From assembly GCF_008932435.1 (NCBI RefSeq), contig NZ_WBWE01000009.1:124001-188000 (forward strand): DNA of 64,000 nt, in the 5' to 3' direction. This document shows, one piece after another, positions 1-64,000 of this stretch; the stretch's first letter is position 1; the number at the start of each line of letters is the position of its first letter. The position numbers and the translations under genes are program-made. The notes beneath the pieces were generated by a model, which was not told the origin of the DNA, ran no database searches, and worked only from the letters and a program-made list of their open reading frames with translations. The stretch is from Brucella pseudintermedia (lineage in GTDB: Bacteria > Pseudomonadota > Alphaproteobacteria > Rhizobiales > Rhizobiaceae).

Positions 1-35
1 CAACAAGACTGCATAGCAACGGGAGGACAGGCACC

Positions 36-818
36 ATGAACGGGATCGCACCACGGCTTGAAATTGAACAGTTCATCTGCCGCAGCGATAATTACGGCGT
101 CCTGATTCACGATCCCCAAAGTGCGCTGACCGCCACCATCGATGCGCCCGACGCGGCAGCAATCGAGGCCGCGCTGCAGCGGCGCGGCTGGACGCTCGAT
201 TTCGTCTTCACCACCCATCACCATCTCGACCATGTCGAGGGCAATGAAACGCTGAAGGCGAAATACGGTGTCAGCATCATCGGCCCAAAAGCCGAAGAAA
301 CGAAGATTCCCGGCATCGACCGGACCGTGCAGGACGGCGACGAGTTCACATTCGGCCTTTTCCGCGTGAAGGCCATTGCGACACCGGGCCATACCGCAGG
401 CGAGGTTTCCTATTATCTGCCGGAAGCAAAGGCCGTCTTCACCGGCGACACGCTGTTCGCGCTTGGCTGCGGACGGCTGTTCGAGGGAACGCCGCTCACC
501 ATGTTCCAGTCGCTGCAGAAGCTAATTGCGCTTCCCGGCGACACGGCGGTCTATTGCGGCCATGAATATACCGAAAGCAATGCGCGTTTTGCGCTCACCA
601 TCGACCCGGCCAATTCCGCTCTCAAAGAGCGCGCCGCCGAGATTGCAAGGCTGCGTGCTGCCGATCGCATGACATTGCCGTCAAGCATCGCGCTGGAAAT
701 GGCGACTAACCCCTTCCTACGCTGGCATGATGCCGGCATTCGCAGCCGCCTCGGCTTGCAGGATGCGCCCGACGAGGCCGTTTTCGCCGAAATCCGCAAG
801 CGCAAGGATATGTTCTGA
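36..818 (+). CDS. gloB: hydroxyacylglutathione hydrolase (glyoxalase II)
   Basis: Glyoxalase II hydrolyses S-D-lactoylglutathione to D-lactate and glutathione, the second step of methylglyoxal detoxification in the cytosol. The 260-residue protein has the metallo-beta-lactamase metal motif THHHLDH at residues 60-66 and further metal ligands at H119 (PGHTAGE), D138 (TGDTLF) and H176 (CGHEYTE). The C-terminal glyoxalase II helical part ends in the usual KRKDMF-like tail. Length is normal for the family. The ATG is preceded by a good GGAGGA ribosome binding site at 22-27. It probably belongs to a unit starting left of the window. Assignment is firm; the beta-lactamase fold has other substrates, but the ligand set and C-terminus fit GloB. 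Confidence 0.95.
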   Translation: MNGIAPRLEIEQFICRSDNYGVLIHDPQSALTATIDAPDAAAIEAALQRRGWTLDFVFTTHHHLDHVEGNETLKAKYGVSIIGPKAEETKIPGIDRTVQDGDEFTFGLFRVKAIATPGHTAGEVSYYLPEAKAVFTGDTLFALGCGRLFEGTPLTMFQSLQKLIALPGDTAVYCGHEYTESNARFALTIDPANSALKERAAEIARLRAADRMTLPSSIALEMATNPFLRWHDAGIRSRLGLQDAPDEAVFAEIRKRKDMF

Positions 819-873
819 CATATGTTATTGCTATTTGAGAGCGCGAATCGTTCCATAGTTCGAGGATAGAAAA

Positions 874-1368
874 ATGACGGTGTTTTCCCGTTTCAAGATT
901 GCAGGCAGCGCCGTTTTCCTCGGCCTTTCACTTATCGCCCTGCCCGTTTCAACCGGCGTCGCGTTTGCCGACGACCTACTGCTCGACGTCGCACCGAAGC
1001 AGACGCCTGCCGAAATCAACAATTTCAAGCTCAGTGAAGATTTCCTGTCGCGCATGGAAAAGGTGCAGGAACAACTCGGCGGCATGGAACTCTCGGCGAC
1101 GGAAGAGGAAGGACAGGATGCCACGCCGTCCTTCGACAAGATGGTGAAAAGCATCGAAACCCGCCCCCAGGTCGTGGAAGTGCTGAGAGCCCAGAACATC
1201 ACGCCGTCCGACTATATTCTGGGTTATTTCGCCCTTATGAGCAGTCTTGCCGCGGCTGACGCCGAGAGCGAGCCGCAGCTGGTGGACGAATTAAAGGACA
1301 TCAATCCCGAACATCTTGCCTTCGGCAAGCAATATAGCGAGCGCATCCGCGTCCTGATTGGAGAATGA
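874..1368 (+). CDS. hypothetical secreted protein, 164 aa
   Basis: No function recognised. Residues 1-32 form a classical Sec signal peptide (basic start, hydrophobic core, cleavage likely after GVAFA before DDLLL), so the mature protein is probably periplasmic. The mature part is short, acidic and predicted mainly helical, with no cysteines or known catalytic motif. It follows gloB by 55 bp on the same strand with an AGGA box 8 bp before ATG, so it may be co-transcribed. The gene ends where base composition changes abruptly to AT-rich. Codon use matches the surrounding chromosome, so it is likely a real native gene. Confidence 0.75.
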   Translation: MTVFSRFKIAGSAVFLGLSLIALPVSTGVAFADDLLLDVAPKQTPAEINNFKLSEDFLSRMEKVQEQLGGMELSATEEEGQDATPSFDKMVKSIETRPQVVEVLRAQNITPSDYILGYFALMSSLAAADAESEPQLVDELKDINPEHLAFGKQYSERIRVLIGE

Positions 1369-1463
1369 CATCAAAGTTCGGCGATGCGGACATATGGATT
1401 TTTTTTAAGCATATCTTATCGAGCCTCGCTTCACATCGGTCAGATCACAAACTCTTGCATATA

Positions 1464-1493
1464 TTGACACAATATATTTTAGTTTATTACTAT
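1464..1493 (+). promoter_or_regulatory. putative sigma-70 promoter of the AmiD-like gene
   Basis: A perfect -35 box TTGACA at 1464-1469 is followed after 18 bp by TACTAT at 1488-1493 (4 of 6 matches to the -10 consensus). It would give an mRNA leader of about 170 nt containing the palindrome at 1597-1615. AT-rich DNA yields chance matches, so this is tentative. Confidence 0.4.
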
Positions 1494-1596
1494 ACTATTA
1501 CAATTTTTGAAATGTATTTACCAATTTTTATTTGGAAATATCATAATTTCATTAATATAACGGATAAACTATCATAAAATAGACAAATTCTAAGCG

Positions 1597-1615
1597 ATAA
1601 TGCAAATTGCATTAT
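1597..1615. promoter_or_regulatory. perfect palindrome, possible operator
   Basis: ATAATGCAA and its reverse complement TTGCATTAT flank a single central A, giving a 19-bp perfect inverted repeat. It lies about 60 bp upstream of the AmiD-like start codon and downstream of the candidate promoter, a position suited to a repressor. No dedicated regulator gene is adjacent. The binding protein is unknown. Confidence 0.35.
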
Positions 1616-1673
1616 TTATAAAAACTCTTAGTTTATAAATAATATATTAGTATACATTTACAAGGAAAATGCT

Positions 1674-2459
1674 ATGTATTTTATTGATTATAATACGTAT
1701 AGATCGATAAATAGTTTTAATTCCCGCGTTCGATTTCTTGTATTGCACTACACCGCTCAGAATTTTAAAGTTTCTATTGAGGAGTTAACAGGACAAGATG
1801 TTAGTTCTCACTATCTTGTTCCAGATCCAAAAGATCAAACATACATTGATGCAGGGTTTAAAGATATTAAAATATTCAATCTTGTCGATGAGGCACAGCG
1901 AGCGTGGCATGCCGGGTTAAGCGCTTGGAGCAATCGTGAAAATATCAATGACACTTCAATTGGTATTGAAATCGTCAACCTTGCCTCAGAAGAACATGGA
2001 AAGTTTACTTTCCCACCCTATGATTCGTCACAGATTAAAGCCGTGATACAGTTATGTGCTATTATCATACAGCGTTATCCAGAGATCACTCCAACGCATA
2101 TTGTTGGACATTCTGATATTGCGATCGGACGGAAGAGCGATCCAGGTGCAGCTTTCCCTTGGGAAGACCTCTATAAAGCAGGCATCGGAGCATGGTATGA
2201 CAATAGTATAAAGAAAAAATATATTGATAAATTTTCCAAACAAGGTCTTCCAAACCAGTCAGACATAGTTTCTAAATTGAAAACATACGGCTATAATGTC
2301 AAGGATGCATCAAGCCCGGATGGATATCAAAAGCTAATACGCGCTTTTCAACTTCATTTTCGTCAAAAAGACTATAGTGGAAAAGCTGACATTGAAACAG
2401 TAGCTATTCTTTATGCTTTGGTTGAGAAATATTTTGAAAAACAGAGCGCTATTGCATGA
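1674..2459 (+). CDS. AmiD-like N-acetylmuramoyl-L-alanine amidase
   Basis: Zn-dependent amidase_2 enzyme predicted to cleave the bond between N-acetylmuramic acid and L-Ala in peptidoglycan or muropeptides. Visible features match E. coli AmiD: an LHYTA motif (H25), VSSHYLVP around H46, AWHAGLSAW, NDTSIGIE, VGHSDIA (H146) and KSDPG (D156), so the zinc ligands are probably H25, H146 and D156. Residues from about 195 form a peptidoglycan-binding-like C-terminal domain. Unlike AmiD it has no lipoprotein signal, so it would be cytoplasmic or exported another way. An AAGGA box lies 7 bp before ATG. The gene is much more AT-rich than its neighbours and is flanked by AT-rich DNA, which suggests horizontal acquisition. 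Confidence 0.85.
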   Translation: MYFIDYNTYRSINSFNSRVRFLVLHYTAQNFKVSIEELTGQDVSSHYLVPDPKDQTYIDAGFKDIKIFNLVDEAQRAWHAGLSAWSNRENINDTSIGIEIVNLASEEHGKFTFPPYDSSQIKAVIQLCAIIIQRYPEITPTHIVGHSDIAIGRKSDPGAAFPWEDLYKAGIGAWYDNSIKKKYIDKFSKQGLPNQSDIVSKLKTYGYNVKDASSPDGYQKLIRAFQLHFRQKDYSGKADIETVAILYALVEKYFEKQSAIA

Positions 2460-2482
2460 TAATAGAGCATAAGCTTTGATAA

Positions 2483-2521
2483 TACCAAAGCTCGATGCAT
2501 TGCCCGCGTCGAGCTTTGGTA
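2483..2521. terminator. long perfect hairpin between convergent genes
   Basis: TACCAAAGCTCGA at 2483-2495 pairs perfectly with TCGAGCTTTGGTA at 2509-2521 around a 13-nt loop. It sits between the amidase gene and the convergent metal ATPase gene and marks the right edge of the AT-rich island. It probably ends transcription from one or both sides, though no long U-tract follows, so a recombination scar is an alternative. Confidence 0.5.
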
Positions 2522-2544
2522 CAAGTTACCTTCCGCAAGGCAGA

Positions 2545-5049
<2,505 letters not shown>

Positions 5050-5100
5050 GATCTGCTCTTTTCAGCACTGCTCTTGAATTATGTTGAGCAAGGTCTACAT

Positions 5101-5117
5101 CCGCTAGTGACTAGAGG
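5101..5117. promoter_or_regulatory. MerR-family operator between metal ATPase gene and its regulator
   Basis: The 17-bp sequence CCGCTAGTGACTAGAGG is a near-perfect dyad (CC.CTAGT.ACTAG.GG), resembling ZntR/CadR/PbrR operators. In the ATPase direction it lies between TTGCTC and TAGACC, 19 bp apart, the elongated spacer typical of MerR-activated promoters. The site is 12 bp upstream of the regulator's ATG and about 50 bp upstream of the ATPase start, so one site probably serves both genes. Confidence 0.65.
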
Positions 5118-5129
5118 AGCAAGCGCAAA

Positions 5130-5555
5130 ATGATCACAAATGTAGCAATCGGCGAAGCATCGAAGGCTAGCGGCGTGAAGGTGCCGACAATCCGCTATTA
5201 TGAGCAGATCGGCCTTCTGCCGGTGCCGCCGCGCACGGAAGGCAATCGCCGCCTTTATGACCGCAACGATGTGCAGCGGCTCGTTTTCATCCGTCACGCC
5301 CGCGATCTCGGTTTCGAAGTGGATGCCATCCGCACGCTTCTCGATCTTCAGGACAATCCCGACCAGTCATGCGCGGCAGCCGATGCCATCGCACGCGCGC
5401 GCCTGAGCGATGTGGAGCACCGCATCGCAAAACTGCTCTCGCTCAAGACGGAATTGCAGCGCATGCTGGAATGCACGGCCCATGGCCGCATCGACCAGTG
5501 CCGCGTGATCGAAATCCTCGGCAACCACGAGGAATGCGCGCATCACACGCACTGA
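5130..5555 (+). CDS. MerR-family metal-responsive regulator (ZntR/CadR-like)
   Basis: Transcription factor expected to activate the divergent metal ATPase gene on binding Zn, Cd or Pb. An N-terminal winged-helix MerR domain (VKVPTIRYYEQIGLLP, residues 17-32) is followed by the dimerisation helix and a metal-binding C-terminus. C81, C115, H118 and C124 fall where ZntR has its zinc ligands C79, C114, H119 and C124, and the tail adds C136 and three histidines. Length (141 aa) is normal. The ATG follows GAGGAG, which overlaps the operator dyad, so binding could also affect the gene's own expression. Confidence 0.9.
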   Translation: MITNVAIGEASKASGVKVPTIRYYEQIGLLPVPPRTEGNRRLYDRNDVQRLVFIRHARDLGFEVDAIRTLLDLQDNPDQSCAAADAIARARLSDVEHRIAKLLSLKTELQRMLECTAHGRIDQCRVIEILGNHEECAHHTH

Positions 5556-5577
5556 GCTGTGAACGGAGCCCAGACCG

Positions 5578-6408
5578 TCAGTTCACCTTGGAAAAGCGGG
5601 TAGCCTGGATCTTGAGCGTGCCGATCTGCGTGCCGATCCGCGCCACCACGGGCGCATAGATGCCGGAATTACCAAGCGAGGCGAAGGAAATCGTCATCCG
5701 GCTGCGATTGCTGAGGTAATCGATGGCCTTCTTGCCCTTCTGATAACCGGAAATCGGGATGAATTTCGCCGAGCAGATGACCGATTCGCCGGTAAAGCCA
5801 TCGGTCGTGAACGATTCGGTACCGTTGAAGGAAAGCCTGATCTCCGCACGGGTCTGGCCGTCGAAGACGCTCAGCGAACGATCGCAGACTGCGCGGCCAT
5901 TCTTTGCCGGTATCATGAGCGCGCTCAGCGGATCGCTGACATTCTGCAGGTCCTGCGGCGAGGTTTCCACCCAGGGGTCGCGCTTTTTCACTGGAGGCTG
6001 GTTTTCAGCCGAGACCACATTGCCATTGGCGAAGCGAATGGTAGTGCTCTTGTTCTTGCGGCCATGCTTATAGGCCAGATCGAAGCTCTTCGGCACGACC
6101 TTGCCGCTGACGGCGCTGCCGGTAACGTGAACGGTGCCGTCCGTATCATCGAACACCCGCGCCAGACCGGAAGTCAGAAACCGGCCATTGAGATTGTAAT
6201 TCGCGCCATTGACCGTAGTTTCTATAGCGGATCGTGCAATGGAAAGCCCGAAAATGGAAATATCGTACTCGGTCCGGTAGAGATCGTCGGCTCTGGCTGG
6301 TCCACTCGCAATCGCCGACCCGGCAATCACGAGTCCCGCAAGGGTCGGGACGATGCAACGCGCCAGACGGTTTCGAGCAGTTTTCAACGCATGCGACGTT
6401 TCGATCAT
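5578..6408 (-). CDS. DUF3108 domain-containing secreted protein
   Basis: Member of the DUF3108 family, periplasmic or envelope proteins of unknown role found across alphaproteobacteria. The N-terminus has a long signal sequence (hydrophobic VPTLAGLVIAGSAIA, predicted cleavage near GPARA-DD). The rest is a beta-rich domain with the family's typical ISIFGLSIARS start. Three in-frame starts exist; the ATG at 6408 is chosen because GGAAGGA lies 9 bp upstream, whereas the ATG at 6417 touches that box. It converges with the merR gene, with only 22 bp between stops. Function is unknown; family assignment is by recognised sequence pattern. Confidence 0.75.
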   Translation of the reverse strand: MIETSHALKTARNRLARCIVPTLAGLVIAGSAIASGPARADDLYRTEYDISIFGLSIARSAIETTVNGANYNLNGRFLTSGLARVFDDTDGTVHVTGSAVSGKVVPKSFDLAYKHGRKNKSTTIRFANGNVVSAENQPPVKKRDPWVETSPQDLQNVSDPLSALMIPAKNGRAVCDRSLSVFDGQTRAEIRLSFNGTESFTTDGFTGESVICSAKFIPISGYQKGKKAIDYLSNRSRMTISFASLGNSGIYAPVVARIGTQIGTLKIQATRFSKVN

Positions 6409-6756
6409 GTTCGACATTCCTTCCGCCAGCTTTTCCAATATCGGTTTTCAACCACATTGGAACGCCGAAAAGTTGCGTGGGATTCTTCGATACAGTATCT
6501 GTGCAACAGGCAAAACCGGCGAAGTTATGATTGCAAGCTTTCGTGAAGACCATGCGAAAGCCGGAAAACCGCGTCTTTGCGCGATGGATACGGAATCTCA
6601 CTTGACTGCAACGGCTGCTGTCACTATAGAAACGCGACTTTCCCAATAGGCCGCCTGTCCGAGATCGCGCGCCAGCAGCATCAAACTGCGTTGATTGCTT
6701 GAATTCGGACATTCGGGTCGGGGCCTGAAAAGAACGTAATTGAAGGTGAGACCAAA
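6409..6756. other. divergent intergenic region upstream of rpmB
   Basis: This 348-bp region separates the leftward DUF3108 gene from rightward rpmB. It contains a strong promoter for rpmB (6602-6630) and the rpmB ribosome binding site. Open frames crossing it on either strand lack start signals and family features. Nothing else was recognised. Confidence 0.5.
6602..6630 (+). promoter_or_regulatory. sigma-70 promoter of rpmB
   Basis: TTGACT at 6602-6607 and TATAGA at 6625-6630 are separated by exactly 17 bp, each differing from the consensus hexamer at one position. It lies on the rpmB strand and predicts a leader of about 120 nt. This is the clearest housekeeping promoter in the window. Confidence 0.65.
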
Positions 6757-7053
6757 ATGTCCCGCGCTTGTGAATTGACCGGCAAGTCGGTCCAGTACGG
6801 CAACAATGTCAGCCACGCGAACAACAAGACGCGTCGCCGCTTTCTGCCGAACCTCTGCAATGTTACGCTGATCTCCGAAACGCTCGGCCAGAGCTATCGT
6901 CTGCGCGTCTCCGCCAACGCCCTGCGTTCGGTTGAGCATCGCGGCGGTCTCGATGCGTTCCTCGTCAAGTCTGACGACAAGGAACTCTCGCAGCGCGCTC
7001 GCCTGCTGAAGCGCCAGATCGCCAAGAAGCAGGCTGAAGCAGCTGCTGCCTAA
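6757..7053 (+). CDS. rpmB: 50S ribosomal protein L28
   Basis: Component of the large ribosomal subunit. The 98-residue sequence begins [10 protein letters not shown], followed by the conserved [19 protein letters not shown] stretch and an Ala/Lys-rich tail, all typical of alphaproteobacterial L28. The longer C-terminus compared with E. coli L28 (78 aa) is usual for this group. An AAGGTGAG ribosome binding site precedes the ATG. The gene is transcribed alone from the promoter at 6602-6630 and closed by a strong terminator. Confidence 0.97.
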
Positions 7054-7075
7054 GCTTTCGGCCAAATGATTTGAC

Positions 7076-7105
7076 AAAAAAGGCCGGCTTCTGTCGGCCT
7101 TTTTT
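7076..7105 (+). terminator. intrinsic terminator of rpmB
   Basis: AAAAAAGGCCG at 7076-7086 pairs with CGGCCTTTTTT at 7095-7105, giving an 11-bp stem followed by the U-run. It ends 1 nt before the candidate preQ1 aptamer of the next gene, so transcription of that gene needs read-through or an overlapping promoter. A TTGACA at 7071-7076 is present but lacks a clear -10 partner. Confidence 0.85.
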
Positions 7106-7106
7106 G

Positions 7107-7135
7107 CTGGTTCCATCACCCAGGATAAAAAAATG
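7107..7135 (+). promoter_or_regulatory. candidate preQ1-I riboswitch overlapping the start codon
   Basis: The 29 nt fit a minimal preQ1 class-I H-type pseudoknot. P1 is CTGG (7107-7110) with CCAG (7120-7123), and the loop begins TTC (7111-7113). The C at 7119, just before the 3' P1 strand, matches the ligand-pairing cytosine of known aptamers. The A-rich L3 strand is GATAAAAAA (7124-7132), and P2 would pair CAT (7114-7116) with ATG (7133-7135), the start codon itself. The downstream gene is a YhhQ-type queuosine-precursor transporter, a known type of preQ1-regulated target. Ligand binding would hide the AGG at 7122-7124 and the AUG, shutting down translation. The fold is inferred by eye. Confidence 0.6.
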
Positions 7136-7789
7136 TCAATCGAGACACGTTCTTATTCCCGGCTTATGCCTGCGATACTGGCCATGTGCGTGGCGGTTGC
7201 CGCGTCGAACATACTTGTCCAATATCCGTTCCAGCATTTCGGCCTCGGGGAAGTGCTGACCTACGGTGCCTTCACCTATCCTGTCGCCTTTCTGGTCAAT
7301 GACCTGACGAATCGCCGCTTCGGCCCTGCCGCGGCGCGTAAAGTGGTCTATGCCGGTTTCGTACTGGGCGTCGTGATGTCGATCTGGCTGGCAACCCCGC
7401 GCATCGCGATTGCCTCGGGCTCCGCTTTCCTCTTCGCACAGCTGATGGACATTACTGTCTTCGACCGCCTGCGCCGCAAGACCTGGTGGAAGGCTCCCTT
7501 TGCCGCCGCCATGTTCGGCTCGGTGCTCGATACGATTCTGTTCTTCTCGATTGCCTTCGCAGCCGGATTTGCGTGGATCGACACGCTCACGGGAATGCCC
7601 GATTCGTCGCTTGTCGAACCGGCGTCCTTCCTCGGCCTCGGCGTGCCGCTCTGGGCTTCGCTCGCCTTCGGCGACTTTTTCGTGAAGGTCATCATGGGAA
7701 CGCTGATGCTCATTCCCTATGGAGCAATCCTCGCCGTCTTCGCCCCGGCGCTTTACGCCCCAAATCGGATTACAGCGGAGAAGCCATAA
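7133..7789 (+). CDS. queuosine precursor transporter (VUT family, YhhQ-like)
   Basis: Integral membrane protein of the COG1738/VUT family, which imports preQ0/preQ1 for synthesis of the tRNA modification queuosine. The 218 residues contain about six hydrophobic segments and the family patterns ASNILVQYPF, TYPVAFLVNDLTNRRFGP (residues 45-62), a conserved aspartate before TILFF, and FGDFFVKVIMG near the C-terminus. The ATG at 7133 lies in an A-rich tract and has only a weak AGG upstream, in keeping with control by the overlapping preQ1-like structure. It stands alone between two terminators. The specific substrate is inferred from family and riboswitch context. Confidence 0.88.
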   Translation: MSIETRSYSRLMPAILAMCVAVAASNILVQYPFQHFGLGEVLTYGAFTYPVAFLVNDLTNRRFGPAAARKVVYAGFVLGVVMSIWLATPRIAIASGSAFLFAQLMDITVFDRLRRKTWWKAPFAAAMFGSVLDTILFFSIAFAAGFAWIDTLTGMPDSSLVEPASFLGLGVPLWASLAFGDFFVKVIMGTLMLIPYGAILAVFAPALYAPNRITAEKP

Positions 7790-7950
7790 GAAATGGGCCC
7801 GCTGGCCCCTTCAGGCTGCTGACAAACCTCCCGGCAGGGTCAAAATGACCTCAGATTCACGGAACGTCACAGATTCAAAACGTGAACAAATTGGAATCAA
7901 GCCCCTCATTTTTGACTGCCGCCAAAATCGAGGGGTTTGTAATCAATCTG

Positions 7951-7978
7951 AAGGGGTCCGGCGGCCCCTTTTATTTTA
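7951..7978 (+). terminator. terminator between transporter gene and convergent cobT
   Basis: AAGGGG at 7951-7956 pairs with CCCCTT at 7965-7970, with two further CC/GG pairs in the loop, and is followed by TTATTTT. It serves the rightward transporter gene and overlaps the cobT stop region. Another CCCCTC/GAGGGG pair lies at about 7900-7935 in the same gap. Confidence 0.6.
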
Positions 7979-9889
7979 TCGCCGACCAGCGCGCCGTCTG
8001 CCCTCGCCCGAAGCCGCAGCACCCTGCTCCTCGAACAGCGAGGCAAGCTGCTCGGTCATGGCGCCCGCCAGTTCCTCCGCATCGACGATGGTGACGGCGC
8101 GCTGATAATAACGCGTGACGTCATGGCCGATGCCGATGGCGATCAGTTCCACCGGCGAACGCGTCTCGATTTCCTCGATCACAGCGCGCAGGTGCCGCTC
8201 CAGATAGTTGCCGGGATTAACGGAGAGCGTCGAGTCGTCGACCGGCGCACCATCCGAAATCATCATCAGAATTTTGCGCTGCTCAGGCCGGCCCAGCAAC
8301 CGCTGATGCGCCCAGATCAGCGCCTCGCCATCGATGTTTTCCTTCAACAGCCCTTCGCGCATCATCAGGCCGAGATTGCGCCGCGAACGCCGCCACGGCG
8401 CATCGGCGCTCTTGTAGACGATATGGCGCAGATCGTTAAGGCGGCCCGGATTGGCGGGCTTGCCGCGTCCAAGCCACGCTTCGCGCGACTGGCCACCCTT
8501 CCATGCCTTGGTGGTGAAGCCCAGAATTTCTACCTTCACGCCGCAGCGTTCTAGCGTACGGGCGAGAATATCGGCACAGGTCGCGGCAACCGTGATCGGG
8601 CGGCCGCGCATGGAGCCGGAATTGTCCAGCACCAGCGTCACGACCGTATCGCGGAAATCCGTATCGCGCTCCTGCTTGTAGGAAAGGGGCTGCGTCGGAT
8701 CAATGACAATGCGCACTAGACGCGCCGAATCGAGATAGCCCTCTTCCAGATCGAAATCCCACGAGCGGTTCTGCTGCGCCATCAGGCGGCGCTGCAAGCG
8801 GTTGGCGAGACGCCCCACCACGCCCTGCAGATTGGCCAGTTGCTTGTCGAGGAAGCCGCGCAGACGATCGAGTTCCGCCTCATCGCAAAGATCGGTGGCT
8901 TCGACCTCTTCATCGAACTCGCGCGTGAAGACCTTGTAGTCGACATGCTCGGCAAAATTGGCGAAAGGCTGGTTCGGACGGCGCGTATCGCCCGGCGTTT
9001 CCGCGTCAATATCCTCGCTGTCGTCCATGTCGTCAGCGGAAGCATCGGCGGCATCCATTTCGCCCTGCTCGCCTTCGTCGCTCGAATCGTCGGATTCCTC
9101 GCTTTCAGCAGAATCGGAACCTTCCTGGCTCTCGTCGCCGCCTTCCTCGTTCTCGTCGGAATCCGGCGTCTGCTCGTCGTTCTGTTCTTCCTCGTCGCTC
9201 GGTTCTTCCTGCGACAGCTCTTCCGCCATATCCATGGAGGCCAGCATGTCACGAACCGTGCGCGCAAAAGCCTGCTGATCTTCGAGATTATCGCCAAGCC
9301 GTGCAATGTCGGCGGCGGCCTTCTGCTCAATCCAGTCGCGCCACAGTTCCAGCACTTGGCCTGCTTCCGCAGGAGCGGCCCGACCGGTCAGCTTTTCCCG
9401 CAGCAGAAGCGACACGGCCTCCTCAAGCGGCGCGTCCTCCTTGGCGGTGACGGCAGAGAAATTGGCTTTCGAATATTTGTCGGCCAGCATGGTGGAGAGG
9501 TTATCCGCCATGCCTGCCATGGCGCGCGCGCCGATGGCTTCGACACGCGCCTGCTCAACCGCGTCGTAGATCGCACGCGCCTGCTTGCCTTCCGGGGCAA
9601 GGCTGGCGTGAATGCGCGGATTGTGGCGCGCCTGGCGCAGCGCCATGGAATCGCCAAGACCGCGCGTGACGGCGATATCATGCGCGGTCGGACGCTTCGG
9701 CAGGTCGGGAAGGCGGGCGCGATTGGCGCTCAAGGCCGGGCGATCATTGGTGAACGCCACTTCCAGCTCATGCTCGCCGGAAATGGCGCGGACGCAAGCC
9801 GTTAGAGCGCGCTTGAACGGTTCGGAATCCACCGGTCCCGGTTTCCGCTCGCGCGAATTATCGCCTATTGCTGATTTCTGGCCCGACAT
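7976..9889 (-). CDS. cobT: aerobic cobaltochelatase subunit CobT
   Basis: Subunit of the CobN-CobS-CobT complex that inserts Co2+ into hydrogenobyrinic acid a,c-diamide in aerobic cobalamin synthesis, working with the AAA+ subunit CobS. The 637-residue protein has the CobT N-terminal domain, a long Asp/Glu/Ser-rich segment (about 215-320) and a C-terminal von Willebrand A domain with the MIDAS motif DNSGSM near residue 422. Length is normal for alphaproteobacterial CobT. cobS lies 103 bp upstream on the same strand, so they probably form one unit. CobN is not in the window. Confidence 0.94.
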
Positions 9890-9992
9890 ATGCCCATCCT
9901 GACTTCGCTTTCAGGCAAGGGCGAAACCTATCGCCCCCGCATCAGACAGTGCGCTGCCGCCGGACCTGATCAGGCGGCAGGCTTCTTCCGCA

Positions 9993-11210
<1,218 letters not shown>

Positions 11211-11840
11211 TTAGCAAAAACCTGCCTGCTTGAGCAATTGATAAGCCTGAATAACATCGCGAAATCTCTCTTCCGATCCGCGATCACCACCGTTCGCATC
11301 CGGGTGGTGCTGTTTTACCAGTTCTTTATAGCGCGCCTTGATCTTATCGCCAGTCGAATTTGGTTCAAGACCGAGTGTGGCGAGCGCCTTGATCTCCAGC
11401 GTGCGCGGTTTGCGCTGCGCCTTCTGGCCCGGCGCATGACCCTTGGCTTCCTTGAAAAGGTTGAAGGGGTCGCGAATGCGGTTGTGATAGGAGGCCGAAC
11501 CGGAACGCATCTTCGCCATGTCGGGCGAGGTGCGTGCATTGGCCGTCGAATTTGCCGCCGTCGACCAGGTCGGGCGATGACCGGTTATCGCATCCTTCTG
11601 GAATTTCGCGATATCGCCATCGGAAAGTCCGGAGAAATAATTGAAATTCTTATTATATTCCCGCACATGGTCGATGCAGAAGCGGAAATATTCGCCTTCA
11701 CGCATCCGCCCCACCGGCGCGCGATGCGTGCCCGGTTTGTCGCAACCGTCCCATTGGCAGCAGGGTGCCGAAGACTTCGCTTCAGCGGTCTTCTTGGGCT
11801 TGATGCGGATACTGTCGAAAAATTTTGAGTTCGTTGTCAT
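11211..11840 (-). CDS. J-domain (DnaJ-like) protein
   Basis: Co-chaperone-like protein of 209 residues with its J domain at the C-terminus instead of the N-terminus: residues about 152-207, with the HPD motif at 179-181 followed by ANGGD. The N-terminal half has a cysteine cluster (C27, C28, C33, C55, H58) that could bind zinc, and no Gly/Phe or DnaJ zinc-finger region. It likely stimulates a DnaK/Hsc70 ATPase for an unknown client. The arrangement bolA (divergent), J-domain gene, cobS, cobT is common in related alphaproteobacteria. It is not classical DnaJ. Confidence 0.85.
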   Translation of the reverse strand: MTTNSKFFDSIRIKPKKTAEAKSSAPCCQWDGCDKPGTHRAPVGRMREGEYFRFCIDHVREYNKNFNYFSGLSDGDIAKFQKDAITGHRPTWSTAANSTANARTSPDMAKMRSGSASYHNRIRDPFNLFKEAKGHAPGQKAQRKPRTLEIKALATLGLEPNSTGDKIKARYKELVKQHHPDANGGDRGSEERFRDVIQAYQLLKQAGFC

Positions 11841-12026
11841 CGAATCGAATTATGCGGATTATCAGTTGCTGAACAAGAATTGACATTTCGTCCGGTCGGG
11901 CTTTTGGCCATTTCAACTGGGCGAAATTTTGAAGCAGAGCGCTTTCCTGTGCGGATTTGCCCCACCTTTTGCCACCGAAGCAACGTTATATGAGGCACAG
12001 CGTCTATATGGGGAGAAGTGGCTCAA

Positions 12027-12341
12027 ATGTCCATTCACAATAGCAAACAAAGCGCGATGGAAGCGAAACTGACCAAGGCTTTTGCTCCCGAACGGCTTGA
12101 AGTCATCAATGAAAGCCATCTCCACGCCGGGCATCACCATGAAGATCGCGGTCATCACGAAGTCTATGACGGCACCGGCGAAACGCATTTCCGCATCCGC
12201 ATCGTTGCCGAGGCTTTTGCCGGAATGAGCCGCATCGAGCGTCACCGCTCCATCAATGCACTGCTGAAGGAAGAGCTGGAGAGCGGTGTCCACGCGCTGG
12301 CGATTGAGCCTTCGGCTCCCGGCGAAGCCACGCGTCGCTGA
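12027..12341 (+). CDS. BolA family protein
   Basis: BolA proteins pair with monothiol glutaredoxins and take part in iron-sulfur handling and stress-linked regulation. The sequence has the family core: LEVINESHLHAGHH, then GETHFRIRIVAEAFAGMSRIERHRSIN and the C-terminal HALAIEPSAP. The conserved cysteine or histidine used for [2Fe-2S] binding probably corresponds to one of the loop histidines. GTG at 12018 is in frame, but it abuts GGGAGAA; ATG at 12027, 11 bp after GGAG, is preferred and gives 104 aa. Divergent from the J-domain gene. Confidence 0.88.
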   Translation: MSIHNSKQSAMEAKLTKAFAPERLEVINESHLHAGHHHEDRGHHEVYDGTGETHFRIRIVAEAFAGMSRIERHRSINALLKEELESGVHALAIEPSAPGEATRR

Positions 12342-12350
12342 ATTATCCTG

Positions 12351-13658
12351 TCAGCGGGGCAGCGCCGCAACAATCGGGGCCGGTTTCCCGTCGGCGTCGA
12401 GCGGCACGATGCGCAAGCGCGTCAGGCGGTTCTTTTCCTTCTTGAGCACGGAAAACCGTTTCCCGTAAAAGGTGAAAGCCTGCTTTACTTCTGGGATCGT
12501 CTGGGTCTCATGAATGACCAGACCGGCAATAGTGGTCGCTTCTTCATCCGGCAAATGCCAGTCGAGCGCGCGATTGATATCGCGAATCGGCAATGAACCG
12601 TCGACAATCACCGAGCCGTCCGGCTGCAGGCGAACGCCCTGCATGTCGATATCGTGCTCGTCGGCAATATCGCCGACGATCTCTTCGAGAATGTCCTCCA
12701 GCGTCACCAGTCCCTGCACGTCGCCATATTCATCGACGACGATGGCGATATGTGCCTTGCGACGGAGGAAGGCGTCGAGCTGATCCTGCAACGTCGTCGT
12801 GTCGGGCACGAACCACGGCTTGCGCGCGACCTTCATGATGTCGATGCGGGTGAAATCATTGTCGACATCGTAGAGCGCGCGCAGCAGGTCCTTGGTGTGG
12901 ATGATCCCGACAATATTGTCGATATCGTCGCGCCAGAGCGGCATGCGCGTGTGCGGGCTCGCCAGGATATCGCGCACGATCTCTTCCGCCGCGGCATCGG
13001 CATTGACAGTGCCCATCGAGGTCCGGTGCACCATCACGTCGCTGACTTCCAGTTCCTTGAGGTCAAGGAGGCCGCCCAGCTGGTCGCGGTCTTCCTTGAT
13101 GAGCGACTTGTCGCGATGCAGCACCTCCACCGCGCCGCGCAGTTCCTCCTGCGGGCTCAGCATGGAACGGCCTGCCGCCAGATTGACGCCGCAGAGCTTG
13201 AGAATCGCGCGCACGATCCAGTTCACGGCACTGGAAATCGGACCGAGGATCAGGACGACAAGCGATACGCCGCGCGCAACCGCCAGCGAAAAACGGTCGG
13301 GACCGGAAATCGCCCAGGATTTCGGCAGCACTTCAGCGAAGATGACCAGAATGATCGTCATCGCCAGTGTGGCATAGGCGACGCCCGCATCGCCGAATAG
13401 GTTCAAAAAGATGCTGGTGGCAATCGAGGAAGCCAGAATATTGGCGAGGTTGTTGCCGATCAGAAGCGCGCCGATCAGCCGGTCGCGGCGGCTGATAAGG
13501 CGTTGGACCAGCCCGGCCCGCTCGTCGCCATTATGTTCGAGCGTAAGCATGCGGGCCCGTGACGCGGCGGTCAGCGCCGTTTCGGAGCCTGAGAAAAACG
13601 CCGAGAGAATGACGCAGAGCAGGATGATGCCGCACATGACCCAGAGCCCAAAAGCCAT
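12351..13658 (-). CDS. HlyC/CorC (CNNM-CBS) family transporter
   Basis: Membrane protein of the CNNM/CorC group, linked to Mg2+/Co2+ transport and sometimes called hemolysin-like (TlyC). The 435 residues comprise a DUF21/CNNM membrane domain (about 1-190, beginning GIILLCVILSAFFSGSETALTAASRARM), two CBS domains (about 205-335, with VMVHRTSM and DEYGDVQGLVTLEDILEEIVGDI) and a C-terminal CorC_HlyC domain (to 430) with DWHLPDEEATTIAGLV. It stands in the leftward group with aroB and aroK, 89 bp from aroB. Haemolytic activity should not be assumed. Confidence 0.9.
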   Translation of the reverse strand: MAFGLWVMCGIILLCVILSAFFSGSETALTAASRARMLTLEHNGDERAGLVQRLISRRDRLIGALLIGNNLANILASSIATSIFLNLFGDAGVAYATLAMTIILVIFAEVLPKSWAISGPDRFSLAVARGVSLVVLILGPISSAVNWIVRAILKLCGVNLAAGRSMLSPQEELRGAVEVLHRDKSLIKEDRDQLGGLLDLKELEVSDVMVHRTSMGTVNADAAAEEIVRDILASPHTRMPLWRDDIDNIVGIIHTKDLLRALYDVDNDFTRIDIMKVARKPWFVPDTTTLQDQLDAFLRRKAHIAIVVDEYGDVQGLVTLEDILEEIVGDIADEHDIDMQGVRLQPDGSVIVDGSLPIRDINRALDWHLPDEEATTIAGLVIHETQTIPEVKQAFTFYGKRFSVLKKEKNRLTRLRIVPLDADGKPAPIVAALPR

Positions 13659-13747
13659 TCGCCTTGTCCTCTTATTTGGTATCTAGTGGATTTTTCGAAT
13701 TTGACATTTGAAACAGCATCTAATTCAGTCGGAATTCAAACGTCAAT

Positions 13748-14878
13748 TCAATCCACTAGACGGTCTTTCAGAAATTCCAGCACGGCCGTCGGCGGTACGT
13801 CCTTTGCAATGAAGGACTGGCCAATGCCGCGCGTCAGGATGAAGGTCAGCGCGCCGCGCGCCACTTTCTTGTCCTGCGCAATATAATCCATCAGTTTTTC
13901 TGCCGGTGGCAATCCGCCCGGCACATCCGACAGCCGATGGGGCAGGCCGACAGCCTTCAGATGCGCTTCGACGCGCTCCGCCTCCTCGATGCCGCAGAGG
14001 TTCATCTTGACCGAGAAGCGATGCGCCAGCGCCATGCCGATGGCGACGCCCTCGCCATGCACGAGGCGGGTCGAATCGTAACCGGTTGCCGTTTCCAGCG
14101 CATGGCCGAACGTATGGCCGAGATTGAGAAGCGCACGGTCGCCGGTTTCGCGCTCGTCACGGGCCACGACCGCCGCCTTGCAACGGCAGGATTCAGCGAT
14201 AGCTTCTATCCGCGCCGCGCCGCCTGAAAAAACTTCCTGCCAGTTCCTTTCCAGCCATCCGAAGAAGTCCGGGCGGTCGATCAGGCCATATTTCGCAACT
14301 TCGGCATAACCGGCGCGAAACTCACGTGGGCTCAGCGTATCGAGCACATCCGTATCGGCCAGCACAAGTTGCGGCTGATAGAAAACGCCGACGAGGTTCT
14401 TGCCGTGGGCGGTGTTGATGCCGGTCTTGCCCCCGACGGAGGAATCCACCTGCGACAGCAGCGAGGTCGGCATCTGTACGAAATTCATGCCGCGCCGCAC
14501 GATCCCGGCAACGAAGCCGGAAAGATCGCCGACCACGCCGCCGCCAAATGCCACCACCGCATCGCCGCGTTCCAGTCGCGCCGCCAGGACGGCATTGGTT
14601 ACGGTTTCCAGCGTGGAAAAGGATTTTGATTTCTCTCCCGCCGCAACGATCACCGGCGTCACATCGATACCGGCCCTGACGAAGCTTTCGGTCAGGCGCT
14701 CAAGATGGGCCTTGGCGACATTTTCGTCTGTCACCACAGCCACGCGCACGCCTCTGAGGCGCTTCGCTATTTCCTCGCCCGCACGGTCAACCAGTCCCTT
14801 GCCGATGAGGATATCATAGGAGCGGTCGCCAAGCGACACGGGAACGGTGGTGACACCGGCGATGGAAGGCGCGTTCAT
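13748..14878 (-). CDS. aroB: 3-dehydroquinate synthase
   Basis: Second enzyme of the shikimate pathway, converting DAHP to 3-dehydroquinate with NAD+ and a divalent metal. Diagnostic motifs include [14 protein letters not shown], the [21 protein letters not shown] stretch in two adjacent blocks, the metal ligands in [14 protein letters not shown] and [11 protein letters not shown], and the terminal [14 protein letters not shown]. The open frame reaches 14896, but MNAPSIAG at 14878 gives the usual 376-residue length. aroK lies 54 bp upstream in the same direction, the classical aroK-aroB pair. Assignment is certain. Confidence 0.96.
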
Positions 14879-14932
14879 GCGTAGTCTCCAATACATGCGA
14901 GGACATTACCGGTTCTGTCGGTTTGACAGCCC

Positions 14933-15523
14933 TTAAGCCTCTGATCTTTCGAGATGTCCGGCCAGAACATCGAGCAGTTCGGCGGCGATCACTTCCTTCT
15001 TGTCGTCACGCGTCATTAGCTGGAGATCGGCCAGCGCATAGACGGGATAACGCTCATTCATCAGTCGCAGCATGACGCCGCGCGGATCGCTGTTTTTCAA
15101 AAGCGGGCGGTTCTGGCGGCGCGAGACCCGCTCCATCAGAATATCGATTTCCGCATTGAGCCAGATAGAAACGCCGGCACGCGCAATTGCGGCGCGCGTT
15201 TCGGCGTTCATATAGGCTCCGCCGCCGGTTGCCAGAACCATCGGCCCGTCTTCAAGCAGTCGCATGATGACGCGGCGTTCAAGATCACGGAACTCGACCT
15301 CGCCATAGGCTTCGAACAGTTCGGGAATGGTCATGCGCGAAACCGCTTCGATCTCCGTATCGGCATCGCGAAACGGCAATCCGAGAAGGCTTGCCGCCTT
15401 GCGCCCGACGGTGGATTTTCCCGCGCCCATCAGCCCCACAAGCACCACGACTTTTGAACCGAGCAGATCGCGGATCAGCGCCGCTTTCTCATGTAGATTG
15501 TTTTGTTTTGCCGTACTGCCCAT
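14933..15523 (-). CDS. aroK: shikimate kinase
   Basis: Phosphorylates shikimate at the 3-hydroxyl using ATP. Walker [10 protein letters not shown], shikimate-binding DADTEIE and FRDLERRV, and TGGGAYMN are all present. The frame is open to 15703, but the ATG at 15523 (MGSTAKQ) follows GAGG at 5 bp and corresponds to the start of related Brucella AroK proteins. The product is 196 aa. The residues just after the start differ clearly from the Brucella abortus version as recalled, suggesting an Ochrobactrum-like relative. Operon with aroB. Confidence 0.95.
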
Positions 15524-15696
15524 TGTCCTCGTCCATTTGCTCTGGTTCCACATGAAAAACGGGACGACGTCAATTGCTTTGATCGTTTTGAAGGCGTGCA
15601 GAACCGGAAGTGCGGCTTTTTTTGCGGGATTGGACAGTTGTTCCCTCTTTCGTCGGCCTCCTTGCTTTCGTCCAAATGCCACAGCATAAGGGATGA

Positions 15697-15933
15697 ATGC
15701 CAACGCTGACGCGCCTCGTCACCTTTCTCGCCCTTGCCATCGCCATCGTCTATGGCGCGATGTATGCGCTTGCCAATTTCGTGGAGCCCGCCACGCGCGA
15801 GATCACCGTCGAAATACCGGCTTCGAAGCTGAAACCGGTCACGATTGCGCCTCCATCAGCCCCCGCAGCCGAGCCTGCCGCGGCAGAAACCGCCGGTACG
15901 GACACTCAATCGTCACAGACATCACAGGAGTGA
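15697..15933 (+). CDS. small membrane-anchored hypothetical protein, 78 aa
   Basis: No function recognised. Residues 4-27 form one hydrophobic helix ([22 protein letters not shown]), followed by a basic/acidic stretch and an Ala/Pro/Glu-rich tail, so it is probably inner-membrane anchored with a periplasmic tail. It stops 2 bp before the xerD start codon, and its 3' end supplies the xerD ribosome binding site, so the two are likely translationally coupled. Similar small ORFs sit between aroK and xerD in related genomes. Confidence 0.7.
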
Positions 15934-15935
15934 CG

Positions 15936-16859
15936 ATGCGCGCATCGCTGGCGATCGAGAATTTTCTGGAAATGATGAGCGCCGAACGCGGAGCGGCGGA
16001 AAACACGCTTGAATCCTACCGGCGCGATCTTGAAGCGGTGGCGGATGTGCTGGCAGCCCGCGGCGTCAATCTCACGGAGGCCGGGCCGGACCATATCCGC
16101 AGCGCCATCGATGCCATGGCGACGGAAGGCTTTGCCGCCACCTCGCAGGCCCGGCGCCTGTCGGCGCTGCGCCAGTTCTTCCGCTTTCTCTATTCGGAAG
16201 GCTATCGACAGGACGACCCCACCGGCACCGTCGACGCGCCCAAAAAGCAAAAGCCGCTGCCCAAGATCATGAGCGTCGAAAACGTTACCCGGCTCCTCGA
16301 CCGGGCGGTGCTTGAAGCCGATAAGCCCGGCGAACCGGCTGATCGCATCAAGGCGCTGCGCCTTCATGCGCTTCTCGAAACACTTTATGCCACTGGGCTT
16401 CGCGTCTCGGAACTTGTGGGCCTGCCCGTCACCGTCGCGCGCACTGACCATCGTTTTCTGCTGGTGCGCGGCAAGGGTTCCAAGGAACGCATGGTTCCGC
16501 TTTCGCCCAAGGCGCGCGAAGCGCTGCAGCGCTTTCTGACTTTGCGGGATTCCTTGCCCGGCAGCGACGATAATCCATGGCTGTTTCCGGCTTTTTCGGA
16601 AAGCGGCCATCTGGCGCGCCAGGTTTTCGCCCGCGAGTTGAAAGGGCTTGCTGCGCGAGCAGGCTTGTCGGCAGCCGCCATCTCGCCGCACGTACTTCGT
16701 CATGCCTTTGCCAGCCACCTGCTGCAGAACGGCGCCGATCTGCGCACCGTGCAGCAATTGCTCGGCCATGCCGACATTTCCACCACCCAGATTTATACGC
16801 ATGTGCTTGAGGAAAGACTGCATAAGCTTGTCAGCGAGCATCATCCGCTTGCCGATTAG
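15936..16859 (+). CDS. xerD: tyrosine recombinase XerD
   Basis: Site-specific recombinase that, with XerC and FtsK, resolves chromosome dimers at dif. The 307-residue protein has the SAM-like N-terminal DNA-binding domain (about 1-95) and the catalytic domain with R156 (ATGLRVSEL), K180 region (RGKGSKER), H252-x-x-R255 ([10 protein letters not shown]), H278 ([10 protein letters not shown]) and nucleophile Y287. An AGGAG box at 15926-15930 precedes the ATG. The frame is open to 15693, but that extension overlaps the small upstream gene in another frame and is not coding. XerC is not in the window. Confidence 0.94.
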
Positions 16860-16997
16860 CCATTGTGCGGCTATGAGAAAATCGAAAATTTGCAAGATGA
16901 GCCCGCAGTGAATATGTAAGGCGCCGTAAATCAGCCTTTTTGAGGCTGCCTTTAAAGCGGCACATCCCTTTGTAAAACGCACGAACAGTCAGGCCCG

Positions 16998-17951
16998 ATG
17001 TACAACTATCTCGACTTTGAAAAACCCGTCGCCGACCTTGAAGGCCAGATTCTTGAGCTGAAAAAGCTCGCGCAGGAACAGGGCAGCGTCGAGATGAGCG
17101 ACGAGATTCGTCGCCTCGAGAAGCGTTCAGCCGACGCGCTGAAGGACATCTACCGCAAGCTGACCCCATGGCAGAAGGCGCTGATCGCCCGCCATCCAGA
17201 CCGTCCGCACTGCCTGGAATATATCGACCGGCTATTCACCGAATTCACCCCGCTTGCCGGTGACCGCAAATTCGCCAATGATGAAGCCATTCAGGCCGGT
17301 TTCGGCCGTTTCAACGGTCAGGCAGTCGCGATCATCGGACAGGAAAAGGGTTCCGATACCAAGACGCGCCTCAAGCACAATTTCGGCTCGGCCCGTCCGG
17401 AAGGCTACCGCAAGGCCGTCCGCATCATGGAAATGGCCGACCGCTTCCAACTGCCGCTCATCACCTTTGTCGATACGGCAGGCGCCTATCCGGGCGTCAG
17501 CGCCGAGGAACGCGGCCAGGCAGAAGCCATCGCCCGCTCGACGGCAGAGTGCCTCAAGCTGCGCGTCCCGGTCATCTCGATCATCATCGGTGAAGGCGGC
17601 TCTGGCGGTGCGATTGCAATCGCCGTTGCAAACCGCGTCTACATGCTTGAGCATTCGATCTATTCGGTGATCTCGCCTGAGGGCGCTGCCTCCATCCTCT
17701 GGCATGATTCGACCCGCGCCAAGGATGCTGCCTCCAACATGCGCATCACCGCGCAGGACCTCTTCGATCTCAAGATCATCGACGGCATCATTCCCGAACC
17801 GATGGGCGGCGCGCATCGCGGCAAGGAAGCCGTGATCGACGCCACCGGCGACATCATCGCCGCATCACTGCGTTCAATGAAGGATATTGACGGCGAAACG
17901 CTGAAGCAGGAACGCCGCCAGAAGTTCCTCGAGATCGGTCGCAACATCTGA
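16998..17951 (+). CDS. accA: acetyl-CoA carboxylase carboxyltransferase subunit alpha
   Basis: Alpha subunit of the carboxyltransferase that makes malonyl-CoA for fatty acid synthesis, paired with AccD. The 317-residue sequence carries an N-terminal helical segment (YLDFEKPVADLEGQI), ARHPDRPHCLEYI, and the crotonase-fold oxyanion regions in TFVDTAGAYPGVSAEERGQ and GEGGSGGAIAIAVANRV. Length is normal. It stands alone, 138 bp after xerD, with no obvious terminator or operon partner in between. Confidence 0.96.
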   Translation: MYNYLDFEKPVADLEGQILELKKLAQEQGSVEMSDEIRRLEKRSADALKDIYRKLTPWQKALIARHPDRPHCLEYIDRLFTEFTPLAGDRKFANDEAIQAGFGRFNGQAVAIIGQEKGSDTKTRLKHNFGSARPEGYRKAVRIMEMADRFQLPLITFVDTAGAYPGVSAEERGQAEAIARSTAECLKLRVPVISIIIGEGGSGGAIAIAVANRVYMLEHSIYSVISPEGAASILWHDSTRAKDAASNMRITAQDLFDLKIIDGIIPEPMGGAHRGKEAVIDATGDIIAASLRSMKDIDGETLKQERRQKFLEIGRNI

Positions 17952-18171
17952 TTCTCACCGTCACTGATCGATAGTTCATCTGGAAAGTTCTGCGTTTTCC
18001 GGATTTGCATCATGCTGGAAATTCGGCCATATTGCCGACGCGCCGGGTTTTAGCTATCTGAGCAAGGTTTTATAAACGATACCGTAAGGTTTCGTTTATA
18101 GGATCGGACCTTCAGGAAATCGACTTTTGCTCATAAAGTCTCTGGCGTAGCTCTAACAGACTTGATGCGAC

Positions 18172-19404
18172 ATGAAGATCAGAACCGCAATTCTAGGCTC
18201 CTTACTGGCAACCGCGCTCCTCGCCGGCTGCCAGGGTTCGTCCGTATCCGACCTGAGCCTCAGGGCTGAAAAGCCGCTTCCGGAAAAGATCGTAGCCAAG
18301 ATGAAGGCGAAGGGCATGACCCGCACCTCGCCGATCATGGTACGCATCTTTAAAGAGGAAGGCATTCTCGAAGTCTGGAAGCAGAAGAACAACGGCAAAT
18401 ACGACCAGATCGCTTCCTATGAAATCTGCAAATGGTCGGGCAAGCTCGGTCCCAAATATATCGAGGGCGACCGCCAGGCGCCGGAAGGTTTCTACACCGT
18501 CCGTCCGTCCCAGATGAACCCCAACTCGAATTACTATCTTGCTTTCAACATCGGCTTTCCGAATGCTTATGACCGCGCCAATGGCCGCACGGGCCAGCAC
18601 CTGATGGTGCATGGCGCATGTTCGTCATCGGGCTGTTATTCGATGACCGACGAACAGGTCGCCGAGATTTACGCCTTCGGACGCGACGCCTTCAAGGGCG
18701 GCCAGCGCGACTTCCAGATTCAGGCGTTCCCCTTCCGCATGACCGCCGCCAACATGGCGCGCTACAGGAACGATCCGAATTATTCGTTCTGGAAGATGCT
18801 GAAGCAGGGCTACGACGCGTTTGAGACCACCAAGGTTCCACCCAAGGTCGATGTCTGCGAGAAGCGTTACGTCTTCAACGTATCCACGCCCGACGGTCAG
18901 CCGCTTTCGCCGACTGATGCCTGCCCACCCTCTGTTGGCAGCGAGGCCATGTCCTATGCGTCTTACGAAAAGACCTATCAGTCCGCTTTCAGCGCTGCGC
19001 AGAAGGCACCGGCACCGTCCATTCAGGGCATTGCCGAAGCCGAGCTCGTCTCTGCCTGGTCTGCCGCCCGCGCGCGCGGCGAAAAGGTGACGCGCGAGCC
19101 GCCATCGCTTTCCCCGGCTTCCGCTGAAAAGGCGGGCGCGCCGGACATTCGCCCGGCAACGCCATCCGTACAGCCGACAGCCATTGCTGCAACGCCGCAG
19201 CCGTCTGCCGCTCCGGCTCAGCCGACGACGCAGACCGCACCCGTGCCCGCACCGCAGCCAAACCCGGCAGCGTCTGCACAAGCCGCCGCTCCGCAAGTCT
19301 CCCCAATGACGACCGCCAGTACAATGACGCAGAATGCCGAACAAACGGCACCTGTCGCGGCCGCGGAACCGAAAAAGCCGTGGTGGAAGATCATCGGGAA
19401 TTGA
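18172..19404 (+). CDS. L,D-transpeptidase family lipoprotein (YafK-like)
   Basis: Probable murein L,D-transpeptidase or related YkuD-domain enzyme at the cell envelope. A lipobox LLAGC places the lipidated cysteine at C20. The YkuD/YafK catalytic motif is HGACSSSGCY (H147 to Y156), with C155 as predicted nucleophile. After the enzyme domain comes a Pro/Ala/Thr/Gln-rich low-complexity tail (about 310-395), likely a flexible linker, ending in KPWWKIIGN. In E. coli, YafK homologues cleave Lpp from peptidoglycan; the exact activity here is inferred. The 3' end overlaps the TusA gene by 25 bp. Confidence 0.87.
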   Translation: MKIRTAILGSLLATALLAGCQGSSVSDLSLRAEKPLPEKIVAKMKAKGMTRTSPIMVRIFKEEGILEVWKQKNNGKYDQIASYEICKWSGKLGPKYIEGDRQAPEGFYTVRPSQMNPNSNYYLAFNIGFPNAYDRANGRTGQHLMVHGACSSSGCYSMTDEQVAEIYAFGRDAFKGGQRDFQIQAFPFRMTAANMARYRNDPNYSFWKMLKQGYDAFETTKVPPKVDVCEKRYVFNVSTPDGQPLSPTDACPPSVGSEAMSYASYEKTYQSAFSAAQKAPAPSIQGIAEAELVSAWSAARARGEKVTREPPSLSPASAEKAGAPDIRPATPSVQPTAIAATPQPSAAPAQPTTQTAPVPAPQPNPAASAQAAAPQVSPMTTASTMTQNAEQTAPVAAAEPKKPWWKIIGN

Positions 19405-19640
19405 TAGCCCGGCAGGAGGACATTCCTGTCTACGACCTGAGGGGGCTTAAATGCCCCCTTCCGGTTTTGAAAACCCGCAATCGTCTGGAAAAAATGCCGA
19501 GCGGAGCGCTTCTCTGGGTGGAAGCGACCGATCCGCTGTCAGGCATAGACGTGCCGCATTTCTGCACGCAGGAAGGCCACGCCCTCATCGCGCAGCAGCG
19601 AGAAGGCACGCTGCAACGCTTTCTCATTCGCAAGAAGTAA
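19380..19640 (+). CDS. TusA-family sulfur carrier protein
   Basis: Small sulfurtransferase-fold protein (86 aa) with the conserved YDLRGLKCPLPVLKT motif, whose cysteine carries persulfide sulfur for tRNA thiolation or cofactor pathways. The frame begins with GTG at 19380, inside the preceding gene. No ATG occurs before the conserved core, yet a strong AGGAGG box (19416-19421) lies just upstream of an ATT codon, so the true start is uncertain. Coupling to the upstream transpeptidase gene is likely. Whether it acts in the TusBCDE pathway is unknown, as no partners are seen. Confidence 0.85.
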   Translation: MVEDHRELIARQEDIPVYDLRGLKCPLPVLKTRNRLEKMPSGALLWVEATDPLSGIDVPHFCTQEGHALIAQQREGTLQRFLIRKK

Positions 19641-19643
19641 GTA

Positions 19644-20804
19644 TCAATTCCGGGGCGAAAAACCGGGAATAGCCAGCGGATTTTCGGTCAGCGCGGCACG
19701 GTCCGGCCTGTCCAGCGCCGGGCGTCCCAAAAACGCGTCGAAAAGTTCACGCACATAGGTTTCCGGCAGATCCTTTACGATCATTACCAGAAGCGTCTCA
19801 TGCTTGTCCTGCGGCCACTGTGGCAGGCGTGCGGGCGGGTGGAAAATCTTCTGCACCCCGTGGATGACCACCGGACGGTCCGGGTCTTCCTCAATCTGCA
19901 CAATGCCCTTCACCCGCAAAAGCTTCTCGCCATGCGTCGAACGCAGAAGATCGAGGAACATCTCGAAGGTTGACAGCGGGATCGGCGCGTCGTGACGCAG
20001 CGAGAAGGAGCGGATCGCATCGTCATGGTGATGATGATGCGCGTGGCCCTGATTGTGACGGTGATCATGTTGATGATGGTCGTGATCGCAATCCGGCCCG
20101 CACACATGGTCATGACCATGATGCTCATCCTCATAGGCTTCCGCCCTCAGCCAGCGCTGAACATCCGCCGATTTTGTTTCCGGGTTATAAAGCCCGCATT
20201 CGAAAAGCGCGGCGTAGCCTGTGCGCTGCTCAGACGCCTCCAGAATATCCGCGCCAGGATTGAGCGCATGGAGACGCGCCTTCAACGCCGCCAATCCTGC
20301 CTGCGCTTCCGGCAGATCGGTTTTGGTCAGCACGATGCGGTCGGCCATTGCCACCTGCTTGACGGCTTCCTCGTGGTTGTCGAGCGTCGCCATGCCGTTG
20401 ACGGCGTCCACCGTGGCCAGAACCCCATCAAGCCTGAAAGCCTGCATGAGCACTGGATGTCCCATGATCGAATGCAGCAGCGGCGCCGGGTCAGCAAGAC
20501 CGGTGGTTTCGATGATGACGCGCTTCAGCGCCTTGATGCGTCCGGTCTGGAGGCGGTCAATAAGGTCAGCGAGCGTATCGACCAGCTCGCCGCGCACCGT
20601 GCAGCACAAGCAGCCGTCGGCAAGCTCGATCACGCCCTCGCTCGCCTGCTCGACCAGCAGATGATCGATGCTGACCTCGCCGAATTCATTGATGATGACC
20701 GCCGTATCGCATAGCGCCGGGTCTTTCAGAAGCCGGTTGAGAAGCGTGGTCTTGCCTGAACCGAGAAAGCCGGTCAGCACGGAAACGGGAATGGGATTTC
20801 GCAT
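19644..20804 (-). CDS. CobW/COG0523-family GTPase, putative metallochaperone
   Basis: G3E GTPase of the COG0523 group, which delivers or inserts metals (Zn, Co). P-loop GSGKTT is at residues 15-20, GCLCC with C65 and C68 forms the metal-binding CxCC site, and ETTGLADPAPL is the Walker B region. A His-rich stretch (about 225-265) precedes the CobW C-terminal domain. It converges with tusA, 3 bp from its stop. cobS/cobT are 9 kb away and face the same way, but nothing shows a direct link; a zinc role is as likely as cobalt. Confidence 0.88.
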   Translation of the reverse strand: MRNPIPVSVLTGFLGSGKTTLLNRLLKDPALCDTAVIINEFGEVSIDHLLVEQASEGVIELADGCLCCTVRGELVDTLADLIDRLQTGRIKALKRVIIETTGLADPAPLLHSIMGHPVLMQAFRLDGVLATVDAVNGMATLDNHEEAVKQVAMADRIVLTKTDLPEAQAGLAALKARLHALNPGADILEASEQRTGYAALFECGLYNPETKSADVQRWLRAEAYEDEHHGHDHVCGPDCDHDHHQHDHRHNQGHAHHHHHDDAIRSFSLRHDAPIPLSTFEMFLDLLRSTHGEKLLRVKGIVQIEEDPDRPVVIHGVQKIFHPPARLPQWPQDKHETLLVMIVKDLPETYVRELFDAFLGRPALDRPDRAALTENPLAIPGFSPRN

Positions 20805-20805
20805 G

Positions 20806-21918
20806 TCAGTTGACGGCCGTTGTCACACCCGCTGCCCGCTGCGGACGCGGCATCGGCACGGGAATCTGCGAAATATCGAGCTGGCTCGCCCGGGTGATCG
20901 GCCCCGGCTCCGACACCAGACCGACGCGAACCGGAACCGGATCACGATCCATCGCATGGATATAGGGCGAATTGATTTTCAGCTTGCCCTCGACATCGCG
21001 GCCATCCCAACGGTCGGCCATCGCTTCCTGGCTGCAGATCGCCTTGCGCATATCGGTGGCCTGGTTGAGATTGGCGCCCGCCGTCGGACGCAGCGTCGCC
21101 AGCGTCACGCCGCCGCCCGCACTAGCGCGGAAAGCATCGCTCATCAGTTGCGCGGCCTGAACCGCACGCGCTTCCTGCCGGTCGGCGCCAAGCACGATTG
21201 CCAGCACGGTCCTGCCGTTTCGGGTGGCCGAGCTTGCAAGATTGAAGCCGGATGCGCAGACGAAGCCGGTCTTCATGCCGTCCGCACCGTCATAGCGGCC
21301 AAGCAGGATGTTATAATTGGCCTGCACCTTCTTGCCTGCGCCCGGATCGATCGCTTCGGTCGCGAAATAATGTGCATATTGCGGAAATTCGCGGCGAAGC
21401 TGCACGGCGAGAACCGCCAGATCGCGTGCTGTCGTGTAATTGTTCGGATCGTGCAGACCGTTCGGATTGGCGAAATGCGAGCCGACCATTCCGATACGCT
21501 GGGCTTCCGCATTCATGCGCTGCACGAAGGCCGATTCCGTTCCGCCCACGGCTTCGGCAACCGCAACCGCAACGTCATTTGCCGACTTCACCAGCATGAT
21601 CTTCAGTGCCGTATCGAGCGTCATGACAGATCCGGGCTTGTAGCCCATCTTGCTCGGCGGCTCCTTAGCGGCGTTGACCGTCATGCGCACCGGCGATTCC
21701 AGCGTCATCTGACCCGACTGAAGTGCACGGAATGCCACATAGGCCGTCATCATCTTGGTCAGCGAAGCTGGATACCAGCGCTGGAATGCCTCCTGCTGCG
21801 CATAGACCTTACCGGTCGCCACATCCACTGCAATCGATGGATTGGCCTCAGCGGATGCCAGTGCGGCAGCGGACAGGCCAGCAACTGCAAACCAGATTTT
21901 CAATGATTTCGACATCAT
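20806..21918 (-). CDS. D-alanyl-D-alanine carboxypeptidase (penicillin-binding protein)
   Basis: Serine peptidase of the S11 family that removes the terminal D-Ala of peptidoglycan stem peptides in the periplasm. The 370-residue product starts with a signal peptide (cleavage near ALASA-EA), followed by SLTKM with the nucleophile serine and lysine, SANDVAVAVAE and the KTG motif in DGMKTGF. The C-terminal region lacks a recognisable PBP5-type amphipathic membrane anchor. The open frame extends to 21972; ATG at 21918 gives a proper signal peptide. The stop lies 1 bp from the CobW-like start, so the two genes may be co-transcribed. Confidence 0.9.
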   Translation of the reverse strand: MMSKSLKIWFAVAGLSAAALASAEANPSIAVDVATGKVYAQQEAFQRWYPASLTKMMTAYVAFRALQSGQMTLESPVRMTVNAAKEPPSKMGYKPGSVMTLDTALKIMLVKSANDVAVAVAEAVGGTESAFVQRMNAEAQRIGMVGSHFANPNGLHDPNNYTTARDLAVLAVQLRREFPQYAHYFATEAIDPGAGKKVQANYNILLGRYDGADGMKTGFVCASGFNLASSATRNGRTVLAIVLGADRQEARAVQAAQLMSDAFRASAGGGVTLATLRPTAGANLNQATDMRKAICSQEAMADRWDGRDVEGKLKINSPYIHAMDRDPVPVRVGLVSEPGPITRASQLDISQIPVPMPRPQRAAGVTTAVN

Positions 21919-22103
21919 TCCGTAGTTCCAATCGAAATAGCCTGCAACTTTTGCGGGTCCGAAGCGCGACATAATGGGGAGATTAACGTTTTCTTTATCT
22001 ATGCCATGTGGCGATGAAAAGGCAAACAGGGATTGCCCGCTTTCACCGAAACGTCATATCCTGCCCCCTTCAAATCATGCCCAATCCGGGGAGCCATCAG
22101 AAA

Positions 22104-23267
22104 ATGCCAGTGTTGAATCGTGCCGTTGAAATGCAAGCGGAAATCGCCGCATGGCGGCGAAAACTGCACCAGAATCCTGAACTGCTCTATGACGTGCACG
22201 AAACTGCAAAATTTGTCGAAGACAAGCTGAAATCCTTCGGTTGCGATCTTGTGGAAACCGGTGTCGGTCGCACCGGCGTGGTCGGCATCATCAAGGGCCG
22301 CCACGGCGACGGCCCGGCCATCGGCTTGCGCGCCGACATGGATGCACTGCCCATTACAGAGACGAGCGGCGTCGAATGGACCTCGCAAAATCCCGGCAAG
22401 GCGCATTCCTGCGGCCATGACGGGCACACATCCATGCTGCTGGGCGCGGCGCAATATCTCGCAGAAACCCGCAATTTCCGCGGCTCGGTCGCGCTCCTGT
22501 TCCAGCCAGCCGAAGAAGGCGGCGCTGGCGGCCTCGCCATGGTCGAGGACGGCGTGATGGACCGCCATAACATTACGGAAGTCTACGGAGTCCACAATAT
22601 GCCGGGCCTGTCGGTCGGCCAGTTCGCGATGCGAAAAGGCCCGATCATGGCTGCGACCGACGAATTCGACCTTTTCATTTCCGGGCGCGGCGGCCACGCC
22701 GCACAGCCGCATCGCACCATCGATCCGATCCTTGCAGGTTCCCAATTGATGATCGCCTTGCAAGGCATTGTCTCGCGCAACACCGATCCGCTCGATTCGC
22801 TCGTCATCTCGGTGACAAAGTTCATGGCGGGCGAGGCCTATAATGTGATCCCGGAAAGGGCGACCTTGTCCGGAACTGTCCGTACGCTCAAAAAGGAAAC
22901 CCGCGCTTTTGCCGAACGCCGCATCCGCGAAGCGGCGAGCGGTATCGCTGCCGCTACCGGCGCGGAAATCAGCGTGCGCTACAAGAACAATTATCCGGTC
23001 ACCTTCAACCACGATACGCAGACGGAATTTGTCGCCCGTATCGCAAGCTCGGTTGCCGGTGAAGGCAAGGTGGACGAGAATGTCGAGCCGATGATGGCGG
23101 CGGAAGATTTTTCCTACATGCTGGAAGCACGTCCCGGCGCCTACATCTTCCTCGGCAATGGTGACACGCCCGGTCTTCACCACCCGGCCTATGACTTCAA
23201 TGACGATGCCATTCCTTATGGCGTGAGCTATTTCGTGGCTCTGGCGGAAACGGCGCTTGCCGCCTGA
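22104..23267 (+). CDS. M20-family amidohydrolase (hippurate hydrolase-like)
   Basis: Zinc peptidase family M20D enzyme that deacylates N-acyl amino acids; the natural substrate is not shown by sequence. Visible motifs are LRADMDALPITE (residues 75-86), HSCGHDGHTSMLLGAA with C103 and H105, LFQPAEEGGAGG with the catalytic glutamates, and a late HHPAYDFND with the final metal histidine. The start at 22104 (MPVLNRA) gives 387 aa, usual for the family; an upstream extension to 22008 adds unlike sequence. It diverges from the D,D-carboxypeptidase gene. Confidence 0.9.
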   Translation: MPVLNRAVEMQAEIAAWRRKLHQNPELLYDVHETAKFVEDKLKSFGCDLVETGVGRTGVVGIIKGRHGDGPAIGLRADMDALPITETSGVEWTSQNPGKAHSCGHDGHTSMLLGAAQYLAETRNFRGSVALLFQPAEEGGAGGLAMVEDGVMDRHNITEVYGVHNMPGLSVGQFAMRKGPIMAATDEFDLFISGRGGHAAQPHRTIDPILAGSQLMIALQGIVSRNTDPLDSLVISVTKFMAGEAYNVIPERATLSGTVRTLKKETRAFAERRIREAASGIAAATGAEISVRYKNNYPVTFNHDTQTEFVARIASSVAGEGKVDENVEPMMAAEDFSYMLEARPGAYIFLGNGDTPGLHHPAYDFNDDAIPYGVSYFVALAETALAA

Positions 23268-23379
23268 AACGGAATAAATCCGCCCGCCCCGCTTTTGCGG
23301 GGTTGGCGACCGGCATGAAAAACAGTATGTGTCTGAAAGCCTTCGCGATGCCGGAATCACCGGCAAATGCGCATCGGTT

Positions 23380-23456
23380 GGTCCCGTAGCTCAGTAGGAT
23401 AGAGCGACAGATTCCTAATCTGTAGGTCACAGGTTCGATTCCTGTCGGGATCACCA
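23380..23456 (+). tRNA. tRNA-Arg (anticodon CCT)
   Basis: A complete 77-nt cloverleaf. The acceptor stem GGTCCCG pairs with CGGGATC (one G-T pair), followed by discriminator A and an encoded CCA end. The anticodon stem ACAGA/TCTGT closes the loop TTCCTAA, giving anticodon CCT, which reads AGG arginine codons. The T arm contains GGTTCGATTCC. No integrated element abuts the 3' end. Confidence 0.96.
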
Positions 23457-23464
23457 CCCAACCA

Positions 23465-24229
23465 TTATCCCTCATACGGCCAGTTGGCCTGAGAAAAGAC
23501 ACCGCCATCGACCCAGATCGTCTGGCCAGTCACGAACCGCGCTGCGTCGGAAGCAAGAAACAGGACCGGACCCGAAATGTCCTCTGCCGTTCCGACCCGC
23601 CGTAGCGGCGTGATGCGCGCCCAGGTGCCCGCATAATCGGGCTGCTCTTCCGCCGTCCGCTCATTGAGGATCGCACCGGGCGCAACACAGTTCACCCGAA
23701 TGCCGTGCGGCCCGAGCTCCACGGCCGAAGTCTTGGTGAACTGCTCTATGCCACCCTTCGATGCCGTGTAAGAGACGAGCTTTGGAAAGGCGAGCTTGTT
23801 GCAGCCGGAGCCGATATTGACAATGGCGCCGCCCTTGTCGGCCTCCACCATGCGTTTGGCTGCAGCCTGGGTGTTGAGGAAACAGCCTTTCAGATTGGTG
23901 CGGATGACATCGTCCCAGCCCTCTTCGGAAAGCTCCAGCAAGGGAGCCCAGGTTTGGATACCCGCATTGTTAACCAGCACATCCGGCGCATCGCCGAACC
24001 AGTCGCAAACCTCATCGAAAAAGGCTTCAACCTCGGCGTGCCGCCCGACATCGCAGCCAAGCCCCAGCGCCTGACCGCCAGCCTCCTCGATGGCTTCCAC
24101 GAGCGATTGCGCAGCTTCGTCATCGTGCCTGTAGCTGAACGCCACCGTGTAGCCCGCTTCCGCAAAGGCGGAGACAAGATGCCGCCCGATGCCGGTGCTA
24201 CCTCCCGTCACGACTGCGAACTCACCCAT
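23465..24229 (-). CDS. SDR-family NAD(P)-dependent oxidoreductase
   Basis: Classical short-chain dehydrogenase/reductase of 254 residues. Cofactor motif TGGSTGIG is at 8-15, NNAG at 87-90, and the catalytic set includes S141, Y154 and K158 (YTASK). The C-terminus GQTIWVDGGVFSQANWPYEG is typical of glucose-dehydrogenase or 3-oxoacyl reductase-like members. Substrate cannot be deduced. It stands alone, converging on the tRNA gene and diverging from the GFA-family gene. Confidence 0.9.
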   Translation of the reverse strand: MGEFAVVTGGSTGIGRHLVSAFAEAGYTVAFSYRHDDEAAQSLVEAIEEAGGQALGLGCDVGRHAEVEAFFDEVCDWFGDAPDVLVNNAGIQTWAPLLELSEEGWDDVIRTNLKGCFLNTQAAAKRMVEADKGGAIVNIGSGCNKLAFPKLVSYTASKGGIEQFTKTSAVELGPHGIRVNCVAPGAILNERTAEEQPDYAGTWARITPLRRVGTAEDISGPVLFLASDAARFVTGQTIWVDGGVFSQANWPYEG

Positions 24230-24335
24230 AACTGCTCCCTCCCGGATATAATTCCGGCAACGAATTTAATCGGTTTTCGGCGGTGGTAAACCGGCAAAAA
24301 AGAAAATAGCTTTCGTGCAAATGCGAGGAGAGAAA

Positions 24336-24773
24336 ATGAATCCCGATATCAAGGAAGCCAATGGGGCATGTCACTGCGGAACCGTGCGTTTCCGCGTAAA
24401 ACTTTCCGATGGACTGCACAGCGCGCGACGCTGTACCTGCTCCTATTGCCGGATGCGCGGCGCTGTGGCCGTTTCAGCCGATCTGGACGGGCTGGAAATC
24501 CTTGAGGGCGAGGACGCACTGACCCTCTACCGGTTCAATACCGCCGTGGCGAAGCATTATTTCTGCTCGAAATGCGGGATCTACACATTCCACCAGCGTC
24601 GCTCCAATCCGCGCCAGTACGGCATCAACGCTGCCTGCCTCGAAGGCGTTTCGCCTTTCGATTTCAGAGCCGTTCCGGTCAGCGACGGCGTGAACCACCC
24701 GTCCGACAATCCGCACCGAAAGGGGTCGGGTGTGGTAGGGTATCTGCGTTTTGAGCCCATCGAAAGGGAATAG
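24336..24773 (+). CDS. GFA (CENP-V/glutathione-dependent formaldehyde-activating) family protein
   Basis: Small zinc-binding protein (145 aa) of the GFA/Mss4-like fold. The cysteines that form its two zinc sites are visible: C12 and C14 (CHC), C33, C35 and C38 (CTCSYC), and C77 and C80 (CSKCGIYTFH). A role in glutathione-dependent formaldehyde handling is known only for some members, so the substrate is open. ATG at 24336 is preferred to an upstream start at 24315 because GAGGAGAG lies just before it. The downstream DNA holds a decayed transposase. Confidence 0.85.
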   Translation: MNPDIKEANGACHCGTVRFRVKLSDGLHSARRCTCSYCRMRGAVAVSADLDGLEILEGEDALTLYRFNTAVAKHYFCSKCGIYTFHQRRSNPRQYGINAACLEGVSPFDFRAVPVSDGVNHPSDNPHRKGSGVVGYLRFEPIERE

Positions 24774-24826
24774 GTATTACCGGACTTTACTGGTGCAATC
24801 TTCTCTCACGTTTGGAGGGATTGACC

Positions 24827-25003
24827 GTGGGACAAATCCTACATGGCTGCGTCGCGTCACGAAGGCAAACCGTCGAGCAATACAAAATAGTAAAGAGAGC
24901 CTGAGGCTCTCTCGAAGCTCTAGGAGATCAATCCAAAGACGGTGATCAAGCAGAAGAAGCGGACTTCGGTGCCCGATCTACCGACCGGTCGGGGGAGCCA
25001 CAC
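24827..25003 (+). pseudogene. decayed IS481-family transposase N-terminal fragment
   Basis: Three pieces in different frames match the order of the conserved IS481-type transposase N-terminus. GTG at 24827 starts VGQILHGC, like the usual MGQILHG opening. A shifted frame then reads RRAIQNSKESLR, and a third frame, from about 24930, reads INPKTVIKQKKRTSVPDLPTG, the helix-turn-helix region. A GGAGGG ribosome binding site (24813-24818) remains in front. At least two frameshifts and loss of the catalytic domain mean it is dead. No clear terminal inverted repeats are visible. Confidence 0.7.
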
Positions 25004-25267
25004 TCCGTGCGTTCCGTTCCTATGCAAAGACCACCGACGGATGGATCGAGGCCGCGAATATCCGGACCCTCTTCGCTCTTCAGAATGGTCGGCGCATGGT
25101 TTTTGAAGCGCTACGCATTATGCAATATTACAAGCCGGGCGTCGTGTTCCTCGCCTGGTTCAACAGCCTCCAGACCGATTTCACCATGCCAGGCGGAATA
25201 TGCTCGACCAGTCTGAGCTGGCCATCCGCCGCACGAGAATGCTTCTGGCCGTTCACGGCATATCGTG

Positions 25268-25294
25268 AAAACAGGCGGGGTTCGCCGCCTGTTT
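25268..25294 (-). terminator. terminator of the LLM oxidoreductase gene
   Basis: AAACAGGCGG (25269-25278) and CCGCCTGTTT (25285-25294) form a 10-bp stem with a 6-nt loop. On the minus strand it is followed by a short T-run and lies 9 bp after the oxidoreductase stop. Confidence 0.7.
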
Positions 25295-25302
25295 CCAACT
25301 CG

Positions 25303-26325
25303 TCACCGCCAGCCGAGACCCGGCGCGACATGCTTGAGGATCGACTCGATCACATGCGCGTTGTACTCGACGCCAAGCTGGTTCGGCACGGTGAGAAGCA
25401 GCGTATCGGCTTCGGCAATCGCCTCGTCCTTGGCCAGCTCCTCGATCAGCTGGTCAGGCTCGGCAGCATAGGACCGCCCGAAGACGGCCCGCAGGTCTTC
25501 CTCGATATAACCGATGGAATCCTGTTCCTTGCCGCCATTGCCGAAATAGGCCCGGTCGCGATCATCGACCAGCGCGAAGATGCTGCGGCTCACCGAGACA
25601 CGCGGCGTGCGCGTATGTCCGGCTTCCTTCCAGGCTTCACGATAGGCGCGAATCTGCTTGGCCTGCTGGATATGCAGCGGCTCGCCAGACTCGTCCTTCT
25701 TCAAGGTCGAGCTTTGCAGGTTCATGCCAAGCTTTGCCGCCCACACAGCCGTAGCATCCGATGCAGCACCCCACCAGATCCGGTCGCGAAGGCCTTCCGA
25801 GTGCGGCTCGAGGCGCAGCAGACCGGGAGGGTTCGGAAACATCGGGCGCGGATTGGGCTGGGCAAAGCCCTGCCCCTTCAGCGCCTCGAAAAACACCTCA
25901 CCATGCTGGCGGCCCATATCGGCATCGGTCTTGCCTTCTTCCGGCGCATAGCCGAAATAACGCCAGCCATCGATCACTTGTTCCGGCGAGCCGCGGCTGA
26001 TGCCAAGCTGCAAGCGGCCCTTGGAGATCAGGTCGGCAGCGCCCGCGTCCTCGACCATATAAAGCGGATTTTCATACCGCATGTCGATGACGGCGGTGCC
26101 GATCTCGATCTTGCTGGTTTTGGCACCAATGGCTGCAAGCAACGGAAAGGGCGAAGCGAGCTGCCGCGCAAAATGGTGCACGCGGAAATAGGCGCCATCG
26201 GCCCCCAATTCCTCGGCGGCGACGGCCAGATCGATCGACTGCAGAAGTGTATCGCTTGCCGAACGGGTTCCCGATTGCGGCGACGGCGACCAGTGGCCGA
26301 AGGAAAGAAAGCCGATTTTCTTCAT
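25303..26325 (-). CDS. LLM-class flavin-dependent oxidoreductase
   Basis: Luciferase-like monooxygenase superfamily protein (340 aa), using reduced FMN or F420; alphaproteobacterial members mainly use FMN. The sequence shows the family's beta-alpha barrel landmarks: MKKIGFLSFGHW start, GADGAYFRVHHFARQ, IEIGTAVIDMRYENPLYMVEDAGAADLIS and the GRLQLGISRGSPEQ cofactor loop. The physiological substrate is unknown. It is flanked by its own terminator and diverges from the ABC substrate-binding gene, 269 bp away. Confidence 0.88.
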   Translation of the reverse strand: MKKIGFLSFGHWSPSPQSGTRSASDTLLQSIDLAVAAEELGADGAYFRVHHFARQLASPFPLLAAIGAKTSKIEIGTAVIDMRYENPLYMVEDAGAADLISKGRLQLGISRGSPEQVIDGWRYFGYAPEEGKTDADMGRQHGEVFFEALKGQGFAQPNPRPMFPNPPGLLRLEPHSEGLRDRIWWGAASDATAVWAAKLGMNLQSSTLKKDESGEPLHIQQAKQIRAYREAWKEAGHTRTPRVSVSRSIFALVDDRDRAYFGNGGKEQDSIGYIEEDLRAVFGRSYAAEPDQLIEELAKDEAIAEADTLLLTVPNQLGVEYNAHVIESILKHVAPGLGWR

Positions 26326-26477
26326 GATGATGTTCCCTGATTGCGGGCAAAAATTTGGTTCCTGTCCAATATGGCGGCGCAGGGCACGATTGGAAGGGTG
26401 CCAAACACGGACACAGTGTTCAGTATTCGCAACCTGCAGCTTTCACGCGGGAAGCAACCGCACCTTCTTCGGATACG

Positions 26478-26506
26478 TTGACAGTCTATCCGGAGCCGAT
26501 TAAGCC
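26478..26506 (+). promoter_or_regulatory. possible promoter of the ABC binding-protein gene
   Basis: TTGACA at 26478-26483 is followed after 17 bp by TAAGCC (26501-26506), a weak -10 box. It lies 89 bp upstream of the binding-protein ATG. The -10 mismatch makes this tentative; regulation by an activator is possible but not shown. Confidence 0.3.
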
Positions 26507-26594
26507 TCAAATCTGGCGGATAAACCTTCAATCTGAGGTTATTGGAGAAAAGGTGTTTGCCGATAAGCAACGCACCAAAACAGGGGAGATTTTC

Positions 26595-27548
26595 ATGCGT
26601 TCTATGCTTCTGGCCTTGCTGGCCGCAACGGCCATTGCCACTTCGGCACAGGCAAAAGACGCCACCGTCGCCGTAACCGCCATCGTTGAACATCCGGCCC
26701 TCGACGCCGCCCGCGACGGCGTGAAGGACGCGCTGGCCGAAGCAGGCTTCAAGGAAGGCGAAAATCTGAAATTCGTCTACCAGTCCGCACAGGGCAACCC
26801 GGCCACCGCAGCGCAGATCGCCCGCCAGTTCGTCGGCGAAGCGCCGGACGTGATCGTCCCGATCTCCACGCCGTCGGCACAGGCCGTCGTTTCGGCCACC
26901 CGCGATATTCCGGTGGTCTTCACCGCCGTATCCGATCCGGTCGGCGCGCAGCTCGTCAAGGACATGGCAAAGCCCGGCGGCAATGTCACCGGCCTTTCCG
27001 ACATGTCGCCTGTGGCGGAGCATATCAAGCTCATCAAGGAAGTGATGCCGAACATCAAGAAGCTCGGCTATCTCTACAATTCCGGCGAAACCAATTCCGT
27101 GTCGCTTCTGGCGGCGCTGAAGGAAGCTGCTTCCGCCGAAGGCATCGAAATCGTTGAATCGGCCGCCACCAAGTCGGCTGAAGTCCAGGGCGCTGCCCGT
27201 GCGCTCGTTGGCCGTGCGGATGCGATGTATGTCCCGACCGACAACACCATCGTCTCGGCTCTCGAAAGCGCCGTCGGCGTTGCCGAGGAAAGCAAGCTGC
27301 CGCTCTTCACCGCCGATACGGATTCCGTGAAGCGCGGCGCAGTGGCTGCGCTTGGCTTCAACTATTACGATGTCGGCAAGCAGACCGGCGCCGTCGTAGT
27401 CAAGATTCTGAATGGCGAAAAGCCGGGCGACATTTCGGTCGACATCGCCAAGGGTACCGATCTCGTCATCAATCTTGGTGCAGCCAAGAAGATGGGCGTC
27501 GAGTTCCCGCAGGCCGTCATCGACCGCGCCACCAGCAAGATCGACTGA
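26595..27548 (+). CDS. ABC transporter substrate-binding protein (COG2984/TrpX-like)
   Basis: Periplasmic binding protein of the family linked to uptake of aromatic amino acids or similar small molecules. The ATG at 26595 gives 317 aa with a signal peptide (cleavage after TSAQA, residue 20). Conserved features include AVTAIVEHPALDAARDG, the QSAQGNP stretch, DVIVPISTPSAQAV, VFTAVSDPVGAQLV and GKQTGAVVVKILNGEKPGD. A longer frame from 26355 has no signal peptide and is rejected. Its permease and ATPase partners, normally adjacent, begin only at 30175, beyond a 2.6-kb segment of other genes and repeats. Confidence 0.88.
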   Translation: MRSMLLALLAATAIATSAQAKDATVAVTAIVEHPALDAARDGVKDALAEAGFKEGENLKFVYQSAQGNPATAAQIARQFVGEAPDVIVPISTPSAQAVVSATRDIPVVFTAVSDPVGAQLVKDMAKPGGNVTGLSDMSPVAEHIKLIKEVMPNIKKLGYLYNSGETNSVSLLAALKEAASAEGIEIVESAATKSAEVQGAARALVGRADAMYVPTDNTIVSALESAVGVAEESKLPLFTADTDSVKRGAVAALGFNYYDVGKQTGAVVVKILNGEKPGDISVDIAKGTDLVINLGAAKKMGVEFPQAVIDRATSKID

Positions 27549-27622
27549 TCCAGCGAGCCGTCTCCGACATTTGCGTCGCCGGTCGATGCAAATGTCGGAA
27601 CAAACTTCTACCGGCTTTAAGA

Positions 27623-27662
27623 GCATTTCCAGCAAAAGTGCGAAGCGGTTTTGCGTCGGATA
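27623..27662 (+). repeat. short palindromic repeat, family A copy 1
   Basis: A 40-bp unit running from GCATTTCCAGCAAAAGTGCG to GCGTCGGATA. It is identical over all 40 bp, in reverse orientation, to the copy at 29022-29061, and closely related to the next copy at 27678. The core contains complementary parts that could form a hairpin in RNA. Such elements are scattered between Brucella/Ochrobactrum genes. Confidence 0.8.
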
Positions 27663-27677
27663 ATGCGTAGAGACAGA

Positions 27678-27721
27678 GCATTTCCAGCAAAAGTGTGAGA
27701 CGGTTTTGCGTTCGGAAATGC
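27678..27721 (+). repeat. short palindromic repeat, family A copy 2
   Basis: A 44-bp unit bounded by GCATTTCC and its reverse complement GGAAATGC, with the same AGCAAAAGTG and CGGTTTTGCG core as copy 1. It lies 15 bp after copy 1 in the same direction, and shows the terminal inverted repeats of the element most clearly. Confidence 0.75.
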
Positions 27722-27753
27722 CGAGAAAACAAATAGAGGACTTCCAATTTTAG

Positions 27754-27798
27754 AGCATAATCCGACCGGAGTGAAACGAGGATCGATAAGATTATGCT
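27754..27798. repeat. short palindromic repeat, family B
   Basis: AGCATAATC (27754-27762) and GATTATGCT (27790-27798) are inverted ends around a middle reading CCGGAGTGAAACGAGGATC. It differs from family A in sequence but has the same layout, a short element with 9-bp terminal inverted repeats. Confidence 0.6.
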
Positions 27799-27901
27799 TG
27801 AAATAGAAGAAGTTGGAGCGCCGGTCTGGTCCAATCGGATCGAAACGCGCTCCATGCCGGGCCACATCCATCATGTGCGAGGCCATGCGCCAAAACCGGG
27901 A

Positions 27902-28564
27902 TCAGGCCGCTTCTTTCAAGATAGGGCGGATGGGCAGCGGTGCCGTGCCCAGATATCCCGCGACCATCCGGGTAATATGTTCCACAATCTCGTCCTCATC
28001 GGACAGGGAATGCCCGCAATCGTTGAGAACTATAGCATGGGTCAGCGTCTCCACGGTGGTTACGCAAATGAACGCAGCCGTATCAAGGTCCTTGAGCTGA
28101 ACGTCGTCCCTGCATTCTTCGAGATAATGCCGAACCAGATGTAGCGTATCCTTGCGGATCGCTTCCACCTCGGCCAGTTTTCCGATTCTGGGGACTTCTT
28201 CCTTCAGGATGCGGTGGAGCTCGGGATCAACCCGATGCGCGGCGATCATGGCGCGAATGAGTTCCCGCATAGCGCTGTTCAGGTCGTCCGAGGCGCATTC
28301 CCGCATGGCATTTTCAAGCAAGGCCAGAATTTCGCGATTGTGCCGTGCAACAAGCGCCGCCACCAGCGACTCCTTGTTTGGAAAATACTGATAGAGCGAC
28401 CCGATGCTCACACCGGCGACCGCGGCGACGCGGTTTGTGCTAGTCCGGGCATAACCTTCACGCACCAAAACACGAGCAGTGGCATCCAGTATCGCTTCGA
28501 CGGTCATTCTTGACCTCTCCTGCGAGGCGGATTTTCTGGGATTTGTGGCGCGCAGTTTGGCCAT
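27902..28564 (-). CDS. TetR/AcrR-family transcriptional regulator
   Basis: One-component repressor of 220 residues. The N-terminal helix-turn-helix (ILDATARVLVREGYARTSTNRVAAVAGVSIGSLYQYFPNKESLV) is clear, and the remaining helices form the ligand and dimer domain with a C-terminal region like the TetR_C class. The frame reaches 28636, but MAKLRAT at 28564 fits family length. Upstream lies a palindrome (28595-28612), likely its own operator, also facing the small secreted protein at 28719. Ligand and regulon are unknown; neighbouring ABC genes or cytochrome b561 are possible targets. Confidence 0.88.
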   Translation of the reverse strand: MAKLRATNPRKSASQERSRMTVEAILDATARVLVREGYARTSTNRVAAVAGVSIGSLYQYFPNKESLVAALVARHNREILALLENAMRECASDDLNSAMRELIRAMIAAHRVDPELHRILKEEVPRIGKLAEVEAIRKDTLHLVRHYLEECRDDVQLKDLDTAAFICVTTVETLTHAIVLNDCGHSLSDEDEIVEHITRMVAGYLGTAPLPIRPILKEAA

Positions 28565-28594
28565 GTCGCGATTTTTCCGAATGCGAGTAGACAA

Positions 28595-28612
28595 TGTGAG
28601 TAAACACTCACA
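28595..28612. promoter_or_regulatory. TetR-type operator palindrome
   Basis: TGTGAGT (28595-28601) and ACTCACA (28606-28612) are perfect inverted repeats around a 4-bp spacer, 30 bp upstream of the tetR start and about 106 bp upstream of the divergent small gene. TGAGT-N-ACTCA dyads are common for TetR-family autoregulation. The binding partner is inferred from position. Confidence 0.6.
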
Positions 28613-28718
28613 TAATTTGTATAAATCGTCAACCACAATGAATGATAAGTAATTTTCAGTGAAAAGCTACTGAAATTTTCTCGTACCATTCTGCTTTAAA
28701 CATGGGTTCTGTAGAAAA

Positions 28719-28919
28719 ATGAAGTTCATCAATGCTGCGTTGCTTGTTGCCATAATGGTAACAGGAGCGGGATGCGTGAGTGCTGCGCAAAACGATGTTC
28801 GCGCTAGCCAGGCGGACTGTGCGAATACACACCATAGTCGGACATTCAATGAATATTGCGACGCGCCCAAGCTGGGGTGGAAGGGCGCGAATGGAAGTGA
28901 TTTCCTCATCAGCCGCTGA
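28719..28919 (+). CDS. small secreted hypothetical protein, 66 aa
   Basis: No family recognised. Residues 1-22 form a signal sequence (MKFINAALLVAIMVTGAGCVSAAQ) that could be cut by signal peptidase I after VSAAQ, or by the lipoprotein enzyme at GAGC. The mature part is only about 45 residues, with two further cysteines (C34, C47) that might form a disulfide. No strong ribosome binding site is seen before the ATG. It diverges from tetR across the operator, so it may be the regulator's target. Coding status is supported mainly by the signal peptide. Confidence 0.5.
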   Translation: MKFINAALLVAIMVTGAGCVSAAQNDVRASQADCANTHHSRTFNEYCDAPKLGWKGANGSDFLISR

Positions 28920-29021
28920 TTGACCGGCAGAGCGCTTCACGCAGGGAAATCAGTCCGCCGGACTGATTTCTGCTCCTGCTCGATCAGATAGGACGCGCTC
29001 CAACCTTTTGTTTTTACCGCA

Positions 29022-29061
29022 TATCCGACGCAAAACCGCTTCGCACTTTTGCTGGAAATGC
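29022..29061 (-). repeat. short palindromic repeat, family A copy 3 (inverted)
   Basis: Exact reverse complement, over 40 bp, of the element at 27623-27662. Together the two copies bracket the tetR gene and small secreted protein as inverted repeats about 1.36 kb apart. It lies just past the cytochrome b561 stop codon. Confidence 0.8.
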
Positions 29062-29080
29062 TTTGTCCGCGCATCACTGA

Positions 29081-29641
29081 TCACCGCTTCGATTCTTGAC
29101 CAATCATTCTGCGAAACGTGTCGTCCCCCAACACGAAGTGGTGAAGCATAGCCATCACTACATGCCCTGCTATCACCACTAACAAAACCCAGCCCAGCAA
29201 GCTGTGGGCTGCGTTGCCGGGAGCCGTCAGCGCCGTATTTTCCACAACAGCAGGCGTAAATATTTCTACGCCGAGGAACGAAAAACCGTATTGATCTCCT
29301 GCCGCCCGCATCAGCGCCAGCAAAGGCACCAGGAGCATGAGAGCGTAAATAACCAAATGCCCGGCGGCGGCCAGTTTTCCCGACAGTCCTGGCGTGTGGT
29401 GCCGGCGACCGATATTCAGAATTCCCCATATTCCACGCAGAAAGGCCAACAAAAACAAAGTGAACCCGACTTGTTGGTGCAGCGGCCAAAGCGCATCGCT
29501 TAAAGCACCCTCTCCCGACAGATAAAGCGTAATTGCGATACCGAACTGCAAGATAAATAAAACAGCCATTGACCAGTGAAATATGCGGCTTATCAATCCA
29601 TAGCGATTAACAGAGTCCAACAATGAAGAATTATTTCTCAT
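29081..29641 (-). CDS. cytochrome b561 family protein
   Basis: Diheme inner-membrane cytochrome b of 186 residues with four hydrophobic segments. Candidate haem-ligand histidines sit in RIFHWSMAVLF, LWPLHQQVGF, AAAGHLVIYALM and the last helix region HSLLGWVLL/AGHVVMAMLHHF. Bacterial CybB-type members pass electrons between quinol and superoxide or other partners. It is separated from other genes by AT-rich DNA upstream and a repeat downstream. Its position inside the split ABC locus suggests it arrived with the segment. Confidence 0.88.
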   Translation of the reverse strand: MRNNSSLLDSVNRYGLISRIFHWSMAVLFILQFGIAITLYLSGEGALSDALWPLHQQVGFTLFLLAFLRGIWGILNIGRRHHTPGLSGKLAAAGHLVIYALMLLVPLLALMRAAGDQYGFSFLGVEIFTPAVVENTALTAPGNAAHSLLGWVLLVVIAGHVVMAMLHHFVLGDDTFRRMIGQESKR

Positions 29642-30174
29642 TAATATTCCTCTATAAATTTATATTACTTTATTTGTTCATTATAATGGACGATATTTAA
29701 AAGTATAATTCGTTCTATATTCTATTTTTCATAACAATGCAATCGCCGCAAGGGATAACCCGGCGCCATAAACCGCAATTATACGGGATTCACAACATGG
29801 CTTTGAAATTCAACGAACGTTGTAACGCTCCCACACAATAGCGCTTTTTGGCGCAGTTGCAGCGATAATGCTTGCGTGCTGCGGCGTTTTGCGTTGTATC
29901 GCCAAAGCGATATAGCAAGGAACCGCAAGCAATGCGGCAAAGGGAATTTGCAGTACCCGCGTCCGGCTGGACGCGGGAGGCTTTGCAAGCATAAACCGGG
30001 GAAATGTTTCGGGTGACAGGCTCACCGGAAGCGAACTCAGAACAAACCGGTCGTGACTGAATCTGGCCGAGCGGACCATCCGGGAATTCCCGGTTTTCGC
30101 AACGCCGACGATGAAAGCCGCCCTGTAGCGGAAGTCGTTCGTTTTGGTCGCGGCGAGAAACAAGGAATGACATT
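29642..30174. other. 533-bp intergenic region without recognised gene
   Basis: The first 100 bp are AT-rich and probably hold the cytochrome b561 promoter. The rest has normal composition. Overlapping minus-strand open frames exist but have no ribosome binding site or family features. A perfect hairpin at 29956-29977 is the only structured element noticed. It may be the degraded former link between the ABC genes. Confidence 0.45.
29956..29977. repeat. perfect GC-rich hairpin
   Basis: CCCGCGTCC (29956-29964) and GGACGCGGG (29969-29977) form a perfect 9-bp stem with a 4-nt loop. There is no following U-run, so a Rho-independent terminator is unlikely. Function unknown. Confidence 0.5.
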
Positions 30175-31059
30175 GTGAGTCAGATCGCCTTCTGGGGTGC
30201 GGTCGAATTGGGCCTCGTCTTTGCATTTGTAGCCATCGGCGTCTATCTGGCGTTCCGTGTCCTCGATTTCCCCGATCTGACGGTTGACGGTTCGTTCCCG
30301 CTGGGCGCAGCCGTCACCGGCGTGCTGATCCTCGGAGGCATGAATCCCTGGCTCGCCGCAGCCATCGCCATGATTGCCGGTGCCGCTGCCGGGCTTGTGA
30401 CCGCAACGCTGAACGTGCGTTTCAAGATTCTCAATCTTCTCGCCTCCATCCTGACCATGATCGCGCTGTTCTCGGTCAATCTGCGCGTCATGGGGGCGCC
30501 TAATATCTCGCTCATCAGCCAGGACACCATGCTGACGCCGTTCTTCGGCCATGGTATTCCCGAATATTATGTGCGCCCGCTGTTTCTCTTCGTGCTGGTT
30601 GCCATCGCGGTCTTCCTCGTCTGGCGCTTTCTGGAAAGCGACATGGGGCTTGCCATGCGCGCGACCGGCGCCAATCCGAGAATGGCGCGCGCCCAGGGCG
30701 TTCGCACCGACCGGCAGATCTATCTCGGCATGGCGCTCTCCAACGCACTGGTGGCGCTCGGAGGCGCGCTCTTCGCGCAGACAAACGGCTTTGCCGATGT
30801 GACTTCTGGCGCGGGCACCATCGTGGTTGGCCTTGCCGCGGTCATCATCGGTGAAACGCTGCTACGCAGCCGCTTCATACTGGTCATCCTGCTTGGCTGT
30901 GTGCTTGGTTCGATCATCTACCGCATCGCCATCCAGTTTGCGCTGTCCAAAGGATCGGCATTCGGCCTGCAGGCATCCGATCTCAACATCGCGACCGCCC
31001 TTCTCGTCACTTTCGCCCTGATATTGCCGCGCCTGCGTCGCGGAGGAGCATCCGCATGA
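30175..31059 (+). CDS. ABC transporter permease (COG4120)
   Basis: Inner-membrane permease of 294 residues with about eight hydrophobic helices. It shows the family start GLVFAFVAIGVYLAFRVLDFPDLTVDGSFPLGAA in blocks, GANPRMARAQGV in a cytoplasmic loop and VGLAAVIIGETLL near the end. GTG at 30175 is the start, with AGGA 8 bp upstream. It overlaps the ATPase gene by 4 bp (ATGA), showing tight coupling. Its binding protein is most likely the COG2984-type gene at 26595, now separated by 2.6 kb. Confidence 0.9.
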   Translation: MSQIAFWGAVELGLVFAFVAIGVYLAFRVLDFPDLTVDGSFPLGAAVTGVLILGGMNPWLAAAIAMIAGAAAGLVTATLNVRFKILNLLASILTMIALFSVNLRVMGAPNISLISQDTMLTPFFGHGIPEYYVRPLFLFVLVAIAVFLVWRFLESDMGLAMRATGANPRMARAQGVRTDRQIYLGMALSNALVALGGALFAQTNGFADVTSGAGTIVVGLAAVIIGETLLRSRFILVILLGCVLGSIIYRIAIQFALSKGSAFGLQASDLNIATALLVTFALILPRLRRGGASA

Positions 31060-31850
31060 TCGAACTTTCCAATCTCGATGTCGTCTTCGGTCGCGGCACT
31101 CCGCTTGAAAAACAGGTTCTGAACAAGATCAACCTGACCATGGATCAGGGCTCCTTCGTCACGGTCATCGGCTCGAACGGCGCCGGCAAATCGACAATGC
31201 TGGGCGTTCTCGCAGGCGATGTCATCCCCACCGCCGGAAATGTCGTCATCAGTGGCAAGGATGTGACCCGCAAATCCACCGCCGACCGCGCCGGTCTGGT
31301 CGCCCGCGTGTTCCAGGACCCGCTGGCCGGAAGCTGCGGCACGCTGACCATCGAGGAAAACCTCGCCTTGGCTGCCTCACGCGGCAAGGCGCGCGGCCTC
31401 ACCCACGCACTCAATTCGAACCGTCGCGCCTGGTTCCGCGAGCGCGTGGCAAGCCTCAATCTGGGGCTGGAAAACCGCATGCACGACCGCATGGAACTGC
31501 TCTCCGGTGGCCAGCGGCAGACGCTCTCGCTCATCATGGCGACGCTTTCCGGTTCGGAAGTCCTGCTGCTCGACGAACACACGGCAGCGCTTGATCCCGG
31601 CATGGCCGAATTCGTCATGGAACTGACGCGCACACTCATAGCGGAAAACAAGCTGACCGCGCTGATGGTCACCCACTCCATGCGGCAGGCGCTGGATTAT
31701 GGCGACCGCACGATCATGCTGCACGGCGGCAAGATCCTGCTCGACGTGACCGGCGACAAGCGCAAGACGCTCGGCGTTGAAGACCTCATCGAAATGTTCC
31801 GCAAGGTGCGCGGCCAGACGCTCGATGACGATGCGCTTCTGATTGAATAG
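31056..31850 (+). CDS. ABC transporter ATP-binding protein (COG1101)
   Basis: ATPase subunit of 264 residues partnering the upstream permease. Walker A GSNGAGKST is at 39-47, the Q-loop in VFQDPLAG near 86, the signature LSGGQ at 149-153, Walker B LLLDEHTAALD at 170-180, and the H-loop in VTHSMRQA. COG1101 proteins are normally found beside COG4120 permeases and COG2984 binding proteins. A terminator follows within 25 bp. Confidence 0.92.
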   Translation: MIELSNLDVVFGRGTPLEKQVLNKINLTMDQGSFVTVIGSNGAGKSTMLGVLAGDVIPTAGNVVISGKDVTRKSTADRAGLVARVFQDPLAGSCGTLTIEENLALAASRGKARGLTHALNSNRRAWFRERVASLNLGLENRMHDRMELLSGGQRQTLSLIMATLSGSEVLLLDEHTAALDPGMAEFVMELTRTLIAENKLTALMVTHSMRQALDYGDRTIMLHGGKILLDVTGDKRKTLGVEDLIEMFRKVRGQTLDDDALLIE

Positions 31851-31872
31851 CTATCGCAAATAGCTATGTTTC

Positions 31873-31909
31873 ACAGCCGCCGTCGACCCGACCGGCGGCT
31901 GTTTTGTTT
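31873..31909 (+). terminator. terminator of the ABC permease-ATPase unit
   Basis: ACAGCCGCC (31873-31881) pairs with GGCGGCTGT (31894-31902), followed by TTTGTTT. It lies 23 bp after the ATPase stop codon and before holA. Confidence 0.8.
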
Positions 31910-31936
31910 CTGCTCGAAATGTTCTAAGAACCGGAT

Positions 31937-32980
31937 ATGGCGCAGAAAAAAGCAAATGAAGTCGACAGTTTTCTAGCAAGGCCGACGAGCTCGTTCCCGG
32001 TCGTGCTGCTTTATGGACCCGACAAGGGGCTGGTGAGCGAACGCGCACGCCGTTTTGCCGAAGCCAGCAAGCTGCCGCTGGACGATCCATTTGCCGTCAT
32101 TCGCATGGAAGCCGACGAGATCGAGGCCGACCCGGCGAAGCTCGCCGACGAAGCCCGCACGATCTCCATGTTCGGCGGCCAGCGCCTGATCTGGATCAAG
32201 AACGCCGCTGGCCAGAAGAAGCTGGTCGAAGCGATCAAGCTGCTTGCGACCGAGCCGCCGCAGGAAACTTTCGTGCTTGTCGAGGCGGGCGATCTCAAGA
32301 AGGGTGCGGGTTTGCGCAGCGCTGTGGAGAACGCGTCTGCGGGCATGGCCCTGCCTTGTTATTCCGACGACAGCCGTGGGATCGACGGCGTCATTGACGA
32401 CGTTCTGGCCGAATGGAAGATGCAGATCACGCTTGACGGTCGCCAGCTCCTGCGCGCCAGCCTTGGCGGTGATCGTCTCGCCACGCGCGGCGAGCTTGAA
32501 AAGCTCTGCCTTTATGCCCGCGGCAAGGAACGGATCGATATAGACGATGTGCGTGAAGCGGTGGGCGATGTCGCCGGGCTTTCCACCGATGAGGTGATCG
32601 ACGCTGTTCTGGCGGGCGATCTCGCACGCTTCGAAGTTTCCTTTGACCGCGTGGTGAAATCCGGGACCGCGCCCTTTCTCGTACTCAACACGGCGATGCG
32701 CCAGTTCCAGCAGGTGCAAACCTTGCGCCATATCGCCGATACGGAGCGCAAAAGCGCCTCCGTGGTTGTGGCGGCGGCACGCCCGCCGATCTTCTTCAAC
32801 CGCAAGAAGCTGATTGAGAATGCGGTCAGTCGCTGGAGCGGCGAAAGCCTTGCACGCGTGATGGAGCGCCTGCAACGCGCCGTTCTCGAAAGCCGCCAGA
32901 ATGCGGGCCTTGCCATTCCGATCATCCGGCAGTGCTTGCTAGCAATCGGGGTAGAATCGCTTCGAAATGCCCGGCGATAG
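31937..32980 (+). CDS. holA: DNA polymerase III subunit delta
   Basis: Delta subunit of the clamp loader, which opens the beta sliding clamp. The 347-residue sequence has the family's N-terminal AAA-like domain with VVLLYGPDKGLVSERAR and the central FGGQRLIWIKN, and the C-terminal collar domain. Overall identity comes from this pattern, since delta has degenerate nucleotide motifs. It stands alone between an ABC terminator and parB; in many related genomes it neighbours lptE and parB. Length is normal. Confidence 0.88.
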   Translation: MAQKKANEVDSFLARPTSSFPVVLLYGPDKGLVSERARRFAEASKLPLDDPFAVIRMEADEIEADPAKLADEARTISMFGGQRLIWIKNAAGQKKLVEAIKLLATEPPQETFVLVEAGDLKKGAGLRSAVENASAGMALPCYSDDSRGIDGVIDDVLAEWKMQITLDGRQLLRASLGGDRLATRGELEKLCLYARGKERIDIDDVREAVGDVAGLSTDEVIDAVLAGDLARFEVSFDRVVKSGTAPFLVLNTAMRQFQQVQTLRHIADTERKSASVVVAAARPPIFFNRKKLIENAVSRWSGESLARVMERLQRAVLESRQNAGLAIPIIRQCLLAIGVESLRNARR

Positions 32981-32984
32981 CAAA

Positions 32985-33020
32985 GCATTTCCAGCGTAGC
33001 GGTTTTGCGTTGGGTAATGC
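32985..33020 (+). repeat. short palindromic repeat, family A degenerate copy
   Basis: Starts GCATTTCCAGCG and continues with AGCGGTTTTGCGT and GGGTAATGC. It is a shortened relative of the elements at 27623 and 27678, lacking the AAAAGTG part. It lies 5 bp after the holA stop. Confidence 0.6.
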
Positions 33021-33103
33021 GAAAAGAAAATAGATAGAGTACTTCGACTTGAGATGCAGGGAATAATCTATCAGTCACCTCTGGTATTTTTTCGATACAA
33101 ACG

Positions 33104-33140
33104 AAAAAGCTCGCCGCAAATATAAGCAGCGAGCTTTCAG
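33104..33140 (-). terminator. terminator of the parAB unit
   Basis: AAAGCTCGC (33106-33114) and GCGAGCTTT (33129-33137) form a 9-bp stem. Read leftward it is followed by a T-rich run. It lies about 20 bp after the parB stop. Confidence 0.75.
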
Positions 33141-33160
33141 TTTATATATTTCTTCGAAGT

Positions 33161-34042
33161 TCAGCTCTGGAGACGACGGCAAATCTCATCGAGTTGCTCG
33201 AGAGAACTATAGCGTATCTTGACCTCACCGCCCCGATCGCGATGATTGATTTCGACCTTCATGCCGGTAACATCAGAAAGCAGCTTTTCGAGCGCCTTGG
33301 TGTCGGCATCCTTCTCGACCGGACCTGCCTTGCCTGGCTTGGCTTCGGCGCCACCCCGTGCTTCCGCCTGCGCAAGCGCCTCGACCTGACGAACCGACAG
33401 GCCTTCCTTGACGATCCGCTCCGCCAGTGCGGTTGGGTTTTCCATCGTGATGAGGCTGCGGGCATGACCTGCCGAAAGCGCGCCATCGACAATGAAGTCC
33501 TGCACAGGCTGCGGCAGTTTCAGCAGGCGCAGCGTGTTGGCGACATGGCTGCGGCTTTTGCCGATGACCTGTGCCAGATCGTTCTGCGTATAATCGTGAT
33601 TGTCGATAAGCTGTTGATATCCAAGCGCTTCTTCAACCGCATTCAGGTCGGCGCGCTGCACGTTTTCGATGATCGCGATTTCAAGTGCCACACGGTCATC
33701 GACATCACGAACAATGACCGGGATCGTATCGACACCGGCGCGCTGTGACGCGCGCCAGCGGCGTTCACCGGCTATCAGCTCGAAGCGGTCGGGCTGGCCC
33801 GGTGCGGGGCGCACGACGATCGGCTGCACAACGCCATGTTCCTTGATCGACTGCGCCAGATCTTCCAGTTCGCCTTCCGAAAACATGCGGCGCGGATTGC
33901 GCGGATTGCGCGTCACGAACTCAATCGGAACATTCCGCTCGATGGGAACCGGTGCCTTCCGCTCTTCAGCAGGGCGGTCGATCTCACCGATCAGCGCCGC
34001 TAATCCGCGGCCAAGGCGCTTCTTTGAAGGATCGTCATTCAT
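33161..34042 (-). CDS. parB: chromosome-partitioning protein ParB
   Basis: Binds parS sites near the origin, spreads as a CTP-dependent clamp and, with ParA, segregates newly replicated origins. The 293 residues include the CTP-binding/ParB-box motif GERRWRA at 92-98, the helix-turn-helix around DLAQVIGKSRSHVANTLRLLKLP, and a C-terminal dimer domain. parA lies 44 bp upstream on the same strand. Two perfect parS sites are within 5 kb (35508 and 37639). Last gene of the mnmE-side leftward cluster; followed by its terminator. Confidence 0.96.
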   Translation of the reverse strand: MNDDPSKKRLGRGLAALIGEIDRPAEERKAPVPIERNVPIEFVTRNPRNPRRMFSEGELEDLAQSIKEHGVVQPIVVRPAPGQPDRFELIAGERRWRASQRAGVDTIPVIVRDVDDRVALEIAIIENVQRADLNAVEEALGYQQLIDNHDYTQNDLAQVIGKSRSHVANTLRLLKLPQPVQDFIVDGALSAGHARSLITMENPTALAERIVKEGLSVRQVEALAQAEARGGAEAKPGKAGPVEKDADTKALEKLLSDVTGMKVEINHRDRGGEVKIRYSSLEQLDEICRRLQS

Positions 34043-34086
34043 CGTTCGGCTTATTCCTGAATTGTTTCGCCATCGAATCGATCAGC

Positions 34087-34929
34087 TCATGCGGCCTGCA
34101 ATTGCCGCTCACGCTGGATAACTTCCGATGCCAGTTGCAAATAGGCCTGACTGCCAGCGCATTTCAAATCATAAAGAATGGCTGGCTTGCCATGTGACGG
34201 CGCTTCCGACACACGCACATTGCGTGGAATGACGGTGCGATAGACCTTTTCGCCCATGAAAGAGCGAACATCATCCACCACTTGCGCGGCAAGATTGTTA
34301 CGGCTGTCGAACATGGTCAGCACAATCCCCTGGATCGATAGCTCGGGATTGATCGACGACCGCACCTGATCGACGGTCTGCAAAAGCTGGCTCAAGCCTT
34401 CCAACGCAAAAAACTCGCATTGCAGCGGCACCAGAACGGAATCGGCTGCCGCCATTGCGTTCAGCGTCAGAAGATTAAGCGATGGCGGACAATCGACCAG
34501 CACATAGGAAAAGCGCTCGGACACGCCGGAATCAAACCGCAAGGCGTCGCGCAGGCGCCGCGTGCGGTCGGCTGACTGCGCAATTTCCATTTCGATGCCG
34601 AGAAGGTCAAGCGTCGATGGCACGATATGGAGGTTCGGCACATCGGTCGGCATTGCGGCGTCCGGAACGGACGATTCCTGCGTCAGCACGTCATAGGATG
34701 ACAATGGCCGATTGCGGCGATCGATGCCAAGGCCGGTGCTGGCATTGCCTTGCGGGTCAAGATCGACGATCAATACCGTTTCGCCAATAGCGGCCAAGGC
34801 CGTGGCCAGATTGATGGCGGTGGTCGTCTTGCCCACGCCGCCCTTCTGGTTTGCAATGGTTATGATCCTGGACATTCTGTTCATCACCGTCGCCTTGCTG
34901 CTGCCCGCCCGTTCGAAATTTTCAGCCAT
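34087..34929 (-). CDS. parA: chromosome-partitioning ATPase ParA (Soj)
   Basis: Deviant-Walker ATPase that moves ParB-parS complexes over the nucleoid. The motif KGGVGKTTT is at residues 29-37 of the 280-aa product, followed by DLDPQGNASTGLGI and VDCPPSL. The open frame extends to 35019; ATG at 34929 is chosen because it overlaps the rsmG stop (TGATG), implying translational coupling. Alternative internal starts at residues 16 and 19 would also keep the whole ATPase domain. Part of mnmG-rsmG-parA-parB. Confidence 0.95.
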   Translation of the reverse strand: MAENFERAGSSKATVMNRMSRIITIANQKGGVGKTTTAINLATALAAIGETVLIVDLDPQGNASTGLGIDRRNRPLSSYDVLTQESSVPDAAMPTDVPNLHIVPSTLDLLGIEMEIAQSADRTRRLRDALRFDSGVSERFSYVLVDCPPSLNLLTLNAMAAADSVLVPLQCEFFALEGLSQLLQTVDQVRSSINPELSIQGIVLTMFDSRNNLAAQVVDDVRSFMGEKVYRTVIPRNVRVSEAPSHGKPAILYDLKCAGSQAYLQLASEVIQRERQLQAA

Positions 34930-35570
34930 CAATCGGTCTTGCGCCGAAGATTGCTGATTTCGAGAATAACCGAAGCCTGATCGATAGCACTTTGATGTTG
35001 TACCAGATCGAAACTCCAACCGACACGGCTTTCATCGATCTCGCGCTGATAATCCCGACCTTTTTGGAAGAGAGCCTTGGCACCATTGGTCAGCCACGGC
35101 TCGGCCAGACCAAAGAGATCGCTCAGCGATGCCAATGCGCGCGCCGTAACCACCTGCGGGGTCTCGATCTTCTGCCACATCGCTTCTATGCGCGCTGAGT
35201 GAATGCGTGACGGGATGTTCAGATGGCCGGCTACGGTGCGCAGAAACGCCGCCTTCTTCCCCGCACTCTCGATAAGATCGATAGCGCTACCGGGTTGATC
35301 TGCGAGGAAACAGGCCGTGACAATGCCCGGAAACCCGCCGCCGGAGCCGATATCCAGCCATTTCTTGGCGTCACTCGCCAGCGGAAAGAGCTGGGCGCTA
35401 TCCAGAATATGCCGCGTCCACAACTCATTCAGGGTCGAGGGCGATGCGAGATTGATCGCCTTCGACCATTTGCGAAATAGTTCTTCAAAGGCAATCAAAC
35501 GATCCACTGTTTCACGTGAAACAGCGGGAACAATTGCTTTCAGGCTCTCAAAACGGGTATCGGCGCTCAT
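34929..35570 (-). CDS. rsmG: 16S rRNA (guanine-527-N7)-methyltransferase
   Basis: SAM-dependent methyltransferase (GidB) that modifies G527 of 16S rRNA. The 213-residue protein has the family start [14 protein letters not shown], the SAM motif [12 protein letters not shown] and [12 protein letters not shown]. Its first codons overlap the mnmG stop (ATGA) and its stop overlaps the parA start, so mnmG-rsmG-parA are coupled. A perfect parS site (35508-35523) is embedded near its 5' end, encoding part of the SRETVD stretch. Confidence 0.95.
35508..35523. promoter_or_regulatory. parS site (perfect), inside rsmG
   Basis: The 16-bp palindrome TGTTTCACGTGAAACA matches the universal parS consensus exactly. 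It lies in the rsmG coding sequence, 0.6 kb from parA. ParB loading here would seed the origin-proximal partition complex. Confidence 0.93.
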
Positions 35571-37477
35571 GCAGCGCCCTGCCCTTCGATGAAGCCCGCA
35601 GCCGCCTTATGGCGATAACCGAACTTCTTGATCTGTGCGATGAGCAGCGCCAGTGCCGCTGGGGTCATTCCATCGACACGCTGCGCTTCGGCGATTGTTT
35701 CCGGCTTGCGCTGCTTGAGCTTGTGCTTCAACTCATTGGAAAGACCGGATATTCCATCAATATCCAATCCCGCCGGGATAAGCAGTTGCTCCTCGCGCTC
35801 CATCACCGCGATGTCGCTTTTCTGGCGGTCCATATAGACAGCATATTGCGCCTCGATTTCCAGCGCTTCCCGCGTTGTCGGATCGATGGCTTCCAGTTCA
35901 GGCCAGATGGACTTCAGCCGGTTGAGATCGATTTCCGGATAGGACAGGAGATCATAGGCCGACCGGCGGACACCATCCTGATTGAGCCGCAAATCGTAGC
36001 GATTGGCGAGATTGGGCGTGATCGTCAACGATTGGGTTAGCGACCGCGCCGCGCCCAACGCCGCCTCGCGTGCTTCAAAGCGCTCTTTGCGGGCCTGCCC
36101 CAATATGCCAAGCCTATCTGCCAGCGGCGTAAGACGCTGATCGGCATTGTCCGCACGCAACGACAGACGGAACTCGGCCCGCGAGGTAAACATGCGATAA
36201 GGCTCGCTGACACCGCGCGATGTCAGGTCATCGACCATGACGCCGATATAGGCCTCGGTGCGCTGGATAATGACGGGTTCGCCGCCCGACGCCCGGCGCG
36301 CGGCGTTGATGCCGGCGAGAAGACCTTGCGCGCCAGCTTCTTCATAGCCGGTCGTGCCATTGATCTGTCCGGCCAGAAACAAGCCGGTGACTTTCCGGGT
36401 TTCAAGACTGCGCTTCAACTCGCGCGGATCGATGAAATCATATTCAATCGCATATCCGGGTTGCAGCATACTGGCCTTTTCAAGCCCTGGTATCGTCTTC
36501 AATATATCAAGCTGCACGTCCTCGGGCAGCGACGTCGATATGCCGTTTGGATAAACGGTATCGTCATCCAGACCTTCCGGTTCAAGAAATATCTGGTGGC
36601 CATCGCGATCACCAAACTTGACGATCTTGTCTTCCACGGACGGGCAATAACGAGGACCAATCCCCTCAATCGAGCCTGAATACATCGCCGAACGATGCAA
36701 ATTGGCGCGAATGATAGCGTGGGTTTCCGGGGTTGTGCGGGTGATGCCACAATCGATCTGCGGCGTAGTGATCCGATCCGTCATCAGCGAAAACGGCACA
36801 GGATCTTCGTCGGCAGACTGCATGTCCAGGCTTTGCCAGTCAATGGTGCGGCCATCCAGTCGCGGCGGGGTGCCCGTCTTGAGACGTCCGAGCGCAAAGC
36901 CGAACGATGTCAGGCGTTCGGACAGGCCGAGCGCTGGCTTTTCACCCATGCGGCCAGCCGGAATTTTCTTCTCGCCAATATGGATCAAGCCGTTCAGGAA
37001 TGTGCCTGTCGTCAAGACAACGGCACCGCATGTCAGGGTCCGTCCATCGGACAGAACAACACCGGCAATGCGCTCATCCTGTTCCAGCAGGTCTTGTGCA
37101 CCGCCCTCCACGACAGTCAGATTGTCCTGCGCGGCAATCATCTTCTGCATAGCGAGCCGATAAAGCTTGCGGTCGGCCTGGGTTCGAGGGCCACGGACGG
37201 CAGGCCCCTTGCGGCGGTTCAACAAGCGAAACTGGATGCCAGCTTCATCGGCGACGCGACCCATCAGGCCGTCAAGCGCATCGATCTCGCGCACAAGATG
37301 CCCCTTGCCCAATCCGCCGATAGCTGGATTGCAGGACATGACGCCAATCGTATCAAAGCGATGCGTCACCAGCGCCGTCTTGGCGCCTGCGCGCGCAGCA
37401 GCAGAAGCGGCCTCGCATCCCGCGTGGCCGCCGCCGATCACAATGACATCAAAGGCTGTAGCTTCGGTCGAACTCAT
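35567..37477 (-). CDS. mnmG: tRNA uridine-5-carboxymethylaminomethyl synthesis enzyme MnmG
   Basis: FAD enzyme (GidA) that with MnmE installs cmnm5 on U34 of certain tRNAs. The 636-residue product has the dinucleotide-binding GGGHAG at 15-20, the [22 protein letters not shown] motif in blocks, [25 protein letters not shown] and the helical C-terminus. The frame continues to 37531. ATG at 37477 has AGGA 8 bp upstream, whereas ATG at 37486 is too close to that box. It overlaps rsmG by 4 bp. The upstream gap to mnmE contains two parS sites. Confidence 0.95.
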
Positions 37478-37638
37478 TTGGTTCATCCTGACGCAACTCG
37501 AATCCGTTTCTGAAAGATGTCTCTTTGCCACGAATGGGTTTGAAACGAAAGATCAAAGTGAGCCCCGGGGCGATCAAATATCCGGGTTCGACTCATGAAT
37601 GCGTGAGGGAGTCAATCGGAACGGCGATATTCCACAGA

Positions 37639-37654
37639 TGTTTCACGTGAAACA
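37639..37654. promoter_or_regulatory. parS site (perfect), between mnmG and mnmE
   Basis: A second exact TGTTTCACGTGAAACA palindrome in the 213-bp gap between the mnmG start and the mnmE stop, 39 bp from a third, near-perfect copy. It lies about 6.6 kb left of the proposed origin. Confidence 0.93.
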
Positions 37655-37677
37655 ATCTTGGCAACGATTGCGCGCCG

Positions 37678-37693
37678 TGTTTCACGTGAATCA
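37678..37693. promoter_or_regulatory. parS site (15/16), overlapping the mnmE stop
   Basis: TGTTTCACGTGAATCA differs from the consensus at one position. The changed base is part of the TGA stop codon of mnmE on the minus strand (37691-37693), so coding needs may fix the mismatch. Paired closely with the perfect site at 37639. Confidence 0.8.
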
Positions 37694-39019
37694 TTTACCG
37701 ATGCAGAATTGCGAGAAAATGACGTCCAGAATTTCCTCTACATCGACGTCGCCGGTAATCCGTCCGAGGTACTGGGAAGCCAAACGCATATTCTCGGCGC
37801 GAAGTTCCAGTGGCAGATGTGTGCCCGCCAGGGCTCTGTCGATCTCCGTCACCGTTGAGCGCAACAGATTGATGTGGCGCTGGCGCGTAGGAACCGCATC
37901 TTCGATTTGCCCGATCTGGGCTTCCGCAAATGCTTGCAGATCGGAGAGCAGTCGGTCCAACCCCTCCCCGGATTTCGTCGAGATTCGATAGGTCCAGTCG
38001 CTAGATGATGTGTCGTTCAAGTCGGCTTTTGTGCCCACCGTCCACAAAGCTGCGGAGGTTTCCTCAGTTGCGATCGGGATGGGATCATTCATATCTTCCA
38101 GCACCAACACCAGATCGGCGTTGGCCATGCGAGCGCGGGCGCGCTCAATACCGATCTTTTCAATCACGCTTTCCGTCTCACGCAGGCCTGCCGTGTCGGT
38201 CACGTAAACCGGAATGCCGCCAAGATCGAGTTTGACTTCCAGAAGATCACGGGTGGTTCCCGCTTCCTCCGATATGATCGCCACTTCGCGACCGGCAAGA
38301 AAGTTCAAGAGGCTGGATTTACCGGCATTTGGTGCGCCGACAATAACGACGTGCAATCCATCGCGCAGCATGGAAGCACGTTTGCCGCTTGCAATATGGT
38401 TTTCGATCTCGCTCTTTAGTAGCGCCAGCGATTGCCAGACCTGCTCCGACACCGAACCCGGCACATCGCTTTCATCGGCAAAGTCCAGCTCCGCCTCGAT
38501 GAAGGCGCGCGCACGCAACAACCGTTGACGCCATTCGGTATAAAGTTCGTGCTGCGTGCCAGAAGCCACCTGCAAGGCAAGACGCCTTTGTCCTTCGGTT
38601 TCCGCCGCGATCAGATCGGCTAGACCTTCGGCAATGGTCAAATCCATCTTACCATTGGAGAAGGCCCGGCGCGTAAACTCGCCGGCTTCAGCTATGCGGC
38701 ACCCTGCCAGCTCGCTCAGTTCGGTCAGCAGCTTTTCGACAACCGCTTTGCCGCCGTGCAAATGAAATTCGGCGCAATCCTCTCCGGTAAAACTGTTCGG
38801 ACCGGGAAAAAACAGCACCAGTCCCCGATCGATTGGATCGCCATTACGGGAGCGAAATAGCTTGTAAGCTGCGTTGCGCGGTGGCGGAACGGCACCGACT
38901 ATCGTTTCGAGCACGAATCGAACGCGCGGGCCAGAGATGCGCACAACAGCCACGCCGGACGGCAAACGCCCGCTCGATAAAGTAAGAATCGTGTCTTGGA
39001 GGGAAGCGACCTCGCTCAT
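37691..39019 (-). CDS. mnmE: tRNA modification GTPase MnmE (TrmE)
   Basis: Potassium-activated GTPase that works with MnmG at wobble U34. The 442 residues comprise an N-terminal folate-binding domain (1-118), helical domain, and an inserted Ras-like G domain with GAPNAGKSS at 228-236 and DTAGLRET. The C-terminal CIGK contains the conserved cysteine. It is separated from mnmG by the parS-bearing gap and is the first gene of this leftward tRNA modification/partition cluster. Confidence 0.96.
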   Translation of the reverse strand: MSEVASLQDTILTLSSGRLPSGVAVVRISGPRVRFVLETIVGAVPPPRNAAYKLFRSRNGDPIDRGLVLFFPGPNSFTGEDCAEFHLHGGKAVVEKLLTELSELAGCRIAEAGEFTRRAFSNGKMDLTIAEGLADLIAAETEGQRRLALQVASGTQHELYTEWRQRLLRARAFIEAELDFADESDVPGSVSEQVWQSLALLKSEIENHIASGKRASMLRDGLHVVIVGAPNAGKSSLLNFLAGREVAIISEEAGTTRDLLEVKLDLGGIPVYVTDTAGLRETESVIEKIGIERARARMANADLVLVLEDMNDPIPIATEETSAALWTVGTKADLNDTSSSDWTYRISTKSGEGLDRLLSDLQAFAEAQIGQIEDAVPTRQRHINLLRSTVTEIDRALAGTHLPLELRAENMRLASQYLGRITGDVDVEEILDVIFSQFCIGK

Positions 39020-39108
39020 TCCATTTCCTGACCTATAATTATAAGCATGAAGCAGCCACTATTGCTGAAAGAATGGCATATTCATTCGCGCAGTGAAAGA
39101 AAAGCCCT

Positions 39109-41136
39109 ATGACAGAACCAGACCGCAATCGCCTCGCTGGCAGCAATCGCCTCGCCGATGAAACGAGCGCCTATCTGCGCCAGCATGCCGACAATCCTGT
39201 TCACTGGCAGCCGTGGGAGAGGCAGGCGCTGGATGCGGCGAAGGAGCTCGACCGGCCCATTCTGCTTTCCATTGGTTACGCGGCCTGTCACTGGTGTCAC
39301 GTCATGGCGCATGAGTCATTCGAGGATCCTGACGTCGCGGCGGTGATGAACGCGCTTTTCGTCAATGTGAAGGTGGACCGCGAGGAGCGGCCCGATATCG
39401 ACCAGATTTATATGGCAGCACTGGGAGCAATGGGACAGCAGGGCGGATGGCCGCTCACCATGTTTCTGCGCCCCGATGGCAAGCCGTTCTGGGGCGGCAC
39501 CTATTTCCCGCGGCACAAGCGTCACAACATGCCCGGCTTTGTCGACGTGCTGCACGCGGTCAATAACCTCTGGCACAAGGATAAAGAGAAAATTAACCAT
39601 AACGCGCAAGCCGTTTTCGACCATCTGGAAGGTCGTCTGGCCGCGCAGATCGCCCCGGTAACGAATGAAGTGGAGCGATTTGACGAGATCGCCACCCGCA
39701 TCGGCAGCCTGATTGATCCGGTCCGTGGCGGCTTGGAGGGAGCGCCAAAGTTCCCCAACGCGCCTTTCATGGACAATCTGTGGCTGTCATGGCTCTATAG
39801 CCGCAACGAGACACATCGGGACAATTTCCTCCTCTCGCTCAAGGTGATGCTGCAGGGGGGGATTTACGATCATCTGGGTGGCGGACTTTGCCGCTACTCC
39901 ACCGATGCCGAATGGCTGGTCCCGCATTTCGAAAAAATGCTCTACGACAATGCCCAGCTCATCCGCCACGCGACCTATGCTTTTGCCGAAACCGGGAATG
40001 ATTTGTTTCGTCTGCGAATCGAAGAGACAATCAACTGGCTGATCCGGGAAATGCGCCTGTCCGATGGAAGCTTTGCATCCAGTCTGGATGCAGACAGCGA
40101 AGGCGAGGAAGGACGGTTTTACGTCTGGAGCGAGCAGGAAATCGACGAGGTCCTCGGCGACGACAGCAAAATCTTCAAGGATTACTATGATGTCACGGCG
40201 GGCGGAAACTGGGAAGGCCACAACATTCTGAACCGCCTTCATGCGGTCAATGACAGCGCGATCCTGCCGCCATCAATAGCAGCATCGCAGCAAAAACTGC
40301 TTGCGCGCCGGCAATTGCGAATACGTCCCGGACGGGACGAGAAAGCGCTGACCGACTGGAACGGACTTGCCATCCGCGCGCTGGCCGAAGCGGGCCGCAG
40401 TTTTGGCAGACAAGACTGGATCAATCTTGCGGTTGAGGCCTATCGTTCCATCACGAGCAGCTTTCGGGACGGCCGCATCGCGCACTGCTGCATGGAAAAC
40501 TCGCTTCTCTACCCTGCCCTTTCGACCGATTATGCATCGGTGATCAATGGGGCTATCGCTCTTTATGAAGCAACGAGCGAGCAGGCTTATATTGATGACG
40601 CATTGAAGTTCAAGAAGGCGCTTGACGATGCGCACCTTGATGGGGCCGGTAATTATCGACTATCCGCGCTGGACGCCGATGACGTCATTCTGCACGCCTA
40701 TGGCGATTACGATGAAGCCATTCCGAGCGCCACCAGCCAGATCATCGAAGCGCTGACAAGACTGTTTCTGGCAACGGGCAATATCGAACTTTATCAGAGC
40801 AACGAGACCTTGATCGAACAGGCGCTTGGGCGGGCCTTCGCACAGCAATATGGGCAGATCGGAATATTGAACGTGGCGCGTTTTGCGGCCGAACCACTTT
40901 CGCTCGTCGTCGCCGCCGAGGATGACGGAGAACTTGTTTCGACAGCGAATCGAAATCCCGATCCCCGGCGCGTGGATAAATTCGTGCGCTTCGAACCCGG
41001 CAAGACGATAGACCTCCCGACAGGAGGAACCGCAGACGTGGAGCATCCGTCGGCCTGGTTCTGCAAGGGACATGTCTGCCTGCCGCCTGTCGAAACCGCC
41101 GAAGCGCTGCGACTGCTGCTTGGCAAAACATCGTGA
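39109..41136 (+). CDS. thioredoxin-domain protein of the YyaL/SSP411 family
   Basis: Large protein (675 aa) of the DUF255 family. The N-terminal thioredoxin-like domain starts NRLAGSNRLADETSAYLRQHADNPVHW in blocks and has the CHWC motif at residues 60-63. The rest forms an (alpha/alpha)6-type domain like N-acylglucosamine 2-epimerase, with QQGGWPLTMFL, GGIYDHLGGGL and the HFEKMLYDNAQL stretch. The function is unproven in bacteria; family members have been linked to redox or sugar metabolism. It is the one rightward gene between the mnmE and rho groups and converges on rho, with a shared terminator. Confidence 0.88.
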   Translation: MTEPDRNRLAGSNRLADETSAYLRQHADNPVHWQPWERQALDAAKELDRPILLSIGYAACHWCHVMAHESFEDPDVAAVMNALFVNVKVDREERPDIDQIYMAALGAMGQQGGWPLTMFLRPDGKPFWGGTYFPRHKRHNMPGFVDVLHAVNNLWHKDKEKINHNAQAVFDHLEGRLAAQIAPVTNEVERFDEIATRIGSLIDPVRGGLEGAPKFPNAPFMDNLWLSWLYSRNETHRDNFLLSLKVMLQGGIYDHLGGGLCRYSTDAEWLVPHFEKMLYDNAQLIRHATYAFAETGNDLFRLRIEETINWLIREMRLSDGSFASSLDADSEGEEGRFYVWSEQEIDEVLGDDSKIFKDYYDVTAGGNWEGHNILNRLHAVNDSAILPPSIAASQQKLLARRQLRIRPGRDEKALTDWNGLAIRALAEAGRSFGRQDWINLAVEAYRSITSSFRDGRIAHCCMENSLLYPALSTDYASVINGAIALYEATSEQAYIDDALKFKKALDDAHLDGAGNYRLSALDADDVILHAYGDYDEAIPSATSQIIEALTRLFLATGNIELYQSNETLIEQALGRAFAQQYGQIGILNVARFAAEPLSLVVAAEDDGELVSTANRNPDPRRVDKFVRFEPGKTIDLPTGGTADVEHPSAWFCKGHVCLPPVETAEALRLLLGKTS

Positions 41137-41141
41137 AACAA

Positions 41142-41172
41142 AAACGCCGCAACGGTTTCCCGTGCGGCGTTT
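41142..41172. terminator. bidirectional terminator between YyaL-like gene and rho
   Basis: AAACGCCGCA (41142-41151) pairs with TGCGGCGTTT (41163-41172) in the 57-bp gap between two convergent stop codons. A-rich on the left and T-rich on the right, it can serve both strands. Confidence 0.75.
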
Positions 41173-41193
41173 CAAATGGCGCTATGGAGCCGA

Positions 41194-42459
41194 TTACGTA
41201 TTCATCGAATCGAAGAATTCGCCATTGCTCTTGGTCTGCTTGAGCTTGTCGATAAGGAATTCGATCGCGTCGGTCGTGCCCATTGGCGCGAGAATACGGC
41301 GCAGAACGAAAATCTTCTGCAGATCGGCGCGCGGAACCAGCAGGTCTTCCTTGCGGGTGCCGGACTTGAGAATGTCCATGGCCGGGAAGATACGCTTGTC
41401 GGCCACCTTGCGGTCGAGCACGATTTCCGAGTTGCCAGTGCCCTTGAATTCTTCAAAGATCACTTCGTCCATGCGGCTGCCCGTATCGATCAGCGCGGTG
41501 GCGATGATGGTGAGCGAGCCACCCTCTTCGATGTTGCGTGCAGCACCGAAGAAGCGCTTCGGACGCTGAAGCGCGTTGGCGTCGACACCGCCGGTCAGAA
41601 CCTTGCCGGAAGACGGAACAACCGTGTTGTAGGCGCGACCGAGGCGGGTGATCGAGTCGAGCAGAATCACAACGTCGCGGCCATGTTCGACAAGACGCTT
41701 GGCCTTTTCGATGACCATTTCGGCAACCTGAACGTGACGCGCCGCCGGTTCATCGAAAGTCGACGAAATCACTTCGCCCTTCACCGAACGCTGCATGTCG
41801 GTCACTTCTTCCGGACGTTCATCGATCAGAAGAACGATGAGATAGCATTCGGGATGGTTTGCGGTGATCGAATGGGCAATGTTCTGCAGAAGAACGGTCT
41901 TACCGGTACGCGGCGGCGCGACGATCAGGCCGCGCTGGCCCTTGCCGAGCGGTGCCACCAGATCGATGACGCGCGGCGACAGATCCTTGGAGGTCGGAAC
42001 TTCCAGTTCCATCTTGAAGCGCTCATTCGGGTAGAGCGGCGTCAGATTGTCGAAGTGAACCTTGTGACGGATTTTTTCCGGATCTTCGAAATTGATCGTA
42101 TTGACCTTGAGCAGCGCGAAATAACGCTCGCCTTCCTTGGGGCCGCGGATCGGTCCTTCGACCGTATCGCCGGTCTTGAGCGAGAAACGACGCAGCTGCG
42201 AGGGAGAAATATAAATATCGTCAGGACCCGGCAGATAGTTAGCGTCGGCGGAACGCAGGAAGCCAAATCCATCCTGCAGCACCTCGACGACGCCTTCGCC
42301 GATAATTTCGACGTCCTGGGCTGCCAGTTTCTTGAGGATCGCGAACATCAGTTCCTGCTTGCGCATGGCGCTCGCGTTTTCGACCTCAAGCGTTTCGGCA
42401 AAAGCCAGCAGCTCCACCGGTGTCTTGTTTTTCAGTTCTTGTAGTTTCATTTCCTGCAT
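41194..42459 (-). CDS. rho: transcription termination factor Rho
   Basis: Hexameric RNA helicase that ends transcription at Rho-dependent sites. The 421-residue protein has the N-terminal domain [14 protein letters not shown]..., the RNA-binding cold-shock-like domain with DGFGFLRS, Walker A APPRTGKT, Walker [12 protein letters not shown] and the Q/R-loop region [24 protein letters not shown] at 42459 gives the normal start; the frame is open to 42537 but that part lacks similarity. A 228-bp leader region separates it from hemJ. Confidence 0.97.
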
Positions 42460-42645
42460 GGATGAGGAACTCTTTTTAAAATGTAAGGAGAAAATGCAGT
42501 TGTTCGGAAAGGTGGCCACTTGGATCGTGACCGGCATCGAAGGCCTGCTGTCTTGAAGGGAAGAGGCTTCCTACATACTGATTTGCAGCGTGTAGAGCAA
42601 GCCTCATGTAGGGATAGCAGGAAATTTCTGCAACAGAAAAATGGC

Positions 42646-42674
42646 AGAAACCCGGCGAGCGGGTTTCTTTTTAA
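42646..42674. terminator. hairpin terminator after hemJ
   Basis: AGAAACCCG (42646-42654) pairs with CGGGTTTCT (42660-42668) with a 5-nt loop, followed on the plus strand by TTTTAAA. It lies 14 bp beyond the hemJ stop, so it probably ends the hemE-hemJ transcript, although the longer T-run is on the other strand. Confidence 0.5.
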
Positions 42675-42687
42675 AGTCGTTTTCAGA

Positions 42688-43224
42688 TCAGAACGGCTTC
42701 ACGATCACCAGTATGACGATCAGGATCATAAGAACCGTCGGCACTTCATTGATGATTCGCCAGTGCTTTGCCGAGCGCATGTTGCGGTCTTCCGCAAAAA
42801 GCCGCGCGGATTTCGACAGATAGCCATGCAGGCCGGACATCAGCACGACGAGCAGCAGCTTGACATGCAGCCAGCCGCCCTGAAATCCGAAGATTTCCCA
42901 GGCCATCCACAGGCCGGCGATCCAGGTCACGGCCATGGCGGGATTGATGATGAAGCGCAGCAGGCGGCGCTCCATCACCTTGAATGTTTCTGACGTTTCG
43001 GAACCGGGTTTTGCGGCAGTGTGATAGACGAAAAGGCGTGGCAGATAGAGCATCCCCGCCATCCATGCGATGACGGCAATCACGTGCAGCGATTTGACCC
43101 AGAGATAGGCGTCGGCTGGATTCACGTGAAACAATGCCCAGACGCCGAGCGCGACCACGACCAGCGAAACGACTATGCGAATGGCAACCGCCGATCCGCG
43201 ATTTTCCGGAGCTGTCTGGCTCAT
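42688..43224 (-). CDS. hemJ: protoporphyrinogen oxidase HemJ
   Basis: Oxygen-independent-type membrane enzyme that converts protoporphyrinogen IX to protoporphyrin IX in haem synthesis. The 178 residues include about four to five transmembrane helices and the family motif [25 protein letters not shown], whose first histidine is essential in studied members, plus [11 protein letters not shown]. It overlaps hemE by 4 bp (ATGA), so the two haem genes are one unit. A parS-like site lies inside the gene at 43118. Confidence 0.93.
43118..43133. promoter_or_regulatory. parS-like site (14/16) inside hemJ
   Basis: GGATTCACGTGAAACA keeps the central CACGTG palindrome and the whole right arm but has two changes in the left arm. 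The same variant appears at 58091-58106. It is 1.1 kb from the proposed origin. Binding is plausible but unproven. Confidence 0.55.
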
Positions 43225-44246
43225 GATTTTCCTCCGCGAATACGGTCGACCATGCGCTGCACATTTTCGATTGGCGCTTGTGGCGTGATTCCGTGTCCAA
43301 GATTGAAGATCAGCGGGCCCTGGCCCAGCCGTTCGAGAACGGCATCGATGCCTTCATCCAGAGCGCTGCCGCCAGCCACCACGCGCAGCGGATCGAGATT
43401 GCCCTGCACCGCGCCCTCTTCCTGCAAGGCGGCCGCAAAGGACAGGGGAACCGACCAGTCGAGGCCAAGCGCGTCCACACCGGTCTTCTGGCGATAGCTC
43501 GCATAAAGCATCCCGGCTCCTTTCGGGAAGCCGATGATGCGGGCCTCCGGATAAACCGCCCTCACCTTCTGGACGATCCGGGCAACGGGCTGGATGCAGA
43601 AACGCTCAAAGCAGTCCTCGTCCAGAACGCCAGACCAGGAATCGAAAATCTGAACCGCGTCTGCGCCCGCATCGAGCTGTTCGATGAGATATTCGGCGGA
43701 AACATCGGCAAGATCGTTCAGGAGCTTTTCAAAGGCTTCCGGGAAGCGATAGGCGAAAAGACGGGCGGGCGCCTGATCCGGCGTGCCGTGACCGGCAATC
43801 ATGTAGGTCGCAACGGTCCAGGGAGCGCCGCAGAAGCCGAGCAGCGTGGTTTCGTTGGGCAACTGCTCGCGCAGCAGCCGAACCGTCTCGTAGACCGGCT
43901 CAAGCCTTTTGGCGACGCCTTCCGTCTCAAGCCAGAAAATCTCGTCGGCATCGATCGGCGTCATCAAAGGTCCTTTGCCTTCTTCAAAGCGAAGGTCACG
44001 TCCAAGGGCGTGAGGGATGACAAGAATGTCCGAAAAGAGAATGGCTGCATCAAAGCCAAAGCGGCGGATCGGCTGAAGGGTCACCTCGACGGCCAGATCG
44101 GGCGAGTAGCACAGATCGAGAAAGCTTCCAGCCTTTTTGCGGGTCTCGCGATATTCGGGAAGATAGCGTCCGGCCTGTCGCATCATCCAGATTGGAGGCG
44201 GAAACACCGTTTCGCCGTCGATCACTCTCAAGACCTTGCGCTTCAT
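43221..44246 (-). CDS. hemE: uroporphyrinogen decarboxylase
   Basis: Removes the four acetate carboxyls of uroporphyrinogen III to give coproporphyrinogen III. The 341-residue protein has both URO-D signatures: [18 protein letters not shown] near residue 16 and [18 protein letters not shown] near 140. Length is normal. It is the leftward gene next to the proposed replication origin; hemE adjacency to oriC is a conserved feature of alphaproteobacterial chromosomes such as Caulobacter and Sinorhizobium. Confidence 0.97.
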
Positions 44247-44701
44247 CTGATTTTTATCCGCTTTGTTGGTTACCTGATCCGGCGTTGGTCAAAAGTTATC
44301 CAGTCCGGTTCTCATAAAGAAGGGATGATTCAGGAATCTTTTGATTCTTAGAGTCTGTTGGAATCGGGGATTAAGCTCTGTCCCGGTTTTCCCCACAGTT
44401 CCGAAATTGCCGTCTCATCCTGTGCAATTATTCACCGACAGTCTGACCAAATAAAAAGAAAACTCAATTCCCTCTTTTAATATAAAGGGTTACCAATTGA
44501 CGCAGTGCATGCCGATTTGTGGAAAAGCTGGGAATTACCGCGGGATTTCGCGGATTCGTGAGTCTTGTCCACATTTGTTGATAATCGCTCACCACATGTT
44601 CGCCCGCTGTGGATGACTTGCCAAGTTTCCCACCGCCTGCCATGGCTTGTGAAAGACGTTCGTCCGTTACGCACAGCCGTCAACAGGAGGGCAAAAAAAC
44701 T
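44247..44701. other. chromosome replication origin oriC (predicted)
   Basis: The gap between hemE and the PPSR gene is the conserved oriC place in alphaproteobacteria, and flanking genes run away from it on both sides. It contains DnaA-box-like sites: TTATCCAGT (44296), TTCCCCACA (44389), TTTTCCACA on the minus strand (44518-44526), TTGTCCACA (44565-44573) and TCATCCACA on the minus strand (44608-44616). Three of these differ from TTATCCACA at one base. An AT-rich stretch at about 44440-44485 could be the unwinding element, and seven GANTC sites are present. No gene is seen here. Confidence 0.85.
44327..44365. promoter_or_regulatory. cluster of five GANTC (CcrM methylation) sites in oriC
   Basis: GANTC occurs at 44327, 44334, 44343, 44351 and 44361, five sites in 39 bp, where one per 256 bp is expected by chance. 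Two more lie at 44553 and 44560. CcrM adenine methylation couples replication to the cell cycle in alphaproteobacteria; origin clusters are known in Caulobacter. Confidence 0.8.
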
Positions 44702-45547
44702 GTGGTGAGACCGCTTTCCTACTTTCATCTTCATCTGATTTCTGATGCGACCGGAGAGACTCTCCTCGCGGCGGGCCGCGCGGCGGCGGCGCAATATGCC
44801 AATGCGCGTGCCATCGAGCATATCTATCCGCTGATCCGCACCGAAAAGCAGCTGCGCAAGGTTCTCGAAGGCATCGATGCGGAGCCTGGCATCGTGCTCT
44901 ATACAATCGTGGACCAGAAACTGGCGGCGATCATTGACGAATCCTGCGCGGAAATGGGGGTCCCCAGCGTTTCCGTGCTGGAGCCGGTGCTCAACACGTT
45001 TCAATCCTATCTCGGTGCGCCCGCGCACCGCCGCGCCAGTGCGCAGCATGTCCTCAATGCCGATTATTTCCGGCGGATTGACGCGCTCAATTTCACGATG
45101 GAGCATGATGACGGGCAATTACCCTATGATATAGAGGAAGCTGACGTCATTCTGGTCGGCATTTCACGCACATCCAAGACGCCGACGAGCATTTATCTCG
45201 CCAATCGCGGCATCAAGACCACCAATGTTCCCATCGTGCTTGGCATTCCACTGCCGGAAGTCCTGTTCACAACCAAAAGGCCGCTGGTCGTCGGGCTGGT
45301 CGCCACCGCCGAACGGATTTCGCAAATCCGCCAGAACCGGCCGCTCGGCAATGTGCCGTCGCTGGATACCGGGCTTTATACGGACCGCGTTTCCATCTCG
45401 GAAGAACTGGCTTATGCGCGTAATATATGCAATCGGCACGGCTGGCCGATCATAGACGTGTCGCGCCGGTCGATCGAGGAAACCGCGGCGGCTATCCTCG
45501 CTTTGCTGCGCGAAAAGACTAACAGAAGGGATTTCGACCATGACTGA
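44702..45547 (+). CDS. pyruvate, water/phosphate dikinase regulatory protein (PPSR, DUF299)
   Basis: Bifunctional kinase/phosphorylase of the DUF299 family that controls pyruvate phosphate dikinase or PEP synthase by threonine phosphorylation. The 281-aa product begins [20 protein letters not shown] and carries the P-loop-like [18 protein letters not shown]. Start choice: GTG at 44702, 10 bp after AGGAGGG (44685-44691); the adjoining GTG at 44705 is possible. The frame extends left to 44609 into the origin, where no start signal is seen. First rightward gene after oriC; overlaps maf by 8 bp. Confidence 0.93.
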
Positions 45548-46136
45548 ACTTATCCTTGCCTCCAAAAGCCCTTTCCGTTCGGCCTTGCTGAAAAATGCCG
45601 GCATCGCTTTTTCAACGGCAAGCGCGGAGGTCGACGAGCGCGCTGTCGAAGCCCCGCTTTACGAAACGGGCGCCACGCCGGAAGAGGTCGCGCAGGTTCT
45701 GGCCGAGGCGAAGGCGCTCGATGTGAGCGAGAAGAACCCCGGCGCGGTGGTGATCGGCTGCGACCAGACCCTGTCGCTCGGCGACAAGATTTTCCACAAG
45801 CCCGCCGATATGGAGGCGGCGCGCCGCCAGCTCCTGAAATTTTCCGGCATGACCCACCAATTGAACAGCGCTGTCGTGCTGGCGAAGGATGGCAAAACCC
45901 TGTGGCGTCACGTTTCGATCGCTCGCATGACGATGCGCGATCTCGATCCCGGTTTTGTCGGGCGTTATCTCGGCCGCGTCGGGGACACTGCCCTTTGCAG
46001 CGTCGGCGCCTATCAGGTGGAGGGGCCGGGCATCCAGCTCTTTGAGAAGATTGATGGCGATTATTTCACGATTGTCGGCCTGCCGCTCCTGCCGCTGCTC
46101 GACGAACTGCGCAAGGAAAAACTGATCGATGGCTAA
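45540..46136 (+). CDS. maf: Maf-family nucleoside triphosphate pyrophosphatase
   Basis: Maf/HAM1-like house-cleaning enzyme that hydrolyses non-canonical or specific nucleotides (dTTP/UTP or m7GTP classes). The 198 residues include the start [19 protein letters not shown], the conserved [24 protein letters not shown] and [34 protein letters not shown] in parts. The YhdE/YceF subclass cannot be fixed by eye, so nucleotide specificity is open. It overlaps both PPSR and aroE, so these genes form a tightly packed operon. Confidence 0.9.
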
Positions 46137-46977
46137 GAAGGCATTTGTCACCGGCTTTCCGATAAAACACTCACGCTCGCCGCTGATCCACGGTTTCTGG
46201 CTCGCCGAACTCGGGATAGACGGTTCCTATGAGGCCATAGAAGTAAAGCCGGAGGACTTTGCCTCCTTCGCTTCCTCACTGGCCGAAAACGGTTTTGCCG
46301 GTGGCAATGTCACCATTCCGCACAAGGAAGCAGCCTTTGCTGCCGTGGAAAGTCTGGACGAGGCGGCCAAAGCCATCGGCGCGGTCAACACGCTCTGGCT
46401 TGAGGGCGGCAGGCTTCACGGCGGTAATACGGATGCCTACGGTTTTGCCGCCAATCTCGATGCGTCGGCTCCCGGCTGGGACAATGCCGACAGCGCCCTT
46501 GTCCTGGGGGCCGGTGGCGCAAGCCGGGCAATCGTTCATGCGCTCCTGTCGCGCGGCTTTGCGAAAGTCGCCATCGTCAATCGCACGGTGAGCCGGGCAG
46601 AGGATCTTGCGGCCCATTTCGGACCGCGTGTCGCGGCGCATGGATGGGATGCGGCACAGGACCTCGTTTCCGATGCCGGACTGATCGTCAACACCACATC
46701 GCTCGGCATGAGCGGCCATGATGACGGGGAAAAATTCCCGCTCGATCTTGGCAAGGCGTCGCCAAAGGCAGTCGCTACCGATATCGTTTATGTGCCGCTT
46801 CAAACGCCGTTTCTGAAAAAGGCCGAAGAAGCCGGACTGGCAACCGTGGACGGGCTTGGCATGCTGCTGCATCAGGCCGTTCCGGGTTTTGAGCGCTGGT
46901 TCGGCAAAAGGCCGCAAGTGACGAAAGCCCTGCGTGAGCATATTCTGGCGGATATGAAAAAGGCTGGTGCTTTATGA
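46129..46977 (+). CDS. aroE: shikimate dehydrogenase (NADP+)
   Basis: Reduces 3-dehydroshikimate to shikimate in the aromatic amino acid pathway. Substrate-binding motif [13 protein letters not shown] is near residues 13-25, NVTIPHKE near 60, the NTDAYGF region, and the NADP motif [23 protein letters not shown] is near the C-terminus. The 282-aa length is normal. Overlaps maf by 8 bp and coaE by 4 bp. It completes, with aroB and aroK in this window, three shikimate enzymes in two loci. Confidence 0.95.
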
Positions 46978-47576
46978 TCGTGCTCGGACTGACCGGCTCC
47001 ATCGGCATGGGAAAAACAACGGCGGCGAACATGTTCGCCGAAGCCGGCGTGCCAATCTATAGCGCCGATGATGCCGTGCATCGGCTTTATTCCGGTCGCG
47101 CGGCCCCGTTGATCGAGGCTGCTTTTCCGGGCGCGGTGGAAAACGGTGCGGTCAACCGGGACAAGCTTTCCGCCGCCGTCATTGGAAAACCGGAAGCCCT
47201 GAAAAAGCTGGAGGCTATCGTCCATCCGCTTGTGCGTGAGGAAGAAGAAGCCTTTCGCCGCGAGGCGGAAGAAACTGGCGCGGCCCTGGCGCTGATCGAC
47301 ATTCCGCTGCTTTTCGAAACCGGCGGCGACAGGCGGGTGGACAAGATCGTGGTCGTCTCCGCGCCCGCCGAGGTGCAGCGCGCCCGCGTACTTGCAAGGC
47401 CGGGCATGAGCGAAGAAAAGCTCGACGCCATTCTCGCCCGCCAGACGCCGGACGCCGAAAAGCGCGCGCGCGCGGATTTCATTATCGATACGAGCGGGAG
47501 TTTCGACAATCTGCGCCGCCAGATTACCGAAATCGTCGCGGAATTAAGTGGAAAGCCTGCGGTCGCGACCGAATAG
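46974..47576 (+). CDS. coaE: dephospho-CoA kinase
   Basis: Last enzyme of coenzyme A synthesis, phosphorylating the 3' hydroxyl of dephospho-CoA. The 200-residue protein begins with the P-loop [12 protein letters not shown] (residues 5-16), followed by [11 protein letters not shown], the IVHPLVR motif and [13 protein letters not shown]. Overlaps the aroE stop (ATGA). With coaA at 60.3 kb, the first and last CoA-pathway kinases are both in the window but 13 kb apart. Confidence 0.95.
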
Positions 47577-47627
47577 CGGCAGCCGCTGTGCTATAGCTGT
47601 TCAACATATTTCCCGAGAGGTTCTTCA

Positions 47628-48329
47628 ATGCGTGAAATCGTTTTCGATACGGAAACCACCGGTCTGGAAAGGCTTGAGGACCGTGTGATCGAAATCGGCG
47701 GCGTGGAACTGATCAACAAGTTTCCCACAGGCCGCAGATTCCACAAATACATCAACCCGCAGGGACGTCAGGTTCACCCCGAGGCGCTTGCGGTGCACGG
47801 CATCAGCAATGAGCAATTGCTGGACAAGCCGACATTCGCGGAAATTCTGGACGAGTTTCTGGAATTTTTCGATGGCGCGAAGCTCGTCGCGCATAATGCC
47901 ATGTTCGACCTTGGCTTTATCAATGCGGAACTGGCACGGCTGGGAAAGGCTGAAATCCAGGCGGAACGCATCATCGATACGCTGGCGCTGGCGCGCCGCA
48001 AGCACCCGATGGGTCCGAACTCGCTCGATGCGCTGTGCAAGCGCTATGGCATCGAAAACGGCCACCGCACCCTGCACGGCGCCTTGCTCGATTCCGAGAT
48101 TTTGGCGGAAGTCTATATTGAACTGATCGGCGGCAAGCAGACGGCGCTCGGCCTCAGCATCGGGGGAACGACGAGCGGCAGCAATACCGGGGATAGCGGC
48201 GCGGGCATCATCCTTGCTGCGCGTCCGAGACCGCTTGCACCGCGCATTACGGATGAGGAACGCGCGGCTCACACGGCACTTGTGGCCAAGCTCGGCGACA
48301 AGGCCATCTGGAAGAAATATCTGTCTTAA
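47628..48329 (+). CDS. dnaQ: DNA polymerase III subunit epsilon (proofreading exonuclease)
   Basis: 3'-5' exonuclease of the replicative polymerase. The 233-residue protein shows the DEDDh exonuclease motifs: Exo I FDTETTGLE (residues 5-13), Exo II AHNAMFDLGFIN and Exo III HRTLHGALLDSEILAEVY with the catalytic H and D. The C-terminal part supplies the clamp and alpha-subunit binding segment. It follows coaE by 51 bp in the origin-right operon direction and ends at a strong terminator shared with secB. Confidence 0.95.
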   Translation: MREIVFDTETTGLERLEDRVIEIGGVELINKFPTGRRFHKYINPQGRQVHPEALAVHGISNEQLLDKPTFAEILDEFLEFFDGAKLVAHNAMFDLGFINAELARLGKAEIQAERIIDTLALARRKHPMGPNSLDALCKRYGIENGHRTLHGALLDSEILAEVYIELIGGKQTALGLSIGGTTSGSNTGDSGAGIILAARPRPLAPRITDEERAAHTALVAKLGDKAIWKKYLS

Positions 48330-48345
48330 AAATTCCGCCCGAATG

Positions 48346-48373
48346 AAAAAAGCCCGGTCGAACCGGGCTTTTT
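48346..48373. terminator. bidirectional terminator between dnaQ and secB
   Basis: AAAAAGCCCGGT and ACCGGGCTTTTT form a 12-bp stem with a 3-nt loop. A-run on one side and T-run on the other make it effective for both convergent genes. Confidence 0.9.
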
Positions 48374-48391
48374 GCTTCATGAAGTTTGCGA

Positions 48392-48883
48392 TCAGCTTTT
48401 CACAGCGGCTTTGGCCTGTTCTTCGGCCATGCGGGTCTGGAACATCTGCGCGAAATCGATCGGGTCGATCATCAGCGGCGGGTAGCCGCCGTTGCGCGTT
48501 GCGTCTGCGATGATCTGACGTGCGAACGGGAAAAGGAGACGCGGGCATTCGATGAACAGAAGCGGCAGCATGTGCTCCTGCGGGATGCTCTGAATGCGGA
48601 ACACGCCGCCATAGACCAGCTCGGTGTTGAAAAGGACGTCCTTGCCGTCGACGGCCTTGGCTTCCAGCGTCAGCACGACGTCGAAATCCGTTTCGGACAG
48701 CGGATTGGCGTTGACGTTGACATTGATGTTGATGGACGGTGCCTTCTCGCGCGGGCGCAGCGACAGCGGCGCGCCCGGGCTTTCAAAGGACAGGTCCTTC
48801 ACATATTGCGCCAGAATGTTGAGGGACGGCTCGGCCGTCGCGCCATTGCCGTTCTTTACTTCGCCCGCGGCCTTATCGCTCAT
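48392..48883 (-). CDS. secB: protein-export chaperone SecB
   Basis: Tetrameric chaperone that keeps preproteins unfolded and hands them to SecA. The 163-residue product contains the family core: [19 protein letters not shown], the [10 protein letters not shown] strand, [10 protein letters not shown] and the [27 protein letters not shown] stretch. The frame opens at 48997, but ATG at 48883 (MSDKAAG) gives normal length. Convergent with dnaQ. Confidence 0.95.
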
Positions 48884-49037
48884 TATCGGTATGCCTTCTA
48901 TCGGTGATTGAGATTTTTGCGCTTCCGGCGCAGCCTGTGCGCAAGCTGCTCCGAAAGGTCGAAGTGTTTGGCTAGCATGTGCGCGAGCATGAGGCAAGAA
49001 AGGCTTTTTAGGTTAGTATTTGTGCATTCAGCGATCG

Positions 49038-49526
49038 TCACTTGCCAGATTTATCGTCGGGCCGGGCGGTATAATCTTCAGGATCGAGATCAATGACATG
49101 GTCCTGGCGCGGATTGTGGCCGGGGCGCTGCTGCCCGTAACCGTCCGAATAGCGTGCCGACGTGGCGACGACCATGCGGCCGCGCATGAATTTTTCCCAC
49201 ATGACATCGCGAATGAACGGAACGAACAGCAGAATGCCGATGGCGCTGCTCACAAAGCCGGGCACGATCAGCAGGATCGCCGCCAGAACCAGCATGGCGC
49301 CATGCACCACTTCGCGATCCGGAACGCGCCCGGCCGCAGTTTCGGTGCGAATGCGCTGCAAAAGCCCGATGCCCTGCACGCGCAGGAGGAAAAAGCCCAG
49401 CATCGCGCTCAGGATAACCAGGCCGAGGGTCGCGAAAACGCCGATCTTGCTGCCGACGATGACGAAACCGGCAATTTCGATGAAAGGCATCGCCAGCAGG
49501 ACGAGAGGGGCGAAAGAGGAGGACAC
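49038..49526 (-). CDS. FxsA family membrane protein
   Basis: Inner-membrane protein of 162 residues of the FxsA family, whose E. coli member suppresses phage T7 exclusion when overproduced. The sequence has the family start PLVLLAMPFIEIAGFVIVGSKIGVFATL and a second hydrophobic region, AMLVLAAILLIVPGFVSSAIGILLF, followed by a polar cytoplasmic tail. Native function is unknown. It diverges from the Tim44-like gene across a 321-bp repeat-bearing gap. Confidence 0.87.
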   Translation of the reverse strand: MSSSFAPLVLLAMPFIEIAGFVIVGSKIGVFATLGLVILSAMLGFFLLRVQGIGLLQRIRTETAAGRVPDREVVHGAMLVLAAILLIVPGFVSSAIGILLFVPFIRDVMWEKFMRGRMVVATSARYSDGYGQQRPGHNPRQDHVIDLDPEDYTARPDDKSGK

Positions 49527-49700
49527 GGAGGTTACGACCTTTGTTGTTTGGTTCCGGGGTTCAGTCTAGCCTGAATTGTAACTTTTTAAGGTTCGGAACG
49601 AAATTGAAACTGTCTGTCATGCAATATCAAATAGGTACGCATGATCGGGATTTGAATGATGACGTAAGCCGATCTATATGTATGAGATATAAATGGCAGC

Positions 49701-49745
49701 GTATCCCGAAAAATGCGAAGCGGTTTTCGGAAAAAGATGCGCGTA
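49701..49745. repeat. short palindromic repeat, variant of family A
   Basis: Core reads CCCGAAAAATGCGAAGCGG then TTTTCGGAAAAAGATGCGC, with CCGAAAA and TTTTCGG as inverted repeats and the shared GCGAAGCGGTTTT block found at 27640 and 29035. Confidence 0.6.
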
Positions 49746-49759
49746 AGGACAAATGGATA

Positions 49760-49797
49760 GAGCATTTCCAATGGTTCACTCAGAACGGGAAACGCTC
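49760..49797. repeat. short palindromic repeat beside the previous one
   Basis: AGAGCATTTCC at the left end and GGAAACGCTCT at the right end are inverted repeats with one mismatch around a 16-bp middle. The GCATTTCC end is shared with family A. The pair of elements lies about 50-100 bp upstream of the Tim44-like gene. Confidence 0.55.
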
Positions 49798-49847
49798 TGG
49801 GGATAGGAAAGGCGAAACGCCGGTTCCTTCAATTAGCGGCAGGCGGC

Positions 49848-50543
49848 ATGGAATTTTTTGATTTTGGCACGATATTCTTCTTCATCGCAGCGGTGATCAT
49901 CTTTCTCCAGCTGAGGAATGTTCTTGGCCGTCGTACCGGAAATGAAAAACCGCCCTTCGATCCGTACACGTCGGCACGCAGTGCCGATGTTGCACCAGCG
50001 AACAGCGAGACGGACAACGTCGTCTCCCTTCCGCGCCGGACGGGCGAAAAGGATTTTACCGCTATCGACAAGGCGGCTCCTCTTGGCACACCCGTTAATG
50101 ACGGCCTGCGCGCGATTTACGCTGCCGATTCGTCGTTCGATCCCGCCGGTTTCGTGGACGGCGTAAAGATCGCCTATGAAATGATTGTGATGTCCTTCGC
50201 TGACGGGGATCGCAAGGTTTTGAAAAACCTTCTTTCCAAGGATGTCTTCGAGGGCTTTGTTTCAGCGATCGACGAGCGCGAAGCCCGCGGCGAAAGCGTG
50301 CGTTCGTCCTTCGTCGGCATCGACAAGGCGGAAATCACCGGCGCCGAGATGAAGGGATCGGAAGCGCATGTGACGGTCAATATCGTCAGCCAGATGATTT
50401 CTTCCACCTATGACAAGGAAGGCAAGCTTATCGACGGCGATGCGGACAACGTGCTCGAAATCAAGGATTTGTGGACCTTTGCCCGCGATACCCGGTCGCG
50501 CGATCCGAACTGGAAGCTTGTAGCGACCGAAGCGGAAGATTAA
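49848..50543 (+). CDS. Tim44/TimA-like domain protein
   Basis: Membrane-anchored protein of 231 residues: an N-terminal hydrophobic helix (FGTIFFFIAAVIIFLQLRNVLGRRTG), a polar linker, and a C-terminal Tim44-like domain (about 95-230) with FVDGVKIAYEMIVMSFADGDRKVLKNLLSKDVFEGF in blocks. The mitochondrial relative Tim44 tethers the import motor; alphaproteobacterial TimA-type proteins are membrane-associated with unclear role. It precedes mltA with an intervening terminator. Assignment is by clear domain pattern. Confidence 0.9.
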   Translation: MEFFDFGTIFFFIAAVIIFLQLRNVLGRRTGNEKPPFDPYTSARSADVAPANSETDNVVSLPRRTGEKDFTAIDKAAPLGTPVNDGLRAIYAADSSFDPAGFVDGVKIAYEMIVMSFADGDRKVLKNLLSKDVFEGFVSAIDEREARGESVRSSFVGIDKAEITGAEMKGSEAHVTVNIVSQMISSTYDKEGKLIDGDADNVLEIKDLWTFARDTRSRDPNWKLVATEAED

Positions 50544-50561
50544 GAGAAAACATATGAATCG

Positions 50562-50590
50562 GGCCGCTGACCCCAGCGGCCTTTTTGTTT
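50562..50590 (+). terminator. terminator of the Tim44-like gene
   Basis: GGCCGCTG (50562-50569) pairs with CAGCGGCC (50574-50581) around a 4-nt loop, followed by TTTTTGTTT. It separates the Tim44-like gene from mltA by a few bases, so mltA may have its own start or depend on read-through. Confidence 0.85.
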
Positions 50591-50613
50591 GTGTATGATT
50601 GACGGATACGGCG

Positions 50614-51711
50614 ATGAACGGCTTGGCGAGGATTTTGCGCCCGGTGGCCTTTTCGGATTGTCCGGGCTGGGACCGGGACGATCAGTCTGCTGCATTCGCC
50701 GCATTTCGCCGTTCGGCCGATTACGCTGCCCGCCAAACCTACAAGAGCGGGAGTCTTGGCATCCGTTTCGGAGCGCTGGCGCCGATCTTTGCCGCCGCGC
50801 GCGCCCTCGACAATCCAGACCGGGCGGAAGCGCGGGGTTTTTTCGAACAGAATTTTCTCCCCTGCCGCATCGTTCCCGATCAGGGAAACGGCTTTGTGAC
50901 CGCATTCTATGAACCGGAGATCGAGGCCTCGCTTCAGGCGGACGACCAGTTCAAGGTGCCCTTCCTGCGCCAGCCGGACGACCTCGTGAAAGTCACGGAC
51001 GAAAACCGCCCGATGGGCCTCAATCCGTCCTTTGCCTTTGCGCGCCAGACGGAAAACGGTCTGGCGGAATATGACGACCGCCGAATGATCGAACGAGGCA
51101 GCCTTTCGGGCCGAGGGCTGGAAATCGCTTTCGTCGCCGACCGGGTCGATGCTTTTTTCGCGCATGTGCAGGGCGCGGCGCGCCTGAAACTGCGCGATGG
51201 CGGCTTGCTGCGCGTCACCTATGCGGCTAAATCCGGCCACCCGTTCACAGGCATTGGCCGCATTCTGGTCGCCAATGGCGAAATTCCGGCCTCGGAAATT
51301 TCCATGCAGACGATCCGCCGCTGGCTGGCCGGACATCCAGACCGGGCCGATGACCTCATCTGGCGGAACCGGTCCTATATTTTCTTCCGGGAAGCGCCGG
51401 TGGATGACCCAGACGCCGGTCCGATTGCCGCCGCAAAAGTTCCGCTGACCGCCGGGCGTTCGCTGGCCGTCGACAGATTGCTCCATACGTTCGGGACGCC
51501 GATCCACGTCAGCGCGCCGACTGTGACCGTCTTTGACGGCGAGCCTTTTGAACGGCTGATGATCGCGCAGGACACCGGTACGGCTATCGTCGGCCCTGCC
51601 CGGGGCGATCTTTTCGCCGGGTCGGGCGATGCGGCGGGCGAGATTGCGGGCGGCGTCAAGAACGATGCCGAATTTTACGCGCTGGTGCCGCGTACCCTGC
51701 TGGGGACTTAA
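50614..51711 (+). CDS. mltA: membrane-bound lytic murein transglycosylase A
   Basis: Lytic transglycosylase that cuts peptidoglycan between MurNAc and GlcNAc, forming 1,6-anhydro ends. The MltA domain and the C-terminal 3D domain are visible; the catalytic aspartate is in AQDTGTAIVGPARGDLFAG. ATG at 50614 gives 365 aa; TTG at 50599 is possible. No lipoprotein signal is apparent, unlike E. coli MltA, so export route is unclear; this is common in alphaproteobacterial annotations. Its stop abuts the start of the Smr gene. Confidence 0.88.
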   Translation: MNGLARILRPVAFSDCPGWDRDDQSAAFAAFRRSADYAARQTYKSGSLGIRFGALAPIFAAARALDNPDRAEARGFFEQNFLPCRIVPDQGNGFVTAFYEPEIEASLQADDQFKVPFLRQPDDLVKVTDENRPMGLNPSFAFARQTENGLAEYDDRRMIERGSLSGRGLEIAFVADRVDAFFAHVQGAARLKLRDGGLLRVTYAAKSGHPFTGIGRILVANGEIPASEISMQTIRRWLAGHPDRADDLIWRNRSYIFFREAPVDDPDAGPIAAAKVPLTAGRSLAVDRLLHTFGTPIHVSAPTVTVFDGEPFERLMIAQDTGTAIVGPARGDLFAGSGDAAGEIAGGVKNDAEFYALVPRTLLGT

Positions 51712-52326
51712 ATGGCGCGCGCGACCGACAAGCCGGAAAAGGACTATCTGCGGCCCGAAGACCGCATCTTATGGGAAACGGTCGCCAAGACCGCAAAGCC
51801 GCTGGTAAAGCCGAAGGCGAAACCGGACGCGCTTCCCGATTTCAAGACATTGATGGCGGAAGAAGAAAAGCGCCCGGCCAAGGCGAAGGTTCAGCCTGCG
51901 ATGGAGGCGAGCAAGCCGAAGAAGGGCTTGTCGGCGCTCGGCGAAATGCAGGTTCAGTCGCTCGACAAGCCGACACATCGAAAAATAGCGAAAGGCCGCG
52001 TCGATATTGAAGCCCGCATTGACCTCCATGGTCTTACGCAGGGCGAAGCGCACGGCCTGCTCTACGGATTTCTGGTCAGCGCCCATGCGCGCGGCCTGCG
52101 TCATGTCATGGTCATCACCGGCAAGGGCCGTTCGTTTGGCAGCGAAGGCATTTTGCGGCAGGCGGTGCCGCACTGGTTTTCCACGCCGCTGTTCAGGCTT
52201 CTGGTCAGCGCCTATGAGGATGCGGCGCGTCACCATGGCGGGCATGGCGCGCTTTATGTCAGGCTTCGCCGCCAGACCCAGAACACGGCACAGCAGATAT
52301 TGCCTGGAGGAAACAGGCTGCGATGA
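51712..52326 (+). CDS. Smr/MutS2 C-terminal-domain protein
   Basis: Smr-domain protein of 204 residues. The N-terminal half is basic and disordered-looking with many Lys/Pro/Ala residues. The Smr domain occupies about 95-190, with IDLHGLTQGEAHGLLYGFL and VMVITGKGR, motifs of the nicking-endonuclease-like fold, and HGGHGALYVRLRR at the end. The exact nucleic-acid target in bacteria is unknown. It starts directly after the mltA stop and overlaps the HTH gene by 4 bp (ATGA), so mltA-smr-HTH form an operon. Confidence 0.9.
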   Translation: MARATDKPEKDYLRPEDRILWETVAKTAKPLVKPKAKPDALPDFKTLMAEEEKRPAKAKVQPAMEASKPKKGLSALGEMQVQSLDKPTHRKIAKGRVDIEARIDLHGLTQGEAHGLLYGFLVSAHARGLRHVMVITGKGRSFGSEGILRQAVPHWFSTPLFRLLVSAYEDAARHHGGHGALYVRLRRQTQNTAQQILPGGNRLR

Positions 52327-52709
52327 CGCCATTTGGAATACGCTTGCGGGAATTACGGGAAGAACGTGGTGTGACGCAGAAGGATATGGCTGCGGCGCTC
52401 CGCGTTTCCCCGGCCTATCTGTCGGCGCTGGAACACGGACGGCGCGGCCAGCCGACCTGGGACCTGCTTCAGCGCATCATTACCTATTTCAACATTATCT
52501 GGGACGAGGCGGAAGAGTTGCAGAACCTTGCCGCCGTGTCGCATCCGCGTGTGGTGATCGATACATCGGGCCTGTCGCCGCACGCGACGGAGCTTGCCAA
52601 TCTTCTGGCGCGCAATATCCGCATCATAGATCGCGAAACGATCAAACACCTGAGCGAGGAAATCGAGGCGGCACGCAAGCGTCGCCGGGGAAACAGGCCA
52701 GCAGGTTGA
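52323..52709 (+). CDS. XRE-family helix-turn-helix regulator
   Basis: Small transcription factor of 128 residues. The N-terminal HTH (FGIRLRELREERGVTQKDMAAALRVSPAYLSALEHGRRGQPTWDLLQRI, in blocks, about residues 3-52) is a typical Cro/CI-type domain; the C-terminal helices may dimerise. Targets are unknown. Overlap with the Smr gene indicates co-expression with mltA and smr, suggesting a possible link to envelope control, but this is only inferred from position. Confidence 0.88.
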   Translation: MTPFGIRLRELREERGVTQKDMAAALRVSPAYLSALEHGRRGQPTWDLLQRIITYFNIIWDEAEELQNLAAVSHPRVVIDTSGLSPHATELANLLARNIRIIDRETIKHLSEEIEAARKRRRGNRPAG

Positions 52710-52751
52710 AGCGCTTCTCCGTCTGTCCAGGCTGGATGATCTTTGATTTAC

Positions 52752-53717
52752 TTAAAATAAGCCGCGCAATTCGTCCAATTTGGAATTGACCAGCCAGCCA
52801 TAGTAATTTTCCTGCGGCAGTAGGGGTTCCTGGCCGTCTGCCTTTCGCCTGGCGTTTTCGTTGGCCAGGGCCCGCGCGCGCGCTTCCGCGCCGCCGGTAT
52901 TGTAGAGCGTGGCGGTGAGGCCCGGATTCTTCGAAATGTCGAAATCGGCGATCTGTCGATAGGAGTTGATCGACTGTTTCAGCGTTGCCGCGATGTAGGG
53001 CAGCGTCAGGTCGGGGTCCATGATGGTCTTGTAGACGGCATTGCCGTCTTCGGCATTAAGCTTGGGTAGGCCGGAAACACGGTTCACCATGTCCGACATC
53101 TGCAAGGCCGTCAGCGGATTGATCTGACCAAGGCCGAATGTCTGGCCCGCATAGAAAGGCTGGAAGAACACCGCGCTGAAGCGGTTGTTGGGATAGGCGT
53201 TGCCGCCGACCGACTTGCCGCGGAAGCTTTTATTCCACACATTCTCGCGGCAGGACCACAGCGAATAGCTGTCCTTGTGCTTCAGGCAATCGGCAAATTC
53301 AGGCCGCTTGATGAACTGGCCGATGCTCTCGCCATCATAGCCGAAGCTGACTCCCTGATTCACATAGGACATGGCCTTGACGTAATAAGTCTGCAGCCGG
53401 TCATAGACGTCGACATTATAGGTGTGCTCGCCGACGATCGCGCCGACAATGTGGATGGGATCGATGCCGTAGGCTGCTGCCGTGGAACGGATCTTGGAGC
53501 GTAGCGCAGCATCCTTTTTCAGCAGACCGTAGATCTTCTGATATTTCTTCTCGTAAGTCGTGCTCAATTCACGCGTGCGCTTGGCGGATGCGCCGGGGAT
53601 CGGCGGCTGTTCCGCATTGCGATTGCCGGGTGGAACAAGGGTCGCCGCTTGCGCGCTCTGGCTGGCTACAATGAAGGCAAGGCAAAGGCCAGCAAAGCGG
53701 TTCAGTGATCTGGTCAT
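52752..53717 (-). CDS. DUF1402 family secreted protein
   Basis: Predicted periplasmic protein of 321 aa in the DUF1402 family, common in Rhizobiales and resembling lysozyme-like lytic transglycosylases in layout. A signal peptide (LNRFAGLCLAFIVASQSAQA) ends near residue 22. The body contains YGIDPIHIVGAIVGEHTYNVD, with a glutamate placed like a transglycosylase catalytic residue, and GQTFGLGQINPLTALQMS. ATG at 53717 is preferred since the frame from 53846 lacks a signal peptide. Enzyme activity is inferred, not shown. Confidence 0.8.
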   Translation of the reverse strand: MTRSLNRFAGLCLAFIVASQSAQAATLVPPGNRNAEQPPIPGASAKRTRELSTTYEKKYQKIYGLLKKDAALRSKIRSTAAAYGIDPIHIVGAIVGEHTYNVDVYDRLQTYYVKAMSYVNQGVSFGYDGESIGQFIKRPEFADCLKHKDSYSLWSCRENVWNKSFRGKSVGGNAYPNNRFSAVFFQPFYAGQTFGLGQINPLTALQMSDMVNRVSGLPKLNAEDGNAVYKTIMDPDLTLPYIAATLKQSINSYRQIADFDISKNPGLTATLYNTGGAEARARALANENARRKADGQEPLLPQENYYGWLVNSKLDELRGLF

Positions 53718-53771
53718 TGTGCGGAAACGGCCCCAATATGGTGAATATCTGGTAAATTTGCCGGAAAATAG

Positions 53772-53802
53772 AAAACCCCCCGATGCAAGTCGAGGGGTTT
53801 TT
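53772..53802 (-). terminator. terminator of hslU
   Basis: AAAACCCC on the left and GGGGTTTT on the right, with an inner CGA/TCG pair, form a stem about 60 bp after the hslU stop. On the minus strand a T-rich run follows. It also lies about 55 bp upstream of the DUF1402 start codon, so it separates the two genes. Confidence 0.75.
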
Positions 53803-53862
53803 GCGCAGTCGTTGAAAGTGGCCGGAAGCCGTGGCTTTACTGCCACTTAAATGCAAGCGCTT

Positions 53863-55167
53863 TTAGAGGATGAAGCGCGAAAGATCGGTATTCTTGGCAA
53901 GTCCGCCGATCTTGTCTTTCACATAGGCCGCATCAATTGTGAAGACCGCACCGGTCTTGTCGGGAGCGGTGAACGAGATTTCATCCAGAACCCGTTCCAT
54001 CACCGTTTGCAGGCGGCGCGCGCCGATGTTTTCAACCGTCGCATTCAGATCGACGGCGATATCGGCCAGAGCGTCGATGGCGTCATCGGTGATTTCGAGC
54101 TTCACCTCTTCCGTCGCCATCAAGGCGATATACTGCTTGATCAGGCTTGCTTCGGTCTCCGTCAGGATGCGACGGAAGTCCTCACGCGTCAGCGCGTTGA
54201 GTTCCACGCGGATCGGCAGGCGGCCCTGAAGCTCCGGCAGGAGATCGGACGGCTTGGAGACGTGGAACGCACCTGATGCGATGAACAGCACGTGGTCCGT
54301 CTTCACCGGCCCGTATTTGGTCGCGACCGTGGTGCCTTCAACCAGCGGCAGAAGATCGCGCTGCACGCCTTCCCGCGACACGCCCGCACCCATGCCGCCT
54401 TCCCTCGAGGCGATCTTGTCGATCTCGTCGATGAACACGATGCCCTCGTCTTCGGTGACGCGAAGCGCTTCCTGCACGATCTGGTCCTGATCCAGAAGCT
54501 TGTCGGATTCGTCGTTGATCAGGATCGGATAGGAATCCTTCACCGTTGTCTTGCGCGTCTTGGTGCGCCCGCCCATCGCCTTGCCCAGCATGTCGGACAG
54601 GTTCATGACGCCGATATTGGCGCCCGGCATACCCGGAATCTCGAAGCTCGGGCCGGAGCCGGTATCGGCGACCTCGATTTCGATTTCCTTGTCGTCGAGC
54701 TCGTTATTGCGCAGCTTCTTGCGGAAGCTGTCGCGGGTTGCGGGGCTTGCCGTCTTGCCGACTAGCGCATCCAGCACGCGTTCCTCTGCATTGAGATGCG
54801 CCTTGGCCTTCACGTCCTCGCGGCGCTTTTCGCGCACCAGCGTGATGGCAACCTCGACGAGGTCGCGGACGATCTGCTCGACGTCGCGGCCCACATAGCC
54901 GACTTCGGTGAACTTGGTCGCTTCCACCTTGACGAAAGGAGCACCGGCGAGCTTGGCGAGACGGCGGGAAATTTCCGTCTTGCCGACGCCGGTCGGTCCA
55001 ATCATCAGGATATTCTTCGGCATGACCTCCTCGCGCATCTGCCCTTCAAGCTGCTGGCGGCGCCAGCGATTGCGCAAGGCGATGGCGACGGCGCGCTTGG
55101 CGTCGTTCTGGCCGATGATGAAACGGTCGAGTTCGGAGACGATTTCACGGGGGGAGAAGTTACTCAT
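53863..55167 (-). CDS. hslU: ATP-dependent protease ATPase subunit HslU
   Basis: AAA+ unfoldase that feeds proteins into the HslV peptidase. The 434-residue sequence shows Walker A GPTGVGKT (57-64), the GYVGRD pore loop, the intermediate I domain, Walker [28 protein letters not shown] and the C-terminal tail DLSRFIL that inserts into HslV. It lies 3 bp after the DUF2585 gene, which in turn overlaps hslV. Confidence 0.97.
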
Positions 55168-55170
55168 GTT

Positions 55171-55761
55171 TTATAACCCACTTTGCCACTGCTTGATGAA
55201 CTCGAACGGATGCAGCAGCATGATCACGTTGAGCGTAAGATTGTCGCGGATGACGATCAGCGCCAGAATTTCCATAAACAGCGCGATGGCGACGGTGATT
55301 TTGGTTGGCAGCCTGGCTGCGATCAGAAAGCCGAGCGCGGCGGCGAGCGTATCGGAAACCGAATTCACGATGCTGTCGCCGAAATAGTCCACCGAGGACG
55401 TATTGGCGCGATAGCGTTCGATGATGAAATTCGAATTCTCGACCAGTTCCCACAGGGCCTCTATGCCGACCGCAGCTGCAAGCCTCAGACCGAGCGGGGC
55501 TTTGGGTGAGATGACCGTGAACAGCCAGTAGAACAGAAAGCCATGGATGATATGCGACAGCGTATACCAGTCGGATATATGCTGCGAATTTTCGGTCATC
55601 AGCGAACCGGACCATAATTTTATGGTTCCGCATTCGCACATGGCAATCCGCCCGTCGAGATAGAGCCAGAAGGCTTGTACCGCGACTATGGCGAGAACGA
55701 TCAGGGCGCCCAGGCCCCAGCGTTGCGCATTCGGTTTTGAGGCCTGCGCCAGCGAGCTCAT
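55171..55761 (-). CDS. DUF2585 family membrane protein
   Basis: Predicted integral membrane protein of 196 residues with about five helices, belonging to DUF2585, an alphaproteobacterial family of unknown function. Characteristic segments include [38 protein letters not shown] in blocks and [30 protein letters not shown]. It sits between hslV (4-bp overlap) and hslU (3-bp gap). This tight packing inside the protease operon suggests co-expression, but no direct role in HslUV is known. Confidence 0.85.
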
Positions 55762-56312
55762 TCTGCGTCCAGGCTTTCCACGAGGATATTGTGGTTGGTA
55801 TAGATGCAGATATCGGCGGCGATCTCCATCGCCTTGCGGGCGATTTCCTCGGCCGACTTGTCGGTGTCTATCAGCGCGCGGGCGGCGGCCAGCGCATAAT
55901 TGCCGCCCGAACCGATGGCCATAACGCCATGTTCGGGTTCAAGCACGTCGCCGGTGCCGGTCAGCGCCAGCGTCACCTTGCTGTCGGCAACCAGCATCAT
56001 GGCTTCCAGCTTGCGCAGGTAGCGGTCGGTGCGCCAGTCCTTGGCAAGTTCGACCGAGGCGCGCATCAACTGGTCGGGATATTGCTCCAGTTTGGCTTCA
56101 AGGCGTTCCAGCAGGGTGAAGGCGTCGGCGGTGGCCCCGGCAAAACCGGCAATCACATTGCCCTTGCCGATGCGGCGAACTTTGCGCGCATTGCCCTTCA
56201 TCACGGTATTGCCCAGCGAGACCTGTCCGTCACCGGCGATGACGACCTTGCCGCCCTTGCGCACAGTAACGATGGTCGTGCCGTAAATTGTCGTGGGATG
56301 ATGTTCGATCAT
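55758..56312 (-). CDS. hslV: ATP-dependent protease peptidase subunit HslV
   Basis: Proteasome-like threonine peptidase partnering HslU. The 184-residue product contains the catalytic N-terminal threonine after a short propeptide (T12 in GTTIVTVRK), then [25 protein letters not shown] and [14 protein letters not shown]. The start ATG at 56312 (MIEHHP) is chosen; the frame is open to 56369. It diverges from hisB across a 236-bp gap where no clear heat-shock promoter was found by eye. Confidence 0.96.
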
Positions 56313-56490
56313 GGATGCTCCTTTGGCGACACATGCAATCCCGGAAGGCAATTGCAGGTGCCCCTTCATCTGTTAGAGAAACAGGTTCGGCCAGCCGTCG
56401 GCGGATGAATCGTGCTTCGCTGAGAATATTTAAGAACGTGCGGACGAATTGCAAATGCCGAATTGCAGCTCGCGAAACCGGCAAAAGGAA

Positions 56491-56519
56491 TTGGCAAAGT
56501 GGGCAAGCTGTTCTAGAAC
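56491..56519 (+). promoter_or_regulatory. putative promoter of the his operon
   Basis: TTGGCA at 56491-56496 and TAGAAC at 56514-56519 are spaced by 17 bp and lie 30 bp before the hisB start codon. The boxes match the consensus at five and four of six positions. No leader-peptide attenuator with a run of His codons is visible. Confidence 0.4.
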
Positions 56520-56548
56520 CCCTCCAAGCTACAGGATGAGGAAAGCTT

Positions 56549-57157
56549 ATGACTGCTGAAAGCACCCGCAAGGCAAGCATCGAACGCTCCACGAAGGAAA
56601 CGAGCATTGCTGTTTCAGTCGATCTGGATGGCGTCGGCAAGTTCGACATCACCACTGGCGTGGGCTTCTTCGATCATATGCTGGAGCAGCTTTCCCGACA
56701 TTCGCTGATCGATATGCGCGTGATGGCCAAGGGCGATCTGCATATCGATGATCACCACACGGTCGAGGATACCGGCATTGCGCTCGGTCAGGCCATTGCC
56801 AAGGCCTTGGGCGAACGTCGCGGCATCGTGCGCTATGCCTCAATGGACCTCGCCATGGACGATACGCTGACCGGCGCGGCCGTCGACGTGTCGGGACGCG
56901 CCTTTCTGGTCTGGAACGTCAATTTCACCACGGCCAAGATCGGCACGTTCGACACCGAGCTGGTGCGTGAGTTCTTTCAGGCTTTCGCGATGAATGCTGG
57001 CATCACGCTGCATATCAACAATCATTACGGCGCCAACAACCACCATATTGCGGAGTCGATCTTCAAGGCGGTAGCCCGGGTTCTGCGCACGGCGCTGGAA
57101 ACCGATCCGCGCCAGAAGGATGCAATCCCCTCCACCAAGGGCTCGCTGAAAGGCTGA
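56549..57157 (+). CDS. hisB: imidazoleglycerol-phosphate dehydratase
   Basis: Sixth step of histidine synthesis, dehydrating imidazoleglycerol phosphate with Mn2+. The 202-residue sequence contains the metal-binding motifs [27 protein letters not shown] and [18 protein letters not shown]. It is the monofunctional form, without the HisN phosphatase domain of enterobacteria. A GAGGAAAGC box lies before ATG. First gene of hisB-(DUF2628)-hisH-hisA-hisF-hisE. Confidence 0.96.
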
Positions 57158-57160
57158 GTG

Positions 57161-57691
57161 ATGGCGCAATTCGTCGTTCTTGAACCGGAAGATACTCAAG
57201 CAATTCCCGGAAAAGTGGGAACCGGTTTTCCGTCTGGAACTGCGATGCAAAAAAGCCTTGAGCAAACCGTGTTCGTGCGCGACGGATTCCATGTTCTGGG
57301 ACTGCTGTTGCCCTTCGTCTGGCTGCTGGCGCAGCGTCTGTGGTTCGAAGCCTTCGCTGTGTTGGGCGTCACGATCTTGCTTGGTCTCGTTGCGACCCAC
57401 TTCGGCATTAACGGCGCGGTGCCTCTTCTAACCCTGTTCATGTCGCTCTTCGTCGCGCTGGAAGGTGTCGACTGGAAGATCGCCAAGCTCAGGCGCCAGG
57501 GTTTTGTTGAAAAGGCGGTCATAGACGCGTCCGATCTGGAAGAAGCGGAAATCCGCTATTTCCACGGCCTCGAAGATGCGAGCCAGCCTGCCCCCGCCTG
57601 GACCACCGACTGGACTCAGGCACCCCCTCGTTCCACTTATTCCTCATTTGGCTCAACGATCGGATTCGTGGGTCATCGCGGAGAAAACTGA
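57161..57691 (+). CDS. DUF2628 membrane protein with embedded repeat
   Basis: Probable inner-membrane protein (176 aa from ATG at 57161, 3 bp after the hisB stop). It has the DUF2628 core [28 protein letters not shown] and a second hydrophobic region, [37 protein letters not shown], then an acidic, polar tail. Residues about 12-30 ([20 protein letters not shown]) are encoded by a short palindromic repeat of the kind found between genes elsewhere, so the repeat has been captured in frame. Function unknown; the position between hisB and hisH is common in relatives. Confidence 0.8.
57200..57243 (+). repeat. short palindromic repeat inside the DUF2628 gene
   Basis: GCAATTCC and GGAACTGC (one mismatch) end a 44-bp unit with the core GGAAAAGTGGGAACCGGTTTTCC, itself an inverted repeat of GGAAAA and TTTTCC. 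The same AAAAGTGGGAACCGGTTTT core occurs at 62992-63036. Here the element is part of a protein-coding sequence. Confidence 0.8.
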
Positions 57692-57693
57692 AA

Positions 57694-58344
57694 ATGCGTG
57701 TTGCAATCATCGATTACGGCTCCGGCAATCTGCGCTCGGCCACCAAGGCTTTTGAGCGTGCCGCGCATGAGAGCGGTATCGCGGCGCAGATCGACCTGAC
57801 GGCGGATGCCGACCGCGTGGCGAAGGCTGACCGCATCGTGCTCCCCGGCGTTGGCGCCTATGCCGATTGCCGCCGCGGCCTCCATGCCGTTCCCGGCATG
57901 GTGGAAGCGCTGGAAGATGTGGTTTTGAAAAAGGCGCACCCTTTCCTTGGCATCTGCGTCGGCATGCAGCTCATGTCCGAGCGCGGGCTTGAAAAGGAAA
58001 TCACGCAAGGTCTTGGCTGGATTGCCGGCGACGTGCGTGAAATGACGCCATCCGACCCGACGCTCAAAATTCCGCAGATTGGCTGGAACAGGATTCACGT
58101 GAAACATTCTCACCCGGTCTTCGACGGGATCGAGACCGGCGAGAACGGCTTGCATGCCTATTTCGTGCATTCCTATATGTTCGACGCGAAGAACAAGGCT
58201 GATGTGCTGGCTGTGACCGATTACGGCGGCGATGTCACCGCAACGGTCGGTCGCGACAATATGGTTGGTACGCAGTTCCACCCGGAAAAGAGCCAGCTGC
58301 TCGGCCTTTCGCTCATTGCCAATTTCCTGAAATGGAAGCCCTGA
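57694..58344 (+). CDS. hisH: imidazole glycerol phosphate synthase subunit HisH
   Basis: Glutamine amidotransferase that supplies ammonia to HisF. The 216-residue protein has GxGNLRS start ([10 protein letters not shown]), the oxyanion region [10 protein letters not shown], the nucleophile cysteine in [15 protein letters not shown] and the His-Glu pair in [10 protein letters not shown]. It follows DUF2628 by 2 bp and precedes hisA by 4 bp. A 14/16 parS-like site lies in the coding sequence at 58091. Confidence 0.96.
58091..58106. promoter_or_regulatory. parS-like site (14/16) inside hisH
   Basis: GGATTCACGTGAAACA, the same two-mismatch variant as in hemJ, with an intact right half and core. 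It lies 13.6 kb right of the proposed origin, on the opposite side from the perfect sites. Confidence 0.5.
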
Positions 58345-58348
58345 GATT

Positions 58349-59080
58349 ATGATCCTTTTTCCCGCCATCGATTTGAAAGACGGTCAGTGCGTGCGCCTCA
58401 AGCTCGGCGACATGGATCAGGCCACCGTCTATAATGAAGACCCGGCAGCGCAGGCCAAGGCCTTCGAGGATCAGGGTTTTGAATGGCTGCATGTGGTCGA
58501 TCTCAACGGTGCCTTTGCCGGCGAAAGCGTCAACGGCAAAGCTGTGGAAGCGATCCTGAAAGCCACGAAAAATCCGGTGCAGCTCGGTGGCGGCATCCGC
58601 ACGCTCCAGCATATCGAGAACTGGCTTTCCAAGGGGCTGCGCCGCGTCATCCTCGGCACGGTCGCTGTGCGCGATCCGGCGCTGGTGATCGAGGCCTGCA
58701 AGGAATTTCCGGGACAGGTTGCCGTTGGCATTGACGCCAAGGGCGGCAAGGTTGCTGTCGAAGGCTGGGCGGAAGCATGCGAACTCGGCGTAGTCGAACT
58801 CGCGAAAAAGTTCGAAGGCGCTGGCGTTGCCGCCATCATCTATACCGACATTGACCGCGACGGCGTTCTCGCCGGCATCAACTGGGATTCGACGCTGGCG
58901 CTTGCCGAAGCTGTTTCCATTCCTGTGATCGCATCCGGGGGCCTGGCTTCCATGGACGACATCAGGCGTCTTGCTGCGCCAGATGCCGCAAAACTGGAAG
59001 GCGCGATTTCAGGCCGTGCGCTTTACGATGGCCGCATCGATCCGGCGGAAGCATTATCCCTGTTGAGGGCTTCAGCATGA
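58349..59080 (+). CDS. hisA: phosphoribosylformimino-5-aminoimidazole carboxamide ribotide isomerase
   Basis: Amadori isomerase (ProFAR isomerase) with a beta-alpha barrel. The catalytic aspartate is in the start [18 protein letters not shown]; the second, in [14 protein letters not shown]. Phosphate-binding GGGIRTL and [11 protein letters not shown] are present. The 243-aa length is normal. Overlaps hisF by 4 bp (ATGA). Confidence 0.96.
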
Positions 59081-59862
59081 CACTCAAGGCACGCGTGATC
59101 CCATGCTTGGACGTTAAAGACGGTCGGGTCGTCAAAGGCGTCAACTTTGTCGATCTGATCGATGCGGGTGATCCGGTGGAAGCCGCCCGCGCTTATGATG
59201 CGGCGGGCGCAGACGAATTGTGCTTCCTCGACATCACGGCGTCCTCGGACAATCGCGAGACAATTTTCGATGTGGTGGCGCGAACGGCCGAACAGTGCTT
59301 CATGCCGCTCACCGTTGGCGGCGGCGTGCGTCAGGTTGCCGATATTCGCAAGCTTCTGCTGGCCGGTGCCGACAAGGTGGCCATCAACACGGCTGCGGTG
59401 AAGACGCCGGAATTCGTCGCCGAAGCTGCCGACAAGTTCGGCGATCAGTGCATCGTGGTTGCCATCGACGCCAAGAAGGTTTCGGGCGAAGGCGAAGCCG
59501 ATCGCTGGGAAATCTTCACCCATGGCGGTCGCCAGGCGACTGGCATCGATGCGGTGGAGTTCGCGCAAAAGGTGGTGGGCCTCGGTGCGGGCGAAATCCT
59601 TTTGACCTCGATGGATCGGGACGGAACCAAGGCCGGTTACGATGTGGCCCTGACGCGCGCCGTGGCTGACAGCGTGCGCGTTCCGGTGATCGCTTCGGGC
59701 GGTGTCGGAAATCTCGACCACATGGTCGCGGGCATTCGCGATGGTCATGCGGCAGCGGTTCTCGCCGCGTCAATCTTCCACTTCGGCACCTATACGATTG
59801 GTGAGGCCAAGCGCTATATGGCCGAAGCTGGCATTCCGATGCGGCTCGATCCGGTCCGTTGA
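59077..59862 (+). CDS. hisF: imidazole glycerol phosphate synthase subunit HisF
   Basis: Cyclase that, with HisH ammonia, forms imidazole glycerol phosphate and AICAR. Motifs [16 protein letters not shown] (catalytic D near 11), VGGGVRQV, and [15 protein letters not shown] with the second aspartate are present; 261 aa. Evolutionary relative of the adjacent HisA barrel. Confidence 0.97.
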
Positions 59863-59884
59863 GAACAATATTTAGGGAAATCCG

Positions 59885-60208
59885 ATGACCGAGTTCACTC
59901 TTTCCGACCTTGAACGCATCGTCGCGGAGCGTGCCAGCGTGACGGACGGCTCGTCCTATACGGCAAGTCTGGTGGCAAAGGGGCAGCCACGGGCGGCGAA
60001 AAAGCTGGGCGAGGAAGCCGTGGAAACAGTCATTGCTGCCGTTGAAGGTAACCGCGCCGAAGTGATCACCGAAAGCGCTGATCTGCTTTATCACCTGCTT
60101 GTGGTTCTCAAGATTGCCGACGTGCCGCTCGATGAGGTTCTTCAAGAGTTGCGACGCCGCACGGCGCAGACCGGCCTTGAGGAAAAAGCCGCTCGTCCGA
60201 AAGCCTAA
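59885..60208 (+). CDS. hisE: phosphoribosyl-ATP pyrophosphatase
   Basis: Second step of histidine synthesis, hydrolysing PR-ATP to PR-AMP. The 107-residue protein starts [14 protein letters not shown] and contains [19 protein letters not shown] and the metal-binding [13 protein letters not shown] of the MazG-like all-alpha fold. It is the separate HisE, not fused to HisI. The stop is followed directly by the coaA region. Confidence 0.96.
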
Positions 60209-60268
60209 ATGAAAATAGGACCGGAAGCTGCTAGTGCAGAATGGGCGTTGAGGGAGAGCAGCGACAAT

Positions 60269-61237
60269 ATGTGGGAAAAAGTGGACCAGCTAACGCCGTC
60301 GCGTTACTCGCCTTACCGTTTCTTTTCGGCTGAGGAATGGGCGGGCTTTCGCGCCGATACGCCGCTTACCTTGACTTATGACGAGGTCAAGAGGCTGCGC
60401 TCGCTGGGTGACCCCATCGATCTGGACGAGGTGCGGCGCATCTATCTGTCGCTGTCGCGATTGCTGTCGGCGCATGTGGAGGCAAGCCAGCTCCTGTTCG
60501 AGCAGCGCAAGCAGTTCCTCAACATGGAAGAGTCGTTCAAGACGCCTTTCATCATCGGCATCGCCGGTTCGGTCGCGGTCGGAAAATCCACGACCGCGCG
60601 TATCCTCAAAGAGCTGCTTGCCCGCTGGCCATCAAGCCCGAAGGTCGACCTCGTGACGACCGATGGTTTTCTTTATCCCAATGCGGTCCTGCGCGAGCAG
60701 AACATGATGGAGCGCAAGGGCTTTCCCGAAAGCTATGATGTCGGCGCGGTCCTGCGCTTCCTGTCGGCGATCAAGGCGGGCATGAGCCAGGTGCGCGCGC
60801 CGCTCTATTCGCACTTGAGCTACGACGTGTTGCCGGACGAATATCAGATCGTCGACAAGCCGGATATCCTGATCTTTGAAGGCATCAATGTGCTGCAGGT
60901 GCGCGATCTGCCGGAAGACGGCAAGATGGTGCCTTTCGTTTCGGATTTCTTCGACTTCTCCATCTATATCGATGCGGAATCGGAACTGATCCACAAATGG
61001 TATATCGACCGCTTCATGCGGCTGCGGGAAACCGCCTTCGTCAATCCGGAATCCTTCTTCCATCGTTATTCGCAGCTGTCCGAAGACGCGGCGCGTTCGA
61101 TCGGCGAAGGGCTGTGGAACAATATCAACCTGAAGAACCTCAAGGATAACATCCTGCCGACGCGTCCCCGCGCCGACCTGATCCTGCGCAAGGGCAGCGA
61201 TCATTTGATTGAGGAAGTAGCGCTGCGGAAGATTTGA
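60269..61237 (+). CDS. coaA: pantothenate kinase (type I)
   Basis: Phosphorylates pantothenate in the first committed step of coenzyme A synthesis. The 322-residue protein has the P-loop GSVAVGKST at 100-108, [10 protein letters not shown], and the GINVLQ region, and ends [19 protein letters not shown] in pieces. ATG at 60269 (MWEKVDQL) matches recalled Brucella CoaA; ATG at 60209, touching the hisE stop, would add 20 residues and cannot be excluded. Last gene of the his-coaA block. Confidence 0.95.
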
Positions 61238-61259
61238 TCCACTTTGTTGCGCCTTGGTA

Positions 61260-62111
61260 TTACTTCTTGGCTTCCGCTTCACAATTCAGAACGGATATGG
61301 GCGGATTGGGCTGCAGGAAAGAAGCCAGGGAGCGGTACCGTTTGTCAAGCTGCGAAGCCAACCAGAACAGTTGAGCGCTGTTCTGAGGTTGCCAGGGCGC
61401 AATCTGTTCAGCCTCGACGCCGGCTTGCCGTCGGGCCTTGTCAAACGGGACAGTCGAATGCAGAAATTCGATGTGTTGCTTCGTGCCTTCAGCGTAGGGA
61501 ACCAGCCAGTTCAGAGCATTTGTCAGAGAGCCACCCTTCTGTGAACGATAATGAAACCAATCGCGGCCAGAGCGATGGGCTGCGATTGACGCCTCCACCA
61601 AGGGCTGCAAATCATAAGTTACATAGTGAAGCGCATCCCGCTTGTAAAAATCCTCGACCGAACCATCCGAACGAATGTTGTAGGATATTTGTGTCTTGAA
61701 CAGTTTTTCGGTCTCGTTGAGCTGGTTCCTGTCCCCCAGTGCCGCAGCTGCAAGCGTTGCGATTTTGATTCTGTGGCTCTGCCAGTTCGCATGATCCCGA
61801 TCCATGATGTTCGCGCCGCTTTGTATATAGCCTTCCGCAAATTGTTGAATGAGAGGTTGGATGCGAGACCGATCCGCTGAAGGCATGTCATCCTTCAGCA
61901 AAGCGTAGGCTTGTATGAACGGGCCGAAATTAGTTTCATCGATCGGGTTGAAGCTTGGCTTATAAAGCGCTGCCCAAGCCTCCAGATATTCTATTGCCTT
62001 ATTGAGATAAACGGGATCATGTGTCAGTTGATAAGCCAGCGCAAAAGTATATACACGCGGAAAATCTGCTTCCGCGATGACGGATTGGTCGTGAATACCG
62101 TGACCCGGCAA
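61260..62111 (-). CDS. alginate lyase family protein, 5' end out of frame
   Basis: Probable periplasmic polysaccharide lyase of the alginate lyase (PF05426-like) alpha-toroid family. The open part, beginning with TTG at 62111, shows FALAYQLTHDPVYLNKAIEYLEAWA, ETNFGPFIQAYAL, DHANWQSHRIKIATLAAAAL and the substrate-region HYVTYDLQPL. The same frame stays open further upstream to 62281 and encodes a signal peptide, but the only ATG (62289) is out of frame because of an A8 tract. One base less would give a 342-aa secreted enzyme. Substrate is inferred from family. Confidence 0.7.
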   Translation of the reverse strand: MPGHGIHDQSVIAEADFPRVYTFALAYQLTHDPVYLNKAIEYLEAWAALYKPSFNPIDETNFGPFIQAYALLKDDMPSADRSRIQPLIQQFAEGYIQSGANIMDRDHANWQSHRIKIATLAAAALGDRNQLNETEKLFKTQISYNIRSDGSVEDFYKRDALHYVTYDLQPLVEASIAAHRSGRDWFHYRSQKGGSLTNALNWLVPYAEGTKQHIEFLHSTVPFDKARRQAGVEAEQIAPWQPQNSAQLFWLASQLDKRYRSLASFLQPNPPISVLNCEAEAKK

Positions 62112-62289
62112 GGTCCCCTCCGTATGTATCTTCTTTAACGGATTCGGTTTTTTGCCAAGGTTTTGATGAGCGGCTGCAATGATGCGTTTTGCGTCTTTAT
62201 CCGAGATATGACACGTTTGTGTTCCAGAATGCGCCGCTGAAATCGTCAGAAGAGTGATCGATAGCGAATATAAAATACTTTTTTTTCAT
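62112..62289 (-). other. frameshifted signal-peptide region with A8 homopolymer
   Basis: On the minus strand, ATG (62289-62287) is followed by eight A residues (62286-62279). In the lyase frame the sequence after the tract reads SILYSLSITLLTISAAHSG, a classic signal peptide, then QTCHISDKDAKRIIAAAHQN up to residue 1 of the open part. Deleting one A puts the ATG in frame as MKKSILYS. This is a sequencing error, a recent mutation, or a phase-variation tract. Confidence 0.7.
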
Positions 62290-62465
62290 TTGGCTAAAGA
62301 GCAATCAAAGAGTTAATTTTCTAAAAATATTTATTAAAGTAGCTTTAATAATCAATAAAATTTAGTATTTTGCTATTTTAAAGTGAAAAAATATTGCCAC
62401 GCAGGCGCATCCGTTAATTGTCTAAAGTTATCCCGATAATGTGGTTTAATTTAGACGGTCTATCT
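62290..62465. other. AT-rich intergenic region before the alginate lyase gene
   Basis: A 176-bp AT-rich stretch between the arfB stop and the lyase ATG. It presumably holds the lyase promoter on the minus strand, but AT-richness gives many weak matches and none stands out. Confidence 0.4.
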
Positions 62466-62903
62466 TCAATCGAAAGAAACCTTTCCCCTGCCCTTCTTGA
62501 TGTCGGACCGGCCGGATTTGGCCTTGAGGCGGCGTTCGATGGAGCCTTTCGTCGGCTTGGTTTTCTTGCGCGGGGGCGGCAGTGGTTCGGCGGCCTTGGC
62601 GACAAGCGCGATCAGCCGCTCGCGGGCGTCTTCGCGATTACGCTCCTGGATGCGGAAACGATTGGCCTCGATCAGGATATCGCCGTCCTTGGTGCCCTTT
62701 TGCCCGGCTAGCTTGAATAGCCGCGACAGGATGTCTTCCGGCAGGCCGGAGCGGGCAGCATGAAAGCGCAGTTGCACGGCAGTGGAAACCTTGTTGACGT
62801 TCTGGCCGCCGGGACCGGAGGCACGGATAAAGCTTTCCTCCAGATCGTCTTCACGGATCGACAGGCGATTGTTGATGCGGATGATGTTCCGGTTCTCTTC
62901 CAT
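62466..62903 (-). CDS. arfB: alternative ribosome-rescue factor ArfB (peptidyl-tRNA hydrolase)
   Basis: Codon-independent peptidyl-tRNA hydrolase (YaeJ/ICT1 type) that frees stalled ribosomes on non-stop mRNA. The 145-residue product carries the catalytic GGQ at residues 32-34 in ASGPGGQNVNKVSTAVQLRF, and the basic C-terminal tail (KKTKPTKGSIERRLKAKSGRSD in pieces) that enters the empty mRNA channel. ATG at 62903 is preferred over the upstream frame start at 62939. Stands alone between the lyase gene and pckA. Confidence 0.93.
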   Translation of the reverse strand: MEENRNIIRINNRLSIREDDLEESFIRASGPGGQNVNKVSTAVQLRFHAARSGLPEDILSRLFKLAGQKGTKDGDILIEANRFRIQERNREDARERLIALVAKAAEPLPPPRKKTKPTKGSIERRLKAKSGRSDIKKGRGKVSFD

Positions 62904-62936
62904 GGCAAGGAGATATACCGCTTTGTATCCCTTATA

Positions 62937-62967
62937 CAAAAGAAAAACCCGGCCTTTCAGCCGGGCC
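62937..62967 (-). terminator. terminator of pckA
   Basis: CCCGGC (62948-62953) pairs with GCCGGG (62960-62965). On the minus strand the stem is followed by TTTTTCTTTTG. It lies about 80 bp after the pckA stop, beyond a palindromic repeat. Confidence 0.75.
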
Positions 62968-62991
62968 TCCCTCCTCCTCAGGATGGTAAAA

Positions 62992-63036
62992 GCATGTCTC
63001 CAAAAAGTGGGAACCGGTTTTTGGATAAAGACATGC
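62992..63036 (+). repeat. short palindromic repeat between arfB and pckA
   Basis: GCATGTC and GACATGC are perfect terminal inverted repeats of a 45-bp unit with core CCAAAAAGTGGGAACCGGTT, almost identical to the core inside the DUF2628 gene at 57200. It lies 11 bp from the pckA stop codon. Confidence 0.8.
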
Positions 63037-63046
63037 GTAGAAAAAG

Positions 63047-64000
63047 CTATTCCGCGGCGATGCGGATCGACGGGGCCGCGTCCTTGACCTCGTGATCGAC
63101 ATGGCTTTCGAACTTCTCGAAATTCGTGACGAACATGTCAACGAGCTTCTTGGCCTGCGCGTCATAGGCGGCCTTGTCGGCCCAGGTCGAACGTGGATCG
63201 AGGATCGATGTGTCCACGCCCGGCACTTCGACCGGAACCGCAAAGCCGAAATTCGGATCGATGCGGAATTCGGCATTGTTCAACGAACCGTCGAGCGCTG
63301 CCGCCAGAAGCGCGCGGGTTGCCTTGATCGGCATGCGCTTACCAGTGCCATAGGCGCCACCGGTCCAGCCGGTATTGACCAGCCAGCAATCGACCTTGTG
63401 CTCGGCGATCAGCTTGCGCAGCAGGTTGCCGTATTCCGATGGATGGCGCGGCATGAAAGGTGCGCCGAAGCAGGTCGAGAAGGTCGCTTCCGGTTCGGTC
63501 ACGCCCTTTTCGGTACCGGCGACCTTGGCCGTGTAGCCGGACAGGAAGTGGTACATGGCCTGTGCAGGCGTCAGCTTGGCAATCGGAGGCATCACGCCGA
63601 AGGCGTCGGCGGTGAGCATGATGATGTTCTTCGGCTGGCCGCCCTTCCCCGTTTTCGACGCGTTCGGGATGAAGTCGAGCGGATAGGCGCAACGGGTGTT
63701 TTCCGTCAGCGAACCGTCGTCGAAATCCGGCTGGCGGTGTTCGTCCAGAACCACATTTTCGAGAACCGTGCCGAATCGCTGCGTGGTCGCATAGATTTCC
63801 GGCTCCGCTTCGGCCGACAGGCGGATGGTCTTGGCGTAGCAGCCGCCTTCGAAGTTGAAGATGCCGTGTTCACCCCAGCCATGCTCGTCATCGCCGATCA
63901 GCGTGCGGGTCGGATCGGCCGAAAGCGTGGTCTTGCCGGTGCCGGATAGGCCGAAGAAAACGGCGGTGTCGCCGTTCGGTCCTTCATTGGCCGAGCAGTG
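63047..64000 (-). CDS. pckA: phosphoenolpyruvate carboxykinase (ATP), 3' part
   Basis: Gluconeogenic enzyme that makes PEP and CO2 from oxaloacetate and ATP. The frame runs off the right edge, so the N-terminal part is missing; about 317 C-terminal residues are visible. They include the P-loop [13 protein letters not shown], the metal/kinase motif [25 protein letters not shown] in blocks, [12 protein letters not shown] and [17 protein letters not shown]. The partial frame is open to the last base. In Brucella relatives pckA lies beside the BvrR/BvrS genes, outside this window. Confidence 0.96.

Follow-up and report, generated by a model that had tools for sequence, protein, structure and literature searches.

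A stretch of 29 nucleotides ending in the start codon of a YhhQ-type transporter gene in Brucella pseudintermedia (positions 7107 to 7135 of the window, by which we mean the whole 64,000-nucleotide stretch analysed) is a real, deeply conserved RNA, and we consider it to be a preQ1-I riboswitch that acts as a translational OFF switch and belongs to a subtype sequestering the start codon, with a probability of roughly 0.82. The putative pseudoknot with the AUG in helix P2, the covariation with codon 2, the link to the transporter gene and the conservation throughout the family are supported by sequence comparison. We infer preQ1 as the ligand, the OFF direction of control and the exclusion of the ribosome. 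The features discussed below are as follows.

7075 to 7106, plus strand: terminator-like hairpin of rpmB, its A- and T-tracts paired (fold -22.1 kcal/mol, z -7.6)
7107 to 7110, plus strand: 5' strand of P1, CTGG (window sequence; alignment of 37 distinct sequences)
7111 to 7119, plus strand: aptamer loop TTCCATCAC, 9 nt, numbered U5 U6 C7 C8 A9 U10 C11 A12 C13
7114 to 7116, plus strand: 5' strand of P2, CAT, predicted partner of the start codon ATG (family comparison)
7120 to 7123, plus strand: 3' strand of P1, CCAG (window sequence; alignment)
7122 to 7125, plus strand: AGGA, half within P1, 7 nt 5' of the ATG (window sequence)
7124 to 7132, plus strand: L3, the A-rich strand GATAAAAAA (mean 1.91 bits; final A's required by the descriptor)
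7133 to 7135, plus strand: 3' strand of P2, the yhhQ start codon ATG (window sequence; frame conservation)
7136, plus strand: position +4, first base of codon 2, T in the window (partner of loop base 7 if loop base 6 is G)
7133 to 7789, plus strand: YhhQ/Vut_1 transporter gene, 218 aa (PF02592, 80.5 bits)

A preliminary description had read a preQ1-I layout in these 29 nucleotides, and its components, the P1 stem CTGG/CCAG, the C at 7119, the A-rich strand and CAT opposite ATG, are all present in the window sequence. The layout with the AUG in P2 is upheld by the family conservation, the compensation in P1 and the covariation between loop and codon 2 described below, with one amendment: the AGGA at 7122-7125, which we take to be Shine-Dalgarno-like, also lies within the element. 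The predicted P2 pairs are C7114-G7135, A7115-U7134 and U7116-A7133. P1 is short (4 bp) and folds alone at -3.4 kcal/mol (z 0.15), no stabler than shuffled sequences, and the case is therefore built on comparison and not on folding energy. A fold of the 65 nucleotides at 7101-7165 favours another hairpin over P1, which we set aside because the downstream bases are poorly conserved.

Upstream of yhhQ in the window is rpmB, the gene for L28 (6757-7133 region). The element had been placed 1 nt after the rpmB terminator, and it does begin one base after the T-run, but the hairpin itself folds as 7075-7106, so that P1 starts at the very next base with no gap between them. A consensus terminator scanner reported 0 terminator-like sites and missed this hairpin, in which the T-run is part of the stem, the apparent reason for the miss, and a search of 6400-7300 found no sigma-70-like promoter. 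The terminator region 7076-7133 is weakly similar to the Rfam Brucella sRNA CII26 (23.8 bits, cut-off 218); the Thr_leader and BASRCII26 similarities near 7076-7133 centre on the terminator hairpin and were set aside. Elsewhere in the window, at 2545-5555, an apparent P-type ATPase for heavy metals, histidine-rich at its N-terminus, adjoins a divergent MerR-like regulator, as judged from the translations.

The presence of rpmB upstream of yhhQ in 198 of 200 loci, together with the overlap of a small hairpin with the ribosome-binding site, could also suit a leader hairpin that binds a protein, or a ligand-free start-codon structure, that tunes yhhQ, for example by way of L28 from rpmB or as an RNA thermometer. 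On that view there would be no reason for the loop to match that of the type III riboswitch which E. coli carries on yhhQ, nor for L3 to be A-rich, and the element sits after rpmB and not before it. We regard this explanation as very improbable.

The family comparison draws on a protein-guided scan for YhhQ, from which the best 80 of 339 relatives were kept, and on a survey of 247 genomes of the Rhizobium/Brucella family, in which yhhQ was identified in 234 and 130 leaders, mostly the better-scoring ones listed, were read. With three plasmid-borne yhhQ copies added, this amounted to 213 family loci in total, some species being represented twice. A fixed descriptor, which itself requires an ATG, a run of A's and some of the loop positions, U5 among them, and leaves loop base 7 and +4 free, identified the element at 201 of the 213 loci; these correspond to 188 distinct 360-nt stretches and include two spurious or eroded loci (L069, L263) and same-species duplicates from two collections. 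The 12 loci without it are L073, L078, L080, L273, L275, L278, L292, L303, L307, L316, L334 and L337. In the family survey the element was present at 120 of 130 loci and in 62 of 67 genus codes, and a lighter descriptor allowing any loop and ATG, GTG or TTG likewise recovered 120 of 130. A strict test of four P1 pairs, C as the last loop base and three P2 pairs was passed by 196 of the 201 loci; the five that failed are L069, L070, L072, L075 and L263, four of them in Bartonella records, and the L263 leader is the same as that of L069.

The 29 nucleotides are nearly invariant against nearly random flanks. In 112 family loci that align without gaps (9-nt loop, 9-nt L3), P1, L3 and the AUG carry on average 1.9-2.0 bits per column and the loop 1.6; the descriptor that chose these loci partly fixes the values for those columns that it constrains (start codon, A-run and some loop positions). 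The flanks of the same loci carry 0.13 bits in the 40 nt upstream, 0.15 at +4 to +12 and 0.44 at +13 to +45. The A-rich L3 is also visible in the raw leaders, unfiltered by the descriptor. Conservation also covers the specificity C and the equivalents of the L1 U and of the L3 adenines, U5 and the A-run being seen with the lighter descriptor as well. The UU after the 5' strand of P1 is UG in 70 of the 201 loci, and the AC before the 3' strand is CC or UC in some. At 200 of 201 loci the reading frame that begins with the ATG runs for 179 aa or more without a stop, and the ATG is thus very likely the true start codon.

Several loci depart from the common pattern. In Bartonella-type genomes the element decays stepwise while yhhQ is kept (L069, L070, L072, L073, L075, L078, L080, L263, L273, L278), and together these loci form a natural series of riboswitch loss. 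Genus code g437 (L303, L316, L334) has kept yhhQ with no element and no QueF match in all three genomes read. Three leaders with G at loop base 6 (L335, L336, L348) have a 10-nt loop with an extra A before the specificity C. Rhizobiaceae-type yhhQ genes with the element were also identified in a record titled Bacillus subtilis SK6B4 (L049) and in a Comamonas MAG (L003), which are probably mislabelled or contaminated assemblies.

The preliminary description had called for an alignment of orthologous leaders, and this bears out compensation in P1 and retention of the A-rich strand, with CAT/ATG pairs that are formed though they scarcely vary. There are 40 distinct sequences of the element, and alignment A1 holds 37 of them (L069/L263, L072 and L075 were excluded). 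P1 is paired in 100% of its cells, and two of its four pairs are compensated, by CCGG/CCGG in L286 and CTAG/CTAG in L288. When the pairing partners were slid out of register, pairing over the whole structure fell from 91% to 20-56%; further pair types were no more frequent than in shuffles (133 of 500 as high). The P2 pairs at columns 8-31, 9-30 and 10-28 are formed in all lettered cells and scarcely vary within the family, which leaves three of the four P2 pairs scarcely variable.

The fourth pair is where variation is informative. Of the 201 loci, 70 have G at loop base 6 (G6), and in every one of these 70 the bases at loop position 7 and at +4 match as a Watson-Crick pair (61 G/C, 6 C/G and 3 A/T); all 70 are distinct stretches. 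The 129 loci with TC at loop bases 6-7 have any base but G at +4 (53 C, 40 A, 36 T, 0 G); the two eroded loci have TT at these positions. Counted on the 188 distinct stretches, the G6 numbers are unchanged (61, 6, 3) and the U6-C7 loci have 43 C, 40 A, 34 T and 0 G. On a FastTree phylogeny of YhhQ from 200 loci, from which L277 was left out because of its short frame, the U6 part (tree length 16.5) requires 23 or more changes at +4 and the part with the 61 G6-G7 loci (length 13.8) requires 0, where the U6 rate predicts 19 changes (Poisson probability of zero, 4e-9). In the same G6-G7 part, +5 changes 21 times and +6 28 times, and codon 2 encodes Leu, Arg, Gln or Pro; as the residue varies, it is the first base that is held and not the amino acid. 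Within the 69 G6 rows, loop base 7 changes four times and +4 four times, jointly in all four. Phylogenetically independent contrasts number only one to three pairs, so few that a sign test cannot reach 0.05.

This match between loop base 7 and +4 argues that P2 takes in the start codon with three or four base pairs, and the comparative data give strong support to a pseudoknot whose P2 contains the start codon. The window element has T at loop base 6, and no fourth P2 pair would be expected in it. It might still be asked whether such conservation could reflect no more than a strong, conserved start context and ribosome-binding site without any switch, since AGGA, an A-tract and ATG make a good initiation region. 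That account would leave the conserved upstream half CTGG..CCAT, the compensation in P1 and the 70 of 70 pairings of loop base 7 with +4 unexplained, and we give it next to no credence.

The nearest known relative is the preQ1-I type III riboswitch on yhhQ in E. coli, in which, according to the available passages of PMC10622847, the P2 pairing CCU/AGG buries the Shine-Dalgarno sequence. The E. coli leader reads TTGGG-TTCCCTCAC-CCCAA with the tail AAAAAGGT, and its linker GGTTAATC before AAAAAGG is that of the wild-type type III riboswitch, the one crystallised, in the same source. The two elements have in common the gene family, the loop UUCC-N-U-NAC, the AC before the 3' strand of P1, an A-rich L3, an H-type pseudoknot, three Watson-Crick P2 pairs and the lack of a separate expression platform; the UU after the 5' strand of P1 and the AC before its 3' strand, a type III trait, are both present in the window. 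By alignment with the E. coli structure, as far as it is presented in those passages, C13 at 7119 is predicted to be the ligand-specificity cytosine and U5 the conserved L1 uridine.

The differences lie mainly in P2. Whereas type III, as described in the passages of PMC10622847, has the Shine-Dalgarno sequence in P2, the predicted P2 here is CAU/AUG on the start codon and the Shine-Dalgarno-like site falls in P1 and L3. Aligned position by position, U11-A28, C10-G29 and C9-G30 of E. coli correspond to U10-A(+1), A9-U(+2) and C8-G(+3) here, and the middle pair differs on both sides, a change that in this alignment retargets P2 from the Shine-Dalgarno sequence to the AUG. In addition, P1 has 4 bp compared with 5 bp in the E. 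coli leader by our own pairing, and a subset of the elements here has G6 and a predicted fourth P2 pair into codon 2, in contrast to type III in the same source. When 299 genomes of the phylum were searched with a pattern that leaves both middle bases free, 36 places were chosen by eye from those listed and the rest were judged to be chance; among the places listed, all 27 with ACCCC after the loop, which lie outside the class, combine CCCU with AAAAAG(G), and the 9 from the same family combine CCAU with AUG. Type III is described in one passage of PMC10622847 as almost exclusive to gamma-proteobacteria and in another to proteobacteria, and in the accessible parts of the review PMC11625349, which distinguishes three preQ1-I subtypes, as almost exclusive to Pseudomonadota with the Shine-Dalgarno sequence in P2; the element here belongs to an alphaproteobacterial family. 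The working would be like that of type III, but the P2 partner is the AUG and not, as in that subtype, the AAGG of the Shine-Dalgarno sequence, and we therefore class the element as a start-codon-sequestering variant of preQ1-I.

Other small riboswitches are more distant. Type II preQ1-I riboswitches (B. subtilis queC, T. tengcongensis), as covered in the available text of PMC11625349, likewise have the AC before the 3' strand of P1, an A-rich L3, the specificity C and an H-type fold, but that of T. tengcongensis buries the first two Shine-Dalgarno bases and that of B. subtilis controls a terminator, and neither is described there as pairing with the AUG. The loop of the E. coli type III riboswitch is tighter than that of T. 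tengcongensis. SAM-II and SAM-V riboswitches are also H-type pseudoknots near start codons that directly occlude initiation, but they differ in ligand, sequence and genes, and the descriptions available speak of occlusion of the ribosome-binding site or closeness to the start codon, not of the start codon as a P2 strand. The terms "start codon" and "AUG" are absent from the available text of PMC11625349 and PMC10622847. No published description of this element was found in the titles, opening parts of abstracts and selected passages, with few subscription journals among them, of the literature on preQ1 riboswitches, alphaproteobacteria and start-codon pseudoknots, and we think that it is unpublished.

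The Rfam database offers little guidance. When the 64-kb window was searched at the Rfam cut-offs, only a tRNA reached its own, and in a permissive search of 401 bases the nominal preQ1-I family RF00522 gave a match over 7101-7140 with an E of 8.9 and a score of 12.2 bits, the cut-off being 39. The preliminary description had named the lack of a covariance-model match, together with a lack of conservation or compensatory change in related genomes, as evidence against a riboswitch; the former is true at the cut-off (12.2 versus 39 bits), the latter false. In searches of equal size (401 bases, E up to 10), RF00522 matched neither the E. coli yhhQ leader nor the S. meliloti leader, and it matched none of five gamma-proteobacterial and five Rhizobiaceae leaders at E of at most 1. 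A model that fails on type III of E. coli as well does not discriminate, so Rfam cannot decide here, and the current model is blind to the element in the leaders tested.

A covariance model built from the element's own relatives gives one match in the genome and a single match in each of the 15 same-family genomes with a match. Outside the family (249 genomes of the order and 378 of the phylum), covariance model R1 gave only four weak matches, L358, L359, L366 and L367, in searches run with stricter filters that drop weak matches; they were judged to be chance, with no loop recognizable by eye, although L366 does end in CCAGGATAAAAAAATG. Within the class, Vut_1 was matched in 146 of 289 genomes, and descriptor scans of 80 other alphaproteobacterial Vut_1 loci, from which 30 further class loci (L082-L111) were left out, yielded no convincing copy. 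The first descriptor gave only chance-looking matches at the class loci, and a relaxed descriptor that found 90 of 100 family loci matched there only at L133, which was judged to be chance. An early pattern search also matched in G511, G365, G370, G366 and G296. The bearers of the element belong to family code f1 of the Alphaproteobacteria.

The downstream gene connects the element to queuosine metabolism. The window YhhQ is 31-32% identical to proteins annotated as 7-cyano-7-deazaguanine/7-aminomethyl-7-deazaguanine transporters, and a PDB search with the protein gave no match. The element stands directly before this Vut_1/YhhQ gene, a queuosine-gene association by position in which control is putative. 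The proposed tie of preQ1-I aptamers to queuosine transporters agrees both with this YhhQ relative and with the placement of yhhQ under preQ1 riboswitches in other bacteria, as stated in the passages available of PMC5372724. The genome itself (G000) encodes QueF, TGT and QueC. TGT was identified in 53 of 55 chosen family genomes; yhhQ was likewise unmatched in the two that lack it, and a further two of the 55 without yhhQ have TGT and QueF. A strong QueF match, counted above 80 bits, was obtained in 22 of 41 element-bearing genomes versus 1 of 10 that have yhhQ and no intact element (Fisher 0.015, kinship ignored). This excludes a partial match in G449 (27.9 bits, just over the curated cut-off), with which the comparison becomes 22 of 41 versus 2 of 10 (Fisher p 0.08). 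These numbers hint that the switch is lost where preQ1 is not made.

In the remaining 19 of the 41 element-bearing genomes, those without a strong QueF match, preQ1 would need to be imported. This leads to the question of whether the same start-codon pseudoknot could have another natural ligand, at least in the G6 subtype, such as preQ0, queuine, guanine or another 7-deazapurine. In the 70 G6 loci (of 201), the G takes the place of the counterpart of U7 in E. coli, which contacts preQ1 as part of a U7-A27-preQ1 triple, and YhhQ salvages preQ0 besides preQ1, both according to passages of PMC10622847. On the other hand, the family has preserved the counterparts of the L1 U, the L3 adenines and the specificity C, and the E. 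coli type III relative strongly favours preQ1 over preQ0, as stated in the abstract of its description. We consider a different ligand unlikely, though less so than the other alternatives, and preQ1 the likely one, judged by resemblance and gene context. In the U6 type, +4 is free and yet never G. In E. coli type III, C8 and U11-A28 are both located in the ceiling of the pocket (PMC10622847); the U6 type retains C7, the counterpart of this C8, and a G at +4 could draw C7 out of the ceiling, which would account for the absence of G.

We propose the following mechanism for the preQ1-I riboswitch. When preQ1 is abundant, the ligand would sit between P1 and P2, paired to C7119, and lock the H-type pseudoknot in which the CAU of the loop pairs with the AUG. 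P2 would comprise three pairs, or four in the G6 lineages by including the first base of codon 2. With AGGA located in the 3' strand of P1 and in L3, the 30S subunit would have access to neither the Shine-Dalgarno sequence nor the AUG, and YhhQ, which imports the precursor, would not be made when preQ1 suffices. In the absence of preQ1, P2 would open and translation could start.

It is possible, although we put this forward tentatively, that the element represents a fourth preQ1-I subtype in which coding sequence is part of the aptamer, with a G6 branch whose remodelled pocket may read another 7-deazapurine or another concentration. If so, in about one-third of the loci the RNA would hold the first base of codon 2 while leaving the amino acid free, and G6 would both replace the counterpart of a ligand-contacting uridine and add a fourth pair to P2. 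The Shine-Dalgarno-like site lies outside P2, and the element would be a clean system for asking whether hiding of the AUG suffices for control. Our findings suggest that a double base change can re-aim one compact aptamer fold from the Shine-Dalgarno sequence to the start codon, and that a riboswitch may constrain the second codon of the protein under its control.
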